Positions 1 through 64,000 of a DNA stretch of 64,000 nt are shown piece after piece. Under the pieces are notes generated by a model that did not search any database, had not been told where the DNA came from, and worked only from the letters and a program-made list of their open reading frames with translations. A program made the translations under genes and the position numbers. This stretch comes from Clostridiales bacterium (GTDB lineage Bacteria > Bacillota > Clostridia > Lachnospirales > Lachnospiraceae): contig JAJBVD010000002.1 of assembly GCA_020859985.1 (NCBI GenBank), positions 1-64,000 on the forward strand. The letters are read 5' to 3'. Numbering within the stretch: the stretch's first letter is position 1; each line of letters begins with the position of its first letter.

Positions 1-2
1 AG

Positions 3-191
3 CAGTACGAGGACATTATTCCTGGATACTACATGAATAAAACACATTGGAATTCCGTAAAACCGGACGGAAATGTTCCGGATGACCTGTTAAAGGATAT
101 GCTAAATAAGTCTTACTTTCTTGTATGGTCAGGATTCAGCAGGAAAAAACAAAAAGAAATTCTTAGGGAAATGTCTCAGGGTATTTTATAA
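3..191 (+). CDS. MmcQ/YjbR family protein, C-terminal part
   Basis: Only the last 62 codons lie in the window; the gene begins upstream. The translation contains PGYYMNKTHWNSV, then a DDLLKDML helix and SYFLVWSGFSRKKQKE, which is the C-terminal pattern of the MmcQ/YjbR family (a small CyaY-like fold, often annotated as DNA-binding, with no settled biochemical role). The stop TAA is at 189-191 and a terminator-like hairpin follows. The family call rests on this motif set; the function is not known. Confidence 0.8.
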   Translation, partial: QYEDIIPGYYMNKTHWNSVKPDGNVPDDLLKDMLNKSYFLVWSGFSRKKQKEILREMSQGIL

Positions 192-222
192 CAAGAAAGA
201 GTAAAGAAATACATTTGAGATT

Positions 223-258
223 GGCATTCGGCTCATCGGAATCGGGTGCCTTTTTCTG
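223..258 (+). terminator. Probable rho-independent terminator after the MmcQ/YjbR gene
   Basis: GGC-ATTC pairs with GAAT and GCC across an internal loop, followed directly by TTTTT. It lies about 30 bases after the stop at 191. The stem is imperfect, so strength is uncertain. Confidence 0.5.
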
Positions 259-307
259 ATTTTAGAGGTGGCAGAATACAGAATCATTTGGTATTATAAA
301 TCACACA

Positions 308-381
308 ATTTGGATGATTTTGCACCAGAAACGTATTACCGAATTTTGAGTAGTATTTACATATCAGAGTAACATGTGAGG
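308..381 (+). pseudogene. Remnant: 3' end of an AbiEii-type toxin gene (repeat copy 1)
   Basis: These 74 bases match 5471-5544, the last codons and stop of the intact AbiEii-type gene, with three differences that I can count. In frame it reads LDDFAPETYYRILSSIYISE and a stop (TAA instead of TAG). No upstream part of such a gene is present before it. It is therefore the scar of a second copy, or of a recombination between two copies, and it brackets the segment 382-5470 together with the intact copy. Confidence 0.85.
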
Positions 382-403
382 TAAGAGAACAGGAAGGAAT
401 ATC

Positions 404-1030
404 ATGAATCAGAAGGAAAGAATGCTTGCCGGTTTGCCTTACAAGGCATGGCTGGATGGTCTGAATGAAGAAAGAGCACTGTGTAAACAAAAAATATACG
501 ATTTCAATATGCTGCCGCCTGCAGAGCAGGAACGCGCGCCCCAGATGCTCAAAGAGCTGCTTGGAAAAACAGGCGAATACATCATGATAGAAGCGCCCTT
601 TCACTGCGACTATGGCTGGAACATAGAGGTTGGTGAGAATTTTTTTGCCAATTATAATTTTACGGTCTTAGATGTTGGAAAGGTTACGATTGGAAAAAAT
701 GCTCAAATTGCTCCGAATGTTTCTATTTATACCGCAGGACATCCCATTCATGCTGAAAGCCGCAATTCTGGATATGAGTATGGAACCCCTGTCACAATCG
801 GGGATAATGTATGGATTGGCGGAGGGGCAATTATACTTCCAGGTGTGACAATCGGTAATAATGTAGTGATTGGCGCGGGAAGCGTGGTTGGAAAAGATAT
901 TCCAGACAATATGATTGCTGCTGGAAATCCCTGCAGAGTTATCAGAGAAATTACGGAGGATGATCGAAAATATTATTTCAAGAAACGAATGTTTGACGAA
1001 GAATCCTGGAAGGACATCCTTTCCTGCTGA
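404..1030 (+). CDS. Maltose/galactoside O-acetyltransferase-like hexapeptide-repeat protein
   Basis: This 208-residue protein belongs to the LacA/Maa family of left-handed beta-helix acetyltransferases, which transfer acetyl from acetyl-CoA to sugars. The N-terminal cap begins MLAGLPYKAWLDGLNEER, the trimer contact region has FHCDYGWNIEVGENFFANYN, and the hexapeptide repeats run from about residue 85 to 185, including the catalytic-type His in YTAGHPIHAE and the loop VWIGGGAIILPGVTIG. The start ATG at 404 has AGGAAGG 6-9 bases upstream. Length is normal for the family. The true acceptor sugar cannot be told; many such genes are orphans. Confidence 0.93.
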   Translation: MNQKERMLAGLPYKAWLDGLNEERALCKQKIYDFNMLPPAEQERAPQMLKELLGKTGEYIMIEAPFHCDYGWNIEVGENFFANYNFTVLDVGKVTIGKNAQIAPNVSIYTAGHPIHAESRNSGYEYGTPVTIGDNVWIGGGAIILPGVTIGNNVVIGAGSVVGKDIPDNMIAAGNPCRVIREITEDDRKYYFKKRMFDEESWKDILSC

Positions 1031-1123
1031 CCGGTGCAAAAGATGCGGAAACTTTGATCTTTTACAGTTGAGTAATATTACTTCTGGTATGCAAGTACAA
1101 AATTGGAAGATGTGGAGGCAGTT

Positions 1124-1222
1124 ATGAATCATATTGGAACAATCAGATTGGAAACGGATCGGTTAATACTTAGACGGTTTACTATAGCTGATGCAGAAGG
1201 AATGTTCAATAATTGGGCATAA
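1124..1222 (+). pseudogene. GNAT acetyltransferase remnant (N-terminal 32 codons)
   Basis: The reading frame gives MNHIGTIRLETDRLILRRF and then TIADAEGMFNNWA before a TAA. This is the hallmark start of RimJ/RimL-type GNAT N-acetyltransferases, where NNWA is normally followed by a residue stretch such as SDPEV. Everything after that is lost, so the gene is a deletion remnant. The sequence up to the next gene at 1256 contains no recognisable continuation in any frame. Confidence 0.75.
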
Positions 1223-1255
1223 CTCTCAGTTTACAACGGAAGAGAGAAAGATTGT

Positions 1256-2092
1256 ATGAATCTGAAAATTGCATTGCTTCAGCTCCTTCCTGGGAAGAAC
1301 CTTACAGAGCAGACTATGATTGGAAAGAAAGCCTGCAAGCGGGCGAAGACTATGGGCGCAGACATTGCGCTGTTTCCGGAAATGTGGAGCAGCGGATATT
1401 ACATTCCACAGGATGAGAAGGCAATAAATGAGCTGTCTATTTCTGCAAAAGACGATTTTGTACAGGGCTTTCGCGCTTTGGCGGCTGACCTTGAGATGGC
1501 TATTGGAATCACCTTTCTTGAAAAACAAGAACCAAAACCACTGAATTCCATAATTCTTTTTGACAGAAGAGGTTATGAGGTACTTCATTATTCTAAAGTA
1601 CATACCTGCGCCTTTGCTGATGAGAAGATGCTGTCGGAAGGAGAAAACTTTTATGTGTCGGAGCTGGATGTTGGAGAAGACATAGTGAAAGTCGGCTCCA
1701 TGATTTGCTTTGACAGAGAATTTCCGGAGAGCGCGCGAATTCTGATGTTAAAGGGCGCGGAGGTAGTGTTAGCTCCCAATGCCTGCCCTATGGAAATCAA
1801 CCGGCTTTGTGCGTTGCGCACCAGAGCCTATGAAAATAAGATTGCTATTGCCACATGTAATTATCCCAGCGGCCAGCCGGACTGTAATGGGCATTCCACC
1901 GTTTTTGATGGCGTCGCGTGGCTTCGTGATGAGCCAGGAGTAAGGGATATGTGCATATTGGAAGCATCGGAAGAGGAAGGCATTTATATAGCTGAGATTG
2001 ACATGGATTTGCTGCGGGACTATCGTGAGCATGAGGTGATGGGAGAGCGGTATCGTCATCCGGAGAAATATGGGGCGATAACGGAAGGTTAG
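1256..2092 (+). CDS. Carbon-nitrogen hydrolase (nitrilase superfamily)
   Basis: This 278-residue protein is a nitrilase-superfamily amidase that would hydrolyse a small amide or nitrile through a Glu-Lys-Cys triad. The triad is visible as E42 in LFPEMW, K114 in LHYSKVH and C151 in MICFDREFPESAR. The full alpha-beta-beta-alpha domain is present up to the C-terminal EHEVMGERYRHPEKY. It follows an acetyltransferase remnant by 33 bases and precedes a kinase gene by 41 bases on the same strand. Substrate cannot be read from the sequence; omega-amidase or carbamoylputrescine-type activity are only possibilities. Confidence 0.9.
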   Translation: MNLKIALLQLLPGKNLTEQTMIGKKACKRAKTMGADIALFPEMWSSGYYIPQDEKAINELSISAKDDFVQGFRALAADLEMAIGITFLEKQEPKPLNSIILFDRRGYEVLHYSKVHTCAFADEKMLSEGENFYVSELDVGEDIVKVGSMICFDREFPESARILMLKGAEVVLAPNACPMEINRLCALRTRAYENKIAIATCNYPSGQPDCNGHSTVFDGVAWLRDEPGVRDMCILEASEEEGIYIAEIDMDLLRDYREHEVMGERYRHPEKYGAITEG

Positions 2093-2133
2093 AGTTTCTC
2101 AAACGAAAATATCATTTAACGAGGTACTTACAA

Positions 2134-2628
2134 ATGCTGATTATACTGAGAGGAAATTCCGGAAGCGGCAAGACGACAGTTGCAAAAGAACTGCAAAAAC
2201 GTTTTGGAAGAAATACGATGCTTATTTCCCAGGATAATATAAGAAGAGAGATGTTGAACGTTGAAGATGGAAAAGATACCAAAGCTATACCACTTATGAA
2301 ACAGCTGTTAGAATATGGAAGTGAGCATAGCGATGTTGTTATTTTAGAGGGTATTATGAATGCCGACTGGTATCATCCCTTATTTGAATTTGCTGCAGAG
2401 TTATTTGGAAAAGAAATTTATGCGTATTACTTTGATGTACCTTTTGAAGAAACGCTGAAAAGACATCAGACCAGAAGCAAGCGTCAGGAATTTGGGGAAA
2501 AAGAAATGCGCAGATGGTGGCGTGAAAAGGATTTCTCAGATGTGTTGAATGAAAAAAGAATAACAAGTGACATGAGCATGGAAAGCATTGTAACGGAAAT
2601 ATATAGAGATGGTTGCTCTGGAGAATAG
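2134..2628 (+). CDS. Small P-loop kinase (AAA_33/zeta-toxin-like fold)
   Basis: A 164-residue P-loop protein with Walker A GNSGSGKTT at residues 7-15, an ISQDNIRREML segment after it, a Walker B-like VVILEGIMN and a lid region with RHQTRSKRQEFGEKEMRRWW. This matches a widespread small-kinase family in Clostridia related to chloramphenicol phosphotransferase and zeta-toxin-type kinases. No antitoxin gene is adjacent, so a toxin role is not suggested. The phosphate acceptor is unknown. Confidence 0.8.
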   Translation: MLIILRGNSGSGKTTVAKELQKRFGRNTMLISQDNIRREMLNVEDGKDTKAIPLMKQLLEYGSEHSDVVILEGIMNADWYHPLFEFAAELFGKEIYAYYFDVPFEETLKRHQTRSKRQEFGEKEMRRWWREKDFSDVLNEKRITSDMSMESIVTEIYRDGCSGE

Positions 2629-2709
2629 AGACACAGACAGTTTATGTCAGAAGTGTTCCTGTTTTCATTTTTGCAATGGTAGTTGCCCAGCACTACAGAA
2701 GGATGCGAT

Positions 2710-3582
2710 ATGATTGGATTAGAACGAGGAATTATAAAGCTGTGCGATTATGAAAAAGAATGGGAAAAGGAAGCACAGGACACCATAATCCAGCTTAAAA
2801 ATGTGCTTGGTGATGTTGCGAAGGATATTCAGCATGTGGGAAGCACGTCTATCCCAATGATTAAGGCAAAACCGATTATTGATATCGCGGTAGCAGTGGA
2901 TGATTTTAAGGACATACTTGCATTGGAACAGGAATTAAAATCAGCAGGCTTTTATTACAGACCAAAGTATGACGAACTTGGAGAACAGCTATTGTTTGCA
3001 TCGGGCAGTTATTATCAGGGTACAGGAGATTTGCAGACGCACTTTATTCATGTCGTTCATGCAGGTGGTATGGACTGGATCAATTATATAAATTTCCGGG
3101 ATTATCTGAACCATGAGCCGTCTGTTGCGAAAGAGTATGAGCGCTTAAAGCTTACACTTGCATCACAGGCGCCTGTTGACAGCGGCCGGAAAAAATATAC
3201 CAGTGGGAAACATGATTTTATTGTCCGTACTTTAAGAAAAGCACTGGTTAAATCTTTTCTGGGTAAAACGGTAAATATTAAGATTGACCGCCCGATGGGG
3301 AGCAGACACCCACGCCATCCGGAGATGATATATCCGGTTAATTACGGATTTATTCCGAATGTATATAGCGGTGATGGTGCTGAACTCGATGTGTATTTGC
3401 TTGGGGTGAATGTTCCGGTTCTAGAATACACAGCATCAGTCATCGGCATCATCTATCGTGAAGATGATGTGGAGGATAAGCTTGTTGCAGCGCCGAATGG
3501 GATTCGATTCTCAAAGGAAGAAATTCAGACAGCGGTAAATTTTCAGGAGCAATTTTTTAAGAAAACAATTGAGTTACTTTAG
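2710..3582 (+). CDS. GrpB-like nucleotidyltransferase fused to a pyrophosphatase-like domain
   Basis: Residues about 1-175 are a GrpB/UPF0157 domain, with the hallmark HVGSTSIPMIKAKPIIDIAV and the HFIHVVHAGG and WINYINFRDYL blocks. This family has a nucleotidyltransferase fold and unknown substrate. From about residue 180 the protein changes to an inorganic-pyrophosphatase-like domain (DRPMGSRHPRHPEMIYPVNYG, then GDGAELDVYLLG and VEDKLVAAP). The DxDxxD-type metal signature is degenerate: GDGAELDV keeps the outer aspartates but has Ala in the middle position. I chose ATG 2710, which has AGAAGG upstream, over an in-frame ATG at 2683. No stop or frameshift separates the two parts. Confidence 0.85.
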   Translation: MIGLERGIIKLCDYEKEWEKEAQDTIIQLKNVLGDVAKDIQHVGSTSIPMIKAKPIIDIAVAVDDFKDILALEQELKSAGFYYRPKYDELGEQLLFASGSYYQGTGDLQTHFIHVVHAGGMDWINYINFRDYLNHEPSVAKEYERLKLTLASQAPVDSGRKKYTSGKHDFIVRTLRKALVKSFLGKTVNIKIDRPMGSRHPRHPEMIYPVNYGFIPNVYSGDGAELDVYLLGVNVPVLEYTASVIGIIYREDDVEDKLVAAPNGIRFSKEEIQTAVNFQEQFFKKTIELL

Positions 3583-3600
3583 TATAATCAAACCCCACAA

Positions 3601-3670
3601 CGATGAACATAGTGCATTATCGTTGAAAGGGTATGTGCGTTCATCTTTGAGTTAGTATGTGCGTTCATCG
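3601..3670 (+). repeat. Short direct and inverted repeats upstream of the AbiE pair
   Basis: GTATGTGCGTTCATC occurs twice, at 3631-3645 and 3655-3669, a 24-base period. The 8-mer CGATGAAC at 3601-3608 is the reverse complement of GTTCATCG at 3663-3670. The rest of 3583-3790 shows no gene. The repeats could be a protein-binding site or the footprint of a small duplication. Confidence 0.5.
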
Positions 3671-3736
3671 TTACATTGTATCAAAATTAGCAGGGCAATG
3701 GATGGTTAATGTGGCTGAGCGTGATTAGACAAAAAT

Positions 3737-3781
3737 AAATCTACCAAAAATATTGAAATCTACCATCCCATATGTTACAAT
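3737..3781 (+). promoter_or_regulatory. Promoter and candidate autoregulatory operator of the AbiEi/AbiEii pair
   Basis: TTGAAA at 3753-3758 and TACAAT at 3776-3781 are separated by 17 bases, a good sigma-A-type promoter about 50 bases before the ATG at 3833. The 10-mer AAATCTACCA occurs at 3737-3746 and again at 3756-3765, inside the -35/spacer region. A protein bound there would block the promoter, as expected for antitoxin autoregulation. The operator role is inferred. Confidence 0.6.
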
Positions 3782-3832
3782 ACATTTACAGTGATAAATG
3801 GTTATGTTATGTGTTGTAAGGAAGGTCAAGGT

Positions 3833-4786
3833 ATGATACAGTATTTGCAGGAGAATCTGGGAATATCGGTAAAAGAGAGCGCGTGGGATTTAGAAGACAG
3901 GATTCCCTTATATTTGAAGAGTGGGCGGAATTATTCTATTCTTCAAATTGAATCTCTTGATTGTCTCTGCATACGAATTACGTCTGATGATTTCAAGATT
4001 TCTTCTTATCTGAAACAGTTGGATAAGTTGTCTGGATATTGGAATGATAATATCATTCTGGTCTTTCAGGAGTTGTCTTCTTATCAGAGAAAGATGCTCA
4101 TTCAAAACAGAATTGCTTTTATTGTTCCGGAGTCACAAGTGTATATTCCTTTTCTTGGTATGGTATTCAAAGAAAGAAAGGCTAGCCGGCGGAGCATTGT
4201 AGATGATAAGCTTTCAGCTACTGCTCAGCTGCTATTGCTCTTTGTAATTAAGAATAAAATAAGAAAAATACGTCAGGCTGATATTACGCACTTCATTCCA
4301 GCCTCCCCAATGACCATTTCGAGAGCCGTAAATGAATTGATTCAGTTCAATCTGATGAATGAAAAAATAAATGGCCGAGAGCGCATTTTACTGGTTGATT
4401 CATCTATGTTGGATTTATATCAGAAGTGTAAAACGTATTTAAAAAGTCCTGTTAGCAGAATAGTTTATGTAAAGGAAGGCGATGTACCAGAAGAGCTTCC
4501 TTTAGCTGGAGAGTCTGCTCTTGCGGAATATAGCATGCTTAATCCGCCTAAAGTAAACTGCTACGCAATGTGGAAAAAGAATTTCAATAAATTGAAGCTG
4601 GATACTGTAGATCCCAATTGGACGAGAGAACTATACGCGGAAATTCAATTGTGGATTTACGACCCGCTGCTGTTGGCTAATGGAAGATATATTAGTGAAC
4701 TGCCGCTTGCTCTTTCCTTTGAGAATGAAACAGATGAAAGAGTAGAAGATGCAGTAGAAACTATGATGGAGAATTATAAATGGTAA
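3833..4786 (+). CDS. AbiEi-like antitoxin/transcriptional repressor
   Basis: A 317-residue protein with an N-terminal domain of unclear kind, a winged-helix segment at roughly residues 120-185 (DKLSATAQLLLLFVIKNK, then ADITHFIPASPMTISRAVNEL) and a C-terminal domain. Gene order and a 7-base overlap with the nucleotidyltransferase toxin gene downstream indicate the antitoxin of a type IV AbiE-like system, where the antitoxin acts as repressor and counters the toxin. I chose ATG 3833, which has AAGGAAGG-type sequence upstream, over a GTG at 3791. The sequence is far from the classical AbiEi, so the assignment rests mainly on context and the HTH. Confidence 0.7.
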   Translation: MIQYLQENLGISVKESAWDLEDRIPLYLKSGRNYSILQIESLDCLCIRITSDDFKISSYLKQLDKLSGYWNDNIILVFQELSSYQRKMLIQNRIAFIVPESQVYIPFLGMVFKERKASRRSIVDDKLSATAQLLLLFVIKNKIRKIRQADITHFIPASPMTISRAVNELIQFNLMNEKINGRERILLVDSSMLDLYQKCKTYLKSPVSRIVYVKEGDVPEELPLAGESALAEYSMLNPPKVNCYAMWKKNFNKLKLDTVDPNWTRELYAEIQLWIYDPLLLANGRYISELPLALSFENETDERVEDAVETMMENYKW

Positions 4787-5535
4787 ATGGATTTGAGAAA
4801 TTCAAGGAACATTTTGTTGGGTATGAAGATTGCTATACGATTATCGGTGGAACAGCCTGTGATATTCTGATGAATGACGCTTCGGTTGACTTTCGATTGA
4901 CTAAAGATATCGACATGATTCTTTTGATTGAGAACAGATTTGAAGAATTTGCGGAGGTATTTTGGGAATTCATCAAAGCCGGAAATTATAAGTGCGGTTG
5001 GCGCAATTCTGAAATACCACATTTTTATAGGTTCACAGAGCCAATGTCAGGATATCCTGTTATGATTGAGTTGTTTTCAAAACGGCCGGACTTTCAATTA
5101 AATCATACAGACATACATCTTACCCCTTTGCCGGTATCAGAAGAAATATCAAGTTTGTCCGCCATTATGTTGGATGACAATTATTACAATCTTATGTTGA
5201 AAGGGAAGAAAGTAATAGGCGGTATTTCTGTTTTGGATACAGAATATCTTATTGTGTTCAAGATTAAGGCTTATCTGGATTTAAGACAAAAGAAAGCGAA
5301 AGGAGAGCATGTTAATGATAGGGATCTGAAAAAACATAAGAATGATGTTTTCAGATTATTATCCATTGCAGATGGTACTTTTCGGATTACACTTCCTAGT
5401 ACGGTTTATAATGAAGTGAATGATTTTATAAGTATAGTGAAGGCGGAACCTGTAAATCTAAAAAATCTTCATTTGGATGATTTTGCACCAGAAACGTATT
5501 ATCGAATTTTGAGTAGTATTTACATATCAGAGTAG
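4780..5535 (+). CDS. AbiEii/AbiGii-type nucleotidyltransferase toxin
   Basis: A 251-residue protein with the DNA polymerase beta-like nucleotidyltransferase signature GGTACDIL followed by RLTKDIDMIL (the GG/GS...DxD pattern) near residues 23-49, and a LDTEYLIVFKIKAYLDLRQ block that AbiEii-type toxins carry in their helical domain. Toxins of this group nucleotidylate targets such as tRNA and arrest growth, giving phage abortive infection. The start ATG overlaps the end of the antitoxin gene (ATGGTAA), implying translational coupling. Its last 65 bases are part of the 74-bp sequence duplicated at 308-381. Confidence 0.85.
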   Translation: MVNGFEKFKEHFVGYEDCYTIIGGTACDILMNDASVDFRLTKDIDMILLIENRFEEFAEVFWEFIKAGNYKCGWRNSEIPHFYRFTEPMSGYPVMIELFSKRPDFQLNHTDIHLTPLPVSEEISSLSAIMLDDNYYNLMLKGKKVIGGISVLDTEYLIVFKIKAYLDLRQKKAKGEHVNDRDLKKHKNDVFRLLSIADGTFRITLPSTVYNEVNDFISIVKAEPVNLKNLHLDDFAPETYYRILSSIYISE

Positions 5536-5544
5536 CGTGTGAGG
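5471..5544 (+). repeat. Direct repeat copy 2 (3' end of the AbiEii-type gene)
   Basis: The partner of 308-381, about 96 percent identical by eye over 74 bases. It covers the last 21 codons, the stop and nine bases beyond. Sequence homology stops at both edges, so the pair could mediate deletion or duplication of the 5.1-kb segment between them. Confidence 0.85.
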
Positions 5545-5790
5545 GAATTGAAGCAAATTCAGGATGCGTATGATGAGGCTGGGTGCAAGGTTGAATACTA
5601 TGGAGATGAATATGGTTTCACCGTTCGCTTTTACCGTCATTGCGATGAAGGTTGGGGAACAGATATGGGTGCCAATGGTTCAGCTTCTAAAGGTCTAAAG
5701 GTTCAAAATGAACCTTTAGAAGAACCTTTGGAAATGAAAATCAAGAGAATTCGAGAAATCCGAACCACTGGTTCGGATTTTGGGAGATGA
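5539..5790 (+). pseudogene. Remnant of an AlbA_2/ATP-binding accessory protein (C-terminal part)
   Basis: The 83 codons read RELKQIQDAYDEAGCKVEYY, then GDEYGFTVRFYRHC, and a NEPLEEPLE segment. This matches the C-terminal end of AlbA_2-domain ATP-binding proteins, which end their ATPase part with GFTVRFYR and carry NEPLNEPL repeats before a winged helix. The N-terminal ATPase is gone, since the frame starts right behind the AbiEii stop. CTAAAGGTTC at 5695-5704 and its complement at 5710-5719 form a perfect 10-bp inverted repeat inside it. From about 5735 the frame is no longer recognisable and runs into the YhcG fragment. Confidence 0.65.
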
Positions 5791-6514
5791 GCTGCCATTT
5801 ACATTGCCGTGGACGCATTATCTGGTTTTAATGCGAATTCAAAATGAAAATGAACGACGTTTCTATGAGATTGAGGCAACGAATTGTGGCTGGAGCAGGC
5901 GCACACTGCAACGCCAGTACAATTCCAGTCTTTATGAACGGCTTGCTCTCAGCCGGGATAAAAATGAAGTTATGCGGCTGGCATCAGAAGGCAACGTGAT
6001 TGAGAAGCCGGAGGATATTGTGAAACAGCCTACGGTTCTGGAATTCCTTGGACTTGAGGAAAGAGAAAAATATGTAGAATCGGATTTGGAAACGGCGTTG
6101 ATAAACAAACTGCAGAAGTTTCTGTTGGAGCTTGGGAAAGGCTACCTGTTTGAAGCAAGACAGAAAAGATTTACATTTGACGAGGATTCTTATTACATCG
6201 ATTTGGTCTACTACAATCGTATCCTGCGATGCTACGTGCTGATTGATTTAAAAACAGATAAGCTAACGCATCAGGATTTGGGACAGATGCAGATGTACGT
6301 CAATTATTATGACCGCTATGTCAAGCTTGATAACGAAACACCAACAGTAGGGATCTTGCTTTGCAAGGAGAAAAATGATGCGTTAGTTGAAATTACATTG
6401 CCGGAAGACAGCAATGTATATGCTTCCGAATATAAACTTTATCTTCCAGATAAGAAAGAACTGCAACAGAAACTAAAAGAGTGGATTGCGGAGGAAGTTG
6501 GAAAGGAAGAATAA
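5780..6514 (+). pseudogene. 5'-truncated YhcG (DUF1016) nuclease copy
   Basis: From LPFTLPWTHYLVLMRI to the end this copy is nearly collinear with residues from about 125 onward of the full-length gene at 7888-9000. It has identical blocks such as RRTLQRQYNSSLYERLALSRD-type sequence, FEARQKRFTFDEDSYYIDLV and LIDLKTDKLTHQDLGQMQMY. It keeps the PDDEXK-like nuclease domain (the D-x-x...LIDLK core) but lacks the N-terminal DUF1016_N helix domain. The only start is a TTG at 5780 without a clear ribosome-binding site, and its frame overlaps the preceding remnant. It may still express a nuclease fragment, but I read it as decayed. Confidence 0.75.
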
Positions 6515-6542
6515 AACAGCTTGTAAAAGATAGCCAGAAACA

Positions 6543-6692
6543 GGAGATACACTTGAGTTGTTGGTAAAAGAAACGAAGAAACAAGGTGTGTCACAGATTT
6601 CATTAGAGGCGACGGACATGGGGCGCCCATTGTATGAGAAGTTTGGATTTGTGAAAATGGAAAATGAGATGAAGTATAATATTGGAATATAA
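6543..6692 (+). pseudogene. GNAT acetyltransferase remnant (C-terminal part)
   Basis: In the frame ending at TAA 6690-6692 the translation reads LELLVKETKKQGVSQISLEA, then TDMGRPLYEKFGFVKMENEM. This is the acetyl-CoA-binding C-terminal half of a GNAT acetyltransferase (the LYEKFGF motif). There is no start codon and no N-terminal half, so it is a fragment left by rearrangement. It fills the gap between the YhcG fragment and the RhuM gene. Confidence 0.75.
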
Positions 6693-6710
6693 TTTTAGGG
6701 GGAAATCTAA

Positions 6711-7748
6711 TTGAAAAAGAAAAAGAATGAAATAACTATCCGCTCAAGCGCGGCGGAATATTTGACCTATATTGCTTCTGTTGGTGATCAGCAGGACAGC
6801 ATTGAGTTGCGCTACGAGGATGAAAATATATGGCTGACGCAGAAAATGATGGCTATATTATATAATGTCGATGTGCGAACAATAAATTATCACATCAAAA
6901 AGATTTTTCACGATAGCGAATTACAACAGGACTCAGTTATCCGAAAATTTCGGATAACTGCCGAGGATGGTAAGACCTACAATACGAACCATTATTCGTT
7001 GGAAATGATTATTGCTGTTGGCTTTAAAGTGAATTCGGAGCGTGCGGTGCAGTTTCGCAAATGGGTGAATCAGATTGCCAAAGATTATACCATAAAGGGC
7101 TGGGTGCTGGATGATGAGCGGTTGAAAAACGGAGGTTCTGTGCTTACAACGGAATACTTTGACCGATTGCTTGAACAGATACGGGAAATCCGTTTGTCTG
7201 AACGTAGATTCTATCAGAAGATAACAGATATCTATGCCACAGCACTTGATTATGACCGCACAGCTAAAACAACGAGGCAGTTCTTTACAAAAGTACAGAA
7301 TAAAATGCACTATGCAGTGCATGGACACACAGCAGCTGAACTTACTTATGAGCGTGTTGACGCAGAAAAGGAGCATATGGGACTTACCACATGGGCGGCG
7401 GCACCTGAAGGCAAAATCGTTAAGAGTGATGTAAGCATAGCAAAGAATTATCTTACGGAGCAGGAGATGCGCTCACTGGAACGTATTGTGTCTGCGTATC
7501 TGGATCTGGCAGAGGACCGGGCGGAACGACATATACCAATGACGATGGAGGATTGGTCGAAACGTCTGGATTTATTCTTAATGGCAGACGATAGAGAACT
7601 TCTGCAGGATGCAGGGAAAATCACAGCAGAAATTGCAAAGGCTAAAGCAGAGACAGAATTTGAGAAGTACAGAATCGTTCAGGACAGATTATTTATGTCG
7701 GATTTTGATAAATATATTCTTGAATTAGAGGAAATTGCAAAGAAATAA
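6711..7748 (+). CDS. RhuM family protein
   Basis: A 345-residue RhuM-type protein. The N-terminal domain has the family pattern IELRYEDENIWLTQKMMAIL, then VDVRTINYHIKKIF and an NHYSLEMIIAVGFKVNSERAVQFRKW block. The C-terminal part is largely helical and includes an AEERAERH-like segment (YLDLAEDRAERHIPMTMEDW). RhuM proteins were named in Salmonella SPI-3 and often sit in restriction or BREX loci; their activity is unknown. The start is a TTG at 6711 with GGGGGA nine bases upstream. Confidence 0.85.
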   Translation: MKKKKNEITIRSSAAEYLTYIASVGDQQDSIELRYEDENIWLTQKMMAILYNVDVRTINYHIKKIFHDSELQQDSVIRKFRITAEDGKTYNTNHYSLEMIIAVGFKVNSERAVQFRKWVNQIAKDYTIKGWVLDDERLKNGGSVLTTEYFDRLLEQIREIRLSERRFYQKITDIYATALDYDRTAKTTRQFFTKVQNKMHYAVHGHTAAELTYERVDAEKEHMGLTTWAAAPEGKIVKSDVSIAKNYLTEQEMRSLERIVSAYLDLAEDRAERHIPMTMEDWSKRLDLFLMADDRELLQDAGKITAEIAKAKAETEFEKYRIVQDRLFMSDFDKYILELEEIAKK

Positions 7749-7766
7749 GACTTTGGGAGAAATGGA

Positions 7767-7868
7767 ATGAAAATAAGACTTATGACAATGAAGGATTATA
7801 GTGTGGTCTATCGCTTATGGATGTCATGCAAGGGTAAGTTTCAGGATGTTTTGGCAAAAATCAAGTAA
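7767..7868 (+). pseudogene. GNAT acetyltransferase remnant (N-terminal part)
   Basis: The 33 codons begin MKIRLMTMKDYSVVYRLWMS, the start of a common clostridial GNAT family (which goes on after CKG with a GLND/DDS-type stretch). Here the sequence switches to GKFQDVLAKIK and stops. A GGGAGAAATGG ribosome-binding region precedes it. The short frame could be translated, but an acetyltransferase cannot be formed. It is the third acetyltransferase fragment in the first 8 kb. Confidence 0.65.
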
Positions 7869-7887
7869 GGCAGGAGGTGGATAGAAT

Positions 7888-9000
7888 ATGTCGAAAAAAG
7901 AAATCGTCGTTCTGGAAGAAGACGTTGATATCAGCGAATTGATACGAAATTCCGTTGACTTGGTCGAATATGCCAGAGGGCTGGCAAGTAAACAGGTCAA
8001 TATGATCCAGCTTATGACCTATTATTCCATAGGGAAATGGATTGTAGATGTACAGCAGAAAGGGGAAGAACGGGCAAAGTACGGACAGCGGGTGATTGCT
8101 TCGCTTGCGGATGGGATGACGGCTGTTTACGGGAGAGGATTCTCAAAATCCAACCTCGAAAATGCCAGAAAATTTTATTTGACATACAAAGACCGAATTA
8201 CCCAAACAGTGTTTAGGCAATTCGCGATAGAAAAAAACCAAACAGTGTTTGGGCAATTGGAGAAAGACCCGCCGTTCAAAGTTTCATGGTCACATTATTT
8301 ACAGCTGATGCGTATCAAGGACGATTCCGAACGCAGCTTTTATGAAATAGAAGCTGCCGAGTCGAACTGGAGTCTTCGCACCTTGCAGAGACAGTATAAC
8401 TCCAGTCTTTATGAGCGGTTGGCTTTGAGCCGGGATAAGGATGCGGTTTTAAGGCTAGCCAAGGAAGGAAATGTAATAGAAAAGCCGGAGGATATTGTGA
8501 AACAACCCACAGTGCTTGAATTCCTTGGTATGGAAGAAAAAGCGAAATATGTGGAATCTGATCTTGAAACTGCGCTCATAAACAAATTACAGAAATTCCT
8601 TCTGGAGCTTGGAAAAGGATATCTTTTTGAAGCAAGGCAGAAAAGGTTTACCTTTGATGAGGACTCATATTATATCGATTTGGTTTTCTACAATCGTATA
8701 CTTCGCTGCTATGTTTTAATTGACCTGAAGACGGACAAGCTGACGCACCAGGACTTGGGGCAGATGCAGATGTACGTGAATTATTACGACAGATATGTCA
8801 AGATGGATGTAGAAAATCCGACTGTGGGAATTCTTCTCTGTAAGGAAAAGAATGATGCGCTGGTTGAGATTACTTTGCCCAAGGACAGCAATATATATAC
8901 ATCCGAGTACAAACTTTACCTTCCTGATAAGAAGGAATTGCAGCAGAAATTGAAAGAATGGATTGCGGAAGAACTTGGCGAAGACATCGACCAGATGTAG
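7888..9000 (+). CDS. YhcG family PDDEXK nuclease (DUF1016)
   Basis: A complete 370-residue YhcG-type protein. Residues about 15-165 are the DUF1016 N-terminal domain (ISELIRNSVDLVEYARGLAS, then LMTYYSIGKWIV and RGFSKSNLENARKFYL). The C-terminal domain is PDDEXK-like: YLFEARQKRFTFDEDSYYID, LIDLKTDKLTHQDLGQMQMY and GILLCKEKNDALVEITL. Proteins of this family occur beside restriction-modification and BREX genes and are thought to act as accessory nucleases. ATG 7888 has AGGAGGTGG nine bases upstream. A truncated near-copy lies at 5780-6514. The gene ends 37 bases before the pglZ fragment. Confidence 0.9.
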   Translation: MSKKEIVVLEEDVDISELIRNSVDLVEYARGLASKQVNMIQLMTYYSIGKWIVDVQQKGEERAKYGQRVIASLADGMTAVYGRGFSKSNLENARKFYLTYKDRITQTVFRQFAIEKNQTVFGQLEKDPPFKVSWSHYLQLMRIKDDSERSFYEIEAAESNWSLRTLQRQYNSSLYERLALSRDKDAVLRLAKEGNVIEKPEDIVKQPTVLEFLGMEEKAKYVESDLETALINKLQKFLLELGKGYLFEARQKRFTFDEDSYYIDLVFYNRILRCYVLIDLKTDKLTHQDLGQMQMYVNYYDRYVKMDVENPTVGILLCKEKNDALVEITLPKDSNIYTSEYKLYLPDKKELQQKLKEWIAEELGEDIDQM

Positions 9001-9037
9001 TGTATTTCGCTTATTTTCAGAATCTCGAGGTGGACAC

Positions 9038-9469
9038 ATGGATAATGACAAAATTATACAGGAATTGAATAAACGCTTTGCCGCTCCGCTTCCGGAGTTT
9101 TATAAGCGACGTATTATTTTTTGGAAGGACGAGGAGCGGGAATTCATAGATACAGCACCTGCGATTGAACTTGCAAATGCGAAGGTAGTCGCTCTTGATG
9201 ACACAAATAATTTTGCCATCAAGAAGCTTCTGACTTCGGATGACAAGAATAGTAATTTCCTTGTTCATTGTCCTGTATCCTATCCGGATGAGGAGAACTG
9301 GCTGCTGCCGATTGAGCTGTACAGCGAAGATTATCGCGCTGATCAGATATCCACGTGGATTGATGAAATGGGCATGGATAAAAACATTTCTTTGCGCAAG
9401 GCAGTCAAGTCGTACCGAAAGTTTTTTAAGACTTCAGGACATCGGACAAAGGTTGCTCGTGCATTTTAG
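9038..9469 (+). pseudogene. pglZ: N-terminal fragment of BREX PglZ (type A alkaline-phosphatase-like protein)
   Basis: The 143 codons MDNDKIIQELNKRFAAPLPE, RRIIFWKDEEREF, ELANAKVVALDDTNNFAIKK, NWLLPIELYSEDYRADQIS and LRKAVKSYRKFF match the N-terminal domain of BREX type 1 PglZ. A full PglZ is some 800 residues or more with a phosphatase-like core; here the frame stops at 9469 just after RKFFKTSGHRTKVA, and the core is missing. ATG 9038 has a good GAGGTGG site, so the fragment could be translated. No other BREX gene (brxA, brxB, brxC, pglX, brxL) is in the window. Confidence 0.8.
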
Positions 9470-9763
9470 CATGGTAGCAGCGGCGGCATATCAACCAACT
9501 GCATACGAATTTTGCTTGGAAATGCTGCCTTTCTGTGGAAGTAAGGGAAGGAAAAAGGAAAGAAAACAGTATTTCCGTCAGTTAGGCACACATTTAAATT
9601 GTATCAAAGACGAGATGCTAATAGAGGATGAGTGTGGCTGAGGTGTGATGGAAACGAGGAAATCCACAATCTATAAATTTTAATGCTGAATGCAATCAAA
9701 TTGTCAGGGGACATCTAAAAGGACACCATGAGGATAAAATAAAAAGATGGGGGAAATGCTGAA
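9470..9763 (+). other. Island edge with no recognisable gene
   Basis: After the pglZ fragment stops, an open frame continues to TGA 9639-9641 with HFSMVAAAAYQPTAYEFCLE and a lysine/arginine-rich tail. I recognise no family in it and it has no start of its own. From 9642 to 9763 there is AT-rich spacer with no clear terminator; the aminotransferase begins at 9764. The breakpoint near 9455-9475 probably marks the deletion that removed the rest of pglZ. Confidence 0.45.
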
Positions 9764-10924
9764 ATGAAACCACTGAGCCAGAAAACAGACGGTTTTACGG
9801 ATTCCGTAATCCGCAGAATGACAAGGATATCCAATCAATACCAGGCGGTGAATCTGTCGCAGGGCTTTCCAGATTTTGATCCGCCAAAGGAGATCACGGA
9901 CCGATTAAAGGAAATTGCGCCATACGGCCCGCATCAGTATGCTCTGACCTGGGGCGCACAGAACTTCAGGGAGGCGCTTGCCCGTAAGCAGGAGCATTTT
10001 TCCGGGATGCAGGTTGACCCGGATCAGGAGATTGTCGTCACCTGCGGGAGCACGGAAGCTATGATGGCTTCTATGTTGACTGTCTGCAATCCGGGAGATA
10101 AAGTGGTCGTTTTTTCGCCTTTTTACGAGAATTACGGGGCGGATGCGATACTCTCCGGCGCTGAGCCCATCTATGTGCCGCTGAACCCGCCGGATTTTTC
10201 TTTTGATCCTGATGTGTTGGAGGCGGCAATGCGGCAGGAGGGCGTGAAAGCGCTGATTCTCTGCAATCCGTCCAATCCATCCGGAAAAGTATTTACCAGA
10301 GAAGAACTGCAGATCATCGCGGAACTGGCCATCCGGTATGATATCTATGTGATAACGGATGAGGTCTATGAGCATATTTTGTACAAACCGAATACACATA
10401 CCTATATGGCAGCTCTGCCTGGCATGAGAGAGCGAACGATCATCTGCAGCTCGCTGTCGAAGACGTATTCCATTACCGGCTGGCGGCTGGGATATGTCAT
10501 TGCGCCGCCCGAGATTACAGATCGCGTTAAAAAAGTACATGATTTCCTGACCGTTGGCGCCGCAGCACCGCTGATGGAAGCGGTCATACCCGGACTGAAT
10601 TTTGGAGATGAATATTACCTGAATCTTCAGGCACATTATACATGTTTAAAAGAACTGTTTATCAGTGGCTTGAGGGATATCGGTTTTTCCTTTGTGGAGC
10701 CTCAGGGTGCCTATTATGTCATGGTGGATATCAGTGAGTTCGGCTATGAGAATGATCAGGAGTTCTGTATAGATCTGGCAAGAAAAGTCGGCGTTGGAGC
10801 GGTTCCCGGCTCCAGTTTTTTCCGCGAGGATATTAACAGCTATATCCGCTTCCATTTCGCGAAAAAGGAAGAAACTCTGTATGATGCATTAAACAGGCTG
10901 GCTGACATACGGAAGAAAATGTGA
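9764..10924 (+). CDS. PLP-dependent class I/II aminotransferase
   Basis: A 386-residue fold-type I aminotransferase. Visible hallmarks are NLSQGFPDFDPP near the start, CGSTEAMMASM, LILCNPSNPSGKVFT with the PLP-contact Asn, ITDEVYEHILY, and SSLSKTYSITGWRLGYV with the Schiff-base lysine; RFHFAKKEE near the end carries the substrate-carboxylate Arg. The closest types are kynurenine/methionine/aspartate-like aminotransferases, and substrate cannot be decided. ATG 9764 follows GGGGGAAATGCTGAA. It is the first ordinary core gene after the accessory region. Confidence 0.92.
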   Translation: MKPLSQKTDGFTDSVIRRMTRISNQYQAVNLSQGFPDFDPPKEITDRLKEIAPYGPHQYALTWGAQNFREALARKQEHFSGMQVDPDQEIVVTCGSTEAMMASMLTVCNPGDKVVVFSPFYENYGADAILSGAEPIYVPLNPPDFSFDPDVLEAAMRQEGVKALILCNPSNPSGKVFTREELQIIAELAIRYDIYVITDEVYEHILYKPNTHTYMAALPGMRERTIICSSLSKTYSITGWRLGYVIAPPEITDRVKKVHDFLTVGAAAPLMEAVIPGLNFGDEYYLNLQAHYTCLKELFISGLRDIGFSFVEPQGAYYVMVDISEFGYENDQEFCIDLARKVGVGAVPGSSFFREDINSYIRFHFAKKEETLYDALNRLADIRKKM

Positions 10925-11003
10925 GACGCCTTTTGCATGAAACAATTTTTATATATTGATAGTTCAACTCTCAGGATTGTTAATAACACAGGGATAAGAC
11001 AGT

Positions 11004-11441
11004 ATGAATATTAATTTTCGAAAAATGATAGAGGAAGACAGAGCCGAAGTGCTTGCCATGATGCGGGTATTTTATCGTTCGCCAGCTTTATATACGAACG
11101 GCTCGGAAGAAATCTTTGTGAATGACTTTAATAACTGTGTAAATGAAAGTCCGTATCTGGAAGGGTATATTTTTGAATATAACGGGAACGTTTGCGGATA
11201 TTCCATGATAGCAAAAAGCTTTTCGACAGAGTTTGGGAAGCCCTGCATCTGGCTGGAAGATTTGTATATAAAGGAAAATTATAGAGGCACAGGAATTGGG
11301 ACACAATTTTTCGCGTTCCTGCATAATCAATATTCGGATGTAATCTTCCGTCTGGAAGTGGAAAAAGAAAACCTTCCGGCGATTCATTTATATCAGAAAA
11401 ACGGATATCAGGTTTTGCCCTATCTGGAAATGAAAAAATAG
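11004..11441 (+). CDS. GNAT family N-acetyltransferase
   Basis: A complete 145-residue GNAT. It shows FRKMIEEDRAEVLAMMRVFY at the start, GYSMIAKSF in beta-strand 4, WLEDLYIKENYRGTGIGTQF (the Q/RxxGxG/A acetyl-CoA loop as YRGTGIG) and LYQKNGYQVLPYLEMKK at the end. The substrate is unknown. It is an isolated gene between the aminotransferase and the spore germination protein gene, preceded by GGGATAAGACAGT rather than a strong Shine-Dalgarno. Confidence 0.9.
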   Translation: MNINFRKMIEEDRAEVLAMMRVFYRSPALYTNGSEEIFVNDFNNCVNESPYLEGYIFEYNGNVCGYSMIAKSFSTEFGKPCIWLEDLYIKENYRGTGIGTQFFAFLHNQYSDVIFRLEVEKENLPAIHLYQKNGYQVLPYLEMKK

Positions 11442-11539
11442 TCTGCGGCGATATTTTTATATCATAAATTCCGTAACTTCCGGGCATACTAAGGGAAACA
11501 CTTTTGAATTCAACCAGAATGCCAGGAGGAAATCGCAAG

Positions 11540-12898
11540 ATGGCAAAACCGCAGAAATTTTACTGGAAGCTCTGGCAGAATGTGGCCGGGATGAAGCAGG
11601 TGCTTCCGGTGGATGAGAGCTTCGATCTGATACAGAGGGACATCCGCATCGGCGGGCGGGATGCGTCCTTTTATTTTGTAGACGGAATGCTGAATGATGA
11701 GGCATTATTGAAGATTCTGGATTCCATCCTCAAAATCACGCCGGAGGAGATGCCCGAGGACGCGGATCAGCTGATCAAAAAATTCCCTTATTCCGAGGTG
11801 GAGACCATCGAGGAATTTGACCAGGCGGTTCGCATGGTGCTCTCAGGCATGACCGTAATGTTCGTGGACGGGTACTGTAAGGCGATACAGATTGACTGCC
11901 GGACCTATCCGGTGCGCAGCGTGGAAGAGCCGGATATGGATAAATCGCTGCGCGGATCAAAGGACGGCTTTGTGGAGACGGTAGTGTTTGACACGGCGTT
12001 AATCCGCAGGCGCATCCGTGACCCGAACCTGATCATGGAAATCGTGGAGGTCGGGACATCGTCCCGCTCGGATGTGGTACTGTGTTATATGAAGAATCTG
12101 ATCGATCCGAAGCTGCTTGAGACTGTGAGAGCGCGTATTCAGGCAATTGACACGCCGGATCTCTGCATGAATCAGCAGAGTCTGGCCGAAGCGCTGATTG
12201 GTACACGCTGGTACAATCCGTTTCCGAAATTCAAGTTCACAGAGCGTCCGGACACGGCGGCAGCCTGTATTATGGAAGGAAAGCTGACGATTCTGGTGGA
12301 CAACGCACCGTCGGCGATGATCCTGCCGACTTCAATCTTCGATATGATCGAGGAGGCGAACGATTATTATTTTCCGGCATGGACCAGCCTGTACCTGAAA
12401 ATTTCGCGGGTGCTGATCCTGATCGTGACGGTCTTCCTGACACCGGTCTACCTGCTCCTGATGCAGAATCCGCAGTGGGTGCCGCCTTTGTTTGATTTTG
12501 TGCTGATCCGCGACACAATCAATATTCCGCTGATCTGGCAGCTTTTAATTCTGGAACTCGCCATCGACGGTCTGCGTCTGGCGGCGCTGAATACGCCAAA
12601 CATGTTAAGCACGCCTTTGAGTATCTTCGCCGGACTCGTGCTCGGGGAATTTGCCGTGACCTCCGGATGGTTCAACACCGAGGTGATGCTCTATATGGCA
12701 TTTGTGGCTGTGGCAAACTATACGCAGCCAAATTTTGAACTTGGCTACGCGGTGAAGTTCATGCGGATGATGATTCTGATTCTGACAGCAGTCTTCGGCG
12801 TGTTCGGCTTCATTGCGGGCTGCATCATCCTGCTTTTGCTGCTCTGCACGAATAAAACATTGAGCGGGCGGAACTACCTCAATGTGAAGCTGAATTAA
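11540..12898 (+). CDS. spoVAF: SpoVAF/GerA-type spore membrane protein
   Basis: A 452-residue member of the GerAA/SpoVAF family. The N-terminal soluble half contains DASFYFVDGMLNDEALLKIL and EVGTSSRSDVVLCYMKNLID; the pre-membrane block has NPFPKFKFTERPDTAAACIM and DNAPSAMILPTSIFD. The C-terminal half has about five hydrophobic segments (ISRVLILIVTVFLTPVYLLL, then LLILELAIDGLRLA and later ones). SpoVAF is linked to the spore SpoVA channel and germination. I chose ATG 11540 with AGGAGG ten bases upstream over an in-frame start at 11504. No spoVA genes adjoin it. A GerA receptor A subunit is the alternative, but no B or C subunits follow. Confidence 0.85.
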   Translation: MAKPQKFYWKLWQNVAGMKQVLPVDESFDLIQRDIRIGGRDASFYFVDGMLNDEALLKILDSILKITPEEMPEDADQLIKKFPYSEVETIEEFDQAVRMVLSGMTVMFVDGYCKAIQIDCRTYPVRSVEEPDMDKSLRGSKDGFVETVVFDTALIRRRIRDPNLIMEIVEVGTSSRSDVVLCYMKNLIDPKLLETVRARIQAIDTPDLCMNQQSLAEALIGTRWYNPFPKFKFTERPDTAAACIMEGKLTILVDNAPSAMILPTSIFDMIEEANDYYFPAWTSLYLKISRVLILIVTVFLTPVYLLLMQNPQWVPPLFDFVLIRDTINIPLIWQLLILELAIDGLRLAALNTPNMLSTPLSIFAGLVLGEFAVTSGWFNTEVMLYMAFVAVANYTQPNFELGYAVKFMRMMILILTAVFGVFGFIAGCIILLLLLCTNKTLSGRNYLNVKLN

Positions 12899-12983
12899 AT
12901 CTGGAACAGAATTTAATCCGAAACAAAATTTAACCTGAAATAATCATAGATCTGAAGCGGAATCAGGCTTGAAATCAATAGTT

Positions 12984-13030
12984 CTGGCTGCTGTTTACAA
13001 TCAAATATAAAAGCTAAAAACAGCAGTCAG
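12984..13030 (+). terminator. Long hairpin downstream of the spore protein gene
   Basis: CTGCTGTTT at 12988-12996 pairs with AAACAGCAG at 13018-13026, extended by an outer CTG/CAG. The loop is 21 bases and there is no U tract after it. It may serve as mRNA end or 3' stabiliser. Confidence 0.4.
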
Positions 13031-13058
13031 AAATTTGTGCAAAATGTCAAAAATGTTC

Positions 13059-13087
13059 TTGAAAAATGAGAAAAAATTGTGTATGAT
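13059..13087 (+). promoter_or_regulatory. Promoter of the phosphoribosyltransferase-like gene, with leader hairpin
   Basis: TTGAAA (13059-13064) and TATGAT (13082-13087) are 17 bases apart. The leader then holds CTCATGC at 13105-13111 paired with GCATGAG at 13127-13133, ahead of the ribosome-binding site at about 13163. Confidence 0.65.
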
Positions 13088-13177
13088 AATGGCATGTTAT
13101 TTGTCTCATGCAGGAACGGAAATATGGCATGAGAAACAGAATTGAATACTGATTATATATTTCAGGAGGGCAGGCTT

Positions 13178-13819
13178 ATGGAAAGCAGAGCGAACAGGAT
13201 CGAGTCAAAATTAAACAGCAACGTCATTATCCGGACGATTCCGGGACATTTTGCCACGAACCATTCCCACATCAACAACTATGTGGATATGACAATCATG
13301 AAGTGCAGAAAGAGCGAGGCAGCTGCGGCAGCTTCCGTACTGGCAAGAAAGTATACGAATACTACATATATTGATACGATCATCTGCATGGACGGCTGCG
13401 AAGTGATCGGAGCGTATCTGGCTGACGACCTGACGGAGTCAGGCATCATGTCGCTGAACCGTCATCAGACGATGTATGTGGTAACACCGGAGATGAATCC
13501 GGGCGGGCAGCTGATCTTCCGTGATAATATGCAGATGATGATCAAAGGCAAGCACTGCATCCTGCTTCTTGCTTCCGCGACGACCGGACGCACGATCGCG
13601 AGTGCAATTGAATGCATCCATTATTATGGCGGTATTCTGGAAGGCATCTCCGCTATCTTCAGCGCGAGCCCCGAGGTGGAAGGCTACGAGATCAACAGCA
13701 TCTTCCATGGCGAGGATATCGGCGATTATCAGACCTATGAGGTGGGTCATTGCCCGATGTGCGCGGCCGGACAGAAGATTGACGCGATCGTGAACAGCTT
13801 TGGTTATTCGAAGCTGTAA
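13178..13819 (+). CDS. Phosphoribosyltransferase-like protein with degenerate PRPP loop
   Basis: A 213-residue protein resembling orotate-phosphoribosyltransferase-like proteins of Lachnospiraceae. The segment KHCILLLASATTGRTIASAI sits where type I phosphoribosyltransferases have a loop such as VEDVITTGGS, but the two acidic residues that hold ribose are replaced by Ala and Ser. The C-terminus carries CPMCAAGQKIDAIV, a CxxC pair. Catalysis in the usual way seems unlikely; a regulatory or binding role is possible. ATG 13178 with AGGAGGG nine bases upstream is preferred to a TTG at 13142. It is monocistronic, with its own promoter and terminator. Confidence 0.65.
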   Translation: MESRANRIESKLNSNVIIRTIPGHFATNHSHINNYVDMTIMKCRKSEAAAAASVLARKYTNTTYIDTIICMDGCEVIGAYLADDLTESGIMSLNRHQTMYVVTPEMNPGGQLIFRDNMQMMIKGKHCILLLASATTGRTIASAIECIHYYGGILEGISAIFSASPEVEGYEINSIFHGEDIGDYQTYEVGHCPMCAAGQKIDAIVNSFGYSKL

Positions 13820-13929
13820 TAGATCTCAGATTTTCTCCGAAAAAAGTTTGGTGGAATGGGGAATCTTTATTCCGGATATCTGATTTTCAAAATACGGTGA
13901 CAGCAATAGGAATGTGAAAGAACATAGAA

Positions 13930-13956
13930 AAATGGCGGGAGGATGTCCCGCCATTT
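13930..13956. terminator. Bidirectional terminator between convergent genes
   Basis: AAATGGCGGGA (13930-13940) pairs with TCCCGCCATTT (13946-13956) around a 5-base loop. It lies between the phosphoribosyltransferase-like gene (plus) and the activase gene (minus) and can end transcripts from both sides. Confidence 0.85.
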
Positions 13957-14047
13957 CTAATAACTGTTTTTACATATGACGAGCTGCCTGTGATCAGAAA
14001 ATTATGGTGCAGCTTTTTATGTGCGCACGACCGCGCACGGGATCCTT

Positions 14048-17000
14048 TTATACTACAGCTTTTGCCTCCGCTTCTTTCCGCAGATTCTTCTGCGCGGTGG
14101 AGAGCATCAGCTTGATGCGGTTGAGCTGGTTAACCTCGCTCGCGCCCGGGTCGTAGTCGATAGCTACGATGTTCGAGAGCGGGTACTGGCGGCGAAGCTC
14201 TTTGATAACGCCTTTGCCGACAACATGGTTCGGCAGGCAGGCGAACGGCTGCGTGCAGACGATGTTGTTGACGCCGGAATGGATCAGCTCGAGCATCTCG
14301 CCGGTCAGGAACCAGCCCTCGCCGGTCTGGTTGCCTAACGAGACAATGTCCTTTGCCATCGATGCGGTGTTCTGAATCTTTCCGGGCGGGTCAAAGTGGA
14401 CGCTCTTTTGCAGTTCATCCGCGGCGGCAGCGCGCAGCTTTTCAAGAAAGGCGATGCCGATGTTCGCGAACGTTGCGGTACTTTTTTTCGTGCCGAGATT
14501 CTGACTCTTAAAGTTCTGATTGTAGAAGCAGTAGAGGAAGAAGTCCATCAGATCCGGTATGACAGCCTCAGCGCCCTCTTTTTCCAGAAGCTCTACCAGA
14601 TAGTTATTGGCAGCCGGCATGAACTTGACCAGAATCTCGCCTACGACGCCGACCTTTGGCTTTACCTCGTCCGTGATTGGCAGATTGTCGAAGTCGCGGA
14701 TGATCTCGCGGCACATTTTTTTGTATTCGCGGTAGGAAGGATTGCCGGATACAAATTCACAGCAGCGGTCCTCCCATTTTTTGAAAAGTGCGTTTGCGGA
14801 ACCAGGCTCCTTTTCATAAGGACGCATCCGGTACAGGCAGCGCATGAAAATATCGCCGAAGACGAGCGCGAACAGCGCTCTTTTCAGCATTTTGTAGCTG
14901 AGCGTAAAGCCCGGATTGCCTTCCAGACCGCTTAGGTTCAGCGATATGACCGGAATCTGCTGCATACCGGCTTTTTCCAGTGCACGGCGGATGAAGCCGA
15001 CATAGTTCGATGCACGGCAGCCGCCGCCGGTCTGTGTCATGATGACGGCTGTGTGGTCAAGGTCATATTTGCCGGAGAGCAGCGCCTCCATGATCTGGCC
15101 GACCACCATCAGAGACGGGTAGCAGGCGTCGTTGTTCACGTAGCGCAGGCCCATGTCGATCGCGTGACGGTTGTCGTTCGGCAGCACCTCAATGTTGTAG
15201 CCGGAGGCGTTCATTGCGGCAGAAATCATCCGGAAGTGGATCGGCGACATCTGCGGGCAGAGGATTGTGTAATTCTTGCGCATCTCCTTGGTAAACTGCA
15301 CACGTTCAATATTTGCCGGAACGATCGTTCTGGGTTCTTCGCTGCGCTCCTTGCGGACACGTATCGCGGAGATCAGGGAGCGGACGCGGATGCGCGCGGC
15401 TCCTAAGTTATTTACTTCATCAATTTTCAGGCAGGTATAGATCTTGCCGGAGCGGGAGAGAATGTCGTTCACCTCATCTGTTGTGACCGCGTCCAGACCG
15501 CAGCCGAAGGAATTCAGCTGGATCAGGTCAAGATCCTCTCTTGTCTTTACAAAGTTTGCCGCGGCATACAGACGGCTGTGGTACATCCACTGGTCAAGCA
15601 CCTGCAGAGGCCGTTCTACCGGATTCAGGTTCGAGACAGAATCCTCTGTCAGCACGGCGATGCCGTAGGAGTTGATCAGCTCCGGGATACCGTGGTTGAT
15701 CTCCGAGTCAATGTGGTAGGGACGTCCCGCGAGCACAATGCCGTGGCGTCCGGTTTCTTCCAGATATTTCAGCGTTTCCTGTCCCTTGTCGTACATTGCC
15801 TGACGCGTTTTTGCCATTTCTTCCCAGCCGGCTTTCGCGGCGGCAGCTACCTCCGCGGCGGGAATATCCGGGAAAGCCTCTTTTAAACGGCTTGTCACAG
15901 TGTCCAGACTGGTAAAAGCGATAAACGGGTTCTCAAAGCGTACCTGCTCGGTGCGCAAGCTTTCCACATTATTTTTGATATTCTCCGCGTAGGAGGTCAC
16001 GATCGGGCAGTTGTAATGGTTCGGCGCATCGTCAAATTCCGTGCGTTCGTAAGGGATGCACGGGTAGAAGATGTACTTGATGCCTTTTTTGATCAGCCAT
16101 TCCACATGTCCGTGCGCGAGTTTTGCCGGATAGCATTCCGATTCGCTTGGAATCGACTCGATACCAAGCTCATAGATCTTGCGCGTGGATGGCGGAGAGA
16201 GAATGACCCGATATTTCAGTTCCGTGAAAAAGCGGAACCAGAACGGATAATTCTCATACATATTCAGCACGCGCGGGATGCCGACAGTGCCGCGCTCCGC
16301 CTCATCCTCCGGCAGAGGTTCGTAGGAGAAAAGCAGTTTGTTCTTATATTCGAACAGGTTTGGCACGTGATCCTTGTTGCGTTCCTTGCCGATGCCGCGC
16401 TCGCAGCGGTTGCCGCTGATGAACTGGCGGCCGCCGGAAAAACGGTTGATCGTCAGGCGGCACTGGTTCGTGCAGCCCTTGCATTTTGCGGTAGAAGTCG
16501 TGTACTCCAGCGCGTTGATGCGCTCAATGGAGAGCATGGTCGTGTGCGGGAAGTCCGGATCGTTCGCGGCATTAGAATGTCCAGCTGCAGCTGCGGCATT
16601 ACCAACATTGCCTGATCCGGATGTGTTTGTGGCTGAATCAGATCCGGAATGCGCCCGCTCATACTTCGCGACCTCGGCCTGATAGCGTTCCCGCGCCACC
16701 AGAGCCGCGCCGAACGCGCCCATGATCCCGGCAATGTCGGGACGGATCGCTTCACAGTCGGCAATGCGCTCGAAACTCCGCAGCACGCCGTCGTTGTAGA
16801 ACGTACCGCCCTGTACGACGATATGGCGTCCGAGCTGCGAGGCGTCCGACACCTTGATTACCTTATATAATGCGTTTTTAATAACAGAATAAGCCAGACC
16901 GGCGGAAATATCGGAGACCTCCGCGCCTTCCTTCTGCGCCTGCTTTACTTTTGAATTCATGAAAACGGTGCAGCGGGTACCCAGATCGATCGGGTGCTTC

Positions 17001-18583
17001 GCAAACAGCGCTGCTTTCGCAAAATCCTGCACGGTGTAATTCAGTGACTTCGCGAAGGTTTCAATAAAGGAACCGCAGCCGGAGGAGCAGGCCTCATTAA
17101 GCTGCACACTGTCCACAGTACCGTTTTTGATCTTGATGCACTTCATATCCTGCCCGCCGATGTCGAGAATGCAGTCGACCTCCGGGTCAAAGAAGGAAGC
17201 CGCATAATAATGCGATACTGTCTCGACCTCGCCCTCATCGAGAAGGAGCGCTGCCTTGATCAGCGCTTCGCCGTAGCCGGTCGAGCAGGACCAGGTGATG
17301 TGCGCTGTGTCCGGCAGCAGGGAATAAATCTCCTGCACAGCCTGAATCGTGGTGCGTAAGGGGCTTCCGTTGTTGTTGCTGTAGAACGAATACAGAAGCT
17401 TGCCGTCCTCGCTGACGAGAGCGGCCTTGGTCGTTGTTGATCCGGCGTCAATGCCGAGGAAACAGTCGCCGCTGTAGGAAGCAAGGTCGCCGGTCTTTAC
17501 CTTGTGATGACTCTGGCGCTCAATAAAATCGTCATAATCCTGCTGTGATGCAAACAGCGGCTCCATACGCGCCACTTCGAACTCCATGTGGATGTTGCCG
17601 GAGAGCTTATGAATGAGAGCGCCGAACGTAGTGACTTCACCGGTATCTCCGGCGGCAGCGGCTTCGGCTACAGCCTCACAGCTGCAATTAGCGCAGCCGT
17701 CGTCCATGACTTTTGTGTCAAAATGATATTTTTCAGAAATTTTCTCCATATCCGCGTTCAGAGCGGAGCCGATCGCCGCGAACAGATGCGAATTTTCCGG
17801 TGTGATCGCGTGCTCCTCGTCGAGATTCAGTGTGCGGATAAAGGCTTCGCGCAGCTCGGAGAGGAAATGAAGCGGTCCGCCGAGGAACGTGATGTGCCCG
17901 CGGATCGGTTTGCCGCAGGCCAGACCGCTGATGGTCTGATTTACCACGGCCTGGAAAATTGAAGCAGACAGATCCTCTTTGGTCGCGCCGTCATTGATCA
18001 GCGGCTGAATGTCGGATTTTGCGAATACGCCGCAGCGCGCCGCGATCGAATACAGAGATTTATAATTTTTTGCGTACTCATTTAAGCCTGCCGCGTCTGT
18101 CTGTAGCAGGGAGGCCATCTGGTCGATAAAAGAGCCGGTGCCGCCCGCGCAAACGCCGTTCATACGCTGCTCGACATTGCCGCCCTCAAAATAAACAATC
18201 TTCGCGTCCTCACCGCCGAGCTCGATCGCCACGTCGGTCTGCGGCACATAGTGCTCCAGAGAGGTCGCTACCGCGATCACCTCCTGCACAAAAGGAACGT
18301 GCAGGTGATTGGCGAGCGTCAGACCGCCCGAACCCGTGATGACCGGAGCTACCGTCAGGTCGCCGAGCTTTGCGGTCGCGTCCTTTAACAGCTCGGACAA
18401 TGTCTCCTGAATATTGGCATAATGCCGCCGGTAATCAGAAAATAAAAGCTCTTTATCAGGGCTAAGCACCGCCACCTTGACTGTAGTGGAGCCGATGTCA
18501 ATGCCCAGGGTATGTAAAGATATCGTTTGCTCTGCCCCGGAATCATTTCCCGGAACGAATTTTTTTGTGATATGATCTGCCAT
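14048..18583 (-). CDS. Fused 2-hydroxyacyl-CoA dehydratase activase / DUF2229 protein
   Basis: An unusually large protein of 1511 residues. Two BadF/HgdC-type ATPase domains come first: residues about 25-290 with [28 protein letters not shown] and [13 protein letters not shown]; and about 375-640 with [27 protein letters not shown] and [13 protein letters not shown]. Each has the conserved Cys that bridges a [4Fe-4S] cluster at a dimer interface. A Gly/Ser/Ala/Asn-rich linker (about 645-675) leads to a [11 protein letters not shown] cysteine motif and then the DUF2229/2-hydroxyglutaryl-CoA dehydratase-like C-terminal half. The family is known as an ATP-driven electron injector for acyl-CoA dehydratases, but this fused form has no defined partner and no dehydratase gene is nearby. 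The start could also be GTG 18589. Confidence 0.88.
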
Positions 18584-18590
18584 AAACACT

Positions 18591-18613
18591 GCGGCGAAAG
18601 CCGCACCCTCCTT
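18591..18613 (-). promoter_or_regulatory. Ribosome-binding site separated from the start by a stable hairpin
   Basis: On the minus strand AAGGAGGG (18613-18606) is followed by GCGGC-TTTC-GCCGC (18604-18591) and then ATG at 18583. The linear spacing from GGAGGG to ATG is 22 bases, too long; removing the 14-base hairpin leaves 8, which is ideal. The GTG at 18589 would be 16 bases away linearly. Confidence 0.55.
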
Positions 18614-18704
18614 TGTATCATAAGTGCCGTTATATAAATCGGCTGTTCATAGCTTATTTTGTAATACGGCGGCGCAGAACTGCCGCCAGTAAAGAACAGT
18701 CTGT

Positions 18705-18733
18705 ATTATAGTACAAACACGGCAAAATAGCAA
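18705..18733 (-). promoter_or_regulatory. Promoter of the activase gene
   Basis: On the minus strand TTGCTA (18733-18728) and TATAAT (18710-18705) are separated by 17 bases. The leader is about 110 bases and includes a GGCGGC/GCCGCC hairpin at 18668-18687 in addition to the hairpin by the start codon. The rest of the 18605-18944 gap is occupied by this promoter and the divergent tgt promoter. Confidence 0.75.
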
Positions 18734-18824
18734 ATGCTACATTTCGCCATTTGTTTCTGAAAAATGGAACGTATTTGTCCGGATTTATACAAATTTTATA
18801 CAAACGTCTGCAGCAAAAAACTGA

Positions 18825-18853
18825 TTGACTTTATCCGGGGGTAATATTATCAT
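18825..18853 (+). promoter_or_regulatory. Promoter of tgt
   Basis: TTGACT (18825-18830), 17-base spacer, TATCAT (18848-18853). Transcription would start near 18860, about 85 bases before the tgt ATG. It is back to back with the activase promoter, 90 bases away. Confidence 0.65.
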
Positions 18854-18944
18854 AATTCATGTTTGTCCTGTCTGGGACGAGCTGAAAAGGATGTGTTTTT
18901 GATTTTGAGAAATACAGGCTTATGTCTGCTTTGGAGGATATTGA

Positions 18945-20075
18945 ATGTATAAAGTGATCAAAAGAGACCATCTCGCCAAGCGCGCGGTGTTTGAGACCGT
19001 ACACGGGACGGTACAGACGCCGGTGTTTATGAATGTCGGTACGGTTGCCGCGATTAAGGGAGCGGTGGCAACGACAGATCTGTATGAGATTGGCACGCAG
19101 ATTGAATTGTCCAACACCTACCATCTGCACGTGCGTCCTGGCGACGAAGTGGTAAAAAAGATGGGCGGCCTGCATAAATTCATGAACTGGGAACGGCCGA
19201 TTCTGACGGATTCCGGCGGGTTTCAGGTGTTTTCGCTTGCGAGTATGCGAAAAATAAAAGAGGAAGGCGTCACTTTCCAGTCTCATATTGACGGACGCAG
19301 AATCTTTATGGGACCGGAGGAGAGTATGCAGATCCAGTCCAACTTAGGCTCCACAGTCGCAATGGCGTTTGACGAGTGCCCGTCCAGCGTGGCGGATCGG
19401 GGGTACGTGCAGGCGTCCGTAGACCGCACGGCGCGCTGGCTGGTGCGCTGTAAGGCGGAGATGCAGCGGCTGAACGCGCTGCCCGACACGATCAATCCGC
19501 ACCAGATGCTGTTTGGAATCAATCAGGGAGCGATTTACGAGGACATCCGCATCGAACACGCGAAGCGGATCTCGGAGCTGGATCTGGACGGTTATGCGAT
19601 CGGAGGGCTTGCGGTCGGAGAAACGCACGAGGAGATGTACCATATTCTTGACGAAGTGGTGCCGTATCTGCCGCAGGATAAGCCGACTTATCTGATGGGG
19701 GTCGGGACACCGATCAATATCCTGGAAGGTGTGGCGCGCGGCGTGGACTTTTTTGATTGCGTGTATCCCAGCCGGAATGGCCGTCATGGCCATGTATATA
19801 CGAACGATGGCAAGCTGAATCTTTTTAATGCAAAATACGAACTGGATCAGCGCCCCATCGAAGAAGGATGCTGCTGCCCGGCCTGTCGGCATTACAGCCG
19901 CGGCTACATCCGCCATCTGCTGAAGGCAAAAGAAATGCTTGGCATGCGTCTCTGCGTGCTGCACAATCTGTATTATTACAACCATCTGATGGAGGAAATC
20001 AGGGAAGCTATCGAGCAGGAGCGGTACGAAGAATACAAAAAAGAGAAGATTGACCGCTATATGCAAAATGAATAA
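18945..20075 (+). CDS. tgt: Queuine/preQ1 tRNA-guanine transglycosylase
   Basis: A 376-residue Tgt that swaps the wobble guanine of GUN-anticodon tRNAs for preQ1 in the queuosine pathway. Key segments: PILTDSGGFQVFSLAS with the catalytic-base Asp, AMAFDECPSS, GGLAVGE, and DCVYPSRNGRHGHVYT with the nucleophilic Asp. The zinc site is in CCCPACRHYSRGYIRHL together with the His of LHNLYYYNHLM. ATG 18945 has GGAGG nine bases upstream. yajC follows on the same strand after a promoter, an order common in bacteria. Length is normal. Confidence 0.97.
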   Translation: MYKVIKRDHLAKRAVFETVHGTVQTPVFMNVGTVAAIKGAVATTDLYEIGTQIELSNTYHLHVRPGDEVVKKMGGLHKFMNWERPILTDSGGFQVFSLASMRKIKEEGVTFQSHIDGRRIFMGPEESMQIQSNLGSTVAMAFDECPSSVADRGYVQASVDRTARWLVRCKAEMQRLNALPDTINPHQMLFGINQGAIYEDIRIEHAKRISELDLDGYAIGGLAVGETHEEMYHILDEVVPYLPQDKPTYLMGVGTPINILEGVARGVDFFDCVYPSRNGRHGHVYTNDGKLNLFNAKYELDQRPIEEGCCCPACRHYSRGYIRHLLKAKEMLGMRLCVLHNLYYYNHLMEEIREAIEQERYEEYKKEKIDRYMQNE

Positions 20076-20134
20076 TTGTCTACACAGTCTGTATTTTCTT
20101 TTCGTTACTGTTTGGAACTGTTGTAAAAAAACAC

Positions 20135-20163
20135 TTGATTCGGCGCAAAGGATTGTGTATTAT
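20135..20163 (+). promoter_or_regulatory. Promoter of yajC
   Basis: TTGATT (20135-20140), 17 bases, TATTAT (20158-20163), about 140 bases before the yajC start. Confidence 0.6.
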
Positions 20164-20305
20164 AGTATCCAGTCAAAAGCGGAAGCAGATAATAGCGGAG
20201 CCGTTCGAATTAAAATCGCTGACGCGATAGATACGGCCTGCATACCATATCCGGAAACGGATGAGGGATAATGTGCGGAAGCAGAAAATTCAGGAGGCAC
20301 CTATT

Positions 20306-20632
20306 ATGATGTTAAACTTATTAACCGAGACCACTGACACTGCATCGACCGGCAGCAGTATGATTGTGCTTGTCATTTATATTGTAGTGATCGGCGTGGC
20401 GATGTACTTTTTCGCGGTACGTCCGCAGAAGAAAGAGCAGAAGAGGATGCAGGCTCTGATCAATTCCGTGGAGGTTGGCGACACGATTGTTACGACGAGC
20501 GGATTTTACGGAGTTGTGATCGATATTACGGATGAAGACTGCATTGTGGAGTTCGGCAGCAACAAGAACTGCAGAATCCCGATGAAGAAGTCGGCGATCT
20601 CAGAAGTCGAGAAAGCAGGAGATGCATCGTAA
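20306..20632 (+). CDS. yajC: Preprotein translocase subunit YajC
   Basis: A 108-residue single-span membrane protein of the SecDF-YajC complex. After an N-terminal Thr/Ser-rich stretch there is one hydrophobic segment (MIVLVIYIVVIGVAMYFFAV), then the family motif VRPQKKEQKRM and VGDTIVTTSGFYGVV. ATG 20306 with GGAGG nine bases upstream is chosen over an in-frame ATG at 20261, which would add a charged peptide before the membrane span. secDF is not in the window. Confidence 0.93.
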   Translation: MMLNLLTETTDTASTGSSMIVLVIYIVVIGVAMYFFAVRPQKKEQKRMQALINSVEVGDTIVTTSGFYGVVIDITDEDCIVEFGSNKNCRIPMKKSAISEVEKAGDAS

Positions 20633-20711
20633 TCGTTTTACAAGGCACGACAATAAGCGCTGTGCGCCAGAATTGGCTGCATGGCGTTTTATCATAGGAA
20701 AAAATCTATGG

Positions 20712-20827
20712 TTGAAAAAGCAGATAAAATCTACTATTATATGTAATGATTTAGGATTTCGAAAGCACGGAGTGCGGAGAAATCCGAAGGCATCATTATT
20801 GCTGATGCATAAGACAGGAGGAACATC
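20712..20827 (+). promoter_or_regulatory. Promoter and structured leader of leuB
   Basis: TTGAAA (20712-20717), 17 bases, TATTAT (20735-20740). The 85-base leader can form GGATTTC/GAAATCC and GCATCA/TGATGC hairpins before the GGAGG site at 20818-20822. There is no T-box motif and no Leu-codon leader peptide that I can see, so a specific control mechanism is not shown. Confidence 0.6.
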
Positions 20828-21910
20828 ATGACTTATAAAATAGCGGTGATTCCGGGCGACGGAATCGGTCCGGAGATCGTAAAGCAGGCGCAGCGAGTGC
20901 TGGATGCGGCAGCTGCAAAATATGGATTTGAGTTAGATTATACAGAGCTTTTGATGGGCGGCGCTTCGATTGACGCGAATGGTGTACCGCTGACGGAAGA
21001 GACGATCGCGGCAGCGAAGGCCAGTGATGCGGTGCTGATGGGCTCGATCGGCGGCGATGCGAAGACGTCCCCTTGGTATCAGCTTCCTCCGAATCTTCGG
21101 CCGGAGGCGGGACTTCTGGGGATTCGCAAGGCGCTGAATCTGTTTGCGAACCTTCGCCCGGCGTATTTATATGATGAACTGAAAGCGGCCTGCCCGCTCT
21201 CAGATGAAGTGATCGGAGACGGTTTTGATATGATGATCGTGCGGGAACTGACCGGAGGCCTGTATTTTGGCGAACGCCATACGGAAGTGCAGGACGGACT
21301 TCGGACGGCGACCGATACGCTTGTATACAATGAAAATGAGATTCGTAGGATTGCGGTCAAGGCTTTTGAGATTGCCCGCAAGCGCCGGAAACAGGTGTGC
21401 AGCGTGGACAAGGCGAATGTACTGGATTCGTCCAGACTATGGAGGACCGTGGTGGAGGAGGTCGCGAAGGACTATCCGGATGTCACGCTTTCCCATATGC
21501 TGGTGGACAACTGCGCGATGCAGCTGGTGAAGGATCCGGCACAGTTTGATGTGATCCTTACTGAGAATATGTTTGGAGATATCCTTTCAGATGAGGCGAG
21601 TATGGTGACCGGCTCGATCGGGATGCTTTCCTCCGCTTCCCTGAATGAGACAAAGTTTGGTCTGTATGAGCCAAGTCATGGTTCCGCTCCGGATATTGCG
21701 GGACAGGGCATTGCGAACCCGATCGCGACGATTCTTTCCGCGGCGATGCTTCTTCGCTACTCGCTGGACCAGGACGAGGCGGCGGACGCAATCGAGAATG
21801 CGGTAAAGCAGGTGCTGAATGAGGGGTATCGTACTGTTGACATTTATAGTGACGATTGCATAAAAGTCGGCACGGAGAAGATGGGCGGGCTGATTGCGGA
21901 ACATGTATGA
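20828..21910 (+). CDS. leuB: 3-isopropylmalate dehydrogenase
   Basis: A 360-residue isocitrate/isopropylmalate dehydrogenase that oxidises and decarboxylates 3-isopropylmalate with NAD in leucine synthesis. Seen: [11 protein letters not shown] at the start, [17 protein letters not shown] (the substrate-contact helix and loop), [12 protein letters not shown], the catalytic Lys in [42 protein letters not shown] and [24 protein letters not shown] precedes ATG 20828. It begins a branched-chain amino acid group with ilvD and ilvB, but leuA, leuC and leuD are not here. Confidence 0.97.
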
Positions 21911-21935
21911 CGCATAAAGGCGAATGGGAGAAGTT

Positions 21936-22181
21936 ATGAAAAACTGTGAGGATTCGGATAAGCTGGAGAAAAAACTTAAGAGGGTGGAAATGGTTCTGAA
22001 TTTTGTTTTCATACTTCTGATGTTATTTCTGCTTGATTTGTTCGAGAATCTGTTATCAATGAATAAACTCTGGATGCAGCTGATCTTTGTGGCTGTTTAT
22101 TCCATTATCTGGAGCAGAGTTTCTGGATTGATTTTACAAATTATCCGGAACCGGATTGAGGCAAAAAGGAATCGAGAATAA
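21936..22181 (+). CDS. Small two-span membrane protein of unknown function
   Basis: An 81-residue protein with a charged N-terminus (EDSDKLEKKLKRVE), two hydrophobic stretches (VLNFVFILLMLFLLDLF and LIFVAVYSIIWSRVSGLIL) and a basic end. I recognise no family. It lies 25 bases after leuB and 95 before ilvD, in a place where no biosynthetic role is obvious. ATG 21936 follows GGGAGAAG; another ATG at 21924 is possible. Confidence 0.55.
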   Translation: MKNCEDSDKLEKKLKRVEMVLNFVFILLMLFLLDLFENLLSMNKLWMQLIFVAVYSIIWSRVSGLILQIIRNRIEAKRNRE

Positions 22182-22276
22182 GACCGGGAATTCTTATTTG
22201 TATTACATGTAGATATGGTTATAAGTGTACCAGATAAAATTGTACATGAATGAGCAAAGAGAGGAGATTTGTGAAA

Positions 22277-23938
22277 ATGAGAAGTGACGCGGTTAAAAAA
22301 GGCGTGCAGCAGGCGCCGCACCGCTCCCTGTTCCACGCGCTGGGACTGTCGGAGGAGGAGATGAAGCGGCCGCTGGTCGGCATAGTGAATTCGTATAATG
22401 AAGTAGTTCCGGGACATATGAACCTGGATAAGATCACCGAGGCAGTAAAGCTTGGCGTCTCGCTGGCGGGCGGCGTACCGAGAGAATTTCCGGCGATTGC
22501 GGTCTGTGACGGCATCGCGATGGGGCATGTCGGTATGAAGTATTCCCTTGTGACACGCGACCTGATCGCGGACTCCACAGAATGTATGGCGATGGCGCAT
22601 CAGTTTGACGCGCTGGTCATGATCCCGAACTGTGATAAGAACGTGCCCGGCCTTCTGATGGCGGCGGCACGTCTGAATATTCCGACGATTTTTGTAAGCG
22701 GCGGACCGATGATGGCAGGCCATCTGCACGGACGTAAGCGCAGCCTCTCGAGTATGTTTGAGGCGGTTGGCGCTCATGCCGCGGGAACAATGACGGATGA
22801 AGAGGTCGTGGAATACGAAAACAATGTATGTCCGACCTGCGGATCTTGCTCTGGTATGTATACCGCGAACAGCATGAACTGCCTGACCGAGGTGCTCGGC
22901 ATGGGATTAAAAGGCAACGGCACGATTCCGGCTGTCTATTCGGATCGCATTATCCTGGCAAAACAGGCCGGTATGCAGGTCATGGAGCTTTTGAAGAACA
23001 ATATCCGTCCGCGGGACATTATGACGGAGAAGGCGTTTATGAACGCGCTGACCGTGGATATGGCGCTTGGTTGCTCCACGAACAGCATGCTGCATCTGCC
23101 GGCAATCGCGCATGAGGCAGGCGTGGAGCTTAATGTGGACATCGCGAATGAGATCAGCGCCCGCACGCCGAATATCTGTCACCTTGCTCCGGCAGGCCCG
23201 ACCTATATTGAGGATCTGAACGAGGCGGGCGGCGTCTATGCGGTAATGAACGAGCTGACAAAGAAGAACCTGCTGAATCTGGACTGCATGACAGTGACCG
23301 GAAAGACGGTGGGTGAGAACATAAAGAATTGTGTAAACCGCAATCCGGAGGTCATCCGTCCGCTGGAGAATCCTTACAGCGAGACTGGCGGCCTTGCCGT
23401 ATTAAAGGGCAATCTGGCGCCGGAGGGCAGCGTAGTGAAGCGTTCCGCGGTGGCTCCGGAGATGATGGTACATGAAGGCCCGGCCCGCGTCTTTGACTGC
23501 GAGGAGGACGCGATCGCCGACATTCTTGGAGGAAAGATCAATCCGGGTGATGTGGTTGTTATCCGTTATGAAGGCCCGAAGGGCGGTCCGGGTATGCGTG
23601 AGATGCTGAACCCGACTTCCGCGATCGCGGGTATGGGCTTAGGCTCTACGGTAGCTTTGATCACGGACGGCCGTTTCAGCGGCGCCTCCAGAGGCGCTTC
23701 CATCGGTCATGTCTGCCCGGAGGCAGCAGTTGGCGGCACGATCGCTCTGGTAGAAGAGGGTGATATCATTAAAGTCAACATCCCGCAATGCACACTGACA
23801 CTCGATGTCAGCGAGGAGGAGCTTGCGAAGCGCCGCGCGGCATGGCAGCCGAGGGAACCGAAGGTCAATACCGGTTATCTGAAACGGTATGCGGCTCTGG
23901 TGACGAGCGCAAGCCGCGGTGCGGTGTTGGAAGTGTAA
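22277..23938 (+). CDS. ilvD: Dihydroxy-acid dehydratase
   Basis: A 553-residue IlvD that dehydrates dihydroxy-isovalerate and dihydroxy-methylvalerate in valine, isoleucine and leucine synthesis. The start [19 protein letters not shown] is typical, and ATG 22277 has AGAGGAG upstream; the frame is open back to 22250. Cluster and metal ligands are visible: [10 protein letters not shown] and [16 protein letters not shown], plus [12 protein letters not shown]-type sequence as [17 protein letters not shown]. Full length. Confidence 0.97.
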
Positions 23939-24038
23939 GGTTGATTCATAATCTCTGCCGTTTGCGGATGTGATATGAGCTGCTTTTCGACGGAGACAGA
24001 TTTTTTAAAAGAGACAGATACAGGAAGGAAAGATACGG

Positions 24039-25718
24039 ATGAAGTTAAATGGTTCTCAGATTGTGATTGAGTGCCTGAAAGAGCAGGGCGTGGATACGGT
24101 CTTTGGCTATCCGGGCGGCACAATCCTCAATGTTTATGACGAATTGTACAAGCACAGCGACGAGATTACGCATATTCTGACGTCGCACGAGCAGGGGGCG
24201 TCCCACGCGGCGGACGGCTATGCGCGTTCTACGGGAAAGGTGGGAGTCTGTCTGGCAACCTCCGGCCCGGGTGCGACCAATCTTGTGACCGGTATCGCGA
24301 CCGCGTACATGGATTCCATCCCGATCGTAGCGATCACAGCGAATGTAGCGGTGCCGCTGCTTGGCAAGGACAGTTTTCAGGAGATTGATATTGCAGGCAT
24401 CACAACGCCGATCACCAAGCATAATTTTATTGTAAAAGACATCACAAAGCTTGCGGATACAATCCGCTGGGCATTCCAGATCGCGCAGGAGGGTCGTCCG
24501 GGTCCGGTGCTTGTGGATATTCCTAAGGATCTAACGGCGACAGTGACGGATTTTGAACCGCAGGTTCCGGAGAAGCCGGAACGCAGTACGGAGTATATCA
24601 AAGAGGCAGATTTGGAAGCGGCAGTAAAGCTGATCGAGGAGAGCGAGCGTCCGTTTATATTTGTCGGCGGTGGTGCAGTGCGTTCTGACGCGGCGGATGA
24701 ATTGAAAAAGTTTGCCGATACCGTACACGCGCCGGTGGCGGATTCATTGATGGGTAAGGGTGCATATGATGGACGAAGCGAGTTGTACTGCGGTATGCTT
24801 GGTATGCATGGCACAAAGACGGCGAACCTCGGCGTGAGCCAGTGTGATCTTCTGATCACGATCGGTTCCCGTTTCAGCGACCGTGTGATCGGGAACGCGG
24901 CGACGTTTGCAAAAAATGCGAAGGTTCTCCAGATCGATGTCGATCCGGCAGAGATCAATAAAAATATTCAGGTCGACGTCAGCATCATCGGCGACGTCCG
25001 CGAGGTGCTGAAACGCCTGAATGAGCGTGTGGAAGAGCATCGCCACGATGAGTGGGATGACTCCATTAAGGCATTGAAGGAAAAATATCCGCTGAAATAC
25101 AACGAAGAGGGTCTGTCCGGTCCGTATGTAATCGAGGAGATTTATCGGCAGACCAACGGGGATGCGATCATCGTGACCGATGTCGGACAGCATCAGATGT
25201 GGGCGGCGCAGTATTATAAATATTCGAGGCCGCGTCAGCTGCTTTCTTCCGGCGGACTTGGCACGATGGGCTACGGCGTAGGCGCGGCAATCGGTGCGAA
25301 GGTGGGCAACCCGGATAAGACCGTTATCAATATCGGCGGCGACGGCTGTTTCCGCATGAATATGAATGAAATCGCTACGGCAGCCCGCTACAACATCCCG
25401 ATCATTGAAGTAGTGATCAACAACCACGTGCTCGGCATGGTACGTCAGTGGCAGACTCTGTTTTACGAGAAACGCTATTCGGCTACGGTGCTGAACGACG
25501 GCGTGGATTTTGTAAAGGTAGCAGAGGCGCTTGGCGCTGTCGGTATCCGTGTGACCAGCAAAGAGGAATTTGCTCCGGCACTGCAGAAGGCGATCAGTCT
25601 TGGTCGTCCGGTGGTCATCGACTGCCAGATTGACAGTGACGACAAGGTATTCCCGATGGTGGCGCCGGGAGCTCCGATTGACACCGCATTTGACGCGGAT
25701 GATTTGGCAAAAGCGTGA
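24039..25718 (+). CDS. ilvB: Acetolactate synthase large subunit
   Basis: A 559-residue ThDP enzyme joining two pyruvates, or pyruvate and 2-oxobutyrate. The catalytic Glu is in [17 protein letters not shown], the FAD region in the middle domain has [16 protein letters not shown], and the ThDP-Mg motif is [20 protein letters not shown] through [13 protein letters not shown]. The presence of FAD-domain sequence and biosynthetic neighbours points to the anabolic form. No small regulatory subunit (ilvN/ilvH) follows; it must be elsewhere. It lies 100 bases after ilvD. Confidence 0.96.
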
Positions 25719-25913
25719 GGAGCGAAGGTATTCAGACCCATCTCAAAAGAAATGAAAGACGGGATGAAGTGATTTGGTAACTGCAAAAGTTCTGAACAGC
25801 TACGTGATTTGAATGATAGTTGGATCGGATATCATTTATAGATATGAGTTATGAGTAAAAGCGATGAAGACTGCTTTTAAAAAAGCAGCCCTGAAAGAGG
25901 AGGAAATGAAAAA

Positions 25914-26999
25914 ATGAGCAGAGTGTACAATTTCTCGGCGGGACCGGCGGTTCTGCCGGAGGAGGTTCTGCAAAAGGTGCAGAATGAGATGATGGATTTC
26001 AACGGCTGCGGTATGTCCGTGATGGAGATGAGTCACCGTTCGAAGGTTTTTGACGACATCATCAATGAAGCGGAGCAGGATCTGCGCGATCTGATGGGGA
26101 TTCCGGATAACTATAAGGTTCTGTTTATGCAGGGCGGCGCGAGCCTGCAGTTCGCGATGATCCCGATGAACCTGATGAAAAACCGGGTGGCGGACTATGT
26201 GATCACCGGTCAGTGGGCGAAGAAAGCGTGGCAGGAAGCACAGAAATACGGCACGGCGAACGCGGTGGCCTCAAGCGCGGATAAGACGTTTTCCTATATC
26301 CCGGACTGCAGTGATCTGCCGATCGACGACAATGCGGACTATGTGTACATCTGCGAGAACAACACGATTTATGGGACAAAGTACAAAAAGCTGCCGAATA
26401 CCAAGGGCAAGCTTCTGGTATCTGACGTTTCCTCCTGCTTCCTCTCGGAGCCGGTAAACGTGAGCGATTACGGCATCATTTACGGTGGTGTACAGAAGAA
26501 CATCGGACCGGCCGGCATGGTGATTTCCATCGTCCGCGACGATCTGATCACGGACGACGTGATGGATTTCACTCCGACAATGATGAAATTTAAGACGCAC
26601 GCTGACGCGGGTTCACTTTATAACACGCCGAACTGCTGGTGTATCTATGTGTGCGGTCAGGTCTTCAAGTGGCTGAAGGCAATGGGCGGCCTTTCCGTGA
26701 TGAAGGAGCGTAACGAAAAGAAAGCAGCGGTTCTCTATGATTTTCTGGACAACAGTAAGATGTTCCACGGCACTGTAGTAAAAGAGGACCGTTCCCTGAT
26801 GAACGTGCCGTTTGTGACGGGCGACAAGGAGCTGGACGCAAAGTTTGTCAAGGAGGCGGAAGCAGCCGGATTTGTGAACCTCAAAGGACACCGCACGGTC
26901 GGCGGTATGCGTGCCAGCATCTACAACGCAATGCCGCAGGAGGGTGTGGAGAAGCTTGTAGAGTTCATGAAGAATTTTGAGCTGGAGAATTTAAAGTAA
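25914..26999 (+). CDS. serC: Phosphoserine aminotransferase
   Basis: A 361-residue class V aminotransferase producing phosphoserine from 3-phosphohydroxypyruvate. It begins with the diagnostic YNFSAGPAVLPEEVL, has SVMEMSHRSKVF, FMQGGASLQFAMIPMNL, the PLP lysine in IIYGGVQKNIGPAGM, and HRTVGGMRASIYNAMP at the end. AGGAGG precedes ATG 25914. It is followed by serA, giving two of the three steps of serine synthesis. Confidence 0.97.
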   Translation: MSRVYNFSAGPAVLPEEVLQKVQNEMMDFNGCGMSVMEMSHRSKVFDDIINEAEQDLRDLMGIPDNYKVLFMQGGASLQFAMIPMNLMKNRVADYVITGQWAKKAWQEAQKYGTANAVASSADKTFSYIPDCSDLPIDDNADYVYICENNTIYGTKYKKLPNTKGKLLVSDVSSCFLSEPVNVSDYGIIYGGVQKNIGPAGMVISIVRDDLITDDVMDFTPTMMKFKTHADAGSLYNTPNCWCIYVCGQVFKWLKAMGGLSVMKERNEKKAAVLYDFLDNSKMFHGTVVKEDRSLMNVPFVTGDKELDAKFVKEAEAAGFVNLKGHRTVGGMRASIYNAMPQEGVEKLVEFMKNFELENLK

Positions 27000-27005
27000 A
27001 CGAAT

Positions 27006-27109
27006 ATTATGAGAAGAAAATCGTTTCTCATAATGCTCCAGAATTCCACGATTCTGTTGCTGACTTATCGGTTCAGCGTACGCAAGCGTCCGCTTCTTCC
27101 TATAAGTCA
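27006..27109 (+). promoter_or_regulatory. Two hairpins between serC and serA
   Basis: ATTATGAGAA (27006-27015) pairs with TTCTCATAAT (27025-27034), a perfect 10-bp stem. Then TGACTTAT (27061-27068) pairs with ATAAGTCA (27102-27109), enclosing a smaller GCG-rich hairpin. Neither is followed by a U tract. They may control readthrough, or mRNA stability, between the two genes. Confidence 0.5.
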
Positions 27110-27174
27110 TATTTAAGAGTTTTTCTGGCAGATGTGGATGTATCCGTATTTTATAATAAAGAGGTTTATGCCCA

Positions 27175-28338
27175 ATGTTTCAGTATAAATGTTTAAATCC
27201 GATCGCGGCAGCCGGACTCAACCAGCTGTCGGGTCAGTATGTGCAGGTGGAAAATTTAGACGAGGCGGATGCCGTGCTGGTGCGCAGCGCGAACATGCAT
27301 GACATGGAATTGCCGGATACGCTGCAGGCAATTGCACGTGCCGGAGCGGGAGTCAACAACATTCCGCTTGACCTCTGCGCACAGAAAGGAATTGTGGTGT
27401 TTAACACGCCGGGTGCGAATGCAAACGGTGTAAAAGAGCTTGTGATCGCGGGTATGCTGCTGGCGGCGCGTGACATCGTCGGTGGTGTGAACTGGGTGGA
27501 TGCCCAGTCAGAGAATCCGGACGTACAGAAGCAGGCGGAGAAAGAAAAGAAACGTTTTTCCGGCACGGAGCTGCGCGGTAAAAAGCTGGGGATCATCGGA
27601 CTTGGCGCAATCGGCGTTCAGGTTGCGAACGCAGCGACGCATCTGTGCATGGAGGTTTATGGATATGATCCCTTTATCTCCGTTGACGCGGCCTGGAACC
27701 TTTCGAGGACTATTCACCACGTCACGGATGTCGAGAAGATTTATGAGCAGTGCGACTATATTACGATCCATGTGCCGCTGATGGATTCTACCCGCGGCAT
27801 GATCGATCAGGCGGCGATCGCGAAGATGAAGCCGAATGCGGTCATCCTGAATTTTGCGAGAGACCTGCTTGTGGATGAGAAAGCGGTCGTTGCGGCACTG
27901 GAAGAAGGCCGTATTCACCGCTATGTGTCGGATTTCCCGAACCCGGTGACAGTCGGTAAAAAAGGCGTGATTATTACCCCGCATCTTGGCGCATCCACCG
28001 CAGAGGCGGAAGAAAACTGTGCGCTGATGGCGGCAACTGAGCTGCGGAATTTCCTGGAAAACGGCAACATCCGCAATTCCGTGAACTATCCGAATTGTGA
28101 CATGGGCGTATGCACGCACGTGGCCCGTGTAGCAATCTACCACCGGAATGTGCCGAAGATGATCAGCTGCTTTACAGATGTTCTGGGCGATATGAATATT
28201 CAGAATATGAGCAACACCAGCCGCGGCGATTACGCTTATACGCTGGTCGATCTGGATGCGCCGGTTTCGGATGAGATTGTCAACGGCCTGAAATCTGTGA
28301 ACGATGTGATCCGGGTGCGAGTGATAAAAAACAGCTGA
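27175..28338 (+). CDS. serA: D-3-phosphoglycerate dehydrogenase
   Basis: A 387-residue NAD-dependent 2-hydroxyacid dehydrogenase opening the serine pathway. The Rossmann motif is IIGLGAIGVQVANAA; the catalytic Arg is in LNFARDLLVDEKAV and the catalytic His in ITPHLGASTAEAEEN. The last 70 residues (PKMISCFTDVLGDMNIQNMS onward) form an ACT domain, which could bind serine for feedback control. It lacks the long intervening domain of type I SerA. It is 175 bases after serC and three bases before the next frame. Confidence 0.95.
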   Translation: MFQYKCLNPIAAAGLNQLSGQYVQVENLDEADAVLVRSANMHDMELPDTLQAIARAGAGVNNIPLDLCAQKGIVVFNTPGANANGVKELVIAGMLLAARDIVGGVNWVDAQSENPDVQKQAEKEKKRFSGTELRGKKLGIIGLGAIGVQVANAATHLCMEVYGYDPFISVDAAWNLSRTIHHVTDVEKIYEQCDYITIHVPLMDSTRGMIDQAAIAKMKPNAVILNFARDLLVDEKAVVAALEEGRIHRYVSDFPNPVTVGKKGVIITPHLGASTAEAEENCALMAATELRNFLENGNIRNSVNYPNCDMGVCTHVARVAIYHRNVPKMISCFTDVLGDMNIQNMSNTSRGDYAYTLVDLDAPVSDEIVNGLKSVNDVIRVRVIKNS

Positions 28339-28359
28339 ACAGTGATGGGAGAACAGGTT

Positions 28360-29601
28360 ATGGCAGAAATCGTTCCATTTTACGGAGTGCTTCCGGCGAA
28401 AGAAGTGGTATCCCGCGTAGCAGCGCTTCCCTACGATGTATACAGCAGGGAAGAGGCAGCCGCGGAAGCGGCAAAGGACCGCCTTTCTTTCTTAAATATC
28501 GACCGGCCGGAGACACAGTTTGATTCCTCGCAGGATATGTACGCTCCTGAAGTCTACGCGAAAGCGGATGAGATGCTTCGTACGGAGATTGCGGAAGGCG
28601 TCTTTGTGCAGGATGAGGAAAAAAATTACTATATCTATGAGCTGACGATGAACGGCCGCAGCCAGACCGGACTTGTGGCTTGTGCTTCGATTGATGATTA
28701 TATTCACAATGTCATTAAGAAGCATGAAAACACCCGCGCGGAGAAGGAAGAAGACCGCGTTCATCATGTGGATCGGTGCAGCGCGCAGACAGGTCCGATC
28801 TTTCTGGCCTATCACCGCGATGAGCGGATTGCCAGAGTGATTGCCAGAGCGAAAACGCAGGCTCCAATTTTTGATTTTGTATCAGAGGATGGAATCGGAC
28901 ATCGCGGCTGGCGTATTGATGATACTTCAGATATTCTGGAGATCTGCGAGGCATTCGCAGCGATTGAGAGTATCTATATCGCAGACGGTCATCACCGTGC
29001 CGCGTCTGCGGTTCGCGTCGGACTGCAGCGCAGGGCAGAGCATCCGGATTATGACGGGACAGAGGAGTTTAATTATTTTCTTTCCGTGCTGTTTCCGGAT
29101 GATGAGTTGCTGATCATGGATTACAACCGTGTGATCAAAGATCTGAATGGCCTGTCTGTTTCAGAATTTCTGGAGCAGGCGGGTGAAGTGTTTGAAATCA
29201 CTCCCATGAGCGAGAGAAAAAAGCCGGAGCAAAAGGGCTCCATGACGATGTATCTTGACTCACGGTGGTTTGATTTAAAGGTAAAAGAGCAGTTTTGCAC
29301 TACTGACCCGATTGAGGGTCTGGACGTATCCATTCTGCAGAATCATCTGATCGGGCCGGTTCTGGACATTCAGGATCCGAAGCGGAACCGAAGGATTGAT
29401 TTTGTCGGCGGGATTCGGGGGCTTACAGAACTGGAACGCCGTGTGGATGAAGACGGCTGGGCTGTGGCGTTTGCAATGTATCCGACGTCGATCGCAGAGC
29501 TGTTTGCGGTTGCTGACGCTGGACTTCTGATGCCGCCGAAGTCAACCTGGTTTGAACCGAAGCTGCGCAGCGGACTGTTTCTGCACCTTTTCGAACGGTA
29601 G
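28360..29601 (+). CDS. DUF1015 family protein
   Basis: A 413-residue DUF1015 protein, a family that often accompanies serA/serC in Firmicutes; its biochemical role is not established. Conserved features include EIVPFYGVLPAKE at the start, ALPYDVYSREEA, RPETQ, KKHENTRAEKEEDRV, IADGHHRAASAVRV and FPDDELLIMDYNRV. ATG 28360 with GGGAGAACAGG upstream is taken as start; GTG 28342 also lies in frame, just after the serA stop. The closeness suggests cotranscription with serA. Confidence 0.9.
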   Translation: MAEIVPFYGVLPAKEVVSRVAALPYDVYSREEAAAEAAKDRLSFLNIDRPETQFDSSQDMYAPEVYAKADEMLRTEIAEGVFVQDEEKNYYIYELTMNGRSQTGLVACASIDDYIHNVIKKHENTRAEKEEDRVHHVDRCSAQTGPIFLAYHRDERIARVIARAKTQAPIFDFVSEDGIGHRGWRIDDTSDILEICEAFAAIESIYIADGHHRAASAVRVGLQRRAEHPDYDGTEEFNYFLSVLFPDDELLIMDYNRVIKDLNGLSVSEFLEQAGEVFEITPMSERKKPEQKGSMTMYLDSRWFDLKVKEQFCTTDPIEGLDVSILQNHLIGPVLDIQDPKRNRRIDFVGGIRGLTELERRVDEDGWAVAFAMYPTSIAELFAVADAGLLMPPKSTWFEPKLRSGLFLHLFER

Positions 29602-29610
29602 AAAACACAC

Positions 29611-29700
29611 GCAGGACATATCAAGGTGAGCCGTGCATGAAAATTGCTTCGCAATGGCACGGCCTGCGTCCTGCATAAGTTTATGCAGGACATATCAAGG
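29611..29700 (+). repeat. Two-hairpin intergenic element, copy A (before glgB)
   Basis: A hairpin at 29630-29663 has an outer stem GCCGTGC/GCACGGC and an inner stem ATTGC/GCAAT. A second one at 29668-29691 has stem GTCCTGCATAA/TTATGCAGGAC. A 16-base direct repeat GCAGGACATATCAAGG occurs at 29611-29626 and 29685-29700. Copy B lies before sufC at 40687-40750 with the same layout. The second hairpin ends six bases before the GGAGG of glgB. Confidence 0.8.
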
Positions 29701-29711
29701 AGGAAATTCTC

Positions 29712-32201
29712 ATGAACGAAAAACTGTACGATCTTATGGACTGGGCAGGAATTGAGGCGCTTGTATACTCTGAGGAGGATCATCCGCATCAGTATCTTGG
29801 TGCACATCTGACTGACGATGGTATCCTGATTCTGGCATTTTTCCCGGATGCGAAGGAAGCGTATGTTCTGCCGGAAGGGAAAAAGAAGCCGGTAGCGATG
29901 GTGCAGGAGGATGAGGCCGGATATTTTGCCGTGCTGATCAAGGGAAAGACCATACCGTCTTATACGTATCGTGTCGTTTATGAGGATGGAAATAAGGTTG
30001 ATTACGGAGATCCTTATTCTTTTGAACCTGTGTTGACGGAACAGGAGACCCGTAAGTTTAACGCGGGTATTTCCTATGATATTTATGAAAAGCTTGGCGC
30101 ACATCCGATGACAGTCGATGGAGTTTCCGGTGTTTATTTTGCTGTTTGGGCGCCCTGCGCGATGCGTGTCAGCGTTGTTGGCGATTTTAACCGCTGGGAC
30201 GGCCGCATGTATCCGATGCGTCGGCTCTGGGATTCTGGGATTTTTGAACTGTTTGTCCCGGGCATTTCGGCGGGGGCACTTTACAAATTTGAAATAAAGG
30301 CGAAGGGCGGTCTGACCTACTTAAAAGCCGACCCGTACGCGAATGCTTCAGAGCTTCGTCCGGGAACTGCATCGATCGTGGCTGATCTGGATCAGTTTAC
30401 GTGGACGGACACAGAGTGGCTCTGTTTGCGCGGCGCAAAGCAGGCAAAGGATGCGCCGATGGCGGTGCTGGAAATCGATCTGGCGACGTTTGACAGGCCG
30501 GTATCCGTACAGAAGGCTGCATCCGGCGAAAACACGGTATCCGGGCAGACTGCGGCATCTGAAAAGGACGCAGCTGAGCAGGATATAATCAAAGAGGGTA
30601 CGGAAAATGATGCGGTGAAAGAAGCTGCCCCCGAATTCTGCAATTACCGTGAGCTTGCACCAAAGATAGCTTCTTATGCAAAAGACCTGGGCTACACGCA
30701 CATTGAACTGATGCCGGTGATGGAGCATGTCTCCGATGAGTCGCTGGGATATGAAGTGACCGGTTATTATGCGCCGACCGCGCGTTTTGGCACCCCGGAA
30801 GATTTTATGTATTTTATGAATTATATGCATGGAGAGGGACTTGGCGTAATTCTGGACTGGGTACCGTCTCAGCTTCCGCGCGACACGCATGGTCTGGCTG
30901 CTTTTGACGGTACATTCCTGTATGAACACATGGATCCCCGCAAAGGCGTACATCCGAAGCACAATACCTTATTGTTTAATTACGGACGTCCGGAGGTATC
31001 CAATTTCCTGATCGCAAATGCTTTATTCTGGAAAGAAGTGTATCATGCGGATGGATTGCGGATGGATTCCGTGGCATCCATGCTCTATCTGGATTATGAC
31101 CGCAGACCCGGCCAGTGGGTGCCGAATATGTATGGCGGCAATGAGAATCTGGAGGCAGTGGAGTTTTTCAAGCATCTGAATTCTATTTTCAAAAAGCCAA
31201 AGGATGGCGCAATCCTGATTGCAGAGGATGCTTCTACCTGGCCGAAGCTGACTGTTCCGGTCGAAGATGGCGGTCTTGGTTTTGACTATAAATGGAATAC
31301 CGGATGGACGCGCGATACCATTGACTATATGCAGCTGGATCCGTATTTCCGTTCACATCACCATGATGAGCTGACTCTTAGCATGGTCTATACCTACAGT
31401 GAAGATTTCATTGTCGGATTTTCCCATGACAATATTGTCAGCGGACAGGGCTCTATGTACAGCAAGATGCCCGGTAAGCCGAAGATGAAGTTTGCAAATC
31501 TTCGCGCGGCTTATGGATGGATGATCGCTCACCCCGGAAAGAAACATTTGTTTATGGGAGAAGACCTGGGGGTGGTTTCAGAATGGAACTGCAGGAGCAG
31601 ACTCCCATGGGAGTTTTTGGAAAAAGAAGAGCATCAGCAGATGAAAGTCTATATGCAGGATTTGCTTACATTGTATCGTATACATCCGGCACTGTATCAG
31701 AATGATTTTGAACCGGATGGTTTCGAGTGGATCGACAGCCTGTCCGCGAACGAGAATACTCTTGTTTTCCTGCGTCGTGACGGGGAGCCGATCGGAGACG
31801 CCGCACATGCCAAAATCAGGGAAGCTGCGGGAGCTGCGCAGGCAACGGAAGAACTTCTGATTGTATGCAATTTCTCGCCGCTTGCTTATGAAAAATACCG
31901 TATCGGCGTTCCGTATGAAGGGAAATACAAGGAAATCTTCAGCAGCGACAGCGCGCGATACGGCGGCACGGGAAAAGTAAATCCGCGCGTAAAAGCATCC
32001 AGACCGGTTCCCTGCGACGACCGTGAGAATTCAATCGAGATTCAGATGCCGCCGATGGGGATTGCAGTGTTTCGGTGTGAAAAAGCGGAAGAAAATAAGA
32101 AATCAGCCGATTCGAAGCCCCCTGTAAATGCAGAAAGAACGAAAAAGGCTGTCAAATCTTCAACAAAAAAGAAGGGTACTGCAAAACCGGAAAAGAAGTA
32201 A
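29712..32201 (+). CDS. glgB: Divergent 1,4-alpha-glucan branching enzyme
   Basis: An 829-residue GH13 branching-enzyme homologue, longer than the usual 620-730. Order: N1 domain; CBM48 (AVWAPCAMRVSVVGDFNRWDG); an Ala/Glu/Thr-rich insertion at about residues 262-307 where classical enzymes have YEVHLGSW; the catalytic barrel; C-terminal beta domain; a Lys-rich tail. The nucleophile is D452 (GLRMDSVASMLYLDY), the acid/base E505 (IAEDAST), and H572-D573 are present (FSHDNIV). The normally invariant His of DWVPxHFP is Q387 here (DWVPSQLP). It may still branch glycogen, but altered specificity or loss of activity is possible. It lies near glgA. Confidence 0.85.
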   Translation: MNEKLYDLMDWAGIEALVYSEEDHPHQYLGAHLTDDGILILAFFPDAKEAYVLPEGKKKPVAMVQEDEAGYFAVLIKGKTIPSYTYRVVYEDGNKVDYGDPYSFEPVLTEQETRKFNAGISYDIYEKLGAHPMTVDGVSGVYFAVWAPCAMRVSVVGDFNRWDGRMYPMRRLWDSGIFELFVPGISAGALYKFEIKAKGGLTYLKADPYANASELRPGTASIVADLDQFTWTDTEWLCLRGAKQAKDAPMAVLEIDLATFDRPVSVQKAASGENTVSGQTAASEKDAAEQDIIKEGTENDAVKEAAPEFCNYRELAPKIASYAKDLGYTHIELMPVMEHVSDESLGYEVTGYYAPTARFGTPEDFMYFMNYMHGEGLGVILDWVPSQLPRDTHGLAAFDGTFLYEHMDPRKGVHPKHNTLLFNYGRPEVSNFLIANALFWKEVYHADGLRMDSVASMLYLDYDRRPGQWVPNMYGGNENLEAVEFFKHLNSIFKKPKDGAILIAEDASTWPKLTVPVEDGGLGFDYKWNTGWTRDTIDYMQLDPYFRSHHHDELTLSMVYTYSEDFIVGFSHDNIVSGQGSMYSKMPGKPKMKFANLRAAYGWMIAHPGKKHLFMGEDLGVVSEWNCRSRLPWEFLEKEEHQQMKVYMQDLLTLYRIHPALYQNDFEPDGFEWIDSLSANENTLVFLRRDGEPIGDAAHAKIREAAGAAQATEELLIVCNFSPLAYEKYRIGVPYEGKYKEIFSSDSARYGGTGKVNPRVKASRPVPCDDRENSIEIQMPPMGIAVFRCEKAEENKKSADSKPPVNAERTKKAVKSSTKKKGTAKPEKK

Positions 32202-32231
32202 TGGGTTTCCGTGGTCATGGAGGACGCATAA

Positions 32232-32666
32232 GTGGATAATGAAAATCTCAGAAAAAAGCAGAGTAAAATATCGAATCAGACTCCGGTAAACGTTGCGGAT
32301 ACACAGAGGGCGGAGACGGAGCACAGTCATACGCATACCCTGCCGGACGGGACGATTGTTGAGCATTTCCATGCGTCCCATGACCATTCTCACGAGCATA
32401 CGCACACACATGAAAATACGAAAGCGGTTCTCAACCGCCTTTCACGTGCGATCGGGCATCTGGAGTCCGTAAAGCGTATGGTGGAGGATGGTCGTGACTG
32501 CAGTGAGGTGCTGATTCAGCTTTCGGCGGTGAAGTCAGCGATTAATAATACGGGAAAAATTATTCTTCAGGATCACATAGAGCATTGTCTGGTCGATGCG
32601 ATCCAGTCTGGCGATATGAAAGAGATCGATGAGCTGAATAAGGCGATCGATCAGTTTATTAAGTAA
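32232..32666 (+). CDS. CsoR/RcnR-family metal-sensing repressor with His-rich N-terminus
   Basis: A 144-residue all-helical repressor. Residues about 1-60 are histidine-rich (HSHTHTLPDGTIVEHFHASH, then HDHSHEHTHTHEN). The CsoR domain follows: VLNRLSRAIGHLESVKRMVE, DCSEVLIQLSAVKSAINNTG, LQDHIEHCL. The C-H-C triad of Cu(I)-sensing CsoR is present (Cys of DCSEV, His and Cys of DHIEHC), so copper is the best guess; the His-rich tail could add nickel or cobalt binding. Start is GTG 32232. No metal transporter is adjacent. It lies 30 bases after glgB. Confidence 0.85.
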   Translation: MDNENLRKKQSKISNQTPVNVADTQRAETEHSHTHTLPDGTIVEHFHASHDHSHEHTHTHENTKAVLNRLSRAIGHLESVKRMVEDGRDCSEVLIQLSAVKSAINNTGKIILQDHIEHCLVDAIQSGDMKEIDELNKAIDQFIK

Positions 32667-32706
32667 AAGCCTTTCACAAAAATATGCTCGAAATCAAAAA
32701 AAATAC

Positions 32707-32735
32707 TTGCCAAATCCGTAGAAGTTTTATATAAT
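32707..32735 (+). promoter_or_regulatory. Promoter of tRNA-Thr
   Basis: TTGCCA (32707-32712), 17 bases, TATAAT (32730-32735), about 40 bases before the tRNA. Confidence 0.75.
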
Positions 32736-32775
32736 AGCGGAGTCGGTTCGAGATGACCGCGATAAAACTTTATAT

Positions 32776-32848
<73 letters not shown>

Positions 32849-32856
32849 GAATGATA

Positions 32857-32880
32857 AGCCCCGTGTTTACGGGGTTTTTC
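32857..32880 (+). terminator. Terminator after tRNA-Thr
   Basis: CCCCGT (32859-32864) and ACGGGG (32869-32874) around GTTT, followed by TTTTTC. Confidence 0.9.
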
Positions 32881-32910
32881 TTTTATTTCTGTTTTTATTT
32901 TATTCGCGTC

Positions 32911-32939
32911 TTTACAATTTCCATCTTTTGCCCTATAAT
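32911..32939 (+). promoter_or_regulatory. Promoter of the coiled-coil protein gene and glgA
   Basis: TTTACA (32911-32916), 17 bases, TATAAT (32934-32939). The next gene starts at 33021 and glgA follows without a terminator. Confidence 0.7.
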
Positions 32940-33020
32940 TTTATGTGATAGTTTCGAACGGCATGCAGGAAGATCGTACGATGCCGTTGTCAAAAATAAA
33001 ATCTAAAGGAGGGCGTTACT

Positions 33021-33275
33021 GTGGCGCGTGAAAGAAGGTCAAAAAAGGAAGTTATTGCGGCGAAAATGGATTTGATTGATGAGAAGATCAATGCTTATGC
33101 AACAAAGATAGCTGATCTGCAGAATCAGAAAGAGGAACTTCAGAACCAGCTTGATGAGCTGGCGGCAGCAGAGAAGAAGGCTGAGGAAGAAGCACAGCTG
33201 AAGGAAGTTCTGAAGCTCTTAAAGACAAAGAATATTTCAGTCGGCGAGCTGAAAGAGATGGTAGAGAATAAATGA
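33021..33275 (+). CDS. Small coiled-coil protein of unknown function
   Basis: An 84-residue, highly charged protein. Residues about 12-65 form heptads (KMDLIDEKINAYATKIADLQ and NQKEELQNQLDELAAAEKKA) typical of a coiled coil, and the last 20 residues (LLKTKNISVGELKEMVENK) look like a small helical domain. No membrane segment or Cys. The start is GTG 33021 with AAAGGAGGG eight bases upstream, a strong site. It lies 34 bases before glgA and is probably cotranscribed. I cannot assign a function. Confidence 0.75.
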   Translation: MARERRSKKEVIAAKMDLIDEKINAYATKIADLQNQKEELQNQLDELAAAEKKAEEEAQLKEVLKLLKTKNISVGELKEMVENK

Positions 33276-33309
33276 TGGCAGCTGTCGTATGCTGTTGGAG
33301 GGTTTCTAT

Positions 33310-34755
33310 ATGAAAAATATATTGTTTGTTACATCTGAGGCGACTCCTTTTATCAAGACAGGAGGTCTCGCGGATGTTGCCGGTTCTCTTCCCAAATGCT
33401 TCAATAAAGAAGAGTTTGATTGCCGCGTGATTCTGCCGAAGTATCAGTGCATGGCGGAGGAATGGAAGAATAAGCTGGAGTACGTGACGCATTTTTATAT
33501 GAATCTGTCCTGGAGATCCCAGTATGTAGGTATCCTGCATATGGAGCTGGAAGGCATTCACTTTTATTTTATTGATAATGAATACTATTTCTCAGGCCCG
33601 AAGCCGTATGGGAATATCTATCAGGATATTGAGAAGTTTGCGTTCTTCTCCAAAGCAGCGCTTTCGGCGCTTCCGTCGATTGGCTTCCGCCCGGACATCA
33701 TACACTGTCACGACTGGCAGACCGGACTGATTCCGGTGATGCTGAAGGATCGCTTCCAGGATGGTGATTTTTACCGCGGGATTAAGTCGGTGATCACGAT
33801 TCACAATCTGAAGTTCCAGGGTGTCTGGGATGTGAAGACGGTGCGGGATATCACCGGACTCCCGGCGTATTATTTCACACCGGATAAGCTGGAGGCATAT
33901 GGCGACGCGAACTATCTGAAGGGCGGCATTGTCTACGCGGATGCGATTACGACAGTGAGCGATACCTACGCGGAGGAGATCAAGCAGCCGTTCTACGGCG
34001 AGCGCCTGGATGGTCTGATGCGTGCGCGTGCAAACGACCTTCGCGGCATCGTGAACGGTATTGATTACGATGTGTGGAATCCGGAGACCGATCCATTGAT
34101 CGAGCATCATTTTAACGCGAAAAACTTCCGCAAGGAGAAGATTAAGAATAAGAGGGCACTGCAGCGCGAGCTTGGTCTGCAGCAGAATGATTCCGCGTTT
34201 ATGATTGGCATTGTATCGCGGCTGACGGATCAGAAGGGATTTGACCTGATTGCGCATATGATGGATGAGATGTGCCAGAATGATCTTCAGATCGTTGTGC
34301 TTGGTACGGGCGAGGAGAAATATGAGAATATGTTCCGCCACTTTGCATGGAAATATCAGGGCAAGGTGTCCGCGAATATTTTCTATTCCGAGGCTCTCTC
34401 TCACAAGATTTACGCAGCCTGCGACGCGTTCCTGATGCCGTCGCTGTTTGAACCGTGCGGTCTTTCTCAGATCATCAGCCTGCGCTACGGCACTGTGCCG
34501 ATTGTGCGTGAGACGGGCGGCTTGAAGGATACGGTGCAGCCGTACAATGAGTATGAGAGCACGGGTACCGGATTCAGCTTTGCGAATTACAATGCGCATG
34601 AGATGTATTTCACGATTCAGCGCGCAATGGGGCTTTATCATGGTAAGAAGCGTGAATGGAATAAGATGATCGACCGCGGCATGGCGGTGGATTTCTCGTG
34701 GAACAGCTCCGCGAGAAAATACGAGGAGATGTACAACTGGCTGCTCGGCTGCTGA
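33310..34755 (+). CDS. glgA: Glycogen synthase (ADP-glucose type)
   Basis: A 481-residue GT5 glycosyltransferase that extends alpha-1,4-glucan from ADP-glucose. The ADP-glucose-binding loop is EATPFIKTGGLADVAGSLP at the N-terminus; HDWQTGLIPVML, TIHNLKFQG, GIVNGIDYDVWNPETD and the C-terminal LMPSLFEPCGLSQIISLRYG (the E/GLxQ catalytic region) are present. ATG 33310 with GGAGGG upstream is preferred to 33289. With glgB nearby this suggests glycogen storage, but glgC/D and glgP are not in the window. Confidence 0.96.
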   Translation: MKNILFVTSEATPFIKTGGLADVAGSLPKCFNKEEFDCRVILPKYQCMAEEWKNKLEYVTHFYMNLSWRSQYVGILHMELEGIHFYFIDNEYYFSGPKPYGNIYQDIEKFAFFSKAALSALPSIGFRPDIIHCHDWQTGLIPVMLKDRFQDGDFYRGIKSVITIHNLKFQGVWDVKTVRDITGLPAYYFTPDKLEAYGDANYLKGGIVYADAITTVSDTYAEEIKQPFYGERLDGLMRARANDLRGIVNGIDYDVWNPETDPLIEHHFNAKNFRKEKIKNKRALQRELGLQQNDSAFMIGIVSRLTDQKGFDLIAHMMDEMCQNDLQIVVLGTGEEKYENMFRHFAWKYQGKVSANIFYSEALSHKIYAACDAFLMPSLFEPCGLSQIISLRYGTVPIVRETGGLKDTVQPYNEYESTGTGFSFANYNAHEMYFTIQRAMGLYHGKKREWNKMIDRGMAVDFSWNSSARKYEEMYNWLLGC

Positions 34756-34876
34756 CGGTTTCATCTGGAAATGCTTTTACAGATACGGCGGCAGATTAGC
34801 AGCTATGAGGTATATCCATGAAAATAGAAAAGGCGGGGGATTCGGATTCTATCCTGGTACCCTGTCTTTTTTACTT

Positions 34877-35793
34877 TTATTCATAATCAATCTCACGGAA
34901 GGAACGGTAGCCCTCACGGTACGCCGCAGGTGTCATTCCGGTTTTGGATTTGAAAAGATTGATGAAATGTGTGACGCTGTCAATACCGACCGCGGAGGCA
35001 ACCTCATGGATGCGCAGGTCAGTGGTCTCAAGCAGAGTGCGGGCATGTGACAGGCGGACGCTGTTTAAGTATTTGATTGGGGTCTGCCCATAATGCTGTG
35101 TAAACTCTCTGCAGAGGCGGTAGCGGCTGATGGAAAAGGATGCCGCCAGCTCTGTCACGGAATGATCCTTTTGGTAGCTGGTGTCAAACAGTGCTTTGAT
35201 TTTTATGAGATATGGGGGGCAACTTTTACGTTTGTGTGATCCATATGCAGGTCGAGCAGCAGGTCTGAGAGAATATCCGTCAGCAGGCGGTTTTCCTGAA
35301 TAGCATGATGCGGGGAAGTCCGCAGGCCAAGCTCCGTCAGCCTGCGGATGTTGTCCGCTACCTGCGTGTGCTCCGGACAGGAAAAGACGGGAAAGCTGAT
35401 CTTGCAGATTTCCTCATAGTAGGTGGAGGCGGCTTCTCCTGAAAAAAACACAAGCCGGATACTCCACTGGGAAACGGCCGGACGAAGCTGCAGATAGTCC
35501 TGACAGTCCCATAGGAGCAGACTGCCTTCGGTAAGGGTGTTCCGGTCGCCCTCCGTCTGCACGATTCCTTCGCCGGCCACTGTATAGAGAAGAAGGTAGC
35601 TGTTCACATCCTGGAAGGCGAACGAGTCCGGTCGGTTCAGGGTGCGCAGCCCGCCTGCACAGGGGTAGAGAAGATGGCTTTGTACATCAGGCAGGGATGT
35701 ATAAAAATCCGGCATGAAATCGGCCAGCGTCCCGTTTGAATAATCCATCAGGGCAATCTTAAGGGAGGATGGAAACAGCTCTGTTATTTGCAT
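34877..35793 (-). pseudogene. AraC-family regulator interrupted by a frameshift
   Basis: Two minus-strand frames make one AraC protein of about 305 residues. The first (35793-35203) is the cupin-like effector domain, from MQITELFPSSLKIALMDYS to HTNVKVAPHIS and a stop. The second resumes as PYLIKIKALFDTSYQKDHSV and TELAASFSISRYRLCREFTQ, the two-HTH DNA-binding domain, ending at 34877. The switch is at a run of six C on the coding strand (plus-strand GGGGGG, 35214-35219); one more C restores VAPPYLIKIK. It may be a true mutation, a phase-variable tract or a sequence error. It points away from the Xaa-Pro peptidase gene. Confidence 0.85.
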
Positions 35794-35884
35794 CGTAAAG
35801 GTCTCCGTTTCTTTTTACAACCTGTTTCCATTTTAGTTTCGGATGAGGATAAAGTCAACTGTAAATAATTTTGGAGGAAATACA

Positions 35885-37690
35885 ATGATTGAGAAGCATA
35901 TGATTCAGGAACGAATTGCTGCTCTGCGGGTCCGCATGCAGGAAGCAGGGATCGATGCCTATCTGATTCCTACTGATGATTTTCATGCGTCGGAGTATGT
36001 AGGCGGTTATTTTAAATGCAGGGAATATATTACGGGATTTACCGGCTCTGCAGGGACTGCGGTGATTACAAAGGACATGGCCGGTCTCTGGACAGACGGA
36101 CGTTATTTTATACAGGCTGCGGAGCAACTGAAAGGAAGCGGTGTGACCCTTTATAAAATGGGAGAGCCGGATGTGCCGACCGTTCATGAATTTCTTGAAC
36201 AGACGCTTGCAGAGAATGAATGTCTTGGCTATGACGGGCGAACAGTCAGCACGAGAGAGGCGGCAGAGCTTGCTGAAATGCTCAAAAAGAAGGGAGCCAG
36301 GCAAAACGGTTCTCTGGATCTGGTGGGAGATATCTGGGAGGAACGTCCCGGACTTTCCTGTGAACCGGTGATGGAACTGGATGAGAAGTGGAGCGGAGAA
36401 TCCCGCGCTTCAAAAATAGCGCGAATAAGAGAATCCATGCAAAAAGAGGGAGCGGATCTGTTTGTGCTGACTTCTCTGGATGATATCGCCTGGCTTTTAA
36501 ACATCCGCGGCGGTGACATTGCCTGCTGTCCGGTAGTGCTTTCTTATCTGGTGATGACCGAAGGGGAGGTATTGCTGTTTGCGGATGAGAGAGCATTCCC
36601 GGAGACAGTCAAGGAATCCCTGAAAGCAGATCATGTTTTCTTTCGGCCTTATAACATGGTTTATTCGTATATATCAGATCTTCCGGCGGGGAAGAAGCTG
36701 CTTCTCTGCCGCGATAAAGTGAACAGTCGTCTGACGGCATCTGTTCCGGAAGGTGTGGAAGTGATTAACCGTGAGAATCCCACGCTTTTCCCCAAGGCAG
36801 TGAAAAACCCTGCCGAAGTGAATAATGAGCGGATCGCCCATATCAAAGACGGGGTGGCGCTGACCAGATTTCTTTATTGGCTGAAAACCCATGTGGGAAA
36901 GCTGCCGATGACAGAGCTGAGTGCGGAGGAAAAGCTGTATTCCCTGCGTTCCGAACAGGAGCATTTTATGGGAAACAGCTTTGAACCGATTATTTCCTAT
37001 GGCGCTCATGCCGCAATTGTGCATTACAGCGCGACGCCTGAAACAGATATCCCGATTGAGCCGCACGGTCTTCTTCTGGCGGACACGGGAGGACACTACC
37101 TTGAGGGAACGACGGATGTGACGCGCACGATTGCCATGGGACCGCTGACAGAGGAGGAAAAGCAGATGTTTACCGCCGTGCTTCGGGGGCACCTGAATCT
37201 CGCCGCGGCAAAATTCCGTTCCGGTGCAACAGGGATTAATCTGGATTATCTGGCCCGGGGGCCGCTCTGGGAACTGGGGAAGGATTTTAACCATGGGACT
37301 GGTCACGGCGTGGGATATTTTTTGAATGTACACGAAGGACCGAACAGCTTTCACTGGAGGAGTACGCCGACCCGTAAGGCGGACACGGCCTTTGAGGAGG
37401 GAATGATTACTTCCGATGAGCCGGGATATTATGAAGAAGGAAAATATGGTATCCGCCATGAAAACCTGATCGTATGTGTAAGGGATCAGGAGACAGAATA
37501 CGGTTCATTTTTGCGCTTTGAACACCTGACAATGGTGCCGTTTGATCTGGATGCAGTCATTCCAGAGCAGATGACGGAGCGCGAGCGCACACTTTTGAAT
37601 GAGTACCACGCGATGGTTTTTGAGAATATTTCCCCATATCTGAATGAAGAGGAGAGAGACTGGCTTCAGGAAGCGACGCGGAAAATCTGA
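35885..37690 (+). CDS. Xaa-Pro aminopeptidase (M24B), three-domain form
   Basis: A 601-residue metallopeptidase cleaving X-Pro bonds at N-termini. It has two creatinase-like N-terminal domains (AYLIPTDDFHASEYVGGYFK and later DLFVLTSLDDIAWLLNIRGG) and the pita-bread M24 domain. The five metal ligands are visible: two Asp in LLADTGGHYLEGTTDVTRTI, His in GTGHGVGYFLNVHEGP, Glu in SDEPGYYEEGKYGIRHEN and a second Glu in the same block. ATG 35885 with GGAGG seven bases before it is chosen. No signal peptide, so it is cytoplasmic. Confidence 0.95.
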   Translation: MIEKHMIQERIAALRVRMQEAGIDAYLIPTDDFHASEYVGGYFKCREYITGFTGSAGTAVITKDMAGLWTDGRYFIQAAEQLKGSGVTLYKMGEPDVPTVHEFLEQTLAENECLGYDGRTVSTREAAELAEMLKKKGARQNGSLDLVGDIWEERPGLSCEPVMELDEKWSGESRASKIARIRESMQKEGADLFVLTSLDDIAWLLNIRGGDIACCPVVLSYLVMTEGEVLLFADERAFPETVKESLKADHVFFRPYNMVYSYISDLPAGKKLLLCRDKVNSRLTASVPEGVEVINRENPTLFPKAVKNPAEVNNERIAHIKDGVALTRFLYWLKTHVGKLPMTELSAEEKLYSLRSEQEHFMGNSFEPIISYGAHAAIVHYSATPETDIPIEPHGLLLADTGGHYLEGTTDVTRTIAMGPLTEEEKQMFTAVLRGHLNLAAAKFRSGATGINLDYLARGPLWELGKDFNHGTGHGVGYFLNVHEGPNSFHWRSTPTRKADTAFEEGMITSDEPGYYEEGKYGIRHENLIVCVRDQETEYGSFLRFEHLTMVPFDLDAVIPEQMTERERTLLNEYHAMVFENISPYLNEEERDWLQEATRKI

Positions 37691-37741
37691 GTTAGGATAA
37701 ATGAAGTAATAACGCACACTTATATCAGGTATTTACAAAAA

Positions 37742-37778
37742 ACATCCACCGCAAAAGCAATGTGTCTGCGGTGGATGT
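37742..37778 (-). terminator. Terminator of the panT-type/coaX operon
   Basis: ACATCCACCGCA (37742-37753) pairs with TGCGGTGGATGT (37767-37778), a perfect 12-bp stem. On the minus strand it is followed by TTTTTTG, so it works for coaX; the plus side has no U tract. Confidence 0.85.
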
Positions 37779-37798
37779 CTGAGCACTGAGGTGAATAA

Positions 37799-38569
37799 TC
37801 ATTCTGCCTTATTTTTATAATAAATGTACATCAGCCCTTTCAGCAGAAGCGCATCGTCGAGCTGAATTTCATGGACACAGTGCGGGATAATCTTTGGAGC
37901 CAGACCGCCTGTGGCAATCACAGTCGTTTTTTCGCCAAGATCCTGCTCTATGCGGTCGATCATTCCGTCGATGCAGGCTGCGTTGCCATGGATGACGCCG
38001 CTTTTCATACATTCGGCAGTGTTCTTTCCAATCAGCCGTTTTGGAGCATCCAGACTAATGCGCACGAGTTGGGAAGTCCGGCTGACAAGGGAATCCAGAG
38101 AAACGCGGATGCCGGGCATGATCATGCCGCCAATGTAATTTTTCTTCGCGTCAATGACAGAAATCGTCGTCGCGGTGCCCATATCAATGATGATCAGGGG
38201 AGCCTCATGCTCTGTGATCGCGGCGACCGCGTTTACGATCAGATCGCTGCCGACCTGCGCCGGGTTGTCCATCAGAATATTCAGTCCTGTTTTGACTCCG
38301 GGACCGACGACCACCGGCTCAATACCGACGATCTTCTGTACCGCTTCGCGAAACAAGTTCGTCAGCGGCGGAACCACTGAGGAGATGATCGCACCGGTGA
38401 TCTCTTTGCGGTCAATTTGATACAGCTCCAGTACATTTTTGATGCTGATCGCGTATTCCAGTACTGTGCGCGACGGAGCCGTGGACAGGCGCTCTACGAA
38501 GAGAATACTCTGGTCACGGCAGCAGCCGAGTACTGTATTGGTATTTCCAATGTCTATCGCCAGAATCAT
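37799..38569 (-). CDS. coaX: Type III pantothenate kinase
   Basis: A 256-residue CoaX that phosphorylates pantothenate as first step of CoA synthesis. It begins with the ASKHA phosphate-1 motif MILAIDIGNTNTVLGC; also present are VVGPGVKTGLNI, DLIVNAVAA, IIDMGTATTISVID and GGMIMPGIRVSLDSL. The start at 38569 has AGGGAGGT upstream; the frame is open further up but that part is not CoaX-like. It follows an ECF S-component gene by 67 bases on the same strand. Confidence 0.96.
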   Translation of the reverse strand: MILAIDIGNTNTVLGCCRDQSILFVERLSTAPSRTVLEYAISIKNVLELYQIDRKEITGAIISSVVPPLTNLFREAVQKIVGIEPVVVGPGVKTGLNILMDNPAQVGSDLIVNAVAAITEHEAPLIIIDMGTATTISVIDAKKNYIGGMIMPGIRVSLDSLVSRTSQLVRISLDAPKRLIGKNTAECMKSGVIHGNAACIDGMIDRIEQDLGEKTTVIATGGLAPKIIPHCVHEIQLDDALLLKGLMYIYYKNKAE

Positions 38570-38636
38570 GGCGGAACCTCCCTGTTTAAATTTATGGGAA
38601 GCGACTACTGTCGTTCCTTTTTGTGCGCAGGCTTTG

Positions 38637-39272
38637 TTAAGCCTGCGCTTTGCGCTGCACGGGTGCCGGTACAAAATGTGCCTTGTACAGCGCAATACCG
38701 ACGGCACCGGTCAGAATCGTCGAGGATACCATCTCGCACACTGCGTTTACGCCTACAAATCCGCAGATAAAGAGAATGACATTTTTTCCTCCCATTAGTC
38801 CCTGCATATATTCTGTGTTGCCAAATAAAAGAACGAGCGCGCTCATGAAAAACAGCGTGTTCAAAAATGCGGAACAGAATCCTGTGACAAAGCAAGCCAC
38901 GGAGGTATTGATCCCCTTCCGGACTCCGCGGAAAATATATCCCAGAAGCAGACCGTCTAAAAATCGTGGCACAAAGCGCTGGATAAATGCCAGTACCGGA
39001 TTGATCCCGAACAGGACGGCGCCCATTGCGCTGGTACCGCCAATGCCGATGCACTGGAGAAAGCTGGTCAGCCCGAAAACAGATCCGGTGACGGCACCGC
39101 CGACCGGTCCTAAGGTGATGGCGGAAATTGCAACGGGGATCACGTTAAACGTAATCGCGAGCGGTCCGATATTCAGATAACCGAGCGGGGTGTAGGCCAT
39201 GAGAAGCAGAATAGCAGTCATGAGGCCGAGAATGACGAGCTGCGAGGTGTTAAAGCTTTTGTTGGTATTCAT
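38637..39272 (-). CDS. ECF transporter S component, probably for pantothenate
   Basis: A 211-residue membrane protein with about six hydrophobic segments, starting MNTNKSFNTSQLVILGLMTA, and containing GPLAITFNVIPVAISAITLG, the substrate-loop pattern typical of S components, and GINPVLAFIQRFVPRFLDGL. It would bind the vitamin and use a shared ECF energising module (not in the window). The tie to pantothenate comes from being cotranscribed with coaX, as in PanT-coaX gene pairs. ATG 39272 has AAGGAGG upstream. Confidence 0.85.
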   Translation of the reverse strand: MNTNKSFNTSQLVILGLMTAILLLMAYTPLGYLNIGPLAITFNVIPVAISAITLGPVGGAVTGSVFGLTSFLQCIGIGGTSAMGAVLFGINPVLAFIQRFVPRFLDGLLLGYIFRGVRKGINTSVACFVTGFCSAFLNTLFFMSALVLLFGNTEYMQGLMGGKNVILFICGFVGVNAVCEMVSSTILTGAVGIALYKAHFVPAPVQRKAQA

Positions 39273-39462
39273 TTTGAATGTCCTCCTTGTTATTATTCCC
39301 TGTTCAAAAGCATGGATATCAAAGGCCGGGGAAACAACTGCGGCTGTACCGTTACCCTCCGAAAACCGGTAGGATGCGTTCAGACCGGGACTTGATGATC
39401 TGTTCCCCAGACATTTCATATCGCGTATCTTATGATGCGGGATACAATACATTTACTGCGCC
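39273..39462 (-). ncRNA. Structured leader upstream of the pantothenate-type transporter
   Basis: About 180 transcribed bases precede the ATG. In minus-strand sense CTGGGGAACA (near 39405) can pair with TGTTTCCCCGG (near 39328), enclosing some 65 bases with an inner TACCG/CGGTA hairpin. The long-range closing stem is the shape of a riboswitch. I could not match it to TPP, FMN, cobalamin, THF, preQ1 or ZTP consensus motifs by eye, so no family is named. Confidence 0.4.
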
Positions 39463-39492
39463 AGTATAGCACAGAACATATTCCAGACACAA
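39463..39492 (-). promoter_or_regulatory. Promoter of the pantothenate-type transporter and coaX
   Basis: On the minus strand TTGTGT (39492-39487), 18 bases, TATACT (39468-39463). The next 300 bases rightward, up to spo0A, contain only the spo0A promoter and its leader. Confidence 0.6.
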
Positions 39493-39621
39493 GAGGGAAA
39501 AAATTTTTACTTTTTTTGATAAAATTTTCCGAATCCTGTCACAAATCGACGTTTCAAACGTTTTTATATTATGTCAATCGTGTAGAAATCACGCAGATTG
39601 GTGGCGGATGCTGCCGGATAA

Positions 39622-39706
39622 GGTCGACAGGATTTTCTTGCGAATTCTGTCGCATGGCAGATATAATGTGAGCTGAAGGGATTCTCGCTGCTTGCAGCAG
39701 AGAATC
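39622..39706 (+). promoter_or_regulatory. Promoter, Spo0A-box-like sites and leader hairpin of spo0A
   Basis: TTGCGA (39638-39643), 18 bases, TATAAT (39662-39667). GTCGACA at 39623-39629 (reverse strand TGTCGAC) and TGTCGCA within 39648-39656 are close to the 0A-box TGTCGAA, suggesting autoregulation. In the leader GATTCTCGCTGC (39680-39691) pairs with GCAGCAGAGAATC (39694-39706) with one bulge. Box identity is tentative. Confidence 0.55.
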
Positions 39707-39803
39707 ACAAGGCTCAATGAGCAGCTGTGCTGCGAATAAGAATGTTGTGTAACAGTTCAGAACAGATGCCGCCGGTCTAAAACAGAATCAGAGAGGAGTA
39801 TAA

Positions 39804-40607
39804 GTGATGAATAAGCTGAATGTAGCGATTGCGGATGATAATGACAGGATGGTGCAGATGCTGGATCATATTGTCAGCAGTGATGAGGAACTGGAGGTTG
39901 TCGGCAAAGCCGGAAATGGGGAGGAACTGATCGAAATCATCAGGGATAAAAAGCCGGATGTCGTACTTCTTGATATTATCATGCCGAAGCTGGACGGATT
40001 GGCAGTCATGGACCGGGTAAACAGGGAAAGCGCAGAGAAAAAACCGGCATTTATTGTTGTATCCGCTGTCAGTCAGGAGAAAACAACGGAGGATGCATTT
40101 GACCTTGGGGCAGATTATTATATACTGAAGCCGTTTGACAATGATACTCTGGTAAACAGGATCAAACGCGTCCGCACACGCACGGAACATATGGCGGCGC
40201 GCATCCGGAAGCTGACGCCTCCGGAAAGTCAGAAGGAATACATGGAGCGGAACCTTGAGAGTGATGTGACGAATATCATTCACGAAGTTGGTGTTCCGGC
40301 GCACATTAAGGGATATCAGTATCTGCGTGACGCGATTATGTTGTCGGTCGCGGACGGAGAGATGCTCAATTCAATTACGAAAATTCTTTATCCTACTATC
40401 GCGAAGAAGCATCAGACAACGCCGAGCAGGGTTGAGAGGGCGATCCGCCACGCGATTGAGGTTGCATGGAGCAGAGGCAAGGTGGATACGATCGAGGAGC
40501 TTTTCGGGTACACGGTGAGCAATGGCAAAGGAAAGCCGACGAATTCCGAGTTTATCGCCCTGATCACGGACAAGATCCGGCTGGATTATAAAAAGAAACA
40601 AAAATGA
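39804..40607 (+). CDS. spo0A: Sporulation master regulator Spo0A
   Basis: A 267-residue response regulator. The receiver has the acidic pocket D10-D11, phospho-acceptor D56 in [14 protein letters not shown], and the conserved Lys in [10 protein letters not shown]. The C-terminal Spo0A DNA-binding domain is diagnostic: [20 protein letters not shown], then [20 protein letters not shown] and the final [14 protein letters not shown]. It commits the cell to sporulation. The ATG follows GAGAGGAG. It is the strongest evidence that the organism is a spore former. spoIVB and other usual neighbours are not adjacent in the window. Confidence 0.97.
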
Positions 40608-40617
40608 CAGATTGCTC

Positions 40618-40646
40618 TTGCCAGAATCTCATACGGGGTATATAAT
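40618..40646 (+). promoter_or_regulatory. Promoter of the suf operon
   Basis: TTGCCA (40618-40623), 17 bases, TATAAT (40641-40646). The leader of about 115 bases starts with a CCGAGTA/TACTCGG hairpin (40659-40675) followed by the two-hairpin element. Confidence 0.75.
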
Positions 40647-40686
40647 ACACTCCGATATCCGAGTAAAATACTCGGGATTATGGAAA

Positions 40687-40750
40687 GCCGCGCATGAGAA
40701 TTGCTGCGCAATGGCGCGGCCTTCGTCCTGCATAAAATTCAATGCAGGAC
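40687..40750 (+). repeat. Two-hairpin intergenic element, copy B (before sufC)
   Basis: Hairpin one at 40687-40720: outer stem GCCGCGC/GCGCGGC, inner ATTGC/GCAAT. Hairpin two at 40725-40750: GTCCTGCAT/ATGCAGGAC. The layout equals copy A at 29630-29691. The outer stem differs by a T-A to C-G pair change that keeps pairing. It ends eight bases before the AGGAGG of sufC. Confidence 0.8.
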
Positions 40751-40768
40751 AGATTTAGGAGGAACGGC

Positions 40769-41515
40769 ATGTCTGAAAAATTATTACAGGTAAAGAATTT
40801 ATCTGTCAGAGTAGAAGAAAAAGAAATTCTGCATGGGATCAACCTGGAGATCGGGAAAGGTGAGACTCATGTATTAATGGGACCGAATGGAGCCGGAAAA
40901 TCAACCCTTGGCTATGCGCTGATGGGAAATCCCGGCTATCAGGTGACAGGCGGGCAGATTCTGTTTGATGGAAATGGTCTGAATGAGGTATCTGTGTCAG
41001 ACCGGGCGAAAGCGGGATTGTTCCTGTCTTTTCAGAACCCGTTGGAGGTGCCGGGGATCACGCTCAGCAACTTTATCCGCAGCGCGCTGGAGCAGCGCAC
41101 CGGAGAACGCATTCGTCTGTGGGATTTCCGTAAGGAGCTTGAGGCAAAGATGGAAATCCTGCAGATGGACAAGTCGTACGCGAAACGCGACCTCAATGTT
41201 GGATTTTCCGGAGGTGAGAAGAAGAAAGCGGAGATTTTACAGCTTCTGATGATGAAGCCGCAGCTTGCAATTCTGGATGAGACGGATTCCGGGCTGGATG
41301 TCGATGCGGTGCGCACAGTGTCCCGGGGCGTTGAGGAGTACCAGAAGGATAAGGATGGTTCCCTGCTGATCATTACGCACAGCACGCGGATTCTGGAGTC
41401 CCTGCATGTGGATGTGACGCATGTGCTCGTGAACGGACGGATCGTGGCCGAAGGCGACGCTTCCCTTGTGGACGAGATCAATGAGAACGGTTTCGAGCGG
41501 TTCGAGCAGGGCTGA
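40769..41515 (+). CDS. sufC: Fe-S cluster assembly ATPase SufC
   Basis: A 248-residue ABC-type ATPase of the SufBCD scaffold. Walker A is GPNGAGKST, the SufC-specific Q-loop area is LFLSFQNPLEVPGITLSNF, the signature FSGGEKKKAEILQ, Walker B LAILDETDSGLDVDA and the H-switch IITHSTRIL. ATG 40769 has AGGAGG upstream; the frame is open to 40742. It starts a sufC-B-D-S-U operon. Confidence 0.96.
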   Translation: MSEKLLQVKNLSVRVEEKEILHGINLEIGKGETHVLMGPNGAGKSTLGYALMGNPGYQVTGGQILFDGNGLNEVSVSDRAKAGLFLSFQNPLEVPGITLSNFIRSALEQRTGERIRLWDFRKELEAKMEILQMDKSYAKRDLNVGFSGGEKKKAEILQLLMMKPQLAILDETDSGLDVDAVRTVSRGVEEYQKDKDGSLLIITHSTRILESLHVDVTHVLVNGRIVAEGDASLVDEINENGFERFEQG

Positions 41516-41633
41516 TCTGTTTTGAAAAGTGGCAACTGTGAAGGAACGGAGCAGCTACGATAAGTGTTTTACAGGAACCAATATTTCTGCTTTCTGTGGG
41601 AATGATTGACAGGATGCGGACAGGAGACATGAG

Positions 41634-43040
41634 ATGAAAGAAAAGACCTGGGTTGAGGACGTCAACCGCAGTATTTATGATGTTAAAAATGAGGAAAAAG
41701 ATGTATACCGCCTGCAGGCAGGCCTGACGCCGGAGATCGTCGCGCAGATTTCTGATGAAAAGCATGATCCGGACTGGATGCGGGAATTCCGGCAGAAATC
41801 TCTGGAGATTTACAATGAGATTCCGGTGCCGGACTGGGGGCCGTCGATCGAGGGCCTGAATATGGACAAGATCGCGACCTATGTGCGGACGAATACGAAT
41901 ATGAAGGCGAACTGGGAGGATGTGCCGGAGGATATCAAAAAGACGTTTGATCTGCTCGGTATCCCGCAGGCGGAGCGGGAGTCACTGGCCGGTGTCGGCG
42001 CGCAGTATGACTCTGAGCTGGTTTATCACAACGTCAAGGCGGAGGTCGCGGCGCAGGGTGTGGTTTACACCGATATGGAGAGCGCTTTAACCGGTGAATA
42101 CGCCGATATGGTAAAAAGTCATTTTATGAAACTGGTGCCGCCTCGCGATCACAAGTTTGCGGCGCTGCACGGGGCAGTCTGGTCCGGCGGCTCGTTTGTC
42201 TATGTGCCGCCCGGCGTGAAGGTGGATATTCCGCTGCAGTCGTATTTCCGGCTGAATGCTCCGGGAGCGGGGCAGTTTGAGCACACGCTGATCATTGTGG
42301 ACGAGGGAGCCGACCTGCACTTTATCGAAGGCTGCTCGGCACCGAAGTATAATGTTGCCAACCTGCATGCGGGCTGCGTGGAGCTTTTTGTCGGGAAAAA
42401 TGCCAGACTGCGCTATTCGACGATCGAGAACTGGTCCAAGAATATGTACAACCTGAACACCAAGCGGGCAAAGGTAGAAGCAGGAGGAAAGATTGAATGG
42501 GTATCCGGCTCCTTTGGCTCCCATGTTTCCTACCTGTATCCGATGAGCGTCCTTGCCGGGGACGGAGCGAGGGCGGAATTTACCGGTGTGACCTTTGCCG
42601 GAAAAGGACAGAATCTGGATACCGGTGCGAAGATGGTGCATCTTGCGCCCAACACGTCTTCTTATATGAATACGCGTTCCATTTCTAAGGGAGGCGGTAT
42701 CAGCACATTTAGGAGTTCGGTGACAGTCATGCCGAAAGCGAAGCACAGCAAATCTTCAGTTTCCTGTCAGTCGCTGATGCTGGATCGGATTTCCCGATCG
42801 GATACAGTACCGGCAATGGACATCCGCACAAGCGACGCGGATATCGGACATGAGGCAAAGATCGGGCGCATCAGTGACGACGCGGTCTTTTACCTGATGA
42901 GCCGCGGCATACCGGAGGACGAGGCGAGAGCGCTGATTGTCAGCGGCTTTGCGGACAATGTTTCCAAGGAACTTCCGGTTGAGTACGCGGTGGAGATGAA
43001 CAACCTGATTCGTCTGGAGATGAAGGGAAGCATCGGGTAA
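41634..43040 (+). CDS. sufB: Fe-S cluster assembly protein SufB
   Basis: A 468-residue SufB, the beta-helix scaffold on which Fe-S clusters form with SufC and SufD. It shows WMREFRQKSLEIYNEIPVPD, WSGGSFVYVPPGVKVDIPLQ, FIEGCSAPKYNVANLHAGCV (with the Cys implicated in sulfur transfer), and STFRSSVTVMPKAKHSKS toward the end with SVSCQSLMLD. It begins 118 bases after sufC. Full length. Confidence 0.96.
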   Translation: MKEKTWVEDVNRSIYDVKNEEKDVYRLQAGLTPEIVAQISDEKHDPDWMREFRQKSLEIYNEIPVPDWGPSIEGLNMDKIATYVRTNTNMKANWEDVPEDIKKTFDLLGIPQAERESLAGVGAQYDSELVYHNVKAEVAAQGVVYTDMESALTGEYADMVKSHFMKLVPPRDHKFAALHGAVWSGGSFVYVPPGVKVDIPLQSYFRLNAPGAGQFEHTLIIVDEGADLHFIEGCSAPKYNVANLHAGCVELFVGKNARLRYSTIENWSKNMYNLNTKRAKVEAGGKIEWVSGSFGSHVSYLYPMSVLAGDGARAEFTGVTFAGKGQNLDTGAKMVHLAPNTSSYMNTRSISKGGGISTFRSSVTVMPKAKHSKSSVSCQSLMLDRISRSDTVPAMDIRTSDADIGHEAKIGRISDDAVFYLMSRGIPEDEARALIVSGFADNVSKELPVEYAVEMNNLIRLEMKGSIG

Positions 43041-43063
43041 GGATCAATCAAAGGAGAATTGAG

Positions 43064-44269
43064 ATGGAAATGGATATGACGATCAACCGGCTGCCCGCCC
43101 CGACCTGGAACTGGCTGCATGTAAATGAGGCCAGTGTAAAAGGTGTGCCTGCCTTACAGACCGGGAAGATGGAGGACGAGACGCCGGAAGCAATAGAAAA
43201 GCAGGTGATACGCTGCACTGTCCGGAATTGTGACAACAAAAAACAGCCTGAGGCTGGTACTTTGTCTGCAGAGCTGTTTCAGATTCCGGGTGGAATGGGG
43301 ACGGATATGAATCAGCTGATGGCAGAGAATCCGGCGGATTTCCATATCTGGACGATCGCGGCCGGTGTGAAAGAGAGCGAGCCGGTGCGTCTGCACTTTA
43401 CGTATGAACCGGATGCTCCGGCGCAGAACCGGATCGGTATCTGTGCGGAGGAGGACAGCGAGATCACGGTGATCATGGATTTTCGCGGGACAGATATGGA
43501 TTTTGCTCATGGAAAGTTAACGGATGGTGAGACGAATGGCTTTCAGCCGGGCGATACAGCGGCCGATGCTCAGGCTGTCTATAATGAATCTGAGAATCTG
43601 GAACAACGCAGTTTTGCCGCAATTCAGACGAAGATTTCTGCCAAAAAGGGCGCAAAGGTTCATCTGGTACAGATCCAGAATCTGCCTGAGGGTTTTACGT
43701 TCTTAAATGATGTCGGCACAGACTGCGGGGAAGATGCTCTGATCGACACGGTACAGGTTGTGCTCGGCGGCGGGGACACCTACATGGGAATGCGCACGGA
43801 TCTCGGTGCGAGGGCAAGTTCTCTGGAGAGCAAGGTCGGCTATCTGCTTGATAAAAAAGAAAAGCTGGATCTGAATTATCTGGCGTATCATACCGGTGCG
43901 AAGACCACCAGCCGTATGGACGTGTCCGGTGTGCTGCGCGGAGAATCACAGAAGCTGTTCCGCGGTACGATTGACTTCCGGAATGGCTCTGTGGGCGCAA
44001 AAGGCGACGAGAAAGAGGATGTGCTTCTTTTCTCGGATAACGTGATCAACCGCACAGTTCCGCTGATTCTCTGTGAGGAGGAGGATGTGGAGGGCAACCA
44101 CGGCGCAACGATTGGAAAACTGGATGAAGCGTTGTTGTTTTATCTGTCTTCACGCGGCATTGCTGAGGAGGAGATTTATGAGATGATGGCGCGGGCGCGG
44201 ATCGACGCGATCTGCAGCGGAATTGCGGACGAAAAGACGCAGGAGCTCGTGCAGGGGTATCTGGGTTAA
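43064..44269 (+). CDS. sufD: Fe-S cluster assembly protein SufD
   Basis: A 401-residue SufB/SufD-family protein, SufB's partner. N-terminal helical part MTINRLPAPTWNWLHVNEAS, a beta-helix core (GMRTDLGARASSLESKVGYL) and the C-terminal helix DEALLFYLSSRGIAEEEIYE. A Glu/Asp/Gly-rich stretch at about residues 147-185 (TDGETNGFQPGDTAADAQAV) looks like a variable loop. It is 23 bases after sufB with GGAGAA before the ATG. Confidence 0.92.
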   Translation: MEMDMTINRLPAPTWNWLHVNEASVKGVPALQTGKMEDETPEAIEKQVIRCTVRNCDNKKQPEAGTLSAELFQIPGGMGTDMNQLMAENPADFHIWTIAAGVKESEPVRLHFTYEPDAPAQNRIGICAEEDSEITVIMDFRGTDMDFAHGKLTDGETNGFQPGDTAADAQAVYNESENLEQRSFAAIQTKISAKKGAKVHLVQIQNLPEGFTFLNDVGTDCGEDALIDTVQVVLGGGDTYMGMRTDLGARASSLESKVGYLLDKKEKLDLNYLAYHTGAKTTSRMDVSGVLRGESQKLFRGTIDFRNGSVGAKGDEKEDVLLFSDNVINRTVPLILCEEEDVEGNHGATIGKLDEALLFYLSSRGIAEEEIYEMMARARIDAICSGIADEKTQELVQGYLG

Positions 44270-44345
44270 TTGAAGCATACCTTGCAGCAAGTGCGAGACA
44301 CTGTCCGGATTAGTTACAATTATTCAGATAAAGGGGCAAATATCC

Positions 44346-45584
44346 ATGGCGACAGCAACGGAAAAATGGAATATAGAGGACATCCGCAGGGATTTTCCCC
44401 TGCTTCAAAACACAGATTACGCGTATCTGGACAATGCAGCGACCTCACAGAAGCCTGTGCAGGTGCTGGATGCGGTTCGCGACTTCTATGAAAAGAGGAA
44501 TGCGAATCCGTTTCGCGGTCTGTATCCTTTGAGCGAGGAGGCGACGGAAGCCTACGAGGATGCGCGTAAAACAGTGAAAGACTTTATTCACGCAGCAAGT
44601 ACGGAGGAGATTATCTTCACACGGAACGCTTCGGAAAGCCTGAATCTGGTCGCTTACAGTCTGGGCAGTATTTTGTTTCAGCCGGGAGACGAGATTGTGG
44701 TGAGCATCGCGGAGCACCATAGCAACATGCTTCCGTGGCGGCAGGCGGCGGAGCGCGCGGGCGCGAAGATTGTCTATCTGGAATGCGCGGACGACGGAAC
44801 CTTTACAGAGGAAATGCTCTGCTCTGTGCTGACCGAGCGCACACGGTTGGTCGCGATCACGCAGGTTTCTAATGTCTTCGGCCGTGAAAATGATATCCGG
44901 CGGTTTGCCGAAGTCTGTCATGAGCGGGGGATTGTGATCGTAGCGGACGGCGCGCAGAGCGTACCGCATATGACGGTTGACGTACAGGCGCTGGATGTTG
45001 ATTTCCTTGCGTTTTCGGGTCACAAGATGCTCGCTCCCGACGGGATTGGCGTTTTATACGCGAAAAAGAAATGGCTGAAAAAAATGCCGCCGTTTTTAAG
45101 CGGCGGAGAGATGATCGAGTCCGTTACCCGCGATAAGGTGATTTATGCGGAGCTCCCGCACAAGTTTGAGGCCGGCACGGTAAACGCGGGCGGAGCTGTG
45201 GGACTGGCCGAGGCTATCCGCTACATGCAGCATCTTGGATTTGACTGGATCGAAGAGCGGGAGCAGGCGCTGACCGCATTTGCTTATGAGCGCATGAAAG
45301 AGATTCCTGGCGTGCACATCATTGGCAGTGAGAACCCTGCGGAACACCACGGGATCCTCACATTCACGGTAGACGGCGTTCATCCGCACGATATTTCCGA
45401 AATCCTGAGCGCTTCGAAGATCGCGGTACGCGCCGGACATCACTGTGCACAGCCGCTGATGCAGCAGCTGAAGGTCGGCTCCACGACCAGAGCCAGCCTG
45501 ATGTTTTACAATACGGAAGAAGAAATCCTGCGCTTCACGGAAGCACTGGGACAGGTAAGGAGGGTCATGGGATATGGAGAATAG
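44346..45584 (+). CDS. sufS: Cysteine desulfurase SufS
   Basis: A 412-residue group II cysteine desulfurase giving persulfide sulfur from cysteine. Seen: YLDNAATSQKPVQVL, FTRNASESLNLVA, the PLP lysine in FLAFSGHKMLAPDGIGVLY, and the active Cys in VRAGHHCAQPLMQQL. It is 77 bases after sufD and overlaps sufU by 11 bases, so SufS and its sulfur acceptor are likely coupled in translation. Confidence 0.96.
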   Translation: MATATEKWNIEDIRRDFPLLQNTDYAYLDNAATSQKPVQVLDAVRDFYEKRNANPFRGLYPLSEEATEAYEDARKTVKDFIHAASTEEIIFTRNASESLNLVAYSLGSILFQPGDEIVVSIAEHHSNMLPWRQAAERAGAKIVYLECADDGTFTEEMLCSVLTERTRLVAITQVSNVFGRENDIRRFAEVCHERGIVIVADGAQSVPHMTVDVQALDVDFLAFSGHKMLAPDGIGVLYAKKKWLKKMPPFLSGGEMIESVTRDKVIYAELPHKFEAGTVNAGGAVGLAEAIRYMQHLGFDWIEEREQALTAFAYERMKEIPGVHIIGSENPAEHHGILTFTVDGVHPHDISEILSASKIAVRAGHHCAQPLMQQLKVGSTTRASLMFYNTEEEILRFTEALGQVRRVMGYGE

Positions 45585-45996
45585 GACCTTTTACAACGAG
45601 ATTTTGATCGATCACAATCAGCATCCGGGTCATAAGCATGAGCTGGAAGGTGCTAATCTGGTGCTGGAAGGCGTCAATCCGAGCTGCGGAGACGACATTT
45701 TCCTGCATCTGAAGGTGGAAGACGGAAAGATCGTGGATGGCTCGTTTGTCGGCGATGGCTGCGCCATCTCCCAGGCTTCCGCAGATATGATGCTCGATCT
45801 GATCATCGGGAAATCCACCGAGGAGGCGAAACGCCTCGCAGACATGTTCAAACGGATGATCCACGGAGAGATCAGCGAGGAAGAACTGGACGAGCTGGAG
45901 GAAGCCGGAGCTCTGCAGGATATCGCCCATATGCCTGCGCGCGTGAAATGCGCCATGCTTGGCTGGCGGACGATGAACGAGATGCTGGAGGAATAA
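45574..45996 (+). CDS. sufU: Sulfur-transfer protein SufU
   Basis: A 140-residue IscU-like protein which in Gram-positives takes sulfur from SufS with zinc. The three Cys ligands lie in NPSCGDDIFL, GDGCAISQASADMML and RVKCAMLGW, with the Asp of the GDD motif as fourth ligand. The extra helix between the second and third Cys (GEISEEELDELEE) is as in SufU, not IscU. Start ATG 45574 lies within the end of sufS. Confidence 0.95.
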   Translation: MENRTFYNEILIDHNQHPGHKHELEGANLVLEGVNPSCGDDIFLHLKVEDGKIVDGSFVGDGCAISQASADMMLDLIIGKSTEEAKRLADMFKRMIHGEISEEELDELEEAGALQDIAHMPARVKCAMLGWRTMNEMLEE

Positions 45997-46024
45997 ATTG
46001 GAACTCCATTGTTCCTGATATATG

Positions 46025-46058
46025 AAAATGCGCGGCACACAGGCTGCGCATTTTGCAT
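46025..46058. terminator. Bidirectional terminator between suf operon and LysR gene
   Basis: AAAATGCGC (46025-46033) pairs with GCGCATTTT (46046-46054), a 9-bp stem with A and T flanks that suits both strands. It separates sufU (plus) from the LysR gene (minus). Confidence 0.8.
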
Positions 46059-46078
46059 TCTGGCGATAGATAGAAGAT

Positions 46079-46984
46079 TCAGAGCACATATTTTCTATAT
46101 TCTTTCAGCAGCTCCAGATACTGTTCACCGAGCAGACTTAAGGGCATGCCTTTCCGCTTGATGTAGCCGATGTTCATTGTGTCTTCGGTATCAAGCGGAA
46201 TCGCTATGTACTGCTCACCGTTCAGCTTTTCACAGATGATGCCGGAGCAGAGTGTGTAGCCGTTCAGACCGACCATCAGGTTCAGCATGGTCGCACGGTC
46301 GTCCGCCTTGATGATCTGATTGTACTCACTGGTGCTTAAGACCTCCTCAGCAAAATAAAAGGAATTTTTTTCGCCCTGTTCAAAGGACAGGCAGGGGTAG
46401 GGCTTCAATTCTTCAAATGAAATCCGCTCTTTTTGGGCCAGCGGATGCGACTGGCTTAAGTAGACAGAGATGCCGCATTGAAACAAAAAAGAATACTCGA
46501 CTTCATTTTCCTGGAAAATCTTCCGCAGGGCTTTCTCATTGAAATCATTCAAATACAGTACGCCAATCTCGCTGCGGTAATTGCGCACGTTCTCGATCAC
46601 TTCTCCGGTCTTGGTCTCATGAATCGCGAATTCGTATTCATCCATGCCGAATTTTTTCGCCAGTTCAATAAATGCTTCCACTGCAAAGGAATAGTGCTGG
46701 GTGGAAACACTGAACGTCTTTTTCATTTCTTTCCCGGCGTAACGCTCCTCAATCATACGCTGCAGCTCGGACATCTGTCTGGCATAGCGCAGGAACTCGG
46801 TACCCTCCGGCGTGACCATAATTCCCCGGTTGGAACGGATGAACAGCTCGATATGAAGCTCGTCCTCCAGATCACGGATCGCAGCTGAGAGTGCCGGCTG
46901 TGAGACATAGAGTGCGGCTGCTGCCTTGTTCATGGATTTCATATCTGCAATTGTAACTGCGTAGAGAAGCTGCGTAAGCGTCAT
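46079..46984 (-). CDS. LysR-family transcriptional regulator
   Basis: A 301-residue LTTR. The winged HTH is at residues 1-62 (LTQLLYAVTIADMKSMNKAA, LYVSQPALSAAIRDLEDELH, LFIRSNRGIMVTPEGTEFL), and the effector domain follows with the SYFLFQ-type block VEYSFLFQCGISVYLSQSHP. The target is unknown; the neighbours (sugar-sensor genes upstream on the same strand, suf on the other side) do not settle it. I prefer ATG 46984, as GTG 46999 lacks a clear ribosome-binding site. Confidence 0.92.
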   Translation of the reverse strand: MTLTQLLYAVTIADMKSMNKAAAALYVSQPALSAAIRDLEDELHIELFIRSNRGIMVTPEGTEFLRYARQMSELQRMIEERYAGKEMKKTFSVSTQHYSFAVEAFIELAKKFGMDEYEFAIHETKTGEVIENVRNYRSEIGVLYLNDFNEKALRKIFQENEVEYSFLFQCGISVYLSQSHPLAQKERISFEELKPYPCLSFEQGEKNSFYFAEEVLSTSEYNQIIKADDRATMLNLMVGLNGYTLCSGIICEKLNGEQYIAIPLDTEDTMNIGYIKRKGMPLSLLGEQYLELLKEYRKYVL

Positions 46985-47044
46985 ATCCTGTGGCCTCACT
47001 TTCTGAAAGGATTATCGTACTTTTTTTAGGCGTTTGGCAGATTA

Positions 47045-48124
47045 CTATTCCGTTTCCGTCTCTTCACGGATATTCAGGTACACATCGTCTTTTGAATGGT
47101 ATCCTCCGGCGATGATGACCTCGTCAATGTTTTCCGCTGTCACGGCCACCGGATCCAGCTTGTAGTAAGGCACTTCATAAGAGCCGGACGTAACAGTCTC
47201 CGTGACCGGGTAAGTGCAGTCAGCGGAGGTGATGTCCTCGCCGCGGGCGAGCGCGACAGCCAGGGCTGCGGCGACCATGGCCTGATCCTCCACGGATTTG
47301 TAGACGGTCATTTCCTGTGTACCTTCGACGATCCGCTGGCAGGCGGAAAGCTCGGCGTCCTGCCCGACGACTGTGACCTGTCCGGCGAGCTGATTTTCAG
47401 AAAGCGCCTTGATGGCCTGGCTTGCGAGGTCGTCATTGCCGCACATGACAGCAACAATGTCGCGCGAGACTTCCAGACCTTCGTTTACGTAGTCAAATGC
47501 CAGCTCCGCGAGCCAGTTGTCACAGTAAGCAGAGTAGACGATCTCAAGACCGCTGCCTTTTAAGGTTGAGGTAAAGCCGTCCTCGACATCAGTGACATTC
47601 AGATCAGTCGGAGAGCCGTAGATGGCGAAGATTTCTCCGCCGTCCGGGCAGGCATTGATCAGCGCTTTCGCCATCAGTACACCAACCTCAAAGTTGTCAA
47701 AGGAGATGTACAGATCGGCATCCACATCGGGGATCAGCCGGTCATAGCAGATGACCCGGATGCCGCTGTCAATGGCTTCGTTTACGACGTCCTTTAAGGC
47801 ATCGCCGTCGACGGCGATAATGACGATCACATCCATTTTCTTCTGGATAAAATATTCCACCTGTGAGATCTGCTCCTCGCTGTCGCCGCCTGCCACCTGC
47901 ACATTTACATCTGCACCAAGGCTCTGCGCTGTGGAGACAAACATATCGCGGTCTCGCAGCCATCGCTCGATCACGAAGGAGTCAAAGCTTAATCCAATCT
48001 GCAGACGTTCTTCGGTTTCTGCCTGTTCCGTTTCTGCGATGGGGTCCTGTTCGGAGCAGCCGCTTAAGGAGAGCAGCAGTGTACTCAGCAGGAGAAGCAG
48101 GGCAAAATTGCGTAGTCGTCTCAT
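47045..48124 (-). CDS. Sugar-binding lipoprotein (XylF/ChvE-like)
   Basis: A 359-residue periplasmic-binding-protein type 1 member. The signal peptide ends in a lipobox (LLLSLSGCSEQ), so the mature protein is lipid-anchored. The ligand domain has IGLSFDSFVIERWLRDRDMF, VIIAVDGDALKDVVNEAIDS, ICYDRLIPDVDADLYISFDN and VMCGNDDLASQAI, closely following the ABC sugar-binding protein at 52863. It lies downstream of the YesN-type regulator on the same strand. It could feed the importer or be a second sensor. ATG 48124 is taken; the frame is open upstream. Confidence 0.9.
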   Translation of the reverse strand: MRRLRNFALLLLLSTLLLSLSGCSEQDPIAETEQAETEERLQIGLSFDSFVIERWLRDRDMFVSTAQSLGADVNVQVAGGDSEEQISQVEYFIQKKMDVIVIIAVDGDALKDVVNEAIDSGIRVICYDRLIPDVDADLYISFDNFEVGVLMAKALINACPDGGEIFAIYGSPTDLNVTDVEDGFTSTLKGSGLEIVYSAYCDNWLAELAFDYVNEGLEVSRDIVAVMCGNDDLASQAIKALSENQLAGQVTVVGQDAELSACQRIVEGTQEMTVYKSVEDQAMVAAALAVALARGEDITSADCTYPVTETVTSGSYEVPYYKLDPVAVTAENIDEVIIAGGYHSKDDVYLNIREETETE

Positions 48125-48332
48125 ATTTATTTTCGGCTCTCTGGAGTATGCGTTGGCCGTTTTCCTTCCGAATATTATTTTGCATTTAGGAACATAAAAT
48201 CTTATACTGCCTAAGCCTGCATCAACAGGATTCCTGTACATTGTCGACACCTCTTTATTCATATCTTTGCATATCACCGCAGATAATCTGGTATTCTGTA
48301 AATCACTGCAGCGATAATCCTCAGCATTATGC

Positions 48333-49928
48333 TTATCCCTGCAGGCTCATCCGATATTCACGCGGCGTCATATCAGTCTGTTTTTTGAAAAGCCGGCTGA
48401 AATAATTCGGATCGGAATAGCCGCACATCGAACTGATCATTTTGATGCTTAAGTCCGGATTCTGAAGCAGTTCTTTTGCTTTTTCCACACGCACGCGCGT
48501 CAGATATTCGATAAAGTTTTCTCCTGACTCCTCTTTGAACACCTTGCTGAAATAGTAAGGGCTGATGTTGACTGCGCGGGAAACGTCGTCAAGGGAAATA
48601 TCGTGGCTGTAATTTTCCCGTATGTAATTCTGCGCCTTTTTGACGACTGAATTAGACTGGGATTCGCGGTAGTCGTGGATGGTGTCGCAGGCGGCTGCCA
48701 TTTTTTCCGCGAACCAGCGCCACAGCGATTCATAATCGTTAAACGAGACGGCGGTAGCCAGATATTCTTTCCGGTCGCTGAAATTATAGTTGACCGTACC
48801 GGATTCAAAGGCGATTTTTTCCGCCTGTATGATGTATTCCAGTACCTTCAGGCAGATATTGCCGCGGTCGTCCGGATAATGCTGCACCATCCAGTCGAAA
48901 AACAGATTCAGTTCGGCAAGCATTGCGGCGGTATTGCCGGATTCCAGAAAACGAAAAAGACGCCGCTCTGTTTCTTCCGGGAATTCCTGCTCGTAGACAC
49001 CGCCGGACTGCAGGTCGTCAATGTGGATGACATGGCTTTTGCTGTTATTCAAAGAGCGCAGTGCCTCACGGTAGGAGAGCTGGATATCCTCCATTTTATG
49101 TACGCGGCCGATCCCGATGCGGAATCTGGCGTTCAGCTGTTCCTCCAATTGAGAAGCTAGCTGCCTTGCGTTTTCCACGATGCGAATGCGGTCCTCATAG
49201 GAAACCTGTTCGTTCTGGTGCGGAATGAGAAGTACGATGCGGTTGGACATTACCGGGCCGACCAGACAGTTCAGGGAGTCCTTGACCAGAGTGCGGAATT
49301 CCGGATAGAAATCCTGCGCCTGCACACTCATCCGTACCGGACTGACCAGCTTGCCGTTATCGTATTCAGTGCCGAACTGGGCGATCAGAATGGAACCATA
49401 GCTTTCGCTGATGTCCAGCAACTGCAGATAGTAACCGACGTCCTGCATTTCTGTCTGAAAAAGCAGATTGGTAATGATGCTCTGCTCGACGACCGGAACA
49501 ATGATCTCCAGCTTTTCCTGAATCTGCAGCTGGGAGCTTCGAAGCGCCCGGTTGTGATCCACTTTCTGCATTGCTTCTTCGACCGTAGCCAGAACTGTTT
49601 TGCGGGAGATGGGTTTTGTCAGATATTTTTCCACACCAAGATCAATGGCCTCTTTCGCGTAATCAAATTTGTCGTAGGCAGAAATGATATAAAAGAGGGC
49701 GGTACTGTTGGATTTGCGGATTTCTTTCATGGCCTGAATGCCGTTGATTCCGGGCATCTGAATATCGAGAAAGACGATATCCGGATGAAAACTCTCCGTT
49801 TTTTCAATTACAGCCCGTCCGGTCTTGGCTGTTTCCAGTTCGCAGCAGTCGCTGTATTGTCCGAGAATCATTGTTTTCAGGGATTCCAGCATGAGACCCT
49901 CATCATCAGCGATTAAGATTCGATACAT
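48333..49928 (-). CDS. YesN-type AraC response regulator
   Basis: A 531-residue two-component regulator: receiver at 1-120 (ILIADDEGLMLESLK, phospho-Asp in PDIVFLDIQMPGINGIQAM, Lys in KYLTKPISRK), a long middle domain, and an AraC two-HTH domain at the end (ISLDDVSRAVNISPYYFSKV, MISSMCGYSDPNYFSRLFKK, MTPREYR). It pairs with the kinase gene 122 bases upstream. By analogy with clostridial LytS/YesN sets it should activate the divergent sugar importer. Confidence 0.93.
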   Translation of the reverse strand: MYRILIADDEGLMLESLKTMILGQYSDCCELETAKTGRAVIEKTESFHPDIVFLDIQMPGINGIQAMKEIRKSNSTALFYIISAYDKFDYAKEAIDLGVEKYLTKPISRKTVLATVEEAMQKVDHNRALRSSQLQIQEKLEIIVPVVEQSIITNLLFQTEMQDVGYYLQLLDISESYGSILIAQFGTEYDNGKLVSPVRMSVQAQDFYPEFRTLVKDSLNCLVGPVMSNRIVLLIPHQNEQVSYEDRIRIVENARQLASQLEEQLNARFRIGIGRVHKMEDIQLSYREALRSLNNSKSHVIHIDDLQSGGVYEQEFPEETERRLFRFLESGNTAAMLAELNLFFDWMVQHYPDDRGNICLKVLEYIIQAEKIAFESGTVNYNFSDRKEYLATAVSFNDYESLWRWFAEKMAAACDTIHDYRESQSNSVVKKAQNYIRENYSHDISLDDVSRAVNISPYYFSKVFKEESGENFIEYLTRVRVEKAKELLQNPDLSIKMISSMCGYSDPNYFSRLFKKQTDMTPREYRMSLQG

Positions 49929-50050
49929 TGTATACTCCTTTCGAAGCCTGCAGCATGATTGCAGTACAGTTGTCAGCAGATGTTATCCTTCATTCTGTTA
50001 TTATTGTAACGGTTAATTACTAATGTCAAAAAATATGAGCGGCAAAAAGA

Positions 50051-51547
50051 TCATGTTTCAGGAGACGTTACCGGAAGCGTGAGAGTGACCTCTGTACCAT
50101 ATCCCGGACCGTCGCTTTCAATCCGAAGCAGATCCTTTTGATTATAATACAGCTCCAGCCGGTGGATGACATTTGACATGGCGACACCGGTTGAGTTGGA
50201 GTCTTCCGTCCCGGGAAGAAGATGATCTTCCATAATATCACGGATTTTTTCTTTTGTCATTCCGATGCCGTTGTCCTGCACCGTGATTTCCAGAGTTGAT
50301 TCATTGGCATGCCGCACGGTCAGAGTGATCCGTCCTTCCGCAAGATTGTCGTGAATGCCATGCTGTACCGCGTTTTCTACAATAGGCTGCAGGATCATGC
50401 TGGGTACGCGGATTTCCTCAATATCTGCGTCGACTTTTTTCTCATAGGTGATATCACCGGCAAAGCGGACATTTAATATGTAAATATAATTGTCGACGGA
50501 CGCAATCTCCTCGCGCAGGGAAGCGTCGCCGGACATTTTGCGGACATTGTAGCGGAAAAAGTCGGCCATCCGCTCCAGAAAGACCCCGGTCTTTTCTGCG
50601 TCCTCCATTGCCGCGAGCTGCGCGCCGGCATTGAGGGAATTAAAGAGAAAATGCGGATTGATCTGTGCCTGCAGGTATTTTAGCTGCGCTTCTTTCAGGT
50701 GCGCTTCCATCAGAAGCTCACGCTCCTTGAGCTGTGCCTCTGTCTCCATGCTGTCCTTTAAGCGGTCAATGTATTCGCGGATGCTGGCAAGCATCTGGTT
50801 GAAGCCGCGGGTCACGACGCCTACCTCATCCTCATAGACGACAGGAAGCTGCGGGACATCCAGATTGCCTCCGGCCACCTCGTGCGCCGTGGCAGAGAGG
50901 ACGGTCAGCGGGCGGATCATATTGTGTACGAGGAGCGTAATGAGCAGCATACAGATGACAAATACCGCCAGCATGATGATCAGGCTTCCCTTTTCAAGGA
51001 TTTGCATGGAGGAGATCAGCGCCTGATAATTTGTCGAGTTCTGACTGAACAGGAGATTGTTCAGCCGGTATATGTAAGAGTTGATGTACTCAAACAGCTG
51101 TGTTTCCAGCTCATAGGATTCCTTATAGCGCTCGACATTGCGTCCGCGTTTTGCCTGCACGGTGACAGATGTCTGGTCCAGATAACTCTCAGACATGTTG
51201 CGGATATTTTTTTCCAGCATCAGAATCTCACTGTCCACATTTTCGTTGTTCAGTTCTTCCAGAAGCGTACGGTATTCCTGCTCATAATTGTAATAGTCCT
51301 CCAGAGCGGCGCTGCTTTTGGTATTCAGATATTCATAGACAGCATTCTGGATCAGTTCCAGCGTGTCGGAGAGCGTATTGACTGCCACATTGCTGGTGAA
51401 GACAGAGTCGATTCGCTGAACCGCAGAATTGATCTCACTGATCAGGAACAGATTCATGCCCAGCACGATCGCCAGAACAAGGACGATCACAGCATTGATA
51501 CGGGTCTGGATGGAGGAAAAGAAGGAGAGGGGGCGTCTCTTTTTCAT
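50051..51547 (-). CDS. YesM-type sensor histidine kinase
   Basis: A 498-residue membrane kinase. TM1 near residues 17-37 and TM2 near 188-212 (LIIMLAVFVICMLLITLLVH) bracket an extracellular helical domain; a HAMP domain follows (MIRPLTVLSATAHEVAGGNL), then the HisKA_7TM/LytS-like phospho-site AQINPHFLFNSLNAGAQ and an ATPase with PMILQPIVENAVQHGI and TVQDNGIGMTKEK. The ATG at 51547 lies eight bases from the stop of the binding-protein gene, and its GAGGAGG is inside that gene's last codons, so the two are translated together. Confidence 0.93.
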   Translation of the reverse strand: MKKRRPLSFFSSIQTRINAVIVLVLAIVLGMNLFLISEINSAVQRIDSVFTSNVAVNTLSDTLELIQNAVYEYLNTKSSAALEDYYNYEQEYRTLLEELNNENVDSEILMLEKNIRNMSESYLDQTSVTVQAKRGRNVERYKESYELETQLFEYINSYIYRLNNLLFSQNSTNYQALISSMQILEKGSLIIMLAVFVICMLLITLLVHNMIRPLTVLSATAHEVAGGNLDVPQLPVVYEDEVGVVTRGFNQMLASIREYIDRLKDSMETEAQLKERELLMEAHLKEAQLKYLQAQINPHFLFNSLNAGAQLAAMEDAEKTGVFLERMADFFRYNVRKMSGDASLREEIASVDNYIYILNVRFAGDITYEKKVDADIEEIRVPSMILQPIVENAVQHGIHDNLAEGRITLTVRHANESTLEITVQDNGIGMTKEKIRDIMEDHLLPGTEDSNSTGVAMSNVIHRLELYYNQKDLLRIESDGPGYGTEVTLTLPVTSPET

Positions 51548-51554
51548 GGTGGCA

Positions 51555-52583
51555 TTATTCCTCCTCTTCTATAGGATCCGCAAGATAGTCTGCAATATTG
51601 TCCTGCGTGATCAGACTCAAATCCACGCTGTAATAACTGCTGGTATGACCGAGCAAGTGGTATTCGTTGAGGGCATCAATGCAGTAAGTGCCGACTTCGG
51701 CGGTGTCAACCACCAGTGTGGCAGGGATGATGCCCTTCTCAATCGCATCCAGAATCTGATCGGAATAATAGAAGCCGATGATGGCGGTGCTGCCGACTTC
51801 GTTGTAATCAATCAGTGCCTGATAGGCGCATTCCGTCAGGACTTCATCCATGCAGATCAGGACATCCGGAAGCGGAGAACGGTTGACGAAAAGCTCACGA
51901 ATGCCTTCCTCGTAGTCAAAGTCAGTCGAACTTTCTAGATAATACAAAGATACGGTGACATCCTGTCTGTCCGCCTTCTCCTGCTCAATGTATTTTGTCA
52001 GCTGAGCAGCAGCCAGTGACTGGATCGGATTGACGGATTCCGAGTCCAGAAGGATCATGATCTCTCCATCCGCTCCGTTTAGAGCGGACAGGGACAGCTC
52101 GGTATAGGTATCAGCCAGCTGATAGCTGTTAAGTCCTACATAGCTGATCCGCTCGCTGTCGGAGTCATCTTCAAGTACAGTGACGACCGGAATGCCGTCC
52201 CCGAGGGCCTCATCAATCAGCTCCCGCACTTCATCTGTGCCGTCTGGCTTCAATATAATGCCGTCGACCTTTGACGCAATCAGGATACGCAGATAATCCG
52301 CGTTTGTATAGGAACTTCCGGTATCCTGGCTTAACAGCTCCAGATATGCGTTATTTTCCGCTGCTTCCTGATCTGCACTCTCGTAGATCGCCTGCCAGAG
52401 AACGGAATTCTCCGTATCCGGGATCAGCACATAATGCCGGTCATAGGTCTCGGCATTGGTAGTATCGGGCAGATCAAGCGCGTCAAGGCTGTTGTGAAAG
52501 TGTGACCAGATGACGGAGAGCAGCAGGACGCAGAATATTAAAATGATCGTTATAATTAAGGAAGATTTTTTCATGAGATTCAT
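51555..52583 (-). CDS. Membrane-anchored sugar-binding sensor protein (XylFII-like)
   Basis: A 342-residue protein with an uncleaved N-terminal anchor (SLIITIILIFCVLLLSVIW, no lipobox Cys placed as a signal) and a type 1 periplasmic-binding domain (LIASKVDGIILKPDGTDEV, VTVLEDDSDSERISYVGLNS, DVLICMDEVLTECAYQALID). It is translationally linked to the histidine kinase gene. In clostridia XylFII proteins of this kind bind a sugar outside the cell and drive the LytS kinase. Here the ligand is not known. It ends with a Glu-rich tail. Confidence 0.88.
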   Translation of the reverse strand: MNLMKKSSLIITIILIFCVLLLSVIWSHFHNSLDALDLPDTTNAETYDRHYVLIPDTENSVLWQAIYESADQEAAENNAYLELLSQDTGSSYTNADYLRILIASKVDGIILKPDGTDEVRELIDEALGDGIPVVTVLEDDSDSERISYVGLNSYQLADTYTELSLSALNGADGEIMILLDSESVNPIQSLAAAQLTKYIEQEKADRQDVTVSLYYLESSTDFDYEEGIRELFVNRSPLPDVLICMDEVLTECAYQALIDYNEVGSTAIIGFYYSDQILDAIEKGIIPATLVVDTAEVGTYCIDALNEYHLLGHTSSYYSVDLSLITQDNIADYLADPIEEEE

Positions 52584-52862
52584 TCTATCATAAAACTGTA
52601 CATTTTCCTATCTGAAAAAAGTAAATTTTTGTGGATTTTTTAGCAGAAAGACAAAAAAGTCCAGATTTTTTTGAATTGGGGAAATTTCGCTTAAAAGAAT
52701 TTACAGTTTCAGGACAAGAGATTCTATTTTATGCAATTTGTACATGTGATACGATGCAGATACCAAAAACGTGGACATTTAGCACATCTTTTTGCGGAAA
52801 GATACAGAACCGTTATTTCCGGAAAATGGCTAAACCACAGAATATCGAATGGAGGTAGAAAC
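52584..52862. promoter_or_regulatory. Divergent control region between sensor and importer genes
   Basis: AT-rich, 279 bases, no gene. AAAAAAGT followed by a T-rich run occurs at 52615-52631 and again at 52653-52673, a 38-base step: possible binding sites for the YesN-type regulator. TTTACA near 52700 is a candidate -35 with no good -10, which suits an activated promoter. The GGAGG of the binding-protein gene is at 52852-52856. Confidence 0.5.
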
Positions 52863-53975
52863 ATGAAGTTAAGAAAAATGGCAGTCGCTATGTCAGCAGT
52901 TATGGCTCTCGGTGCAATCGCAGTACCGGCAGCGGCAGAAGAAGCACAGGTTATCGGTATCTCGATGCCGACCCAGTCCCTGGAGCGCTGGAATCGTGAC
53001 GGCGAGTATCTGAAAGAGCAGTTCGAGAGCGCAGGCTATGAAGTAGAGCTGGTTTACTCTGACAACGATTCCTCCCAGCAGGTAAGTGATATCCAGAACC
53101 TTCTGGCTGACAACGTAGACATCCTGATCGTTGCGGCTGTTGATGGCGAGGCTCTGAACACGGCTATGGATGAGGCTGCTGAGCAGGAAGTTCCGGTTAT
53201 CGCTTATGACCGTCTGATCATGAACGATGCGGTTTCCTATTATGTATCCTTTGATAACTACACGGTAGGTCAGCTGCAGGGCGAGTTCATCGTAGAAGCT
53301 CTGGATCTGGAGAACGCAGGAGACGCTACCTACAACATGGAGATCACCGCTGGTGACCCGGCAGACAACAACGCTACTTATTTCTACAATGGCGCTATGG
53401 ATGTCCTGAATCCGTACATCGAGGCAGGTACACTGGTAGTTGTATCCGGCCAGACTGATTTTGATACAGTTGCTACGGATCAGTGGGATACCCAGACTGC
53501 TCTGGAGAGAGCACAGAACATCCTTGGTTCTTACTATGCAGACGGCACACAGCTTGATGTATGGCTTTGCTCCAATGACTCTACAGCTCTTGGCGTAGCA
53601 CAGGGCATCACTTCTGACTATGCTGGTGACAACACCGTGATCATCACAGGTCAGGACGGCGACGTAGCGAACCTTGCAAACATCGTTGACGGCATCCAGA
53701 CCATGACCGTTTACAAGAATGTAAGCAACGAGTCTATCGTTACTCTGTCACTTGCTGAGGCAATGCTGAACGGCGAGACGATCGACGAGTCTCTGTGCGA
53801 TACCTTTGAGATCGACTGCGCATATGATACTGAGTCCTATGAGACCTCTGAAGGCAATGTTTGCCCGTCCTTCCTGCTTGTACCGAGCGTGATCACCGCT
53901 GACAACCTTGAGGAACTGGTAGACACCGGCCTGTATGAGATGGGCGAGGATGGATATCTGACAGCAGTAGAGTAA
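52863..53975 (+). CDS. ABC sugar-binding protein (ChvE/multiple monosaccharide type)
   Basis: A 370-residue substrate-binding protein. The signal peptide MKLRKMAVAMSAVMALGAIA ends VPAAAEE, a type I cleavage site, with no lipobox Cys, which is odd for a monoderm. The mature part has IGISMPTQSLERWNRDGEYL, LIVAAVDGEALNTAMDEAAE, VIAYDRLIMNDAVSYYVSFD and WLCSNDSTALGVAQGI, as in ChvE and related pentose/hexose binders. Codon use is strongly biased to a few codons, as in highly expressed genes. ATG 52863 follows GGAGG; the frame is open to 52731. A terminator-like hairpin follows the gene. Confidence 0.95.
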   Translation: MKLRKMAVAMSAVMALGAIAVPAAAEEAQVIGISMPTQSLERWNRDGEYLKEQFESAGYEVELVYSDNDSSQQVSDIQNLLADNVDILIVAAVDGEALNTAMDEAAEQEVPVIAYDRLIMNDAVSYYVSFDNYTVGQLQGEFIVEALDLENAGDATYNMEITAGDPADNNATYFYNGAMDVLNPYIEAGTLVVVSGQTDFDTVATDQWDTQTALERAQNILGSYYADGTQLDVWLCSNDSTALGVAQGITSDYAGDNTVIITGQDGDVANLANIVDGIQTMTVYKNVSNESIVTLSLAEAMLNGETIDESLCDTFEIDCAYDTESYETSEGNVCPSFLLVPSVITADNLEELVDTGLYEMGEDGYLTAVE

Positions 53976-54016
53976 TCTGAATCTGCTAAAAGATCTGATA
54001 TATGATTTTACCTGAA

Positions 54017-54048
54017 AAAGGGCGGGGCAGCTGTCCCGCCCTTTCTTC
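54017..54048 (+). terminator. Partial terminator between binding-protein and ATPase genes
   Basis: AAAGGGCGGG (54017-54026) pairs with CCCGCCCTTT (54035-54044), then CTTCT. The U tract is weak, so part of transcription would continue into the importer, giving much more binding protein than transporter. Confidence 0.8.
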
Positions 54049-54167
54049 TGATGATAGGATTATTTTTGAGAACGCGAAGTGCGGAGCAATACGCAGATAT
54101 CATCTGAAAGTTTATATTTTATCATCAGATTTAACAACAGGCGGTAAGTTGGAAAGGAGGAAGTCTT

Positions 54168-55706
54168 TTGGGTGACACTATTCTGGAGATGAAATCCATC
54201 ACCAAAGAGTTTCCGGGAGTCAAGGCGCTGGACAATGTCAATCTGGTTGTGGAGCGCGGCGAGATTCATGCGCTGATCGGTGAAAACGGCGCTGGGAAAT
54301 CGACTCTTATGAATGTGCTGTCCGGTATTTATCCGGCAGGCACCTATGACGGTGAGATTTATTACAATGGAGAGCTTTGCCAGTTCAAAACTCTGAAAGA
54401 CAGTGAGGCCAAGGGCATCGTGATTATCCACCAGGAGCTGGCGCTGATTCCGCTGCTCACGATCGGTGAGAATATGTTCCTGGGAAATGAAAAACGAAAT
54501 CGATTCGGCGTGATCGACTGGGATCAGACCTACAGTGACGCCGAAAAACATATGAAGCAGGTTGGTCTGCATGAATCCGCGCAGACGCTGATCAAGGATA
54601 TTGGTACTGGCAAGCAGCAGCTGGTTGAGATCGCAAAGGCGTTCTCAAAGAACGTGAAGCTGCTGATCCTGGATGAGCCGACCTCGTCTCTGAATGACGA
54701 GGACGCAAAGATGCTGCTGGATCTTCTGATGGAGTTCAAAAAGGACGGTCTGACGTCCATCATTATTACACACAAGCTGAATGAGATCATCTATTGCGCG
54801 GATAAGGCGACAATCCTTCGCGACGGTTCGACCATTGAGACGCTGGTCAAGGGTGTCGATGAGTTCAGTGAAGACCGTATCATTAAGGGCATGGTTGGCC
54901 GCCCGATGGATGACCGTTATCCGGAACGCAAGCACAATGTCAGCAAAGAAGTCGGTATTGAGGTAAAGAACTGGACCGTACACCATCCGCTGTATCCGGA
55001 AAAGATCGTGGACGACAATATTTCTTTCAAGGTACATAAGGGTGAAGTCGTTGGCTTCTCCGGTCTGCAGGGCGCGGGTCGTACCGAGCTGGCAATGTCG
55101 ATCTTCGGCAGAAGCTACGGTACGGATATTTCCGGCGAAGTCTATCTGGAAGGCAAGAAGGTAGACTTAAAGACACCGGAGCAAGCGATTAAAAATAAGG
55201 TCGCCTATGTGACAGAGGATCGAAAGACAAATGGTTTAATTCTTGGCGAATCGATCCGCTTTAATACGACACTTGCCCGTCTTGATAAGGTTTGTAATAA
55301 CGGGATTATTGATTCCACAGCGGAGAAGAAGGCTGCGGAGGAGATGACGGAGGAGATGGGCACAAAGACTCCTTCCATTGAGCAGATGATCGGCAATCTT
55401 TCCGGCGGCAATCAGCAGAAAGCACTTCTTGGCAAATGGATGTTTTCGGAGCCGAATGTGCTGATTCTGGATGAGCCGACCCGAGGTATTGATGTCGGCG
55501 CGAAATACGATATCTACTGTCTGATCAACCAGATGGTCGACAATGGGAAATCCGTGATCATGATTTCCTCTGAAATGCCGGAGCTGATCGGTATGTGCGA
55601 CCGCATCTATATTATGAACGAAGGCGAACTCTGCGGCGAGGTAGAGGCGAAAAATACCTCACAGGAAGAGATCATGGGCTACATTATGAGCGCCGCTGCA
55701 AATTGA
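54168..55706 (+). CDS. Sugar ABC transporter ATPase (tandem NBDs, GguA/XylG type)
   Basis: A 512-residue protein with two ABC domains. First: Walker A GENGAGKSTLM, GTGKQQLVEIAKA, Walker B LLILDEPTSSL, switch ITHKLNEI. Second, from about 260: GLQGAGRTELAMSIFG (degenerate Walker A), SGGNQQKALLGKWM, VLILDEPTRGIDVGA. This tandem form energises CUT2 sugar importers. The start is TTG at 54168 with AAAGGAGG seven bases upstream; no ATG nearby fits as well. It is 17 bases before the permease gene. Confidence 0.95.
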   Translation: MGDTILEMKSITKEFPGVKALDNVNLVVERGEIHALIGENGAGKSTLMNVLSGIYPAGTYDGEIYYNGELCQFKTLKDSEAKGIVIIHQELALIPLLTIGENMFLGNEKRNRFGVIDWDQTYSDAEKHMKQVGLHESAQTLIKDIGTGKQQLVEIAKAFSKNVKLLILDEPTSSLNDEDAKMLLDLLMEFKKDGLTSIIITHKLNEIIYCADKATILRDGSTIETLVKGVDEFSEDRIIKGMVGRPMDDRYPERKHNVSKEVGIEVKNWTVHHPLYPEKIVDDNISFKVHKGEVVGFSGLQGAGRTELAMSIFGRSYGTDISGEVYLEGKKVDLKTPEQAIKNKVAYVTEDRKTNGLILGESIRFNTTLARLDKVCNNGIIDSTAEKKAAEEMTEEMGTKTPSIEQMIGNLSGGNQQKALLGKWMFSEPNVLILDEPTRGIDVGAKYDIYCLINQMVDNGKSVIMISSEMPELIGMCDRIYIMNEGELCGEVEAKNTSQEEIMGYIMSAAAN

Positions 55707-55722
55707 AAGGGAGTGTGTATTC

Positions 55723-56913
55723 ATGGCAAATAACAAAGAATCAGTTAGCTCGGGCAAATTTGATATTGCAGGTTTTTTCCGCAAGTATACAATGGTCATT
55801 GCCCTTGTCGTTGTATTTATCATCTTTTATTTCATGACGGACGGACGTCTGCTTTATCCGCAGAATATGTCGAATCTGCTGTTACAGAACGGCTACGTGC
55901 TGGTAATGGCCTGTGGTATGCTGCTCTGTATCCTGACCGGCGGCAACATCGACCTGTCAGTCGGTTCTGTGATCTGCCTTGTCGGCGGTATCGCGGCTGT
56001 GCTGATCTCTAACATGGGTTTTAATATCTATCTGACCATCATCATCTGTCTGCTGATCGGTCTGGCAGCCGGCATCTGGCAGGGCTTCTGGATTGGCTAT
56101 ATGCGGATTCCTCCGTTCATCACCACGCTGGGTGGTATGTTCATGTTCCGCGGCTTTGGCCGTCTGGTGCTGAACAGCAAAACAGTATCTGTTCAGAATA
56201 AAGCATTCCTGAACATCTTCACTGCTTACATTAAGATCCCGGGGCTGGATACGGACAGCCGTATTCTTTCCCCGCTGGTGATCGGCGCGATTGCGGTGAT
56301 TGTTCTCTTCTACATGAAGATATCCTCCCGCGCGAGCAAAGCAAAAAAAGGCTATCGCCAGAACAGTGCAGTTGCGGATTTCGGAAGCACAGCTGTAATT
56401 TCGGTTCTTCTTCTGTGGTACTGCAACCTGCTCTGCCAGTACAAGGGCATCTCCGTCATGCTGGTATGGGTCGTGGCAATCTGCCTGATCTACAACTTTA
56501 TCACCTCCAAGACTGCGTTCGGCCGTTATTTCTACGCGGTGGGTGGTAATGAGAAGGCAACAAAGCTTTCCGGTATCAATACAGACAAGGTATACTTTAT
56601 CGCATATGCGAACATGGGTCTGCTGGCAGGCTTATGCGGTCTGTTGTGTCTGGCACGTGTCGGTTCTGTAAACGGTTCGACCGGAAACTCCTTCGAGATG
56701 GACGCCATCGGCTCCTGCTTCATCGGCGGCGCTTCTGCATACGGCGGCAGCGGTACGATCGGCGGCGTTGTCATCGGCGCACTCCTGCTCGGCGTCATCA
56801 ACATGGGTATGTCGATCATGGGTATTGGCGATTCCTGGCAGTATGTGGTAAAGGGTGCTGTGCTCCTGATCGCGGTTATCTTCGACGTGCTTTCCAGTCG
56901 GAAGGTGTCATGA
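55723..56913 (+). CDS. Sugar ABC transporter permease (GguB/XylH type)
   Basis: A 396-residue CUT2 permease with about ten hydrophobic segments. It has the conserved ILTGGNIDLSVGSVICLVGG and IGGVVIGALLLGVINMGMSI blocks, and a Gly/Ser-rich FIGGASAYGGSGTIGG before the latter. A hydrophilic loop around residues 200-220 (SSRASKAKKGYRQNSAVAD) is typical of the XylH/GguB subgroup. It forms one importer with the binding protein and ATPase genes before it. ATG 55723 follows GGGAGTG. Confidence 0.95.
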   Translation: MANNKESVSSGKFDIAGFFRKYTMVIALVVVFIIFYFMTDGRLLYPQNMSNLLLQNGYVLVMACGMLLCILTGGNIDLSVGSVICLVGGIAAVLISNMGFNIYLTIIICLLIGLAAGIWQGFWIGYMRIPPFITTLGGMFMFRGFGRLVLNSKTVSVQNKAFLNIFTAYIKIPGLDTDSRILSPLVIGAIAVIVLFYMKISSRASKAKKGYRQNSAVADFGSTAVISVLLLWYCNLLCQYKGISVMLVWVVAICLIYNFITSKTAFGRYFYAVGGNEKATKLSGINTDKVYFIAYANMGLLAGLCGLLCLARVGSVNGSTGNSFEMDAIGSCFIGGASAYGGSGTIGGVVIGALLLGVINMGMSIMGIGDSWQYVVKGAVLLIAVIFDVLSSRKVS

Positions 56914-56932
56914 TAAAAAAGATAAGGTTATA

Positions 56933-56980
56933 GAAAAATGACCCGGGTTACGGTAGTAATGCCGTGCCGGGTCATTTTTG
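56933..56980. terminator. Bidirectional terminator after the sugar importer
   Basis: AAAATGACCCGG (56935-56946) pairs with CCGGGTCATTTT (56967-56978), enclosing a smaller CGG/CCG hairpin. A and T runs flank both sides. It separates the importer from the convergent EAL gene, which ends at 56983. Confidence 0.88.
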
Positions 56981-56982
56981 TC

Positions 56983-58221
56983 TTATACGTTCTGACAGAG
57001 AGTAATAACAAGGATATCATCGGAATCCGGGCTTTTGACAAAGTAATCCGCTGTCTCTACCGCACGGTAAATCCCGTCGTCTCCCATCTGTCTGGTAACG
57101 ATACGCACACATTCCTGCCCGGCTTCATATGCGGCCAGAAGTGAATCGCTGTGAAACGTATCAGCAAACAACTGCTGATCTTCCGGGTGCATGGATGACG
57201 CACCGTGCTCAATCAGTTCGTCAAAGACGCCGGCTGAGGGGCAGGAGGTCGTCGTGAAATTGTCATAGGTCATCATGTAATAACTGTTGCGCGTGAGGTT
57301 CGAGAAAATTACCAGAGGGTATTTCTTAAAAATTACCTCAGTGAGCAGCTGCATGGCGCTGGAGCGCGGCTGTACCATTAAAATATCTTCAGAAGCATTT
57401 TCATCTGTTCCCAATGCAGTTGCCTGCCTGCTGCAAATGCGGGCAAAGTCTTCCTCCAGCATTGGCTTCGCAAAAAGAAATCCCTGGATCAGATCACAGC
57501 CGCAGGTGCGCAGAAATCCGAGCTGTTCGCGGGTTTCCACACCTTCCGCTACCGTGGTCAGGCGGAGCCGGTTCGCAAAATCATAAATGCTTTCGAGCAC
57601 AATGCGGTCTTTATCGTTGGCGAGGTTGTCAGACAGAAGAGAGCGGTCAATCTTTAAGATATCCGCATCCACATCTTTTACCATACTCAAAGAGGAGAGA
57701 CCGCTGCCAAAATCATCGATGGCCACATGAAAACCCTGTGCGCGGACAGACGCCACGAGCGCGATGATCCGCTCCGAATCGCTTGCCAGAGAGGACTCTG
57801 TAATCTCTACATGGATCAGTTCGTGCGGAATATGCATCTGGTCCGTTTTGGCGCATAGCCTGGCTGCAAAATCACCTTCATCCAGATGGTTTCTGGAGAA
57901 ATTGACAGCGATGGGAACCACTTCTTTGCCTGCTTCCATGCGTTGTTTTAAGAATCGGCAGACCTCGCTTAGAATCTGCCAGTCCAGCTCACAGATCAGG
58001 CTTCCTTCTTCCAGATAGGGGATAAATTCTCCCGGCATGCCGATGCTGCCATCCGGCTTTTTCCATCGGGCGAGAGCCTCCGCGCTGGCGAGCTGCCCGC
58101 GGATGGCCTTGTACTGCGGCTGATAATAAACAATGAATTCATGATTTTTGAGTGCGTTTTGAATAATAAGCTTTGAATCGGTTATTTCTTCACTTGATAA
58201 ATCGTTTTCTGTGGACAGCAT
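56983..58221 (-). CDS. EAL-domain cyclic-di-GMP phosphodiesterase with C-terminal PAS-like domain
   Basis: A 412-residue cytoplasmic protein. Residues about 20-265 form an EAL domain with the catalytic motifs intact: AEALARW, NFSRNHL, HVEITESSL, AIDDFGSGLSSL, LKIDRSLL, AEGVET and QGFLFAKP. The last 130 residues (YPLVIFSNLTRNSYYMMTYD, then SSMHPEDQQLFADTF and VRIVTRQMGDDGIYRAVE) look like a PAS-type sensor, placed after rather than before the EAL domain. It would hydrolyse cyclic-di-GMP in response to some signal. No GGDEF is present. Confidence 0.92.
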   Translation of the reverse strand: MLSTENDLSSEEITDSKLIIQNALKNHEFIVYYQPQYKAIRGQLASAEALARWKKPDGSIGMPGEFIPYLEEGSLICELDWQILSEVCRFLKQRMEAGKEVVPIAVNFSRNHLDEGDFAARLCAKTDQMHIPHELIHVEITESSLASDSERIIALVASVRAQGFHVAIDDFGSGLSSLSMVKDVDADILKIDRSLLSDNLANDKDRIVLESIYDFANRLRLTTVAEGVETREQLGFLRTCGCDLIQGFLFAKPMLEEDFARICSRQATALGTDENASEDILMVQPRSSAMQLLTEVIFKKYPLVIFSNLTRNSYYMMTYDNFTTTSCPSAGVFDELIEHGASSMHPEDQQLFADTFHSDSLLAAYEAGQECVRIVTRQMGDDGIYRAVETADYFVKSPDSDDILVITLCQNV

Positions 58222-58279
58222 GGGTACCGCCTTTCTTTTTACTATGTTTTTAAATATGTAACATGTAACGATTTAAAAA

Positions 58280-58308
58280 AGTATATCAAATCGTTTTCGT
58301 CTTCACAA
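58280..58308 (-). promoter_or_regulatory. Promoter of the EAL gene
   Basis: On the minus strand TTGTGA (58308-58303), 17 bases, TATACT (58285-58280), about 55 bases before the ATG. Confidence 0.65.
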
Positions 58309-58359
58309 CTATAATTTGCCTTAAAATGAAATTTTTATGGAAAAGCTGTTTTCAGTACG

Positions 58360-58388
58360 TTGAAAATACGAGAACGAAGTTGTATAAT
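58360..58388 (+). promoter_or_regulatory. Promoter of the alcohol dehydrogenase gene
   Basis: TTGAAA (58360-58365), 17 bases, TATAAT (58383-58388), about 90 bases before the ATG at 58481. It is divergent from the EAL promoter. Confidence 0.75.
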
Positions 58389-58480
58389 CGTAACAATTAA
58401 GGAAGAGCTTTTGGCTCTCGTATTGAAGACCTTATACTTGTTTCAAATTTAGTGTGCTGTGCGGCACAAAAGGAGAGACC

Positions 58481-59680
58481 ATGAATTCTCTGAAAAAAAT
58501 ATACTGCCGGGGTTTCCAGACGGTATTTAAGCTTGCCCTGCCTCTTCTTCCTTACCGGAATCCGAAGATCATCGGGTCGGTAAAACAGATTCCAAAGGTG
58601 CTCAGGCAAAAGAAATGCACCCGTGTCCTGATCGTTACGGATCCGGGGATCGCCGGACTTGGCCTGACAAAAGAACTGGAAGAGGCGCTTGCCGGAGAGG
58701 GCATTTTTTATGCCATGTACGATAAGACGGCTGCGAATCCGACTACGGAGAATGTGGATGAGGCACTTTCCATCTATCATTCCCAGTTTTGCGAGGCAAT
58801 CATCGGCTTCGGCGGAGGCTCCAGTATGGACTGCGCGAAAGCAGTGGGAGCACGGGTGGCAAAGCCGAAACAGCCTTTGGAAAAGATGAAGGGAATCCTT
58901 AAGGTACACAGAAGGCTGCCGCTGCTGATCGCGGTGCCGACCACGGCGGGGACGGGCAGTGAAACGACGCTTGCTGCGGTGATCGTGGATGCGGCTACAC
59001 GGCATAAATACGTGATCAATGATTTCTGCCTGATTCCGCGGTACGCGGTGCTGGATCCGAATGTGACGTTAAGCCTGCCGCCGTTTGTCACAGCGACGAC
59101 CGGAATGGACGCGCTGACTCACGCGGTAGAAGCTTACATTGGAAATACAACTACGCGCGGGACACGGAAGAACGCCGAAGATGCCGTCCGGCTTATTTTT
59201 GGAAATCTGGATGAGGCATATCAGAATGGCAGAAATAAAAAAGCGAGAAAAAATATGCTGCACGCCTCCTATTACGCCGGCTGCGCTTTTACAAAATCCT
59301 ATGTGGGATATGTCCATGCGGTTGCGCATTCGCTTGGCGGGCAGTACAATGTTCCGCACGGACTGGCAAACGCGATTCTGCTTCCGTTTGTGCTGGAGGA
59401 ATATGGCTCCTGTATTTACCCGAAATTATCGAAGCTGGCTGTGGCTGCCGGTATCGCAGATGAGAATACGCCGGAGGATGAAGCAGCAAAGGCTTTTATT
59501 CAGGCAATCAAAGATATGAAAAAACGTTTTGGTATCGGAGATGTCGTGCCGGAACTTAAAAAGGAGGATATCCCCAAGCTTGCCCGCTATGCGGATAAGG
59601 AGGCGAATCCTCTGTATCCTGTTCCGGTGCTGATGGACGCGAAAGAACTGGAGAAATTCTACTATCGCGTCATAGCCTAG
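58481..59680 (+). CDS. Iron-containing alcohol dehydrogenase
   Basis: A 399-residue group III alcohol dehydrogenase reducing an aldehyde or oxidising an alcohol with NAD(P). The nucleotide site is GFGGGSSMDCAKAVG and VPTTAGTGSETT; the metal ligands are in GMDALTHAVEAYI (Asp, His) and VGYVHAVAHSLGGQYNVPHG (His, His). The N-terminal 30 residues are basic and hydrophobic, not a clear signal. ATG 58481 follows AGGAGAGACC. It is 123 bases before an aldehyde dehydrogenase gene, so the two could interconvert alcohol, aldehyde and acid. Confidence 0.93.
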   Translation: MNSLKKIYCRGFQTVFKLALPLLPYRNPKIIGSVKQIPKVLRQKKCTRVLIVTDPGIAGLGLTKELEEALAGEGIFYAMYDKTAANPTTENVDEALSIYHSQFCEAIIGFGGGSSMDCAKAVGARVAKPKQPLEKMKGILKVHRRLPLLIAVPTTAGTGSETTLAAVIVDAATRHKYVINDFCLIPRYAVLDPNVTLSLPPFVTATTGMDALTHAVEAYIGNTTTRGTRKNAEDAVRLIFGNLDEAYQNGRNKKARKNMLHASYYAGCAFTKSYVGYVHAVAHSLGGQYNVPHGLANAILLPFVLEEYGSCIYPKLSKLAVAAGIADENTPEDEAAKAFIQAIKDMKKRFGIGDVVPELKKEDIPKLARYADKEANPLYPVPVLMDAKELEKFYYRVIA

Positions 59681-59802
59681 TATACTCTGCACTCTGTTTC
59701 TGCTGTTTAGATCGCAAAGGCTGTGAAAGCAGGCAAAATAAAGCTGACTATCATCGGCTCGGCTTTAGGAAACAGGCAGTTCATGAAAGGAGCAGTAATT
59801 GA

Positions 59803-61302
59803 ATGACAGAAAAACAGATCCGGGAGATTGTTAAGAAGCAGCGGAAGTATTTTTCTTCCGGAGCAACGCTGAATGTGGAGGCCAGACTCAATGCGATCAG
59901 CCGTCTGAAAGCCTGTATCCGGAAGCATGAGCAGGAGATCAATGAAGCGCTCAAAAAAGATCTTGGGAAAAGCGCATTTGAAGGTTATATGTGTGAGACC
60001 GGACTGACCCTGAGCGAGATCAGTTATATGCAAAAGCATACGAGGGCATTCGCGCGGGAAAAGACGGTGTGGACACCGTTGTCACAGTTCGCTTCACGGA
60101 GCTTTACAAAGCCATCCCCCTATGGCGTGGTGCTGGTCATGAGTCCGTGGAATTATCCGTTTCTGCTTACGATGGAACCGTTGGTGGACGCGCTGGCGGC
60201 CGGAAATACGGTGGTGGTGAAGCCGAGTGCCTATTCGCCGCATACCAGTGACCTGATCGCGAAGCTGATCGCGGAATGCTTTGATGAGTCTTATGTGGCT
60301 GTGATCACCGGCGGCCGCGAAGAAAACCAGTATCTGCTGCGGGAGCATTTTGACTATATTTTCTTTACCGGAAGCAAATCTGTCGGCCGCGAGGTCATGC
60401 GATGTGCTTCGGAGCATCTGACCCCGGTGACATTGGAACTAGGCGGGAAGAGCCCCTGTATCGTGGACCGTACCGCGAATCTGAAGCTGGCGGCAAAGCG
60501 TATCGTATTTGGAAAGTTTTTAAATTGCGGTCAGACCTGTGTGGCTCCGGACTATATTTACTGCGATCCCGTTATTAAAGATGAATTGATCCGGCAGATA
60601 CGATTGCAGATTCGCAGGCAATTTGGAAAGAATCCGCTTGAGAATCCGGACTATGGAAAGATCATTAACCGCAAACATTTTGACCGCGTACTGGGGCTGA
60701 TTGCTGCCGCAGAAAATCAGACAGAATCAGGCGATGATGAAAGAACTTCGGCCGGACAGAATACAGAAGAAACAAAGACAGTTATGCCGAATACGGAAAA
60801 TACGAATACGGTCAGACAGGATACGCGCAGCTGCGTTATTATTGGCGGACGATCAAACCCGGATACTCTGCAGATTGAGCCGACCGTGATCGACAATGTG
60901 ACTTTTGGGGATGCTGTTATGCAGGAGGAGATCTTCGGCCCGGTACTTCCGATTCTTACGTATGATTCGCTGGATCAGGCTGTCGCGAAGATCAATTCTA
61001 TGGAGCACCCGCTTGCGCTGTATCTGTTTACGCGAAGTAAGGGTGCTGCGAGGATGGTCACTGCAAAATGCGGCTTTGGCGGCGGGTGCATCAACGATAC
61101 AGTGATTCATCTGGCGACCAGTGAGATGGGGTTTGGAGGCTTTGGCGAGAGCGGCATGGGTTCCTATCACGGTAAAAAGGGATTCGACACCTTTTCTCAT
61201 TATAAAAGCATCGTGGACAAAAAGCAGTGGATCGACCTGCCGATGCGGTATCAGCCCTATAAACAACTGTTTGATAAGCTGATTCATATGTTTTTGAGGT
61301 GA
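59803..61302 (+). CDS. Aldehyde dehydrogenase (class 3 type) with an inserted loop
   Basis: A 499-residue NAD(P)-dependent aldehyde dehydrogenase. The catalytic Glu is in VTLELGGKSPCIV, the Cys in LNCGQTCVAPDYIYC; MSPWNYPFLLTMEPL and IFFTGSKSVGREVM bind cofactor; QEEIFGPVLPILTY and GFGGFGESGMGSYHGKKGF are typical of class 3 enzymes. An extra stretch of about 40 residues at roughly 303-343, rich in Thr, Asn and Glu, replaces a short loop before the IEPTVID strand. The C-terminus has a hydrophobic end (QLFDKLIHMFLR). Confidence 0.93.
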   Translation: MTEKQIREIVKKQRKYFSSGATLNVEARLNAISRLKACIRKHEQEINEALKKDLGKSAFEGYMCETGLTLSEISYMQKHTRAFAREKTVWTPLSQFASRSFTKPSPYGVVLVMSPWNYPFLLTMEPLVDALAAGNTVVVKPSAYSPHTSDLIAKLIAECFDESYVAVITGGREENQYLLREHFDYIFFTGSKSVGREVMRCASEHLTPVTLELGGKSPCIVDRTANLKLAAKRIVFGKFLNCGQTCVAPDYIYCDPVIKDELIRQIRLQIRRQFGKNPLENPDYGKIINRKHFDRVLGLIAAAENQTESGDDERTSAGQNTEETKTVMPNTENTNTVRQDTRSCVIIGGRSNPDTLQIEPTVIDNVTFGDAVMQEEIFGPVLPILTYDSLDQAVAKINSMEHPLALYLFTRSKGAARMVTAKCGFGGGCINDTVIHLATSEMGFGGFGESGMGSYHGKKGFDTFSHYKSIVDKKQWIDLPMRYQPYKQLFDKLIHMFLR

Positions 61303-61338
61303 TACAATAAAATCATTATAGAACGGAGAGATAAGAAC

Positions 61339-62613
61339 ATGAGTGAGATGAACGCTAAATACCGGCTGGACACGGAGGAAAATCGTGCTTTTCTGAAAGA
61401 AATCCGCGAGGATCTTTTGAATTTCGGACATCGGTTTCCATCGCCCGGCGGCAGCTCCTATTATCTGGGAGATGATGGTACACCCTGGAAAGATCGGCCC
61501 AGGGAGACCTGGATTACCTGCCGTATGGCACATGTCTACAGCATTGGCACGCTTCTGGGACATGAAGGCAGCGAGGCACTTGTTGACGCAGCCTTGAACG
61601 GCCTGAATGGAGAACTGCATGATTCGATGAACAGAGGCTGGTATCCGGGGCTGACCGCGGATGGAAAGATCCTGCCGGATAAGCAGTGCTATGCTCACGC
61701 ATTTGTGATCCTTGCTGCTTCCTCTGCGACTCTTGCACAAAGACCCGGAGCGGAAGAGCTTCTGCGAGATGCTCTTGCGCTTTATGATATGCATTTTTGG
61801 AATGAGGATGAAGGGCTCGCCTGCGACACCTGGAATACGGAGTTTACGGTCCTTGACGATTACCGCGGCCTGAACGCGAATATGCATACAGTTGAGGCGT
61901 TTCTGGCTACGGCGGATGTGACCGGCAACGATGTGTATCGTGTGAGAGCAGAGCGCATTATCAACCATGTCCTTGAGTGGGCTTCACAGAATAGCTGGCG
62001 CATTCCAGAACACTTTAAAAAGGACTGGACGCCTGATCTGGAATGCAATAAAGACAAGCCGGACGACCAGTTCAAGCCATATGGCGCGACGCCGGGACAC
62101 GGCATCGAGTGGGCGCGGCTGATTACACAGTGGGCGCTTTCCGTACCGGCTTTTGAAGAGCATACCGGCGTAGTGGGAGAGAGCTCCCTTAAGCCGGAGA
62201 AATATATTGCCGCGGCGGAAAACCTGTATAATCAGGCTGTGACCGACGCGTGGAACGCAGACGGCGCGCCTGGCATTGTCTACACGACAGACTGGGAAGG
62301 AAAGCCGGTAGTTCACGACCGTATGCACTGGACGCTCGCTGAGGCGATCAATACCTCCGCTGTTCTCTATCGGGCGACCGGCAAGGAAAAGTATGCCGAA
62401 GATTACGCGCAGTTCATGCAGTATCTGGATGAAAAAGTGCTTGACCATGTGAACGGCTCTTGGTTCCATCAGCTTGACCGCAGCAATCAGGTGATCGGTA
62501 CTGTCTGGCCGGGAAAATCAGATATATACCATGCGCTGCAGGCGACGCTGATCCCCTACAGTGAGCCGTCGGTATCAATCGCGCCGGCGGTAGCGAAGGG
62601 GCTGCACGCATAA
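61339..62613 (+). CDS. AGE-family aldose-ketose isomerase (YihS-like)
   Basis: A 424-residue alpha/alpha-barrel protein collinear with E. coli YihS (sulfoquinovose/mannose isomerase). Shared are WITCRMAHVYSIG, NANMHTVEAFL, GATPGHGIEWARL, GIVYTTDWEGKPVVHDRMHW and GKSDIYHALQATLIP, which hold the barrel Arg and three His residues. The Arg of YihS that lies 10 residues before the central His (R238 of YihS by my count) is Gln here, so sulfoquinovose binding is doubtful; mannose/fructose-type isomerisation is more likely. It is 36 bases after the aldehyde dehydrogenase gene. Confidence 0.88.
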   Translation: MSEMNAKYRLDTEENRAFLKEIREDLLNFGHRFPSPGGSSYYLGDDGTPWKDRPRETWITCRMAHVYSIGTLLGHEGSEALVDAALNGLNGELHDSMNRGWYPGLTADGKILPDKQCYAHAFVILAASSATLAQRPGAEELLRDALALYDMHFWNEDEGLACDTWNTEFTVLDDYRGLNANMHTVEAFLATADVTGNDVYRVRAERIINHVLEWASQNSWRIPEHFKKDWTPDLECNKDKPDDQFKPYGATPGHGIEWARLITQWALSVPAFEEHTGVVGESSLKPEKYIAAAENLYNQAVTDAWNADGAPGIVYTTDWEGKPVVHDRMHWTLAEAINTSAVLYRATGKEKYAEDYAQFMQYLDEKVLDHVNGSWFHQLDRSNQVIGTVWPGKSDIYHALQATLIPYSEPSVSIAPAVAKGLHA

Positions 62614-62618
62614 GTAAG

Positions 62619-62646
62619 AAAGGACGGCTCCGCGGAGCCGTCCTTT
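62619..62646. terminator. Bidirectional terminator with perfect palindrome
   Basis: A 28-base palindrome from AAAGGACGGC to GCCGTCCTTT, with the arms meeting at CCGCGG. It ends the isomerase transcript and abuts the stop codon of the convergent ArsR gene, whose TGA lies at 62648-62646. Confidence 0.9.
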
Positions 62647-63020
62647 CATTCTTCATTAATATGTTCTTCGCCTTGCGCAAGAATCGTCCGCACGTGATCA
62701 TCGGCGAGAGAGTAGAAAACGGATTTGCCTTCCCTGCGGCTTTTTACAAGTCGGTTCGTTTTCAGAATGCGAAGCTGATGAGAGATCGCCGACTGGTTCA
62801 TGTTCAATGCCGATGCAAGGTCGCAGACGCAGACCTCCGCTTCAAACAGTACGTAAAGAATGCGGATGCGTGTCGAGTCGCCGAACACCTTAAACAATTC
62901 GGCGAGGTCATAGAGCTTTGTCTCATCCGGCATGGTTTCAGTTACAATCTGCAGAAGGTTTTCATGCACCTCATATTCGTCACAGCTGCAGCAGTCATTT
63001 TCAGTTATTTTTTCCGACAT
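62646..63020 (-). CDS. ArsR/SmtB-family metal-responsive repressor
   Basis: A 124-residue winged-helix repressor of the CadC/ZiaR/CzrA group. Metal sites: an N-terminal CCSC cluster, the helix alpha-3 motif VCVCDLA, and an alpha-5 type site with Asp, His, His and Glu in the last 20 residues (ADDHVRTILAQGEEHINEE). HTH: LNMNQSAISHQLRILKTNRL. It would repress until Zn, Cd or Pb binds. It lies 107 bases downstream of the P-type ATPase gene on the same strand. Confidence 0.93.
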   Translation of the reverse strand: MSEKITENDCCSCDEYEVHENLLQIVTETMPDETKLYDLAELFKVFGDSTRIRILYVLFEAEVCVCDLASALNMNQSAISHQLRILKTNRLVKSRREGKSVFYSLADDHVRTILAQGEEHINEE

Positions 63021-63127
63021 AATTCACCTCAAATCATAGCTGTTTCATATCTTCACAGTTTCACATGTAAACCACCATGCTCTTATAGTCGCGCGTCAGA
63101 TGCGAGGACTTTTCATGTGGAGATTCC

Positions 63128-64000
63128 TCAAAGTTTCTTTACAAACAGTGCCCGGATCGCGTTCAATACGGCGAGGATCATGACGCCGACATCCGCGAAA
63201 ATGGCCATCCACATATTGGCGATGCCAAGTGCACCCAGCACCAGGCAGACAGCCTTGACACCGATCGCAAAGTAAATATTCTGATAAACGATGCGCAGGC
63301 ATTTGCGGGAGATGCGGATGGCCTTCGCAACCTTCAGAGGGTCGTCATCCATCAGCACGACATCAGCTGCCTCGATTGCTGCATCGGAGCCCATCGCGCC
63401 CATCGCGATGCCGATATCCGCGCGGGAAAGTACCGGCGCGTCGTTGATGCCGTCGCCGACAAAGGCCAGCTTTTCTTTCTCACTTTTCTTTGCGAGAAGT
63501 TCTTCCACCTTTGTCACCTTGTCAGCCGGGAGTAGTTCACTGTATACTTCGTCAATGCCCAGATCAGAAGCTACCTGTTCCGCGACACGCTTTGCATCGC
63601 CTGTGAGCATCACTGTCTTCGAGACACCGGCTTTTTTCAGGCTCTGTATCGCTTCCGCTGCGGTCGGTTTCACGATATCCGAGATCAGGATGTGTCCTGC
63701 GTATTCGCCGTCGATGGCGATATGGACGACCGTGCCGACGTGATGGCATTCTTTATAATCGACGCCGAGCCGGTTCATCAGCTTCGCGTTGCCGACTGCG
63801 ACCGACTTGCCATCTACATGGGCCGTCACACCGTTGCCGCCGATCTCTTCGATATCACTGACACGGCTGCGGTCGAGAGCTTTCCCGTAAGCGCGCTGCA
63901 GACTTTTGCTGATCGGGTGCGAGGACGCGCTCTCTGCGAGTGCCGCGTATTCGAGAAGCTTCTCCTGATCCATGCTGCTGTGATGGACGCCGCTTACTTC
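63128..64000 (-). CDS. Heavy-metal P1B-type ATPase, C-terminal part
   Basis: The 3' 290 codons of a Zn/Cd/Pb-exporting ATPase; the gene begins beyond the right edge. Visible are the SSHPISKSL motif (HP locus of P1B ATPases), MLTGDAKRV, KLAFVGDGINDAPVLSRADI and MDDDPLKVAKAIRISRK. The final membrane helices include MAIFADVGVMILAVLNAIR with the Asp used by ZntA/CadA-type pumps for zinc. The phosphorylation DKTGT motif is outside the window. It adjoins the ArsR sensor, so they form a metal-resistance unit. Confidence 0.93.
   Translation of the reverse strand, partial: EVSGVHHSSMDQEKLLEYAALAESASSHPISKSLQRAYGKALDRSRVSDIEEIGGNGVTAHVDGKSVAVGNAKLMNRLGVDYKECHHVGTVVHIAIDGEYAGHILISDIVKPTAAEAIQSLKKAGVSKTVMLTGDAKRVAEQVASDLGIDEVYSELLPADKVTKVEELLAKKSEKEKLAFVGDGINDAPVLSRADIGIAMGAMGSDAAIEAADVVLMDDDPLKVAKAIRISRKCLRIVYQNIYFAIGVKAVCLVLGALGIANMWMAIFADVGVMILAVLNAIRALFVKKL

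Follow-up and report, generated by a model that had tools for sequence, protein, structure and literature searches.

The window, the whole stretch of 64,000 nucleotides analysed here, carries at 2710..3582 (+) a gene for a protein of 290 aa, read in a single uninterrupted frame from an ATG at 2710 to the stop at 3582. A mechanical call of an upstream TTG start at 2683 finds no backing from the alignment. The N-terminal part of the protein is a GrpB domain (PF04229) and the C-terminal part is a small relative of the family I inorganic pyrophosphatases (PPases; PF00719). The latter belongs to a domain family of ~105 aa for which the name ‘mini-PPase’ is coined in this analysis. A first-pass annotation, made from the sequence alone, had recognised this pair of domains in one protein, had called the second domain degenerate, and had proposed that the fusion may point to the reaction of GrpB; as a whole, that interpretation is partly supported.

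Upstream of the fusion (404-2628, +) lie genes for a maltose/galactoside-type O-acetyltransferase, a carbon-nitrogen hydrolase and a PRK06762-type P-loop kinase, which together with the fusion form a run of small-molecule-modifying genes. Downstream (3791-5535, +), a winged-helix protein with a weak CARF3-type HTH match is encoded in overlap with a nucleotidyltransferase-like protein that has a GG...DID motif and an AbiEii match at E 0.15. By its sequence this pair looks like an AbiE/MNT-type two-gene unit, and it also adjoins the fusion in one relative (L003). Further on (5780-9000, +), a PDC-S05 (RhuM-like) gene lies between two PDC-S02 genes (YhcG-like, PD-(D/E)XK), one truncated and one full-length; all are defence candidates, and a duplication is apparent.

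The GrpB domain spans residues 9-176 (2734..3237, +). A Pfam profile search matches PF04229 to these residues with E 4.2e-41, and the score of 141 bits lies above the curated cut-off of 25.5. Among solved structures, GrpB 2nrk is the best sequence match and corresponds to the first half of the protein; family I pyrophosphatases come next and correspond to the second. The domain is an ordinary member of the GrpB/UPF0157 family, to which PDB 2nrk and the C-terminal domain of mycobacterial CoaE belong; unlike known members, it bears a mini-PPase tail. Its conserved residues are W18, H42, G44-S45-T46, K54, D58, H114, R130, D131, Y143, K147, Y163 and K167: the GST...KP..D motif and the downstream His, Arg, Tyr and Lys residues are invariant or near-invariant in 44 GrpB domains, and the window copy has them. 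The first-pass annotation had started from the premise that GrpB transfers nucleotides and so releases pyrophosphate (PPi). The first nucleotidyltransferase acid (D58) is invariant in all 44 domains compared, but the second acid is Asp in only seven of them and is replaced by A60 in the window copy, which therefore lacks the D-x-D carboxylate pair of the signature hG[GS]...[DE]h[DE]h, and the premise is unproven.

GrpB domains are promiscuous too. The architectures described in 2009 are GrpB alone, CoaE-GrpB, ACT-GrpB, GrpB-ACT and GrpB-dCMP deaminase, with no PPase partner, and fusions of GrpB with GNAT, CoaE and deaminases are already in print (PMC2765170); fusions with GNAT, cytidine deaminase, P-loop kinase and methyltransferase are observed here. 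At the junction (3184..3270, +), the C-terminal helix of GrpB (residues 159-183) runs into the first strand of the mini-PPase (187-194) with hardly any linker, and residues L175, R176, K177, A178, L179, S182, L184 and K186 are invariant in an alignment of 26 fusions. A full-length model of the fusion has a pTM of 0.68.

The mini-PPase domain occupies residues 185-290 (3262..3579, +), as delimited by profile, model, fold search and family alignment. PF00719 matches residues 202-283 with E 1.4e-8, over the Pfam cut-off, and covers only profile positions 28-112 of 153; many members of the family fall below this cut-off or go undetected. AlphaFold2 predicts the isolated domain with a pLDDT of 96 and a pTM of 0.89, and in a PDB fold search with this model the top matches are all family I PPases (E ~1e-6, TM 0.59-0.75 by query length). 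A direct profile alignment of the mini-PPase and PPase families gives E ~5e-12. Together, the profile alignment, the model and the fold search rule out a chance domain match.

The active site of family I PPases is built from E20, K29, E31, R43, Y51, Y55, D65, D67, D70, D97, D102, K104, Y141 and K142 (E. coli numbering), with D67 as the canonical general-base or catalytic Asp. The mini-PPase shares with these enzymes (PF00719; E. coli PPase, PDB 1faj/1i40) the fold, the DR...YPxNYGxI...D-G-x-x-x-D core and the region around D97/D102/K104. Profile alignment with the E. coli enzyme, whose residue conservation was checked across six PPases, shows R43, Y51, N54, Y55, D65, D70 and the D97/D102/K104 region to be retained. 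In the IDRPMGSR motif (residues 192-199; 3283..3306, +), D193-R194 fall on D42-R43, and the motif R250-E-D-D253-V-E-D256-K257 (3457..3480, +) aligns with the D97/D102/K104 region. The metal motif D222-G-A224-E225-L-D227 (3373..3390, +) has the form DGxExD where PPases have DGDxxD: D222, A224 and D227 stand opposite D65, D67 and D70, so the two outer Asp residues are kept and an Ala takes the place of the central one, just as the first-pass annotation had read it. There are further differences. With about 105 aa against about 175, the mini-PPase starts past E31 and lacks the N-terminal hairpin with E20, K29 and E31, so that the family I fold is present in part. No residue can be matched to K142 with confidence, and the C-terminal helix is aligned with Y141-K142 only unreliably. 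The domain has gained a six-residue insertion around GSxHPxH, additional invariant His and Arg residues, and a Glu one residue after the replaced D67.

These changes are features of a family. Among 116 distinct mini-PPase domains, the column of D67 holds Glu in 77, Ala in 28, Lys in six and Asp in two, and the central Asp is missing in 114; the next position is Glu in 102 (DGxExD). Near-invariant throughout are D11, R12, H18, Y26, N29, Y30, G31, D40, D45, Y47, R68, D71, K75, F96 and E98 (hmmalign model numbering). The window copy retains every one of the family-invariant residues (D11, R12, H18, Y26, NYG, DG-x-E-x-D, Y47, R68, D71, K75 and F96-x-E98), and for this reason it is, as judged from the alignment, an intact member of a distinct, remodelled family and no decayed pyrophosphatase. 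Comparison of relatives gives dN/dS values of 0.04-0.21 in GrpB and of 0.08-0.35 in the mini-PPase: both halves are under purifying selection. ‘Degenerate’ is thus the wrong word for a domain whose site is nearly invariant apart from a position that is non-Asp in almost all relatives. Nor does the loss of the Asp imply, as had been suggested, that the domain binds rather than cleaves, since this loss is family-wide, a Glu usually stands beside it, and the other Asp, Arg, Lys, His and Tyr residues hardly vary. Real decay is seen in one relative (L025), in which NYG has become HVG, the second motif Asp Gly, and the motif Lys Met.

When 84,980 species genomes were scanned, many near-full-length fusions with 62-98% identity came up in independent assemblies. 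Their labels include Lachnospiraceae, Blautia, Oscillospiraceae and Erysipelotrichaceae among other taxa, although single labels of metagenome-assembled contigs may be wrong. GrpB is present in 54 of 245 genomes of the same class and shares a frame with a mini-PPase in about six; of 348 genomes from the window's family, 40 have a detected mini-PPase, as do 6 of the 399 genomes sampled from the phylum. In a tree of 110 rows and 106 columns, with weakly resolved deep forks, 31 distinct GrpB-fused mini domains from separate assemblies fall into one clade (support 99/98), which also holds one standalone copy (L036). The independent fusions, their supported clade, the largely invariant junction and purifying selection rule out a strain-specific gene as well as an assembly or sequencing error that joined two genes. 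GrpB and the mini-PPase can separate, with deletion derivatives running both ways: copies of the same GrpB have lost the mini domain in L028-L031, and the mini domain is retained without GrpB in L035. No conserved gene neighbourhood of the fusion was found among the relatives' loci. Viral spread of the fusion was rejected, as no relative turned up when viral contigs were scanned with GrpB, though a small number of viral or plasmid contigs do carry the mini-PPase itself. An anti-phage role was likewise rejected because the fusion has no PADLOC match.

The mini-PPase has many partners. By Pfam, they are GrpB, Nudix, GNAT of several kinds, SAM methyltransferases, PseudoU_synth_2, Toprim_4/DUF4093, DHFR, APH, Abhydrolase_1, PNPOx_N and Glyoxalase/VOC: at least eleven families in all and at least ten besides GrpB, with the module on either side of the partner. 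Partner labels require 27 changes on the 110-row tree while those for GrpB lie in one clade, so the simplest account is a single origin and later spread of the GrpB pairing, with many separate joinings of the module to other partners. Some architectures combine several domains, as in GrpB-mini-Nudix (L020, L021, L023, L077). In L236 (2184-4658, -), APH, GNAT, Nudix and mini-PPase stand in a row in one open frame of 825 aa, and in L216 (1489-2286, -) the domain is fused with dihydrofolate reductase. Many of the partner families include drug- or metabolite-modifying enzymes, a pattern that proves no function.

Standalone mini-PPase genes account for 41 of the 110 tree rows and occur in many genomes and plasmids, where RefSeq labels them ‘inorganic diphosphatase’. 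On the Priestia plasmid pBMG1, GNAT, a hypothetical protein, GrpB, GNAT and mini-PPase are encoded by separate genes in this order, so the domain pair proposed for a search recurs both fused and as split neighbours. The Enterococcus copy lies in a radical-SAM/AMP-binding cluster, before an AMP-binding/carrier-protein gene, and that of Phaeobacter in a radical-SAM/GNAT/MATE cluster. In a pyrimidine operon on a Streptococcus suis plasmid, the gene stands between pyrF and pyrE (L168, 4995-5321, +). This copy has Asp at the equivalent of H18, as do other Lactobacillales and Listeria copies. The survey rules out a pairing specific to GrpB. A PPi-forming neighbourhood as a rule was also set aside, as only the Enterococcus and S. 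suis cases support it.

The gene product would then be a two-domain accessory enzyme, in which the modification of a small molecule is most likely the task of GrpB and the mini-PPase, a minimal version derived from a family I PPase, acts as a mobile add-on that recombines with many small-molecule-modifying enzymes. Most likely, the add-on has Mg2+ or Mn2+ together with a phosphate or diphosphate group as its ligands; it may either cleave a phosphoanhydride or phosphate ester or present or sense such a ligand for its partner. The fusion, the single origin of the GrpB pairing, the promiscuity, the conserved remodelled site, purifying selection and the PPase fold are results of the analysis, and the metal, the phosphate ligand, catalysis and a coupling to GrpB are inferred from them. 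Retained metal- and phosphate-binding residues, newly invariant positions and purifying selection all favour a functional site, but without the general base and the N-terminal hairpin it is not expected to hydrolyse PPi in the ordinary way. This metal-dependent phosphate/diphosphate module, cleaving or binding and accessory to small-molecule-modifying enzymes, is the favoured explanation, with about an even chance of being correct. Against it stand the lack of the canonical Asp, E20/K29/E31 and a clear K142, the relatives without a mini domain, with a decayed one or without GrpB, and the fact that no conserved neighbourhood backs a pathway.

A neighbouring explanation, close to the idea of the first-pass annotation, is that the mini-PPase is a true, slimmed-down PPase that removes the PPi of its partner and pulls the reaction forward, with GrpB forming PPi by nucleotidyl transfer. 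The mostly retained site with its conserved Glu next to the lost Asp, the standalone copies near PPi-forming enzymes and the RefSeq name are all consistent with it. The pyrF-pyrE context of S. suis would suit PPi removal, yet it is absent in four other relatives of that copy. Most partners (GNAT, methyltransferase, DHFR, VOC, PNPOx, pseudouridine synthase) produce no PPi, and the second nucleotidyltransferase acid is mostly absent from GrpB. Moreover, the host genome encodes a separate DHHA2-bearing family II PPase elsewhere, so bulk PPi removal is not the role of the domain, and a housekeeping PPase identity was rejected. Since the general base and E20/K29/E31 are absent as well, a true PPase is considered unlikely.

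The mini-PPase could instead be a non-catalytic sensor of PPi or another diphosphate, regulating its partner in the manner of ACT or CBS domains. Its small size, its promiscuity on both termini, the short conserved junctions and the lost catalytic Asp would fit, and there is a precedent: plant FAD synthetase carries a pyrophosphatase-like domain on a nucleotidyl-transferring enzyme that is proposed to bind only (PMC9678776). Both cases pair such a type of enzyme with a pyrophosphatase-like domain, with the proviso on GrpB given above, but the folds are unrelated (the model template of the plant domain is a CinA protein), the plant domain has a single partner, and its catalytic residues have truly gone. 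Standalone genes make up about a third of the tree copies, and the conserved Asp/Arg/His/Lys/Glu set resembles catalysis more than mere binding, leaving the sensor as improbable as the true PPase. A decayed pyrophosphatase, kept for nothing more than help in folding or oligomerisation, is less probable still: L025 is indeed decayed at several family-invariant positions, and the GrpB domain of mycobacterial CoaE reportedly acts in the folding of its partner (PMC2765170), but the polar site is invariant in the 116 diverse domains, standalone copies included, and the intact window copy and purifying selection speak against loss of function. A bolder extension of the favoured module is that the mini-PPase, built on a PPase fold, serves bacteria generally as a ligand-sensing or -processing unit for a single common metabolite that is phosphorylated (PPi, an alarmone or a compound of the nucleoside diphosphate type). 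Unrelated small-molecule-modifying enzymes would repeatedly have acquired it as a means of control or to bring their reaction to completion; this would be a tentative proposal, with perhaps the same low probability as the sensor.

To our knowledge, no relative of family I PPases has been described as a module with such varied partners, and the open-licence literature searched yielded no report of a PPase domain joined to Nudix or GNAT or combined with GrpB. Databases name the domain ‘inorganic diphosphatase’ or miss it, so its real activity is probably misannotated. Because the partners are too diverse and the second nucleotidyltransferase acid is missing from most GrpB domains, the fusion is weakened as a pointer to the GrpB reaction, and the pairing informs less on GrpB than on a reusable protein module. 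The ligand of that module, if found, would explain a feature common to DHFR, APH, GNAT, Nudix, methyltransferase and GrpB variants of gut bacteria, and would offer a concrete handle on the chemistry of GrpB.
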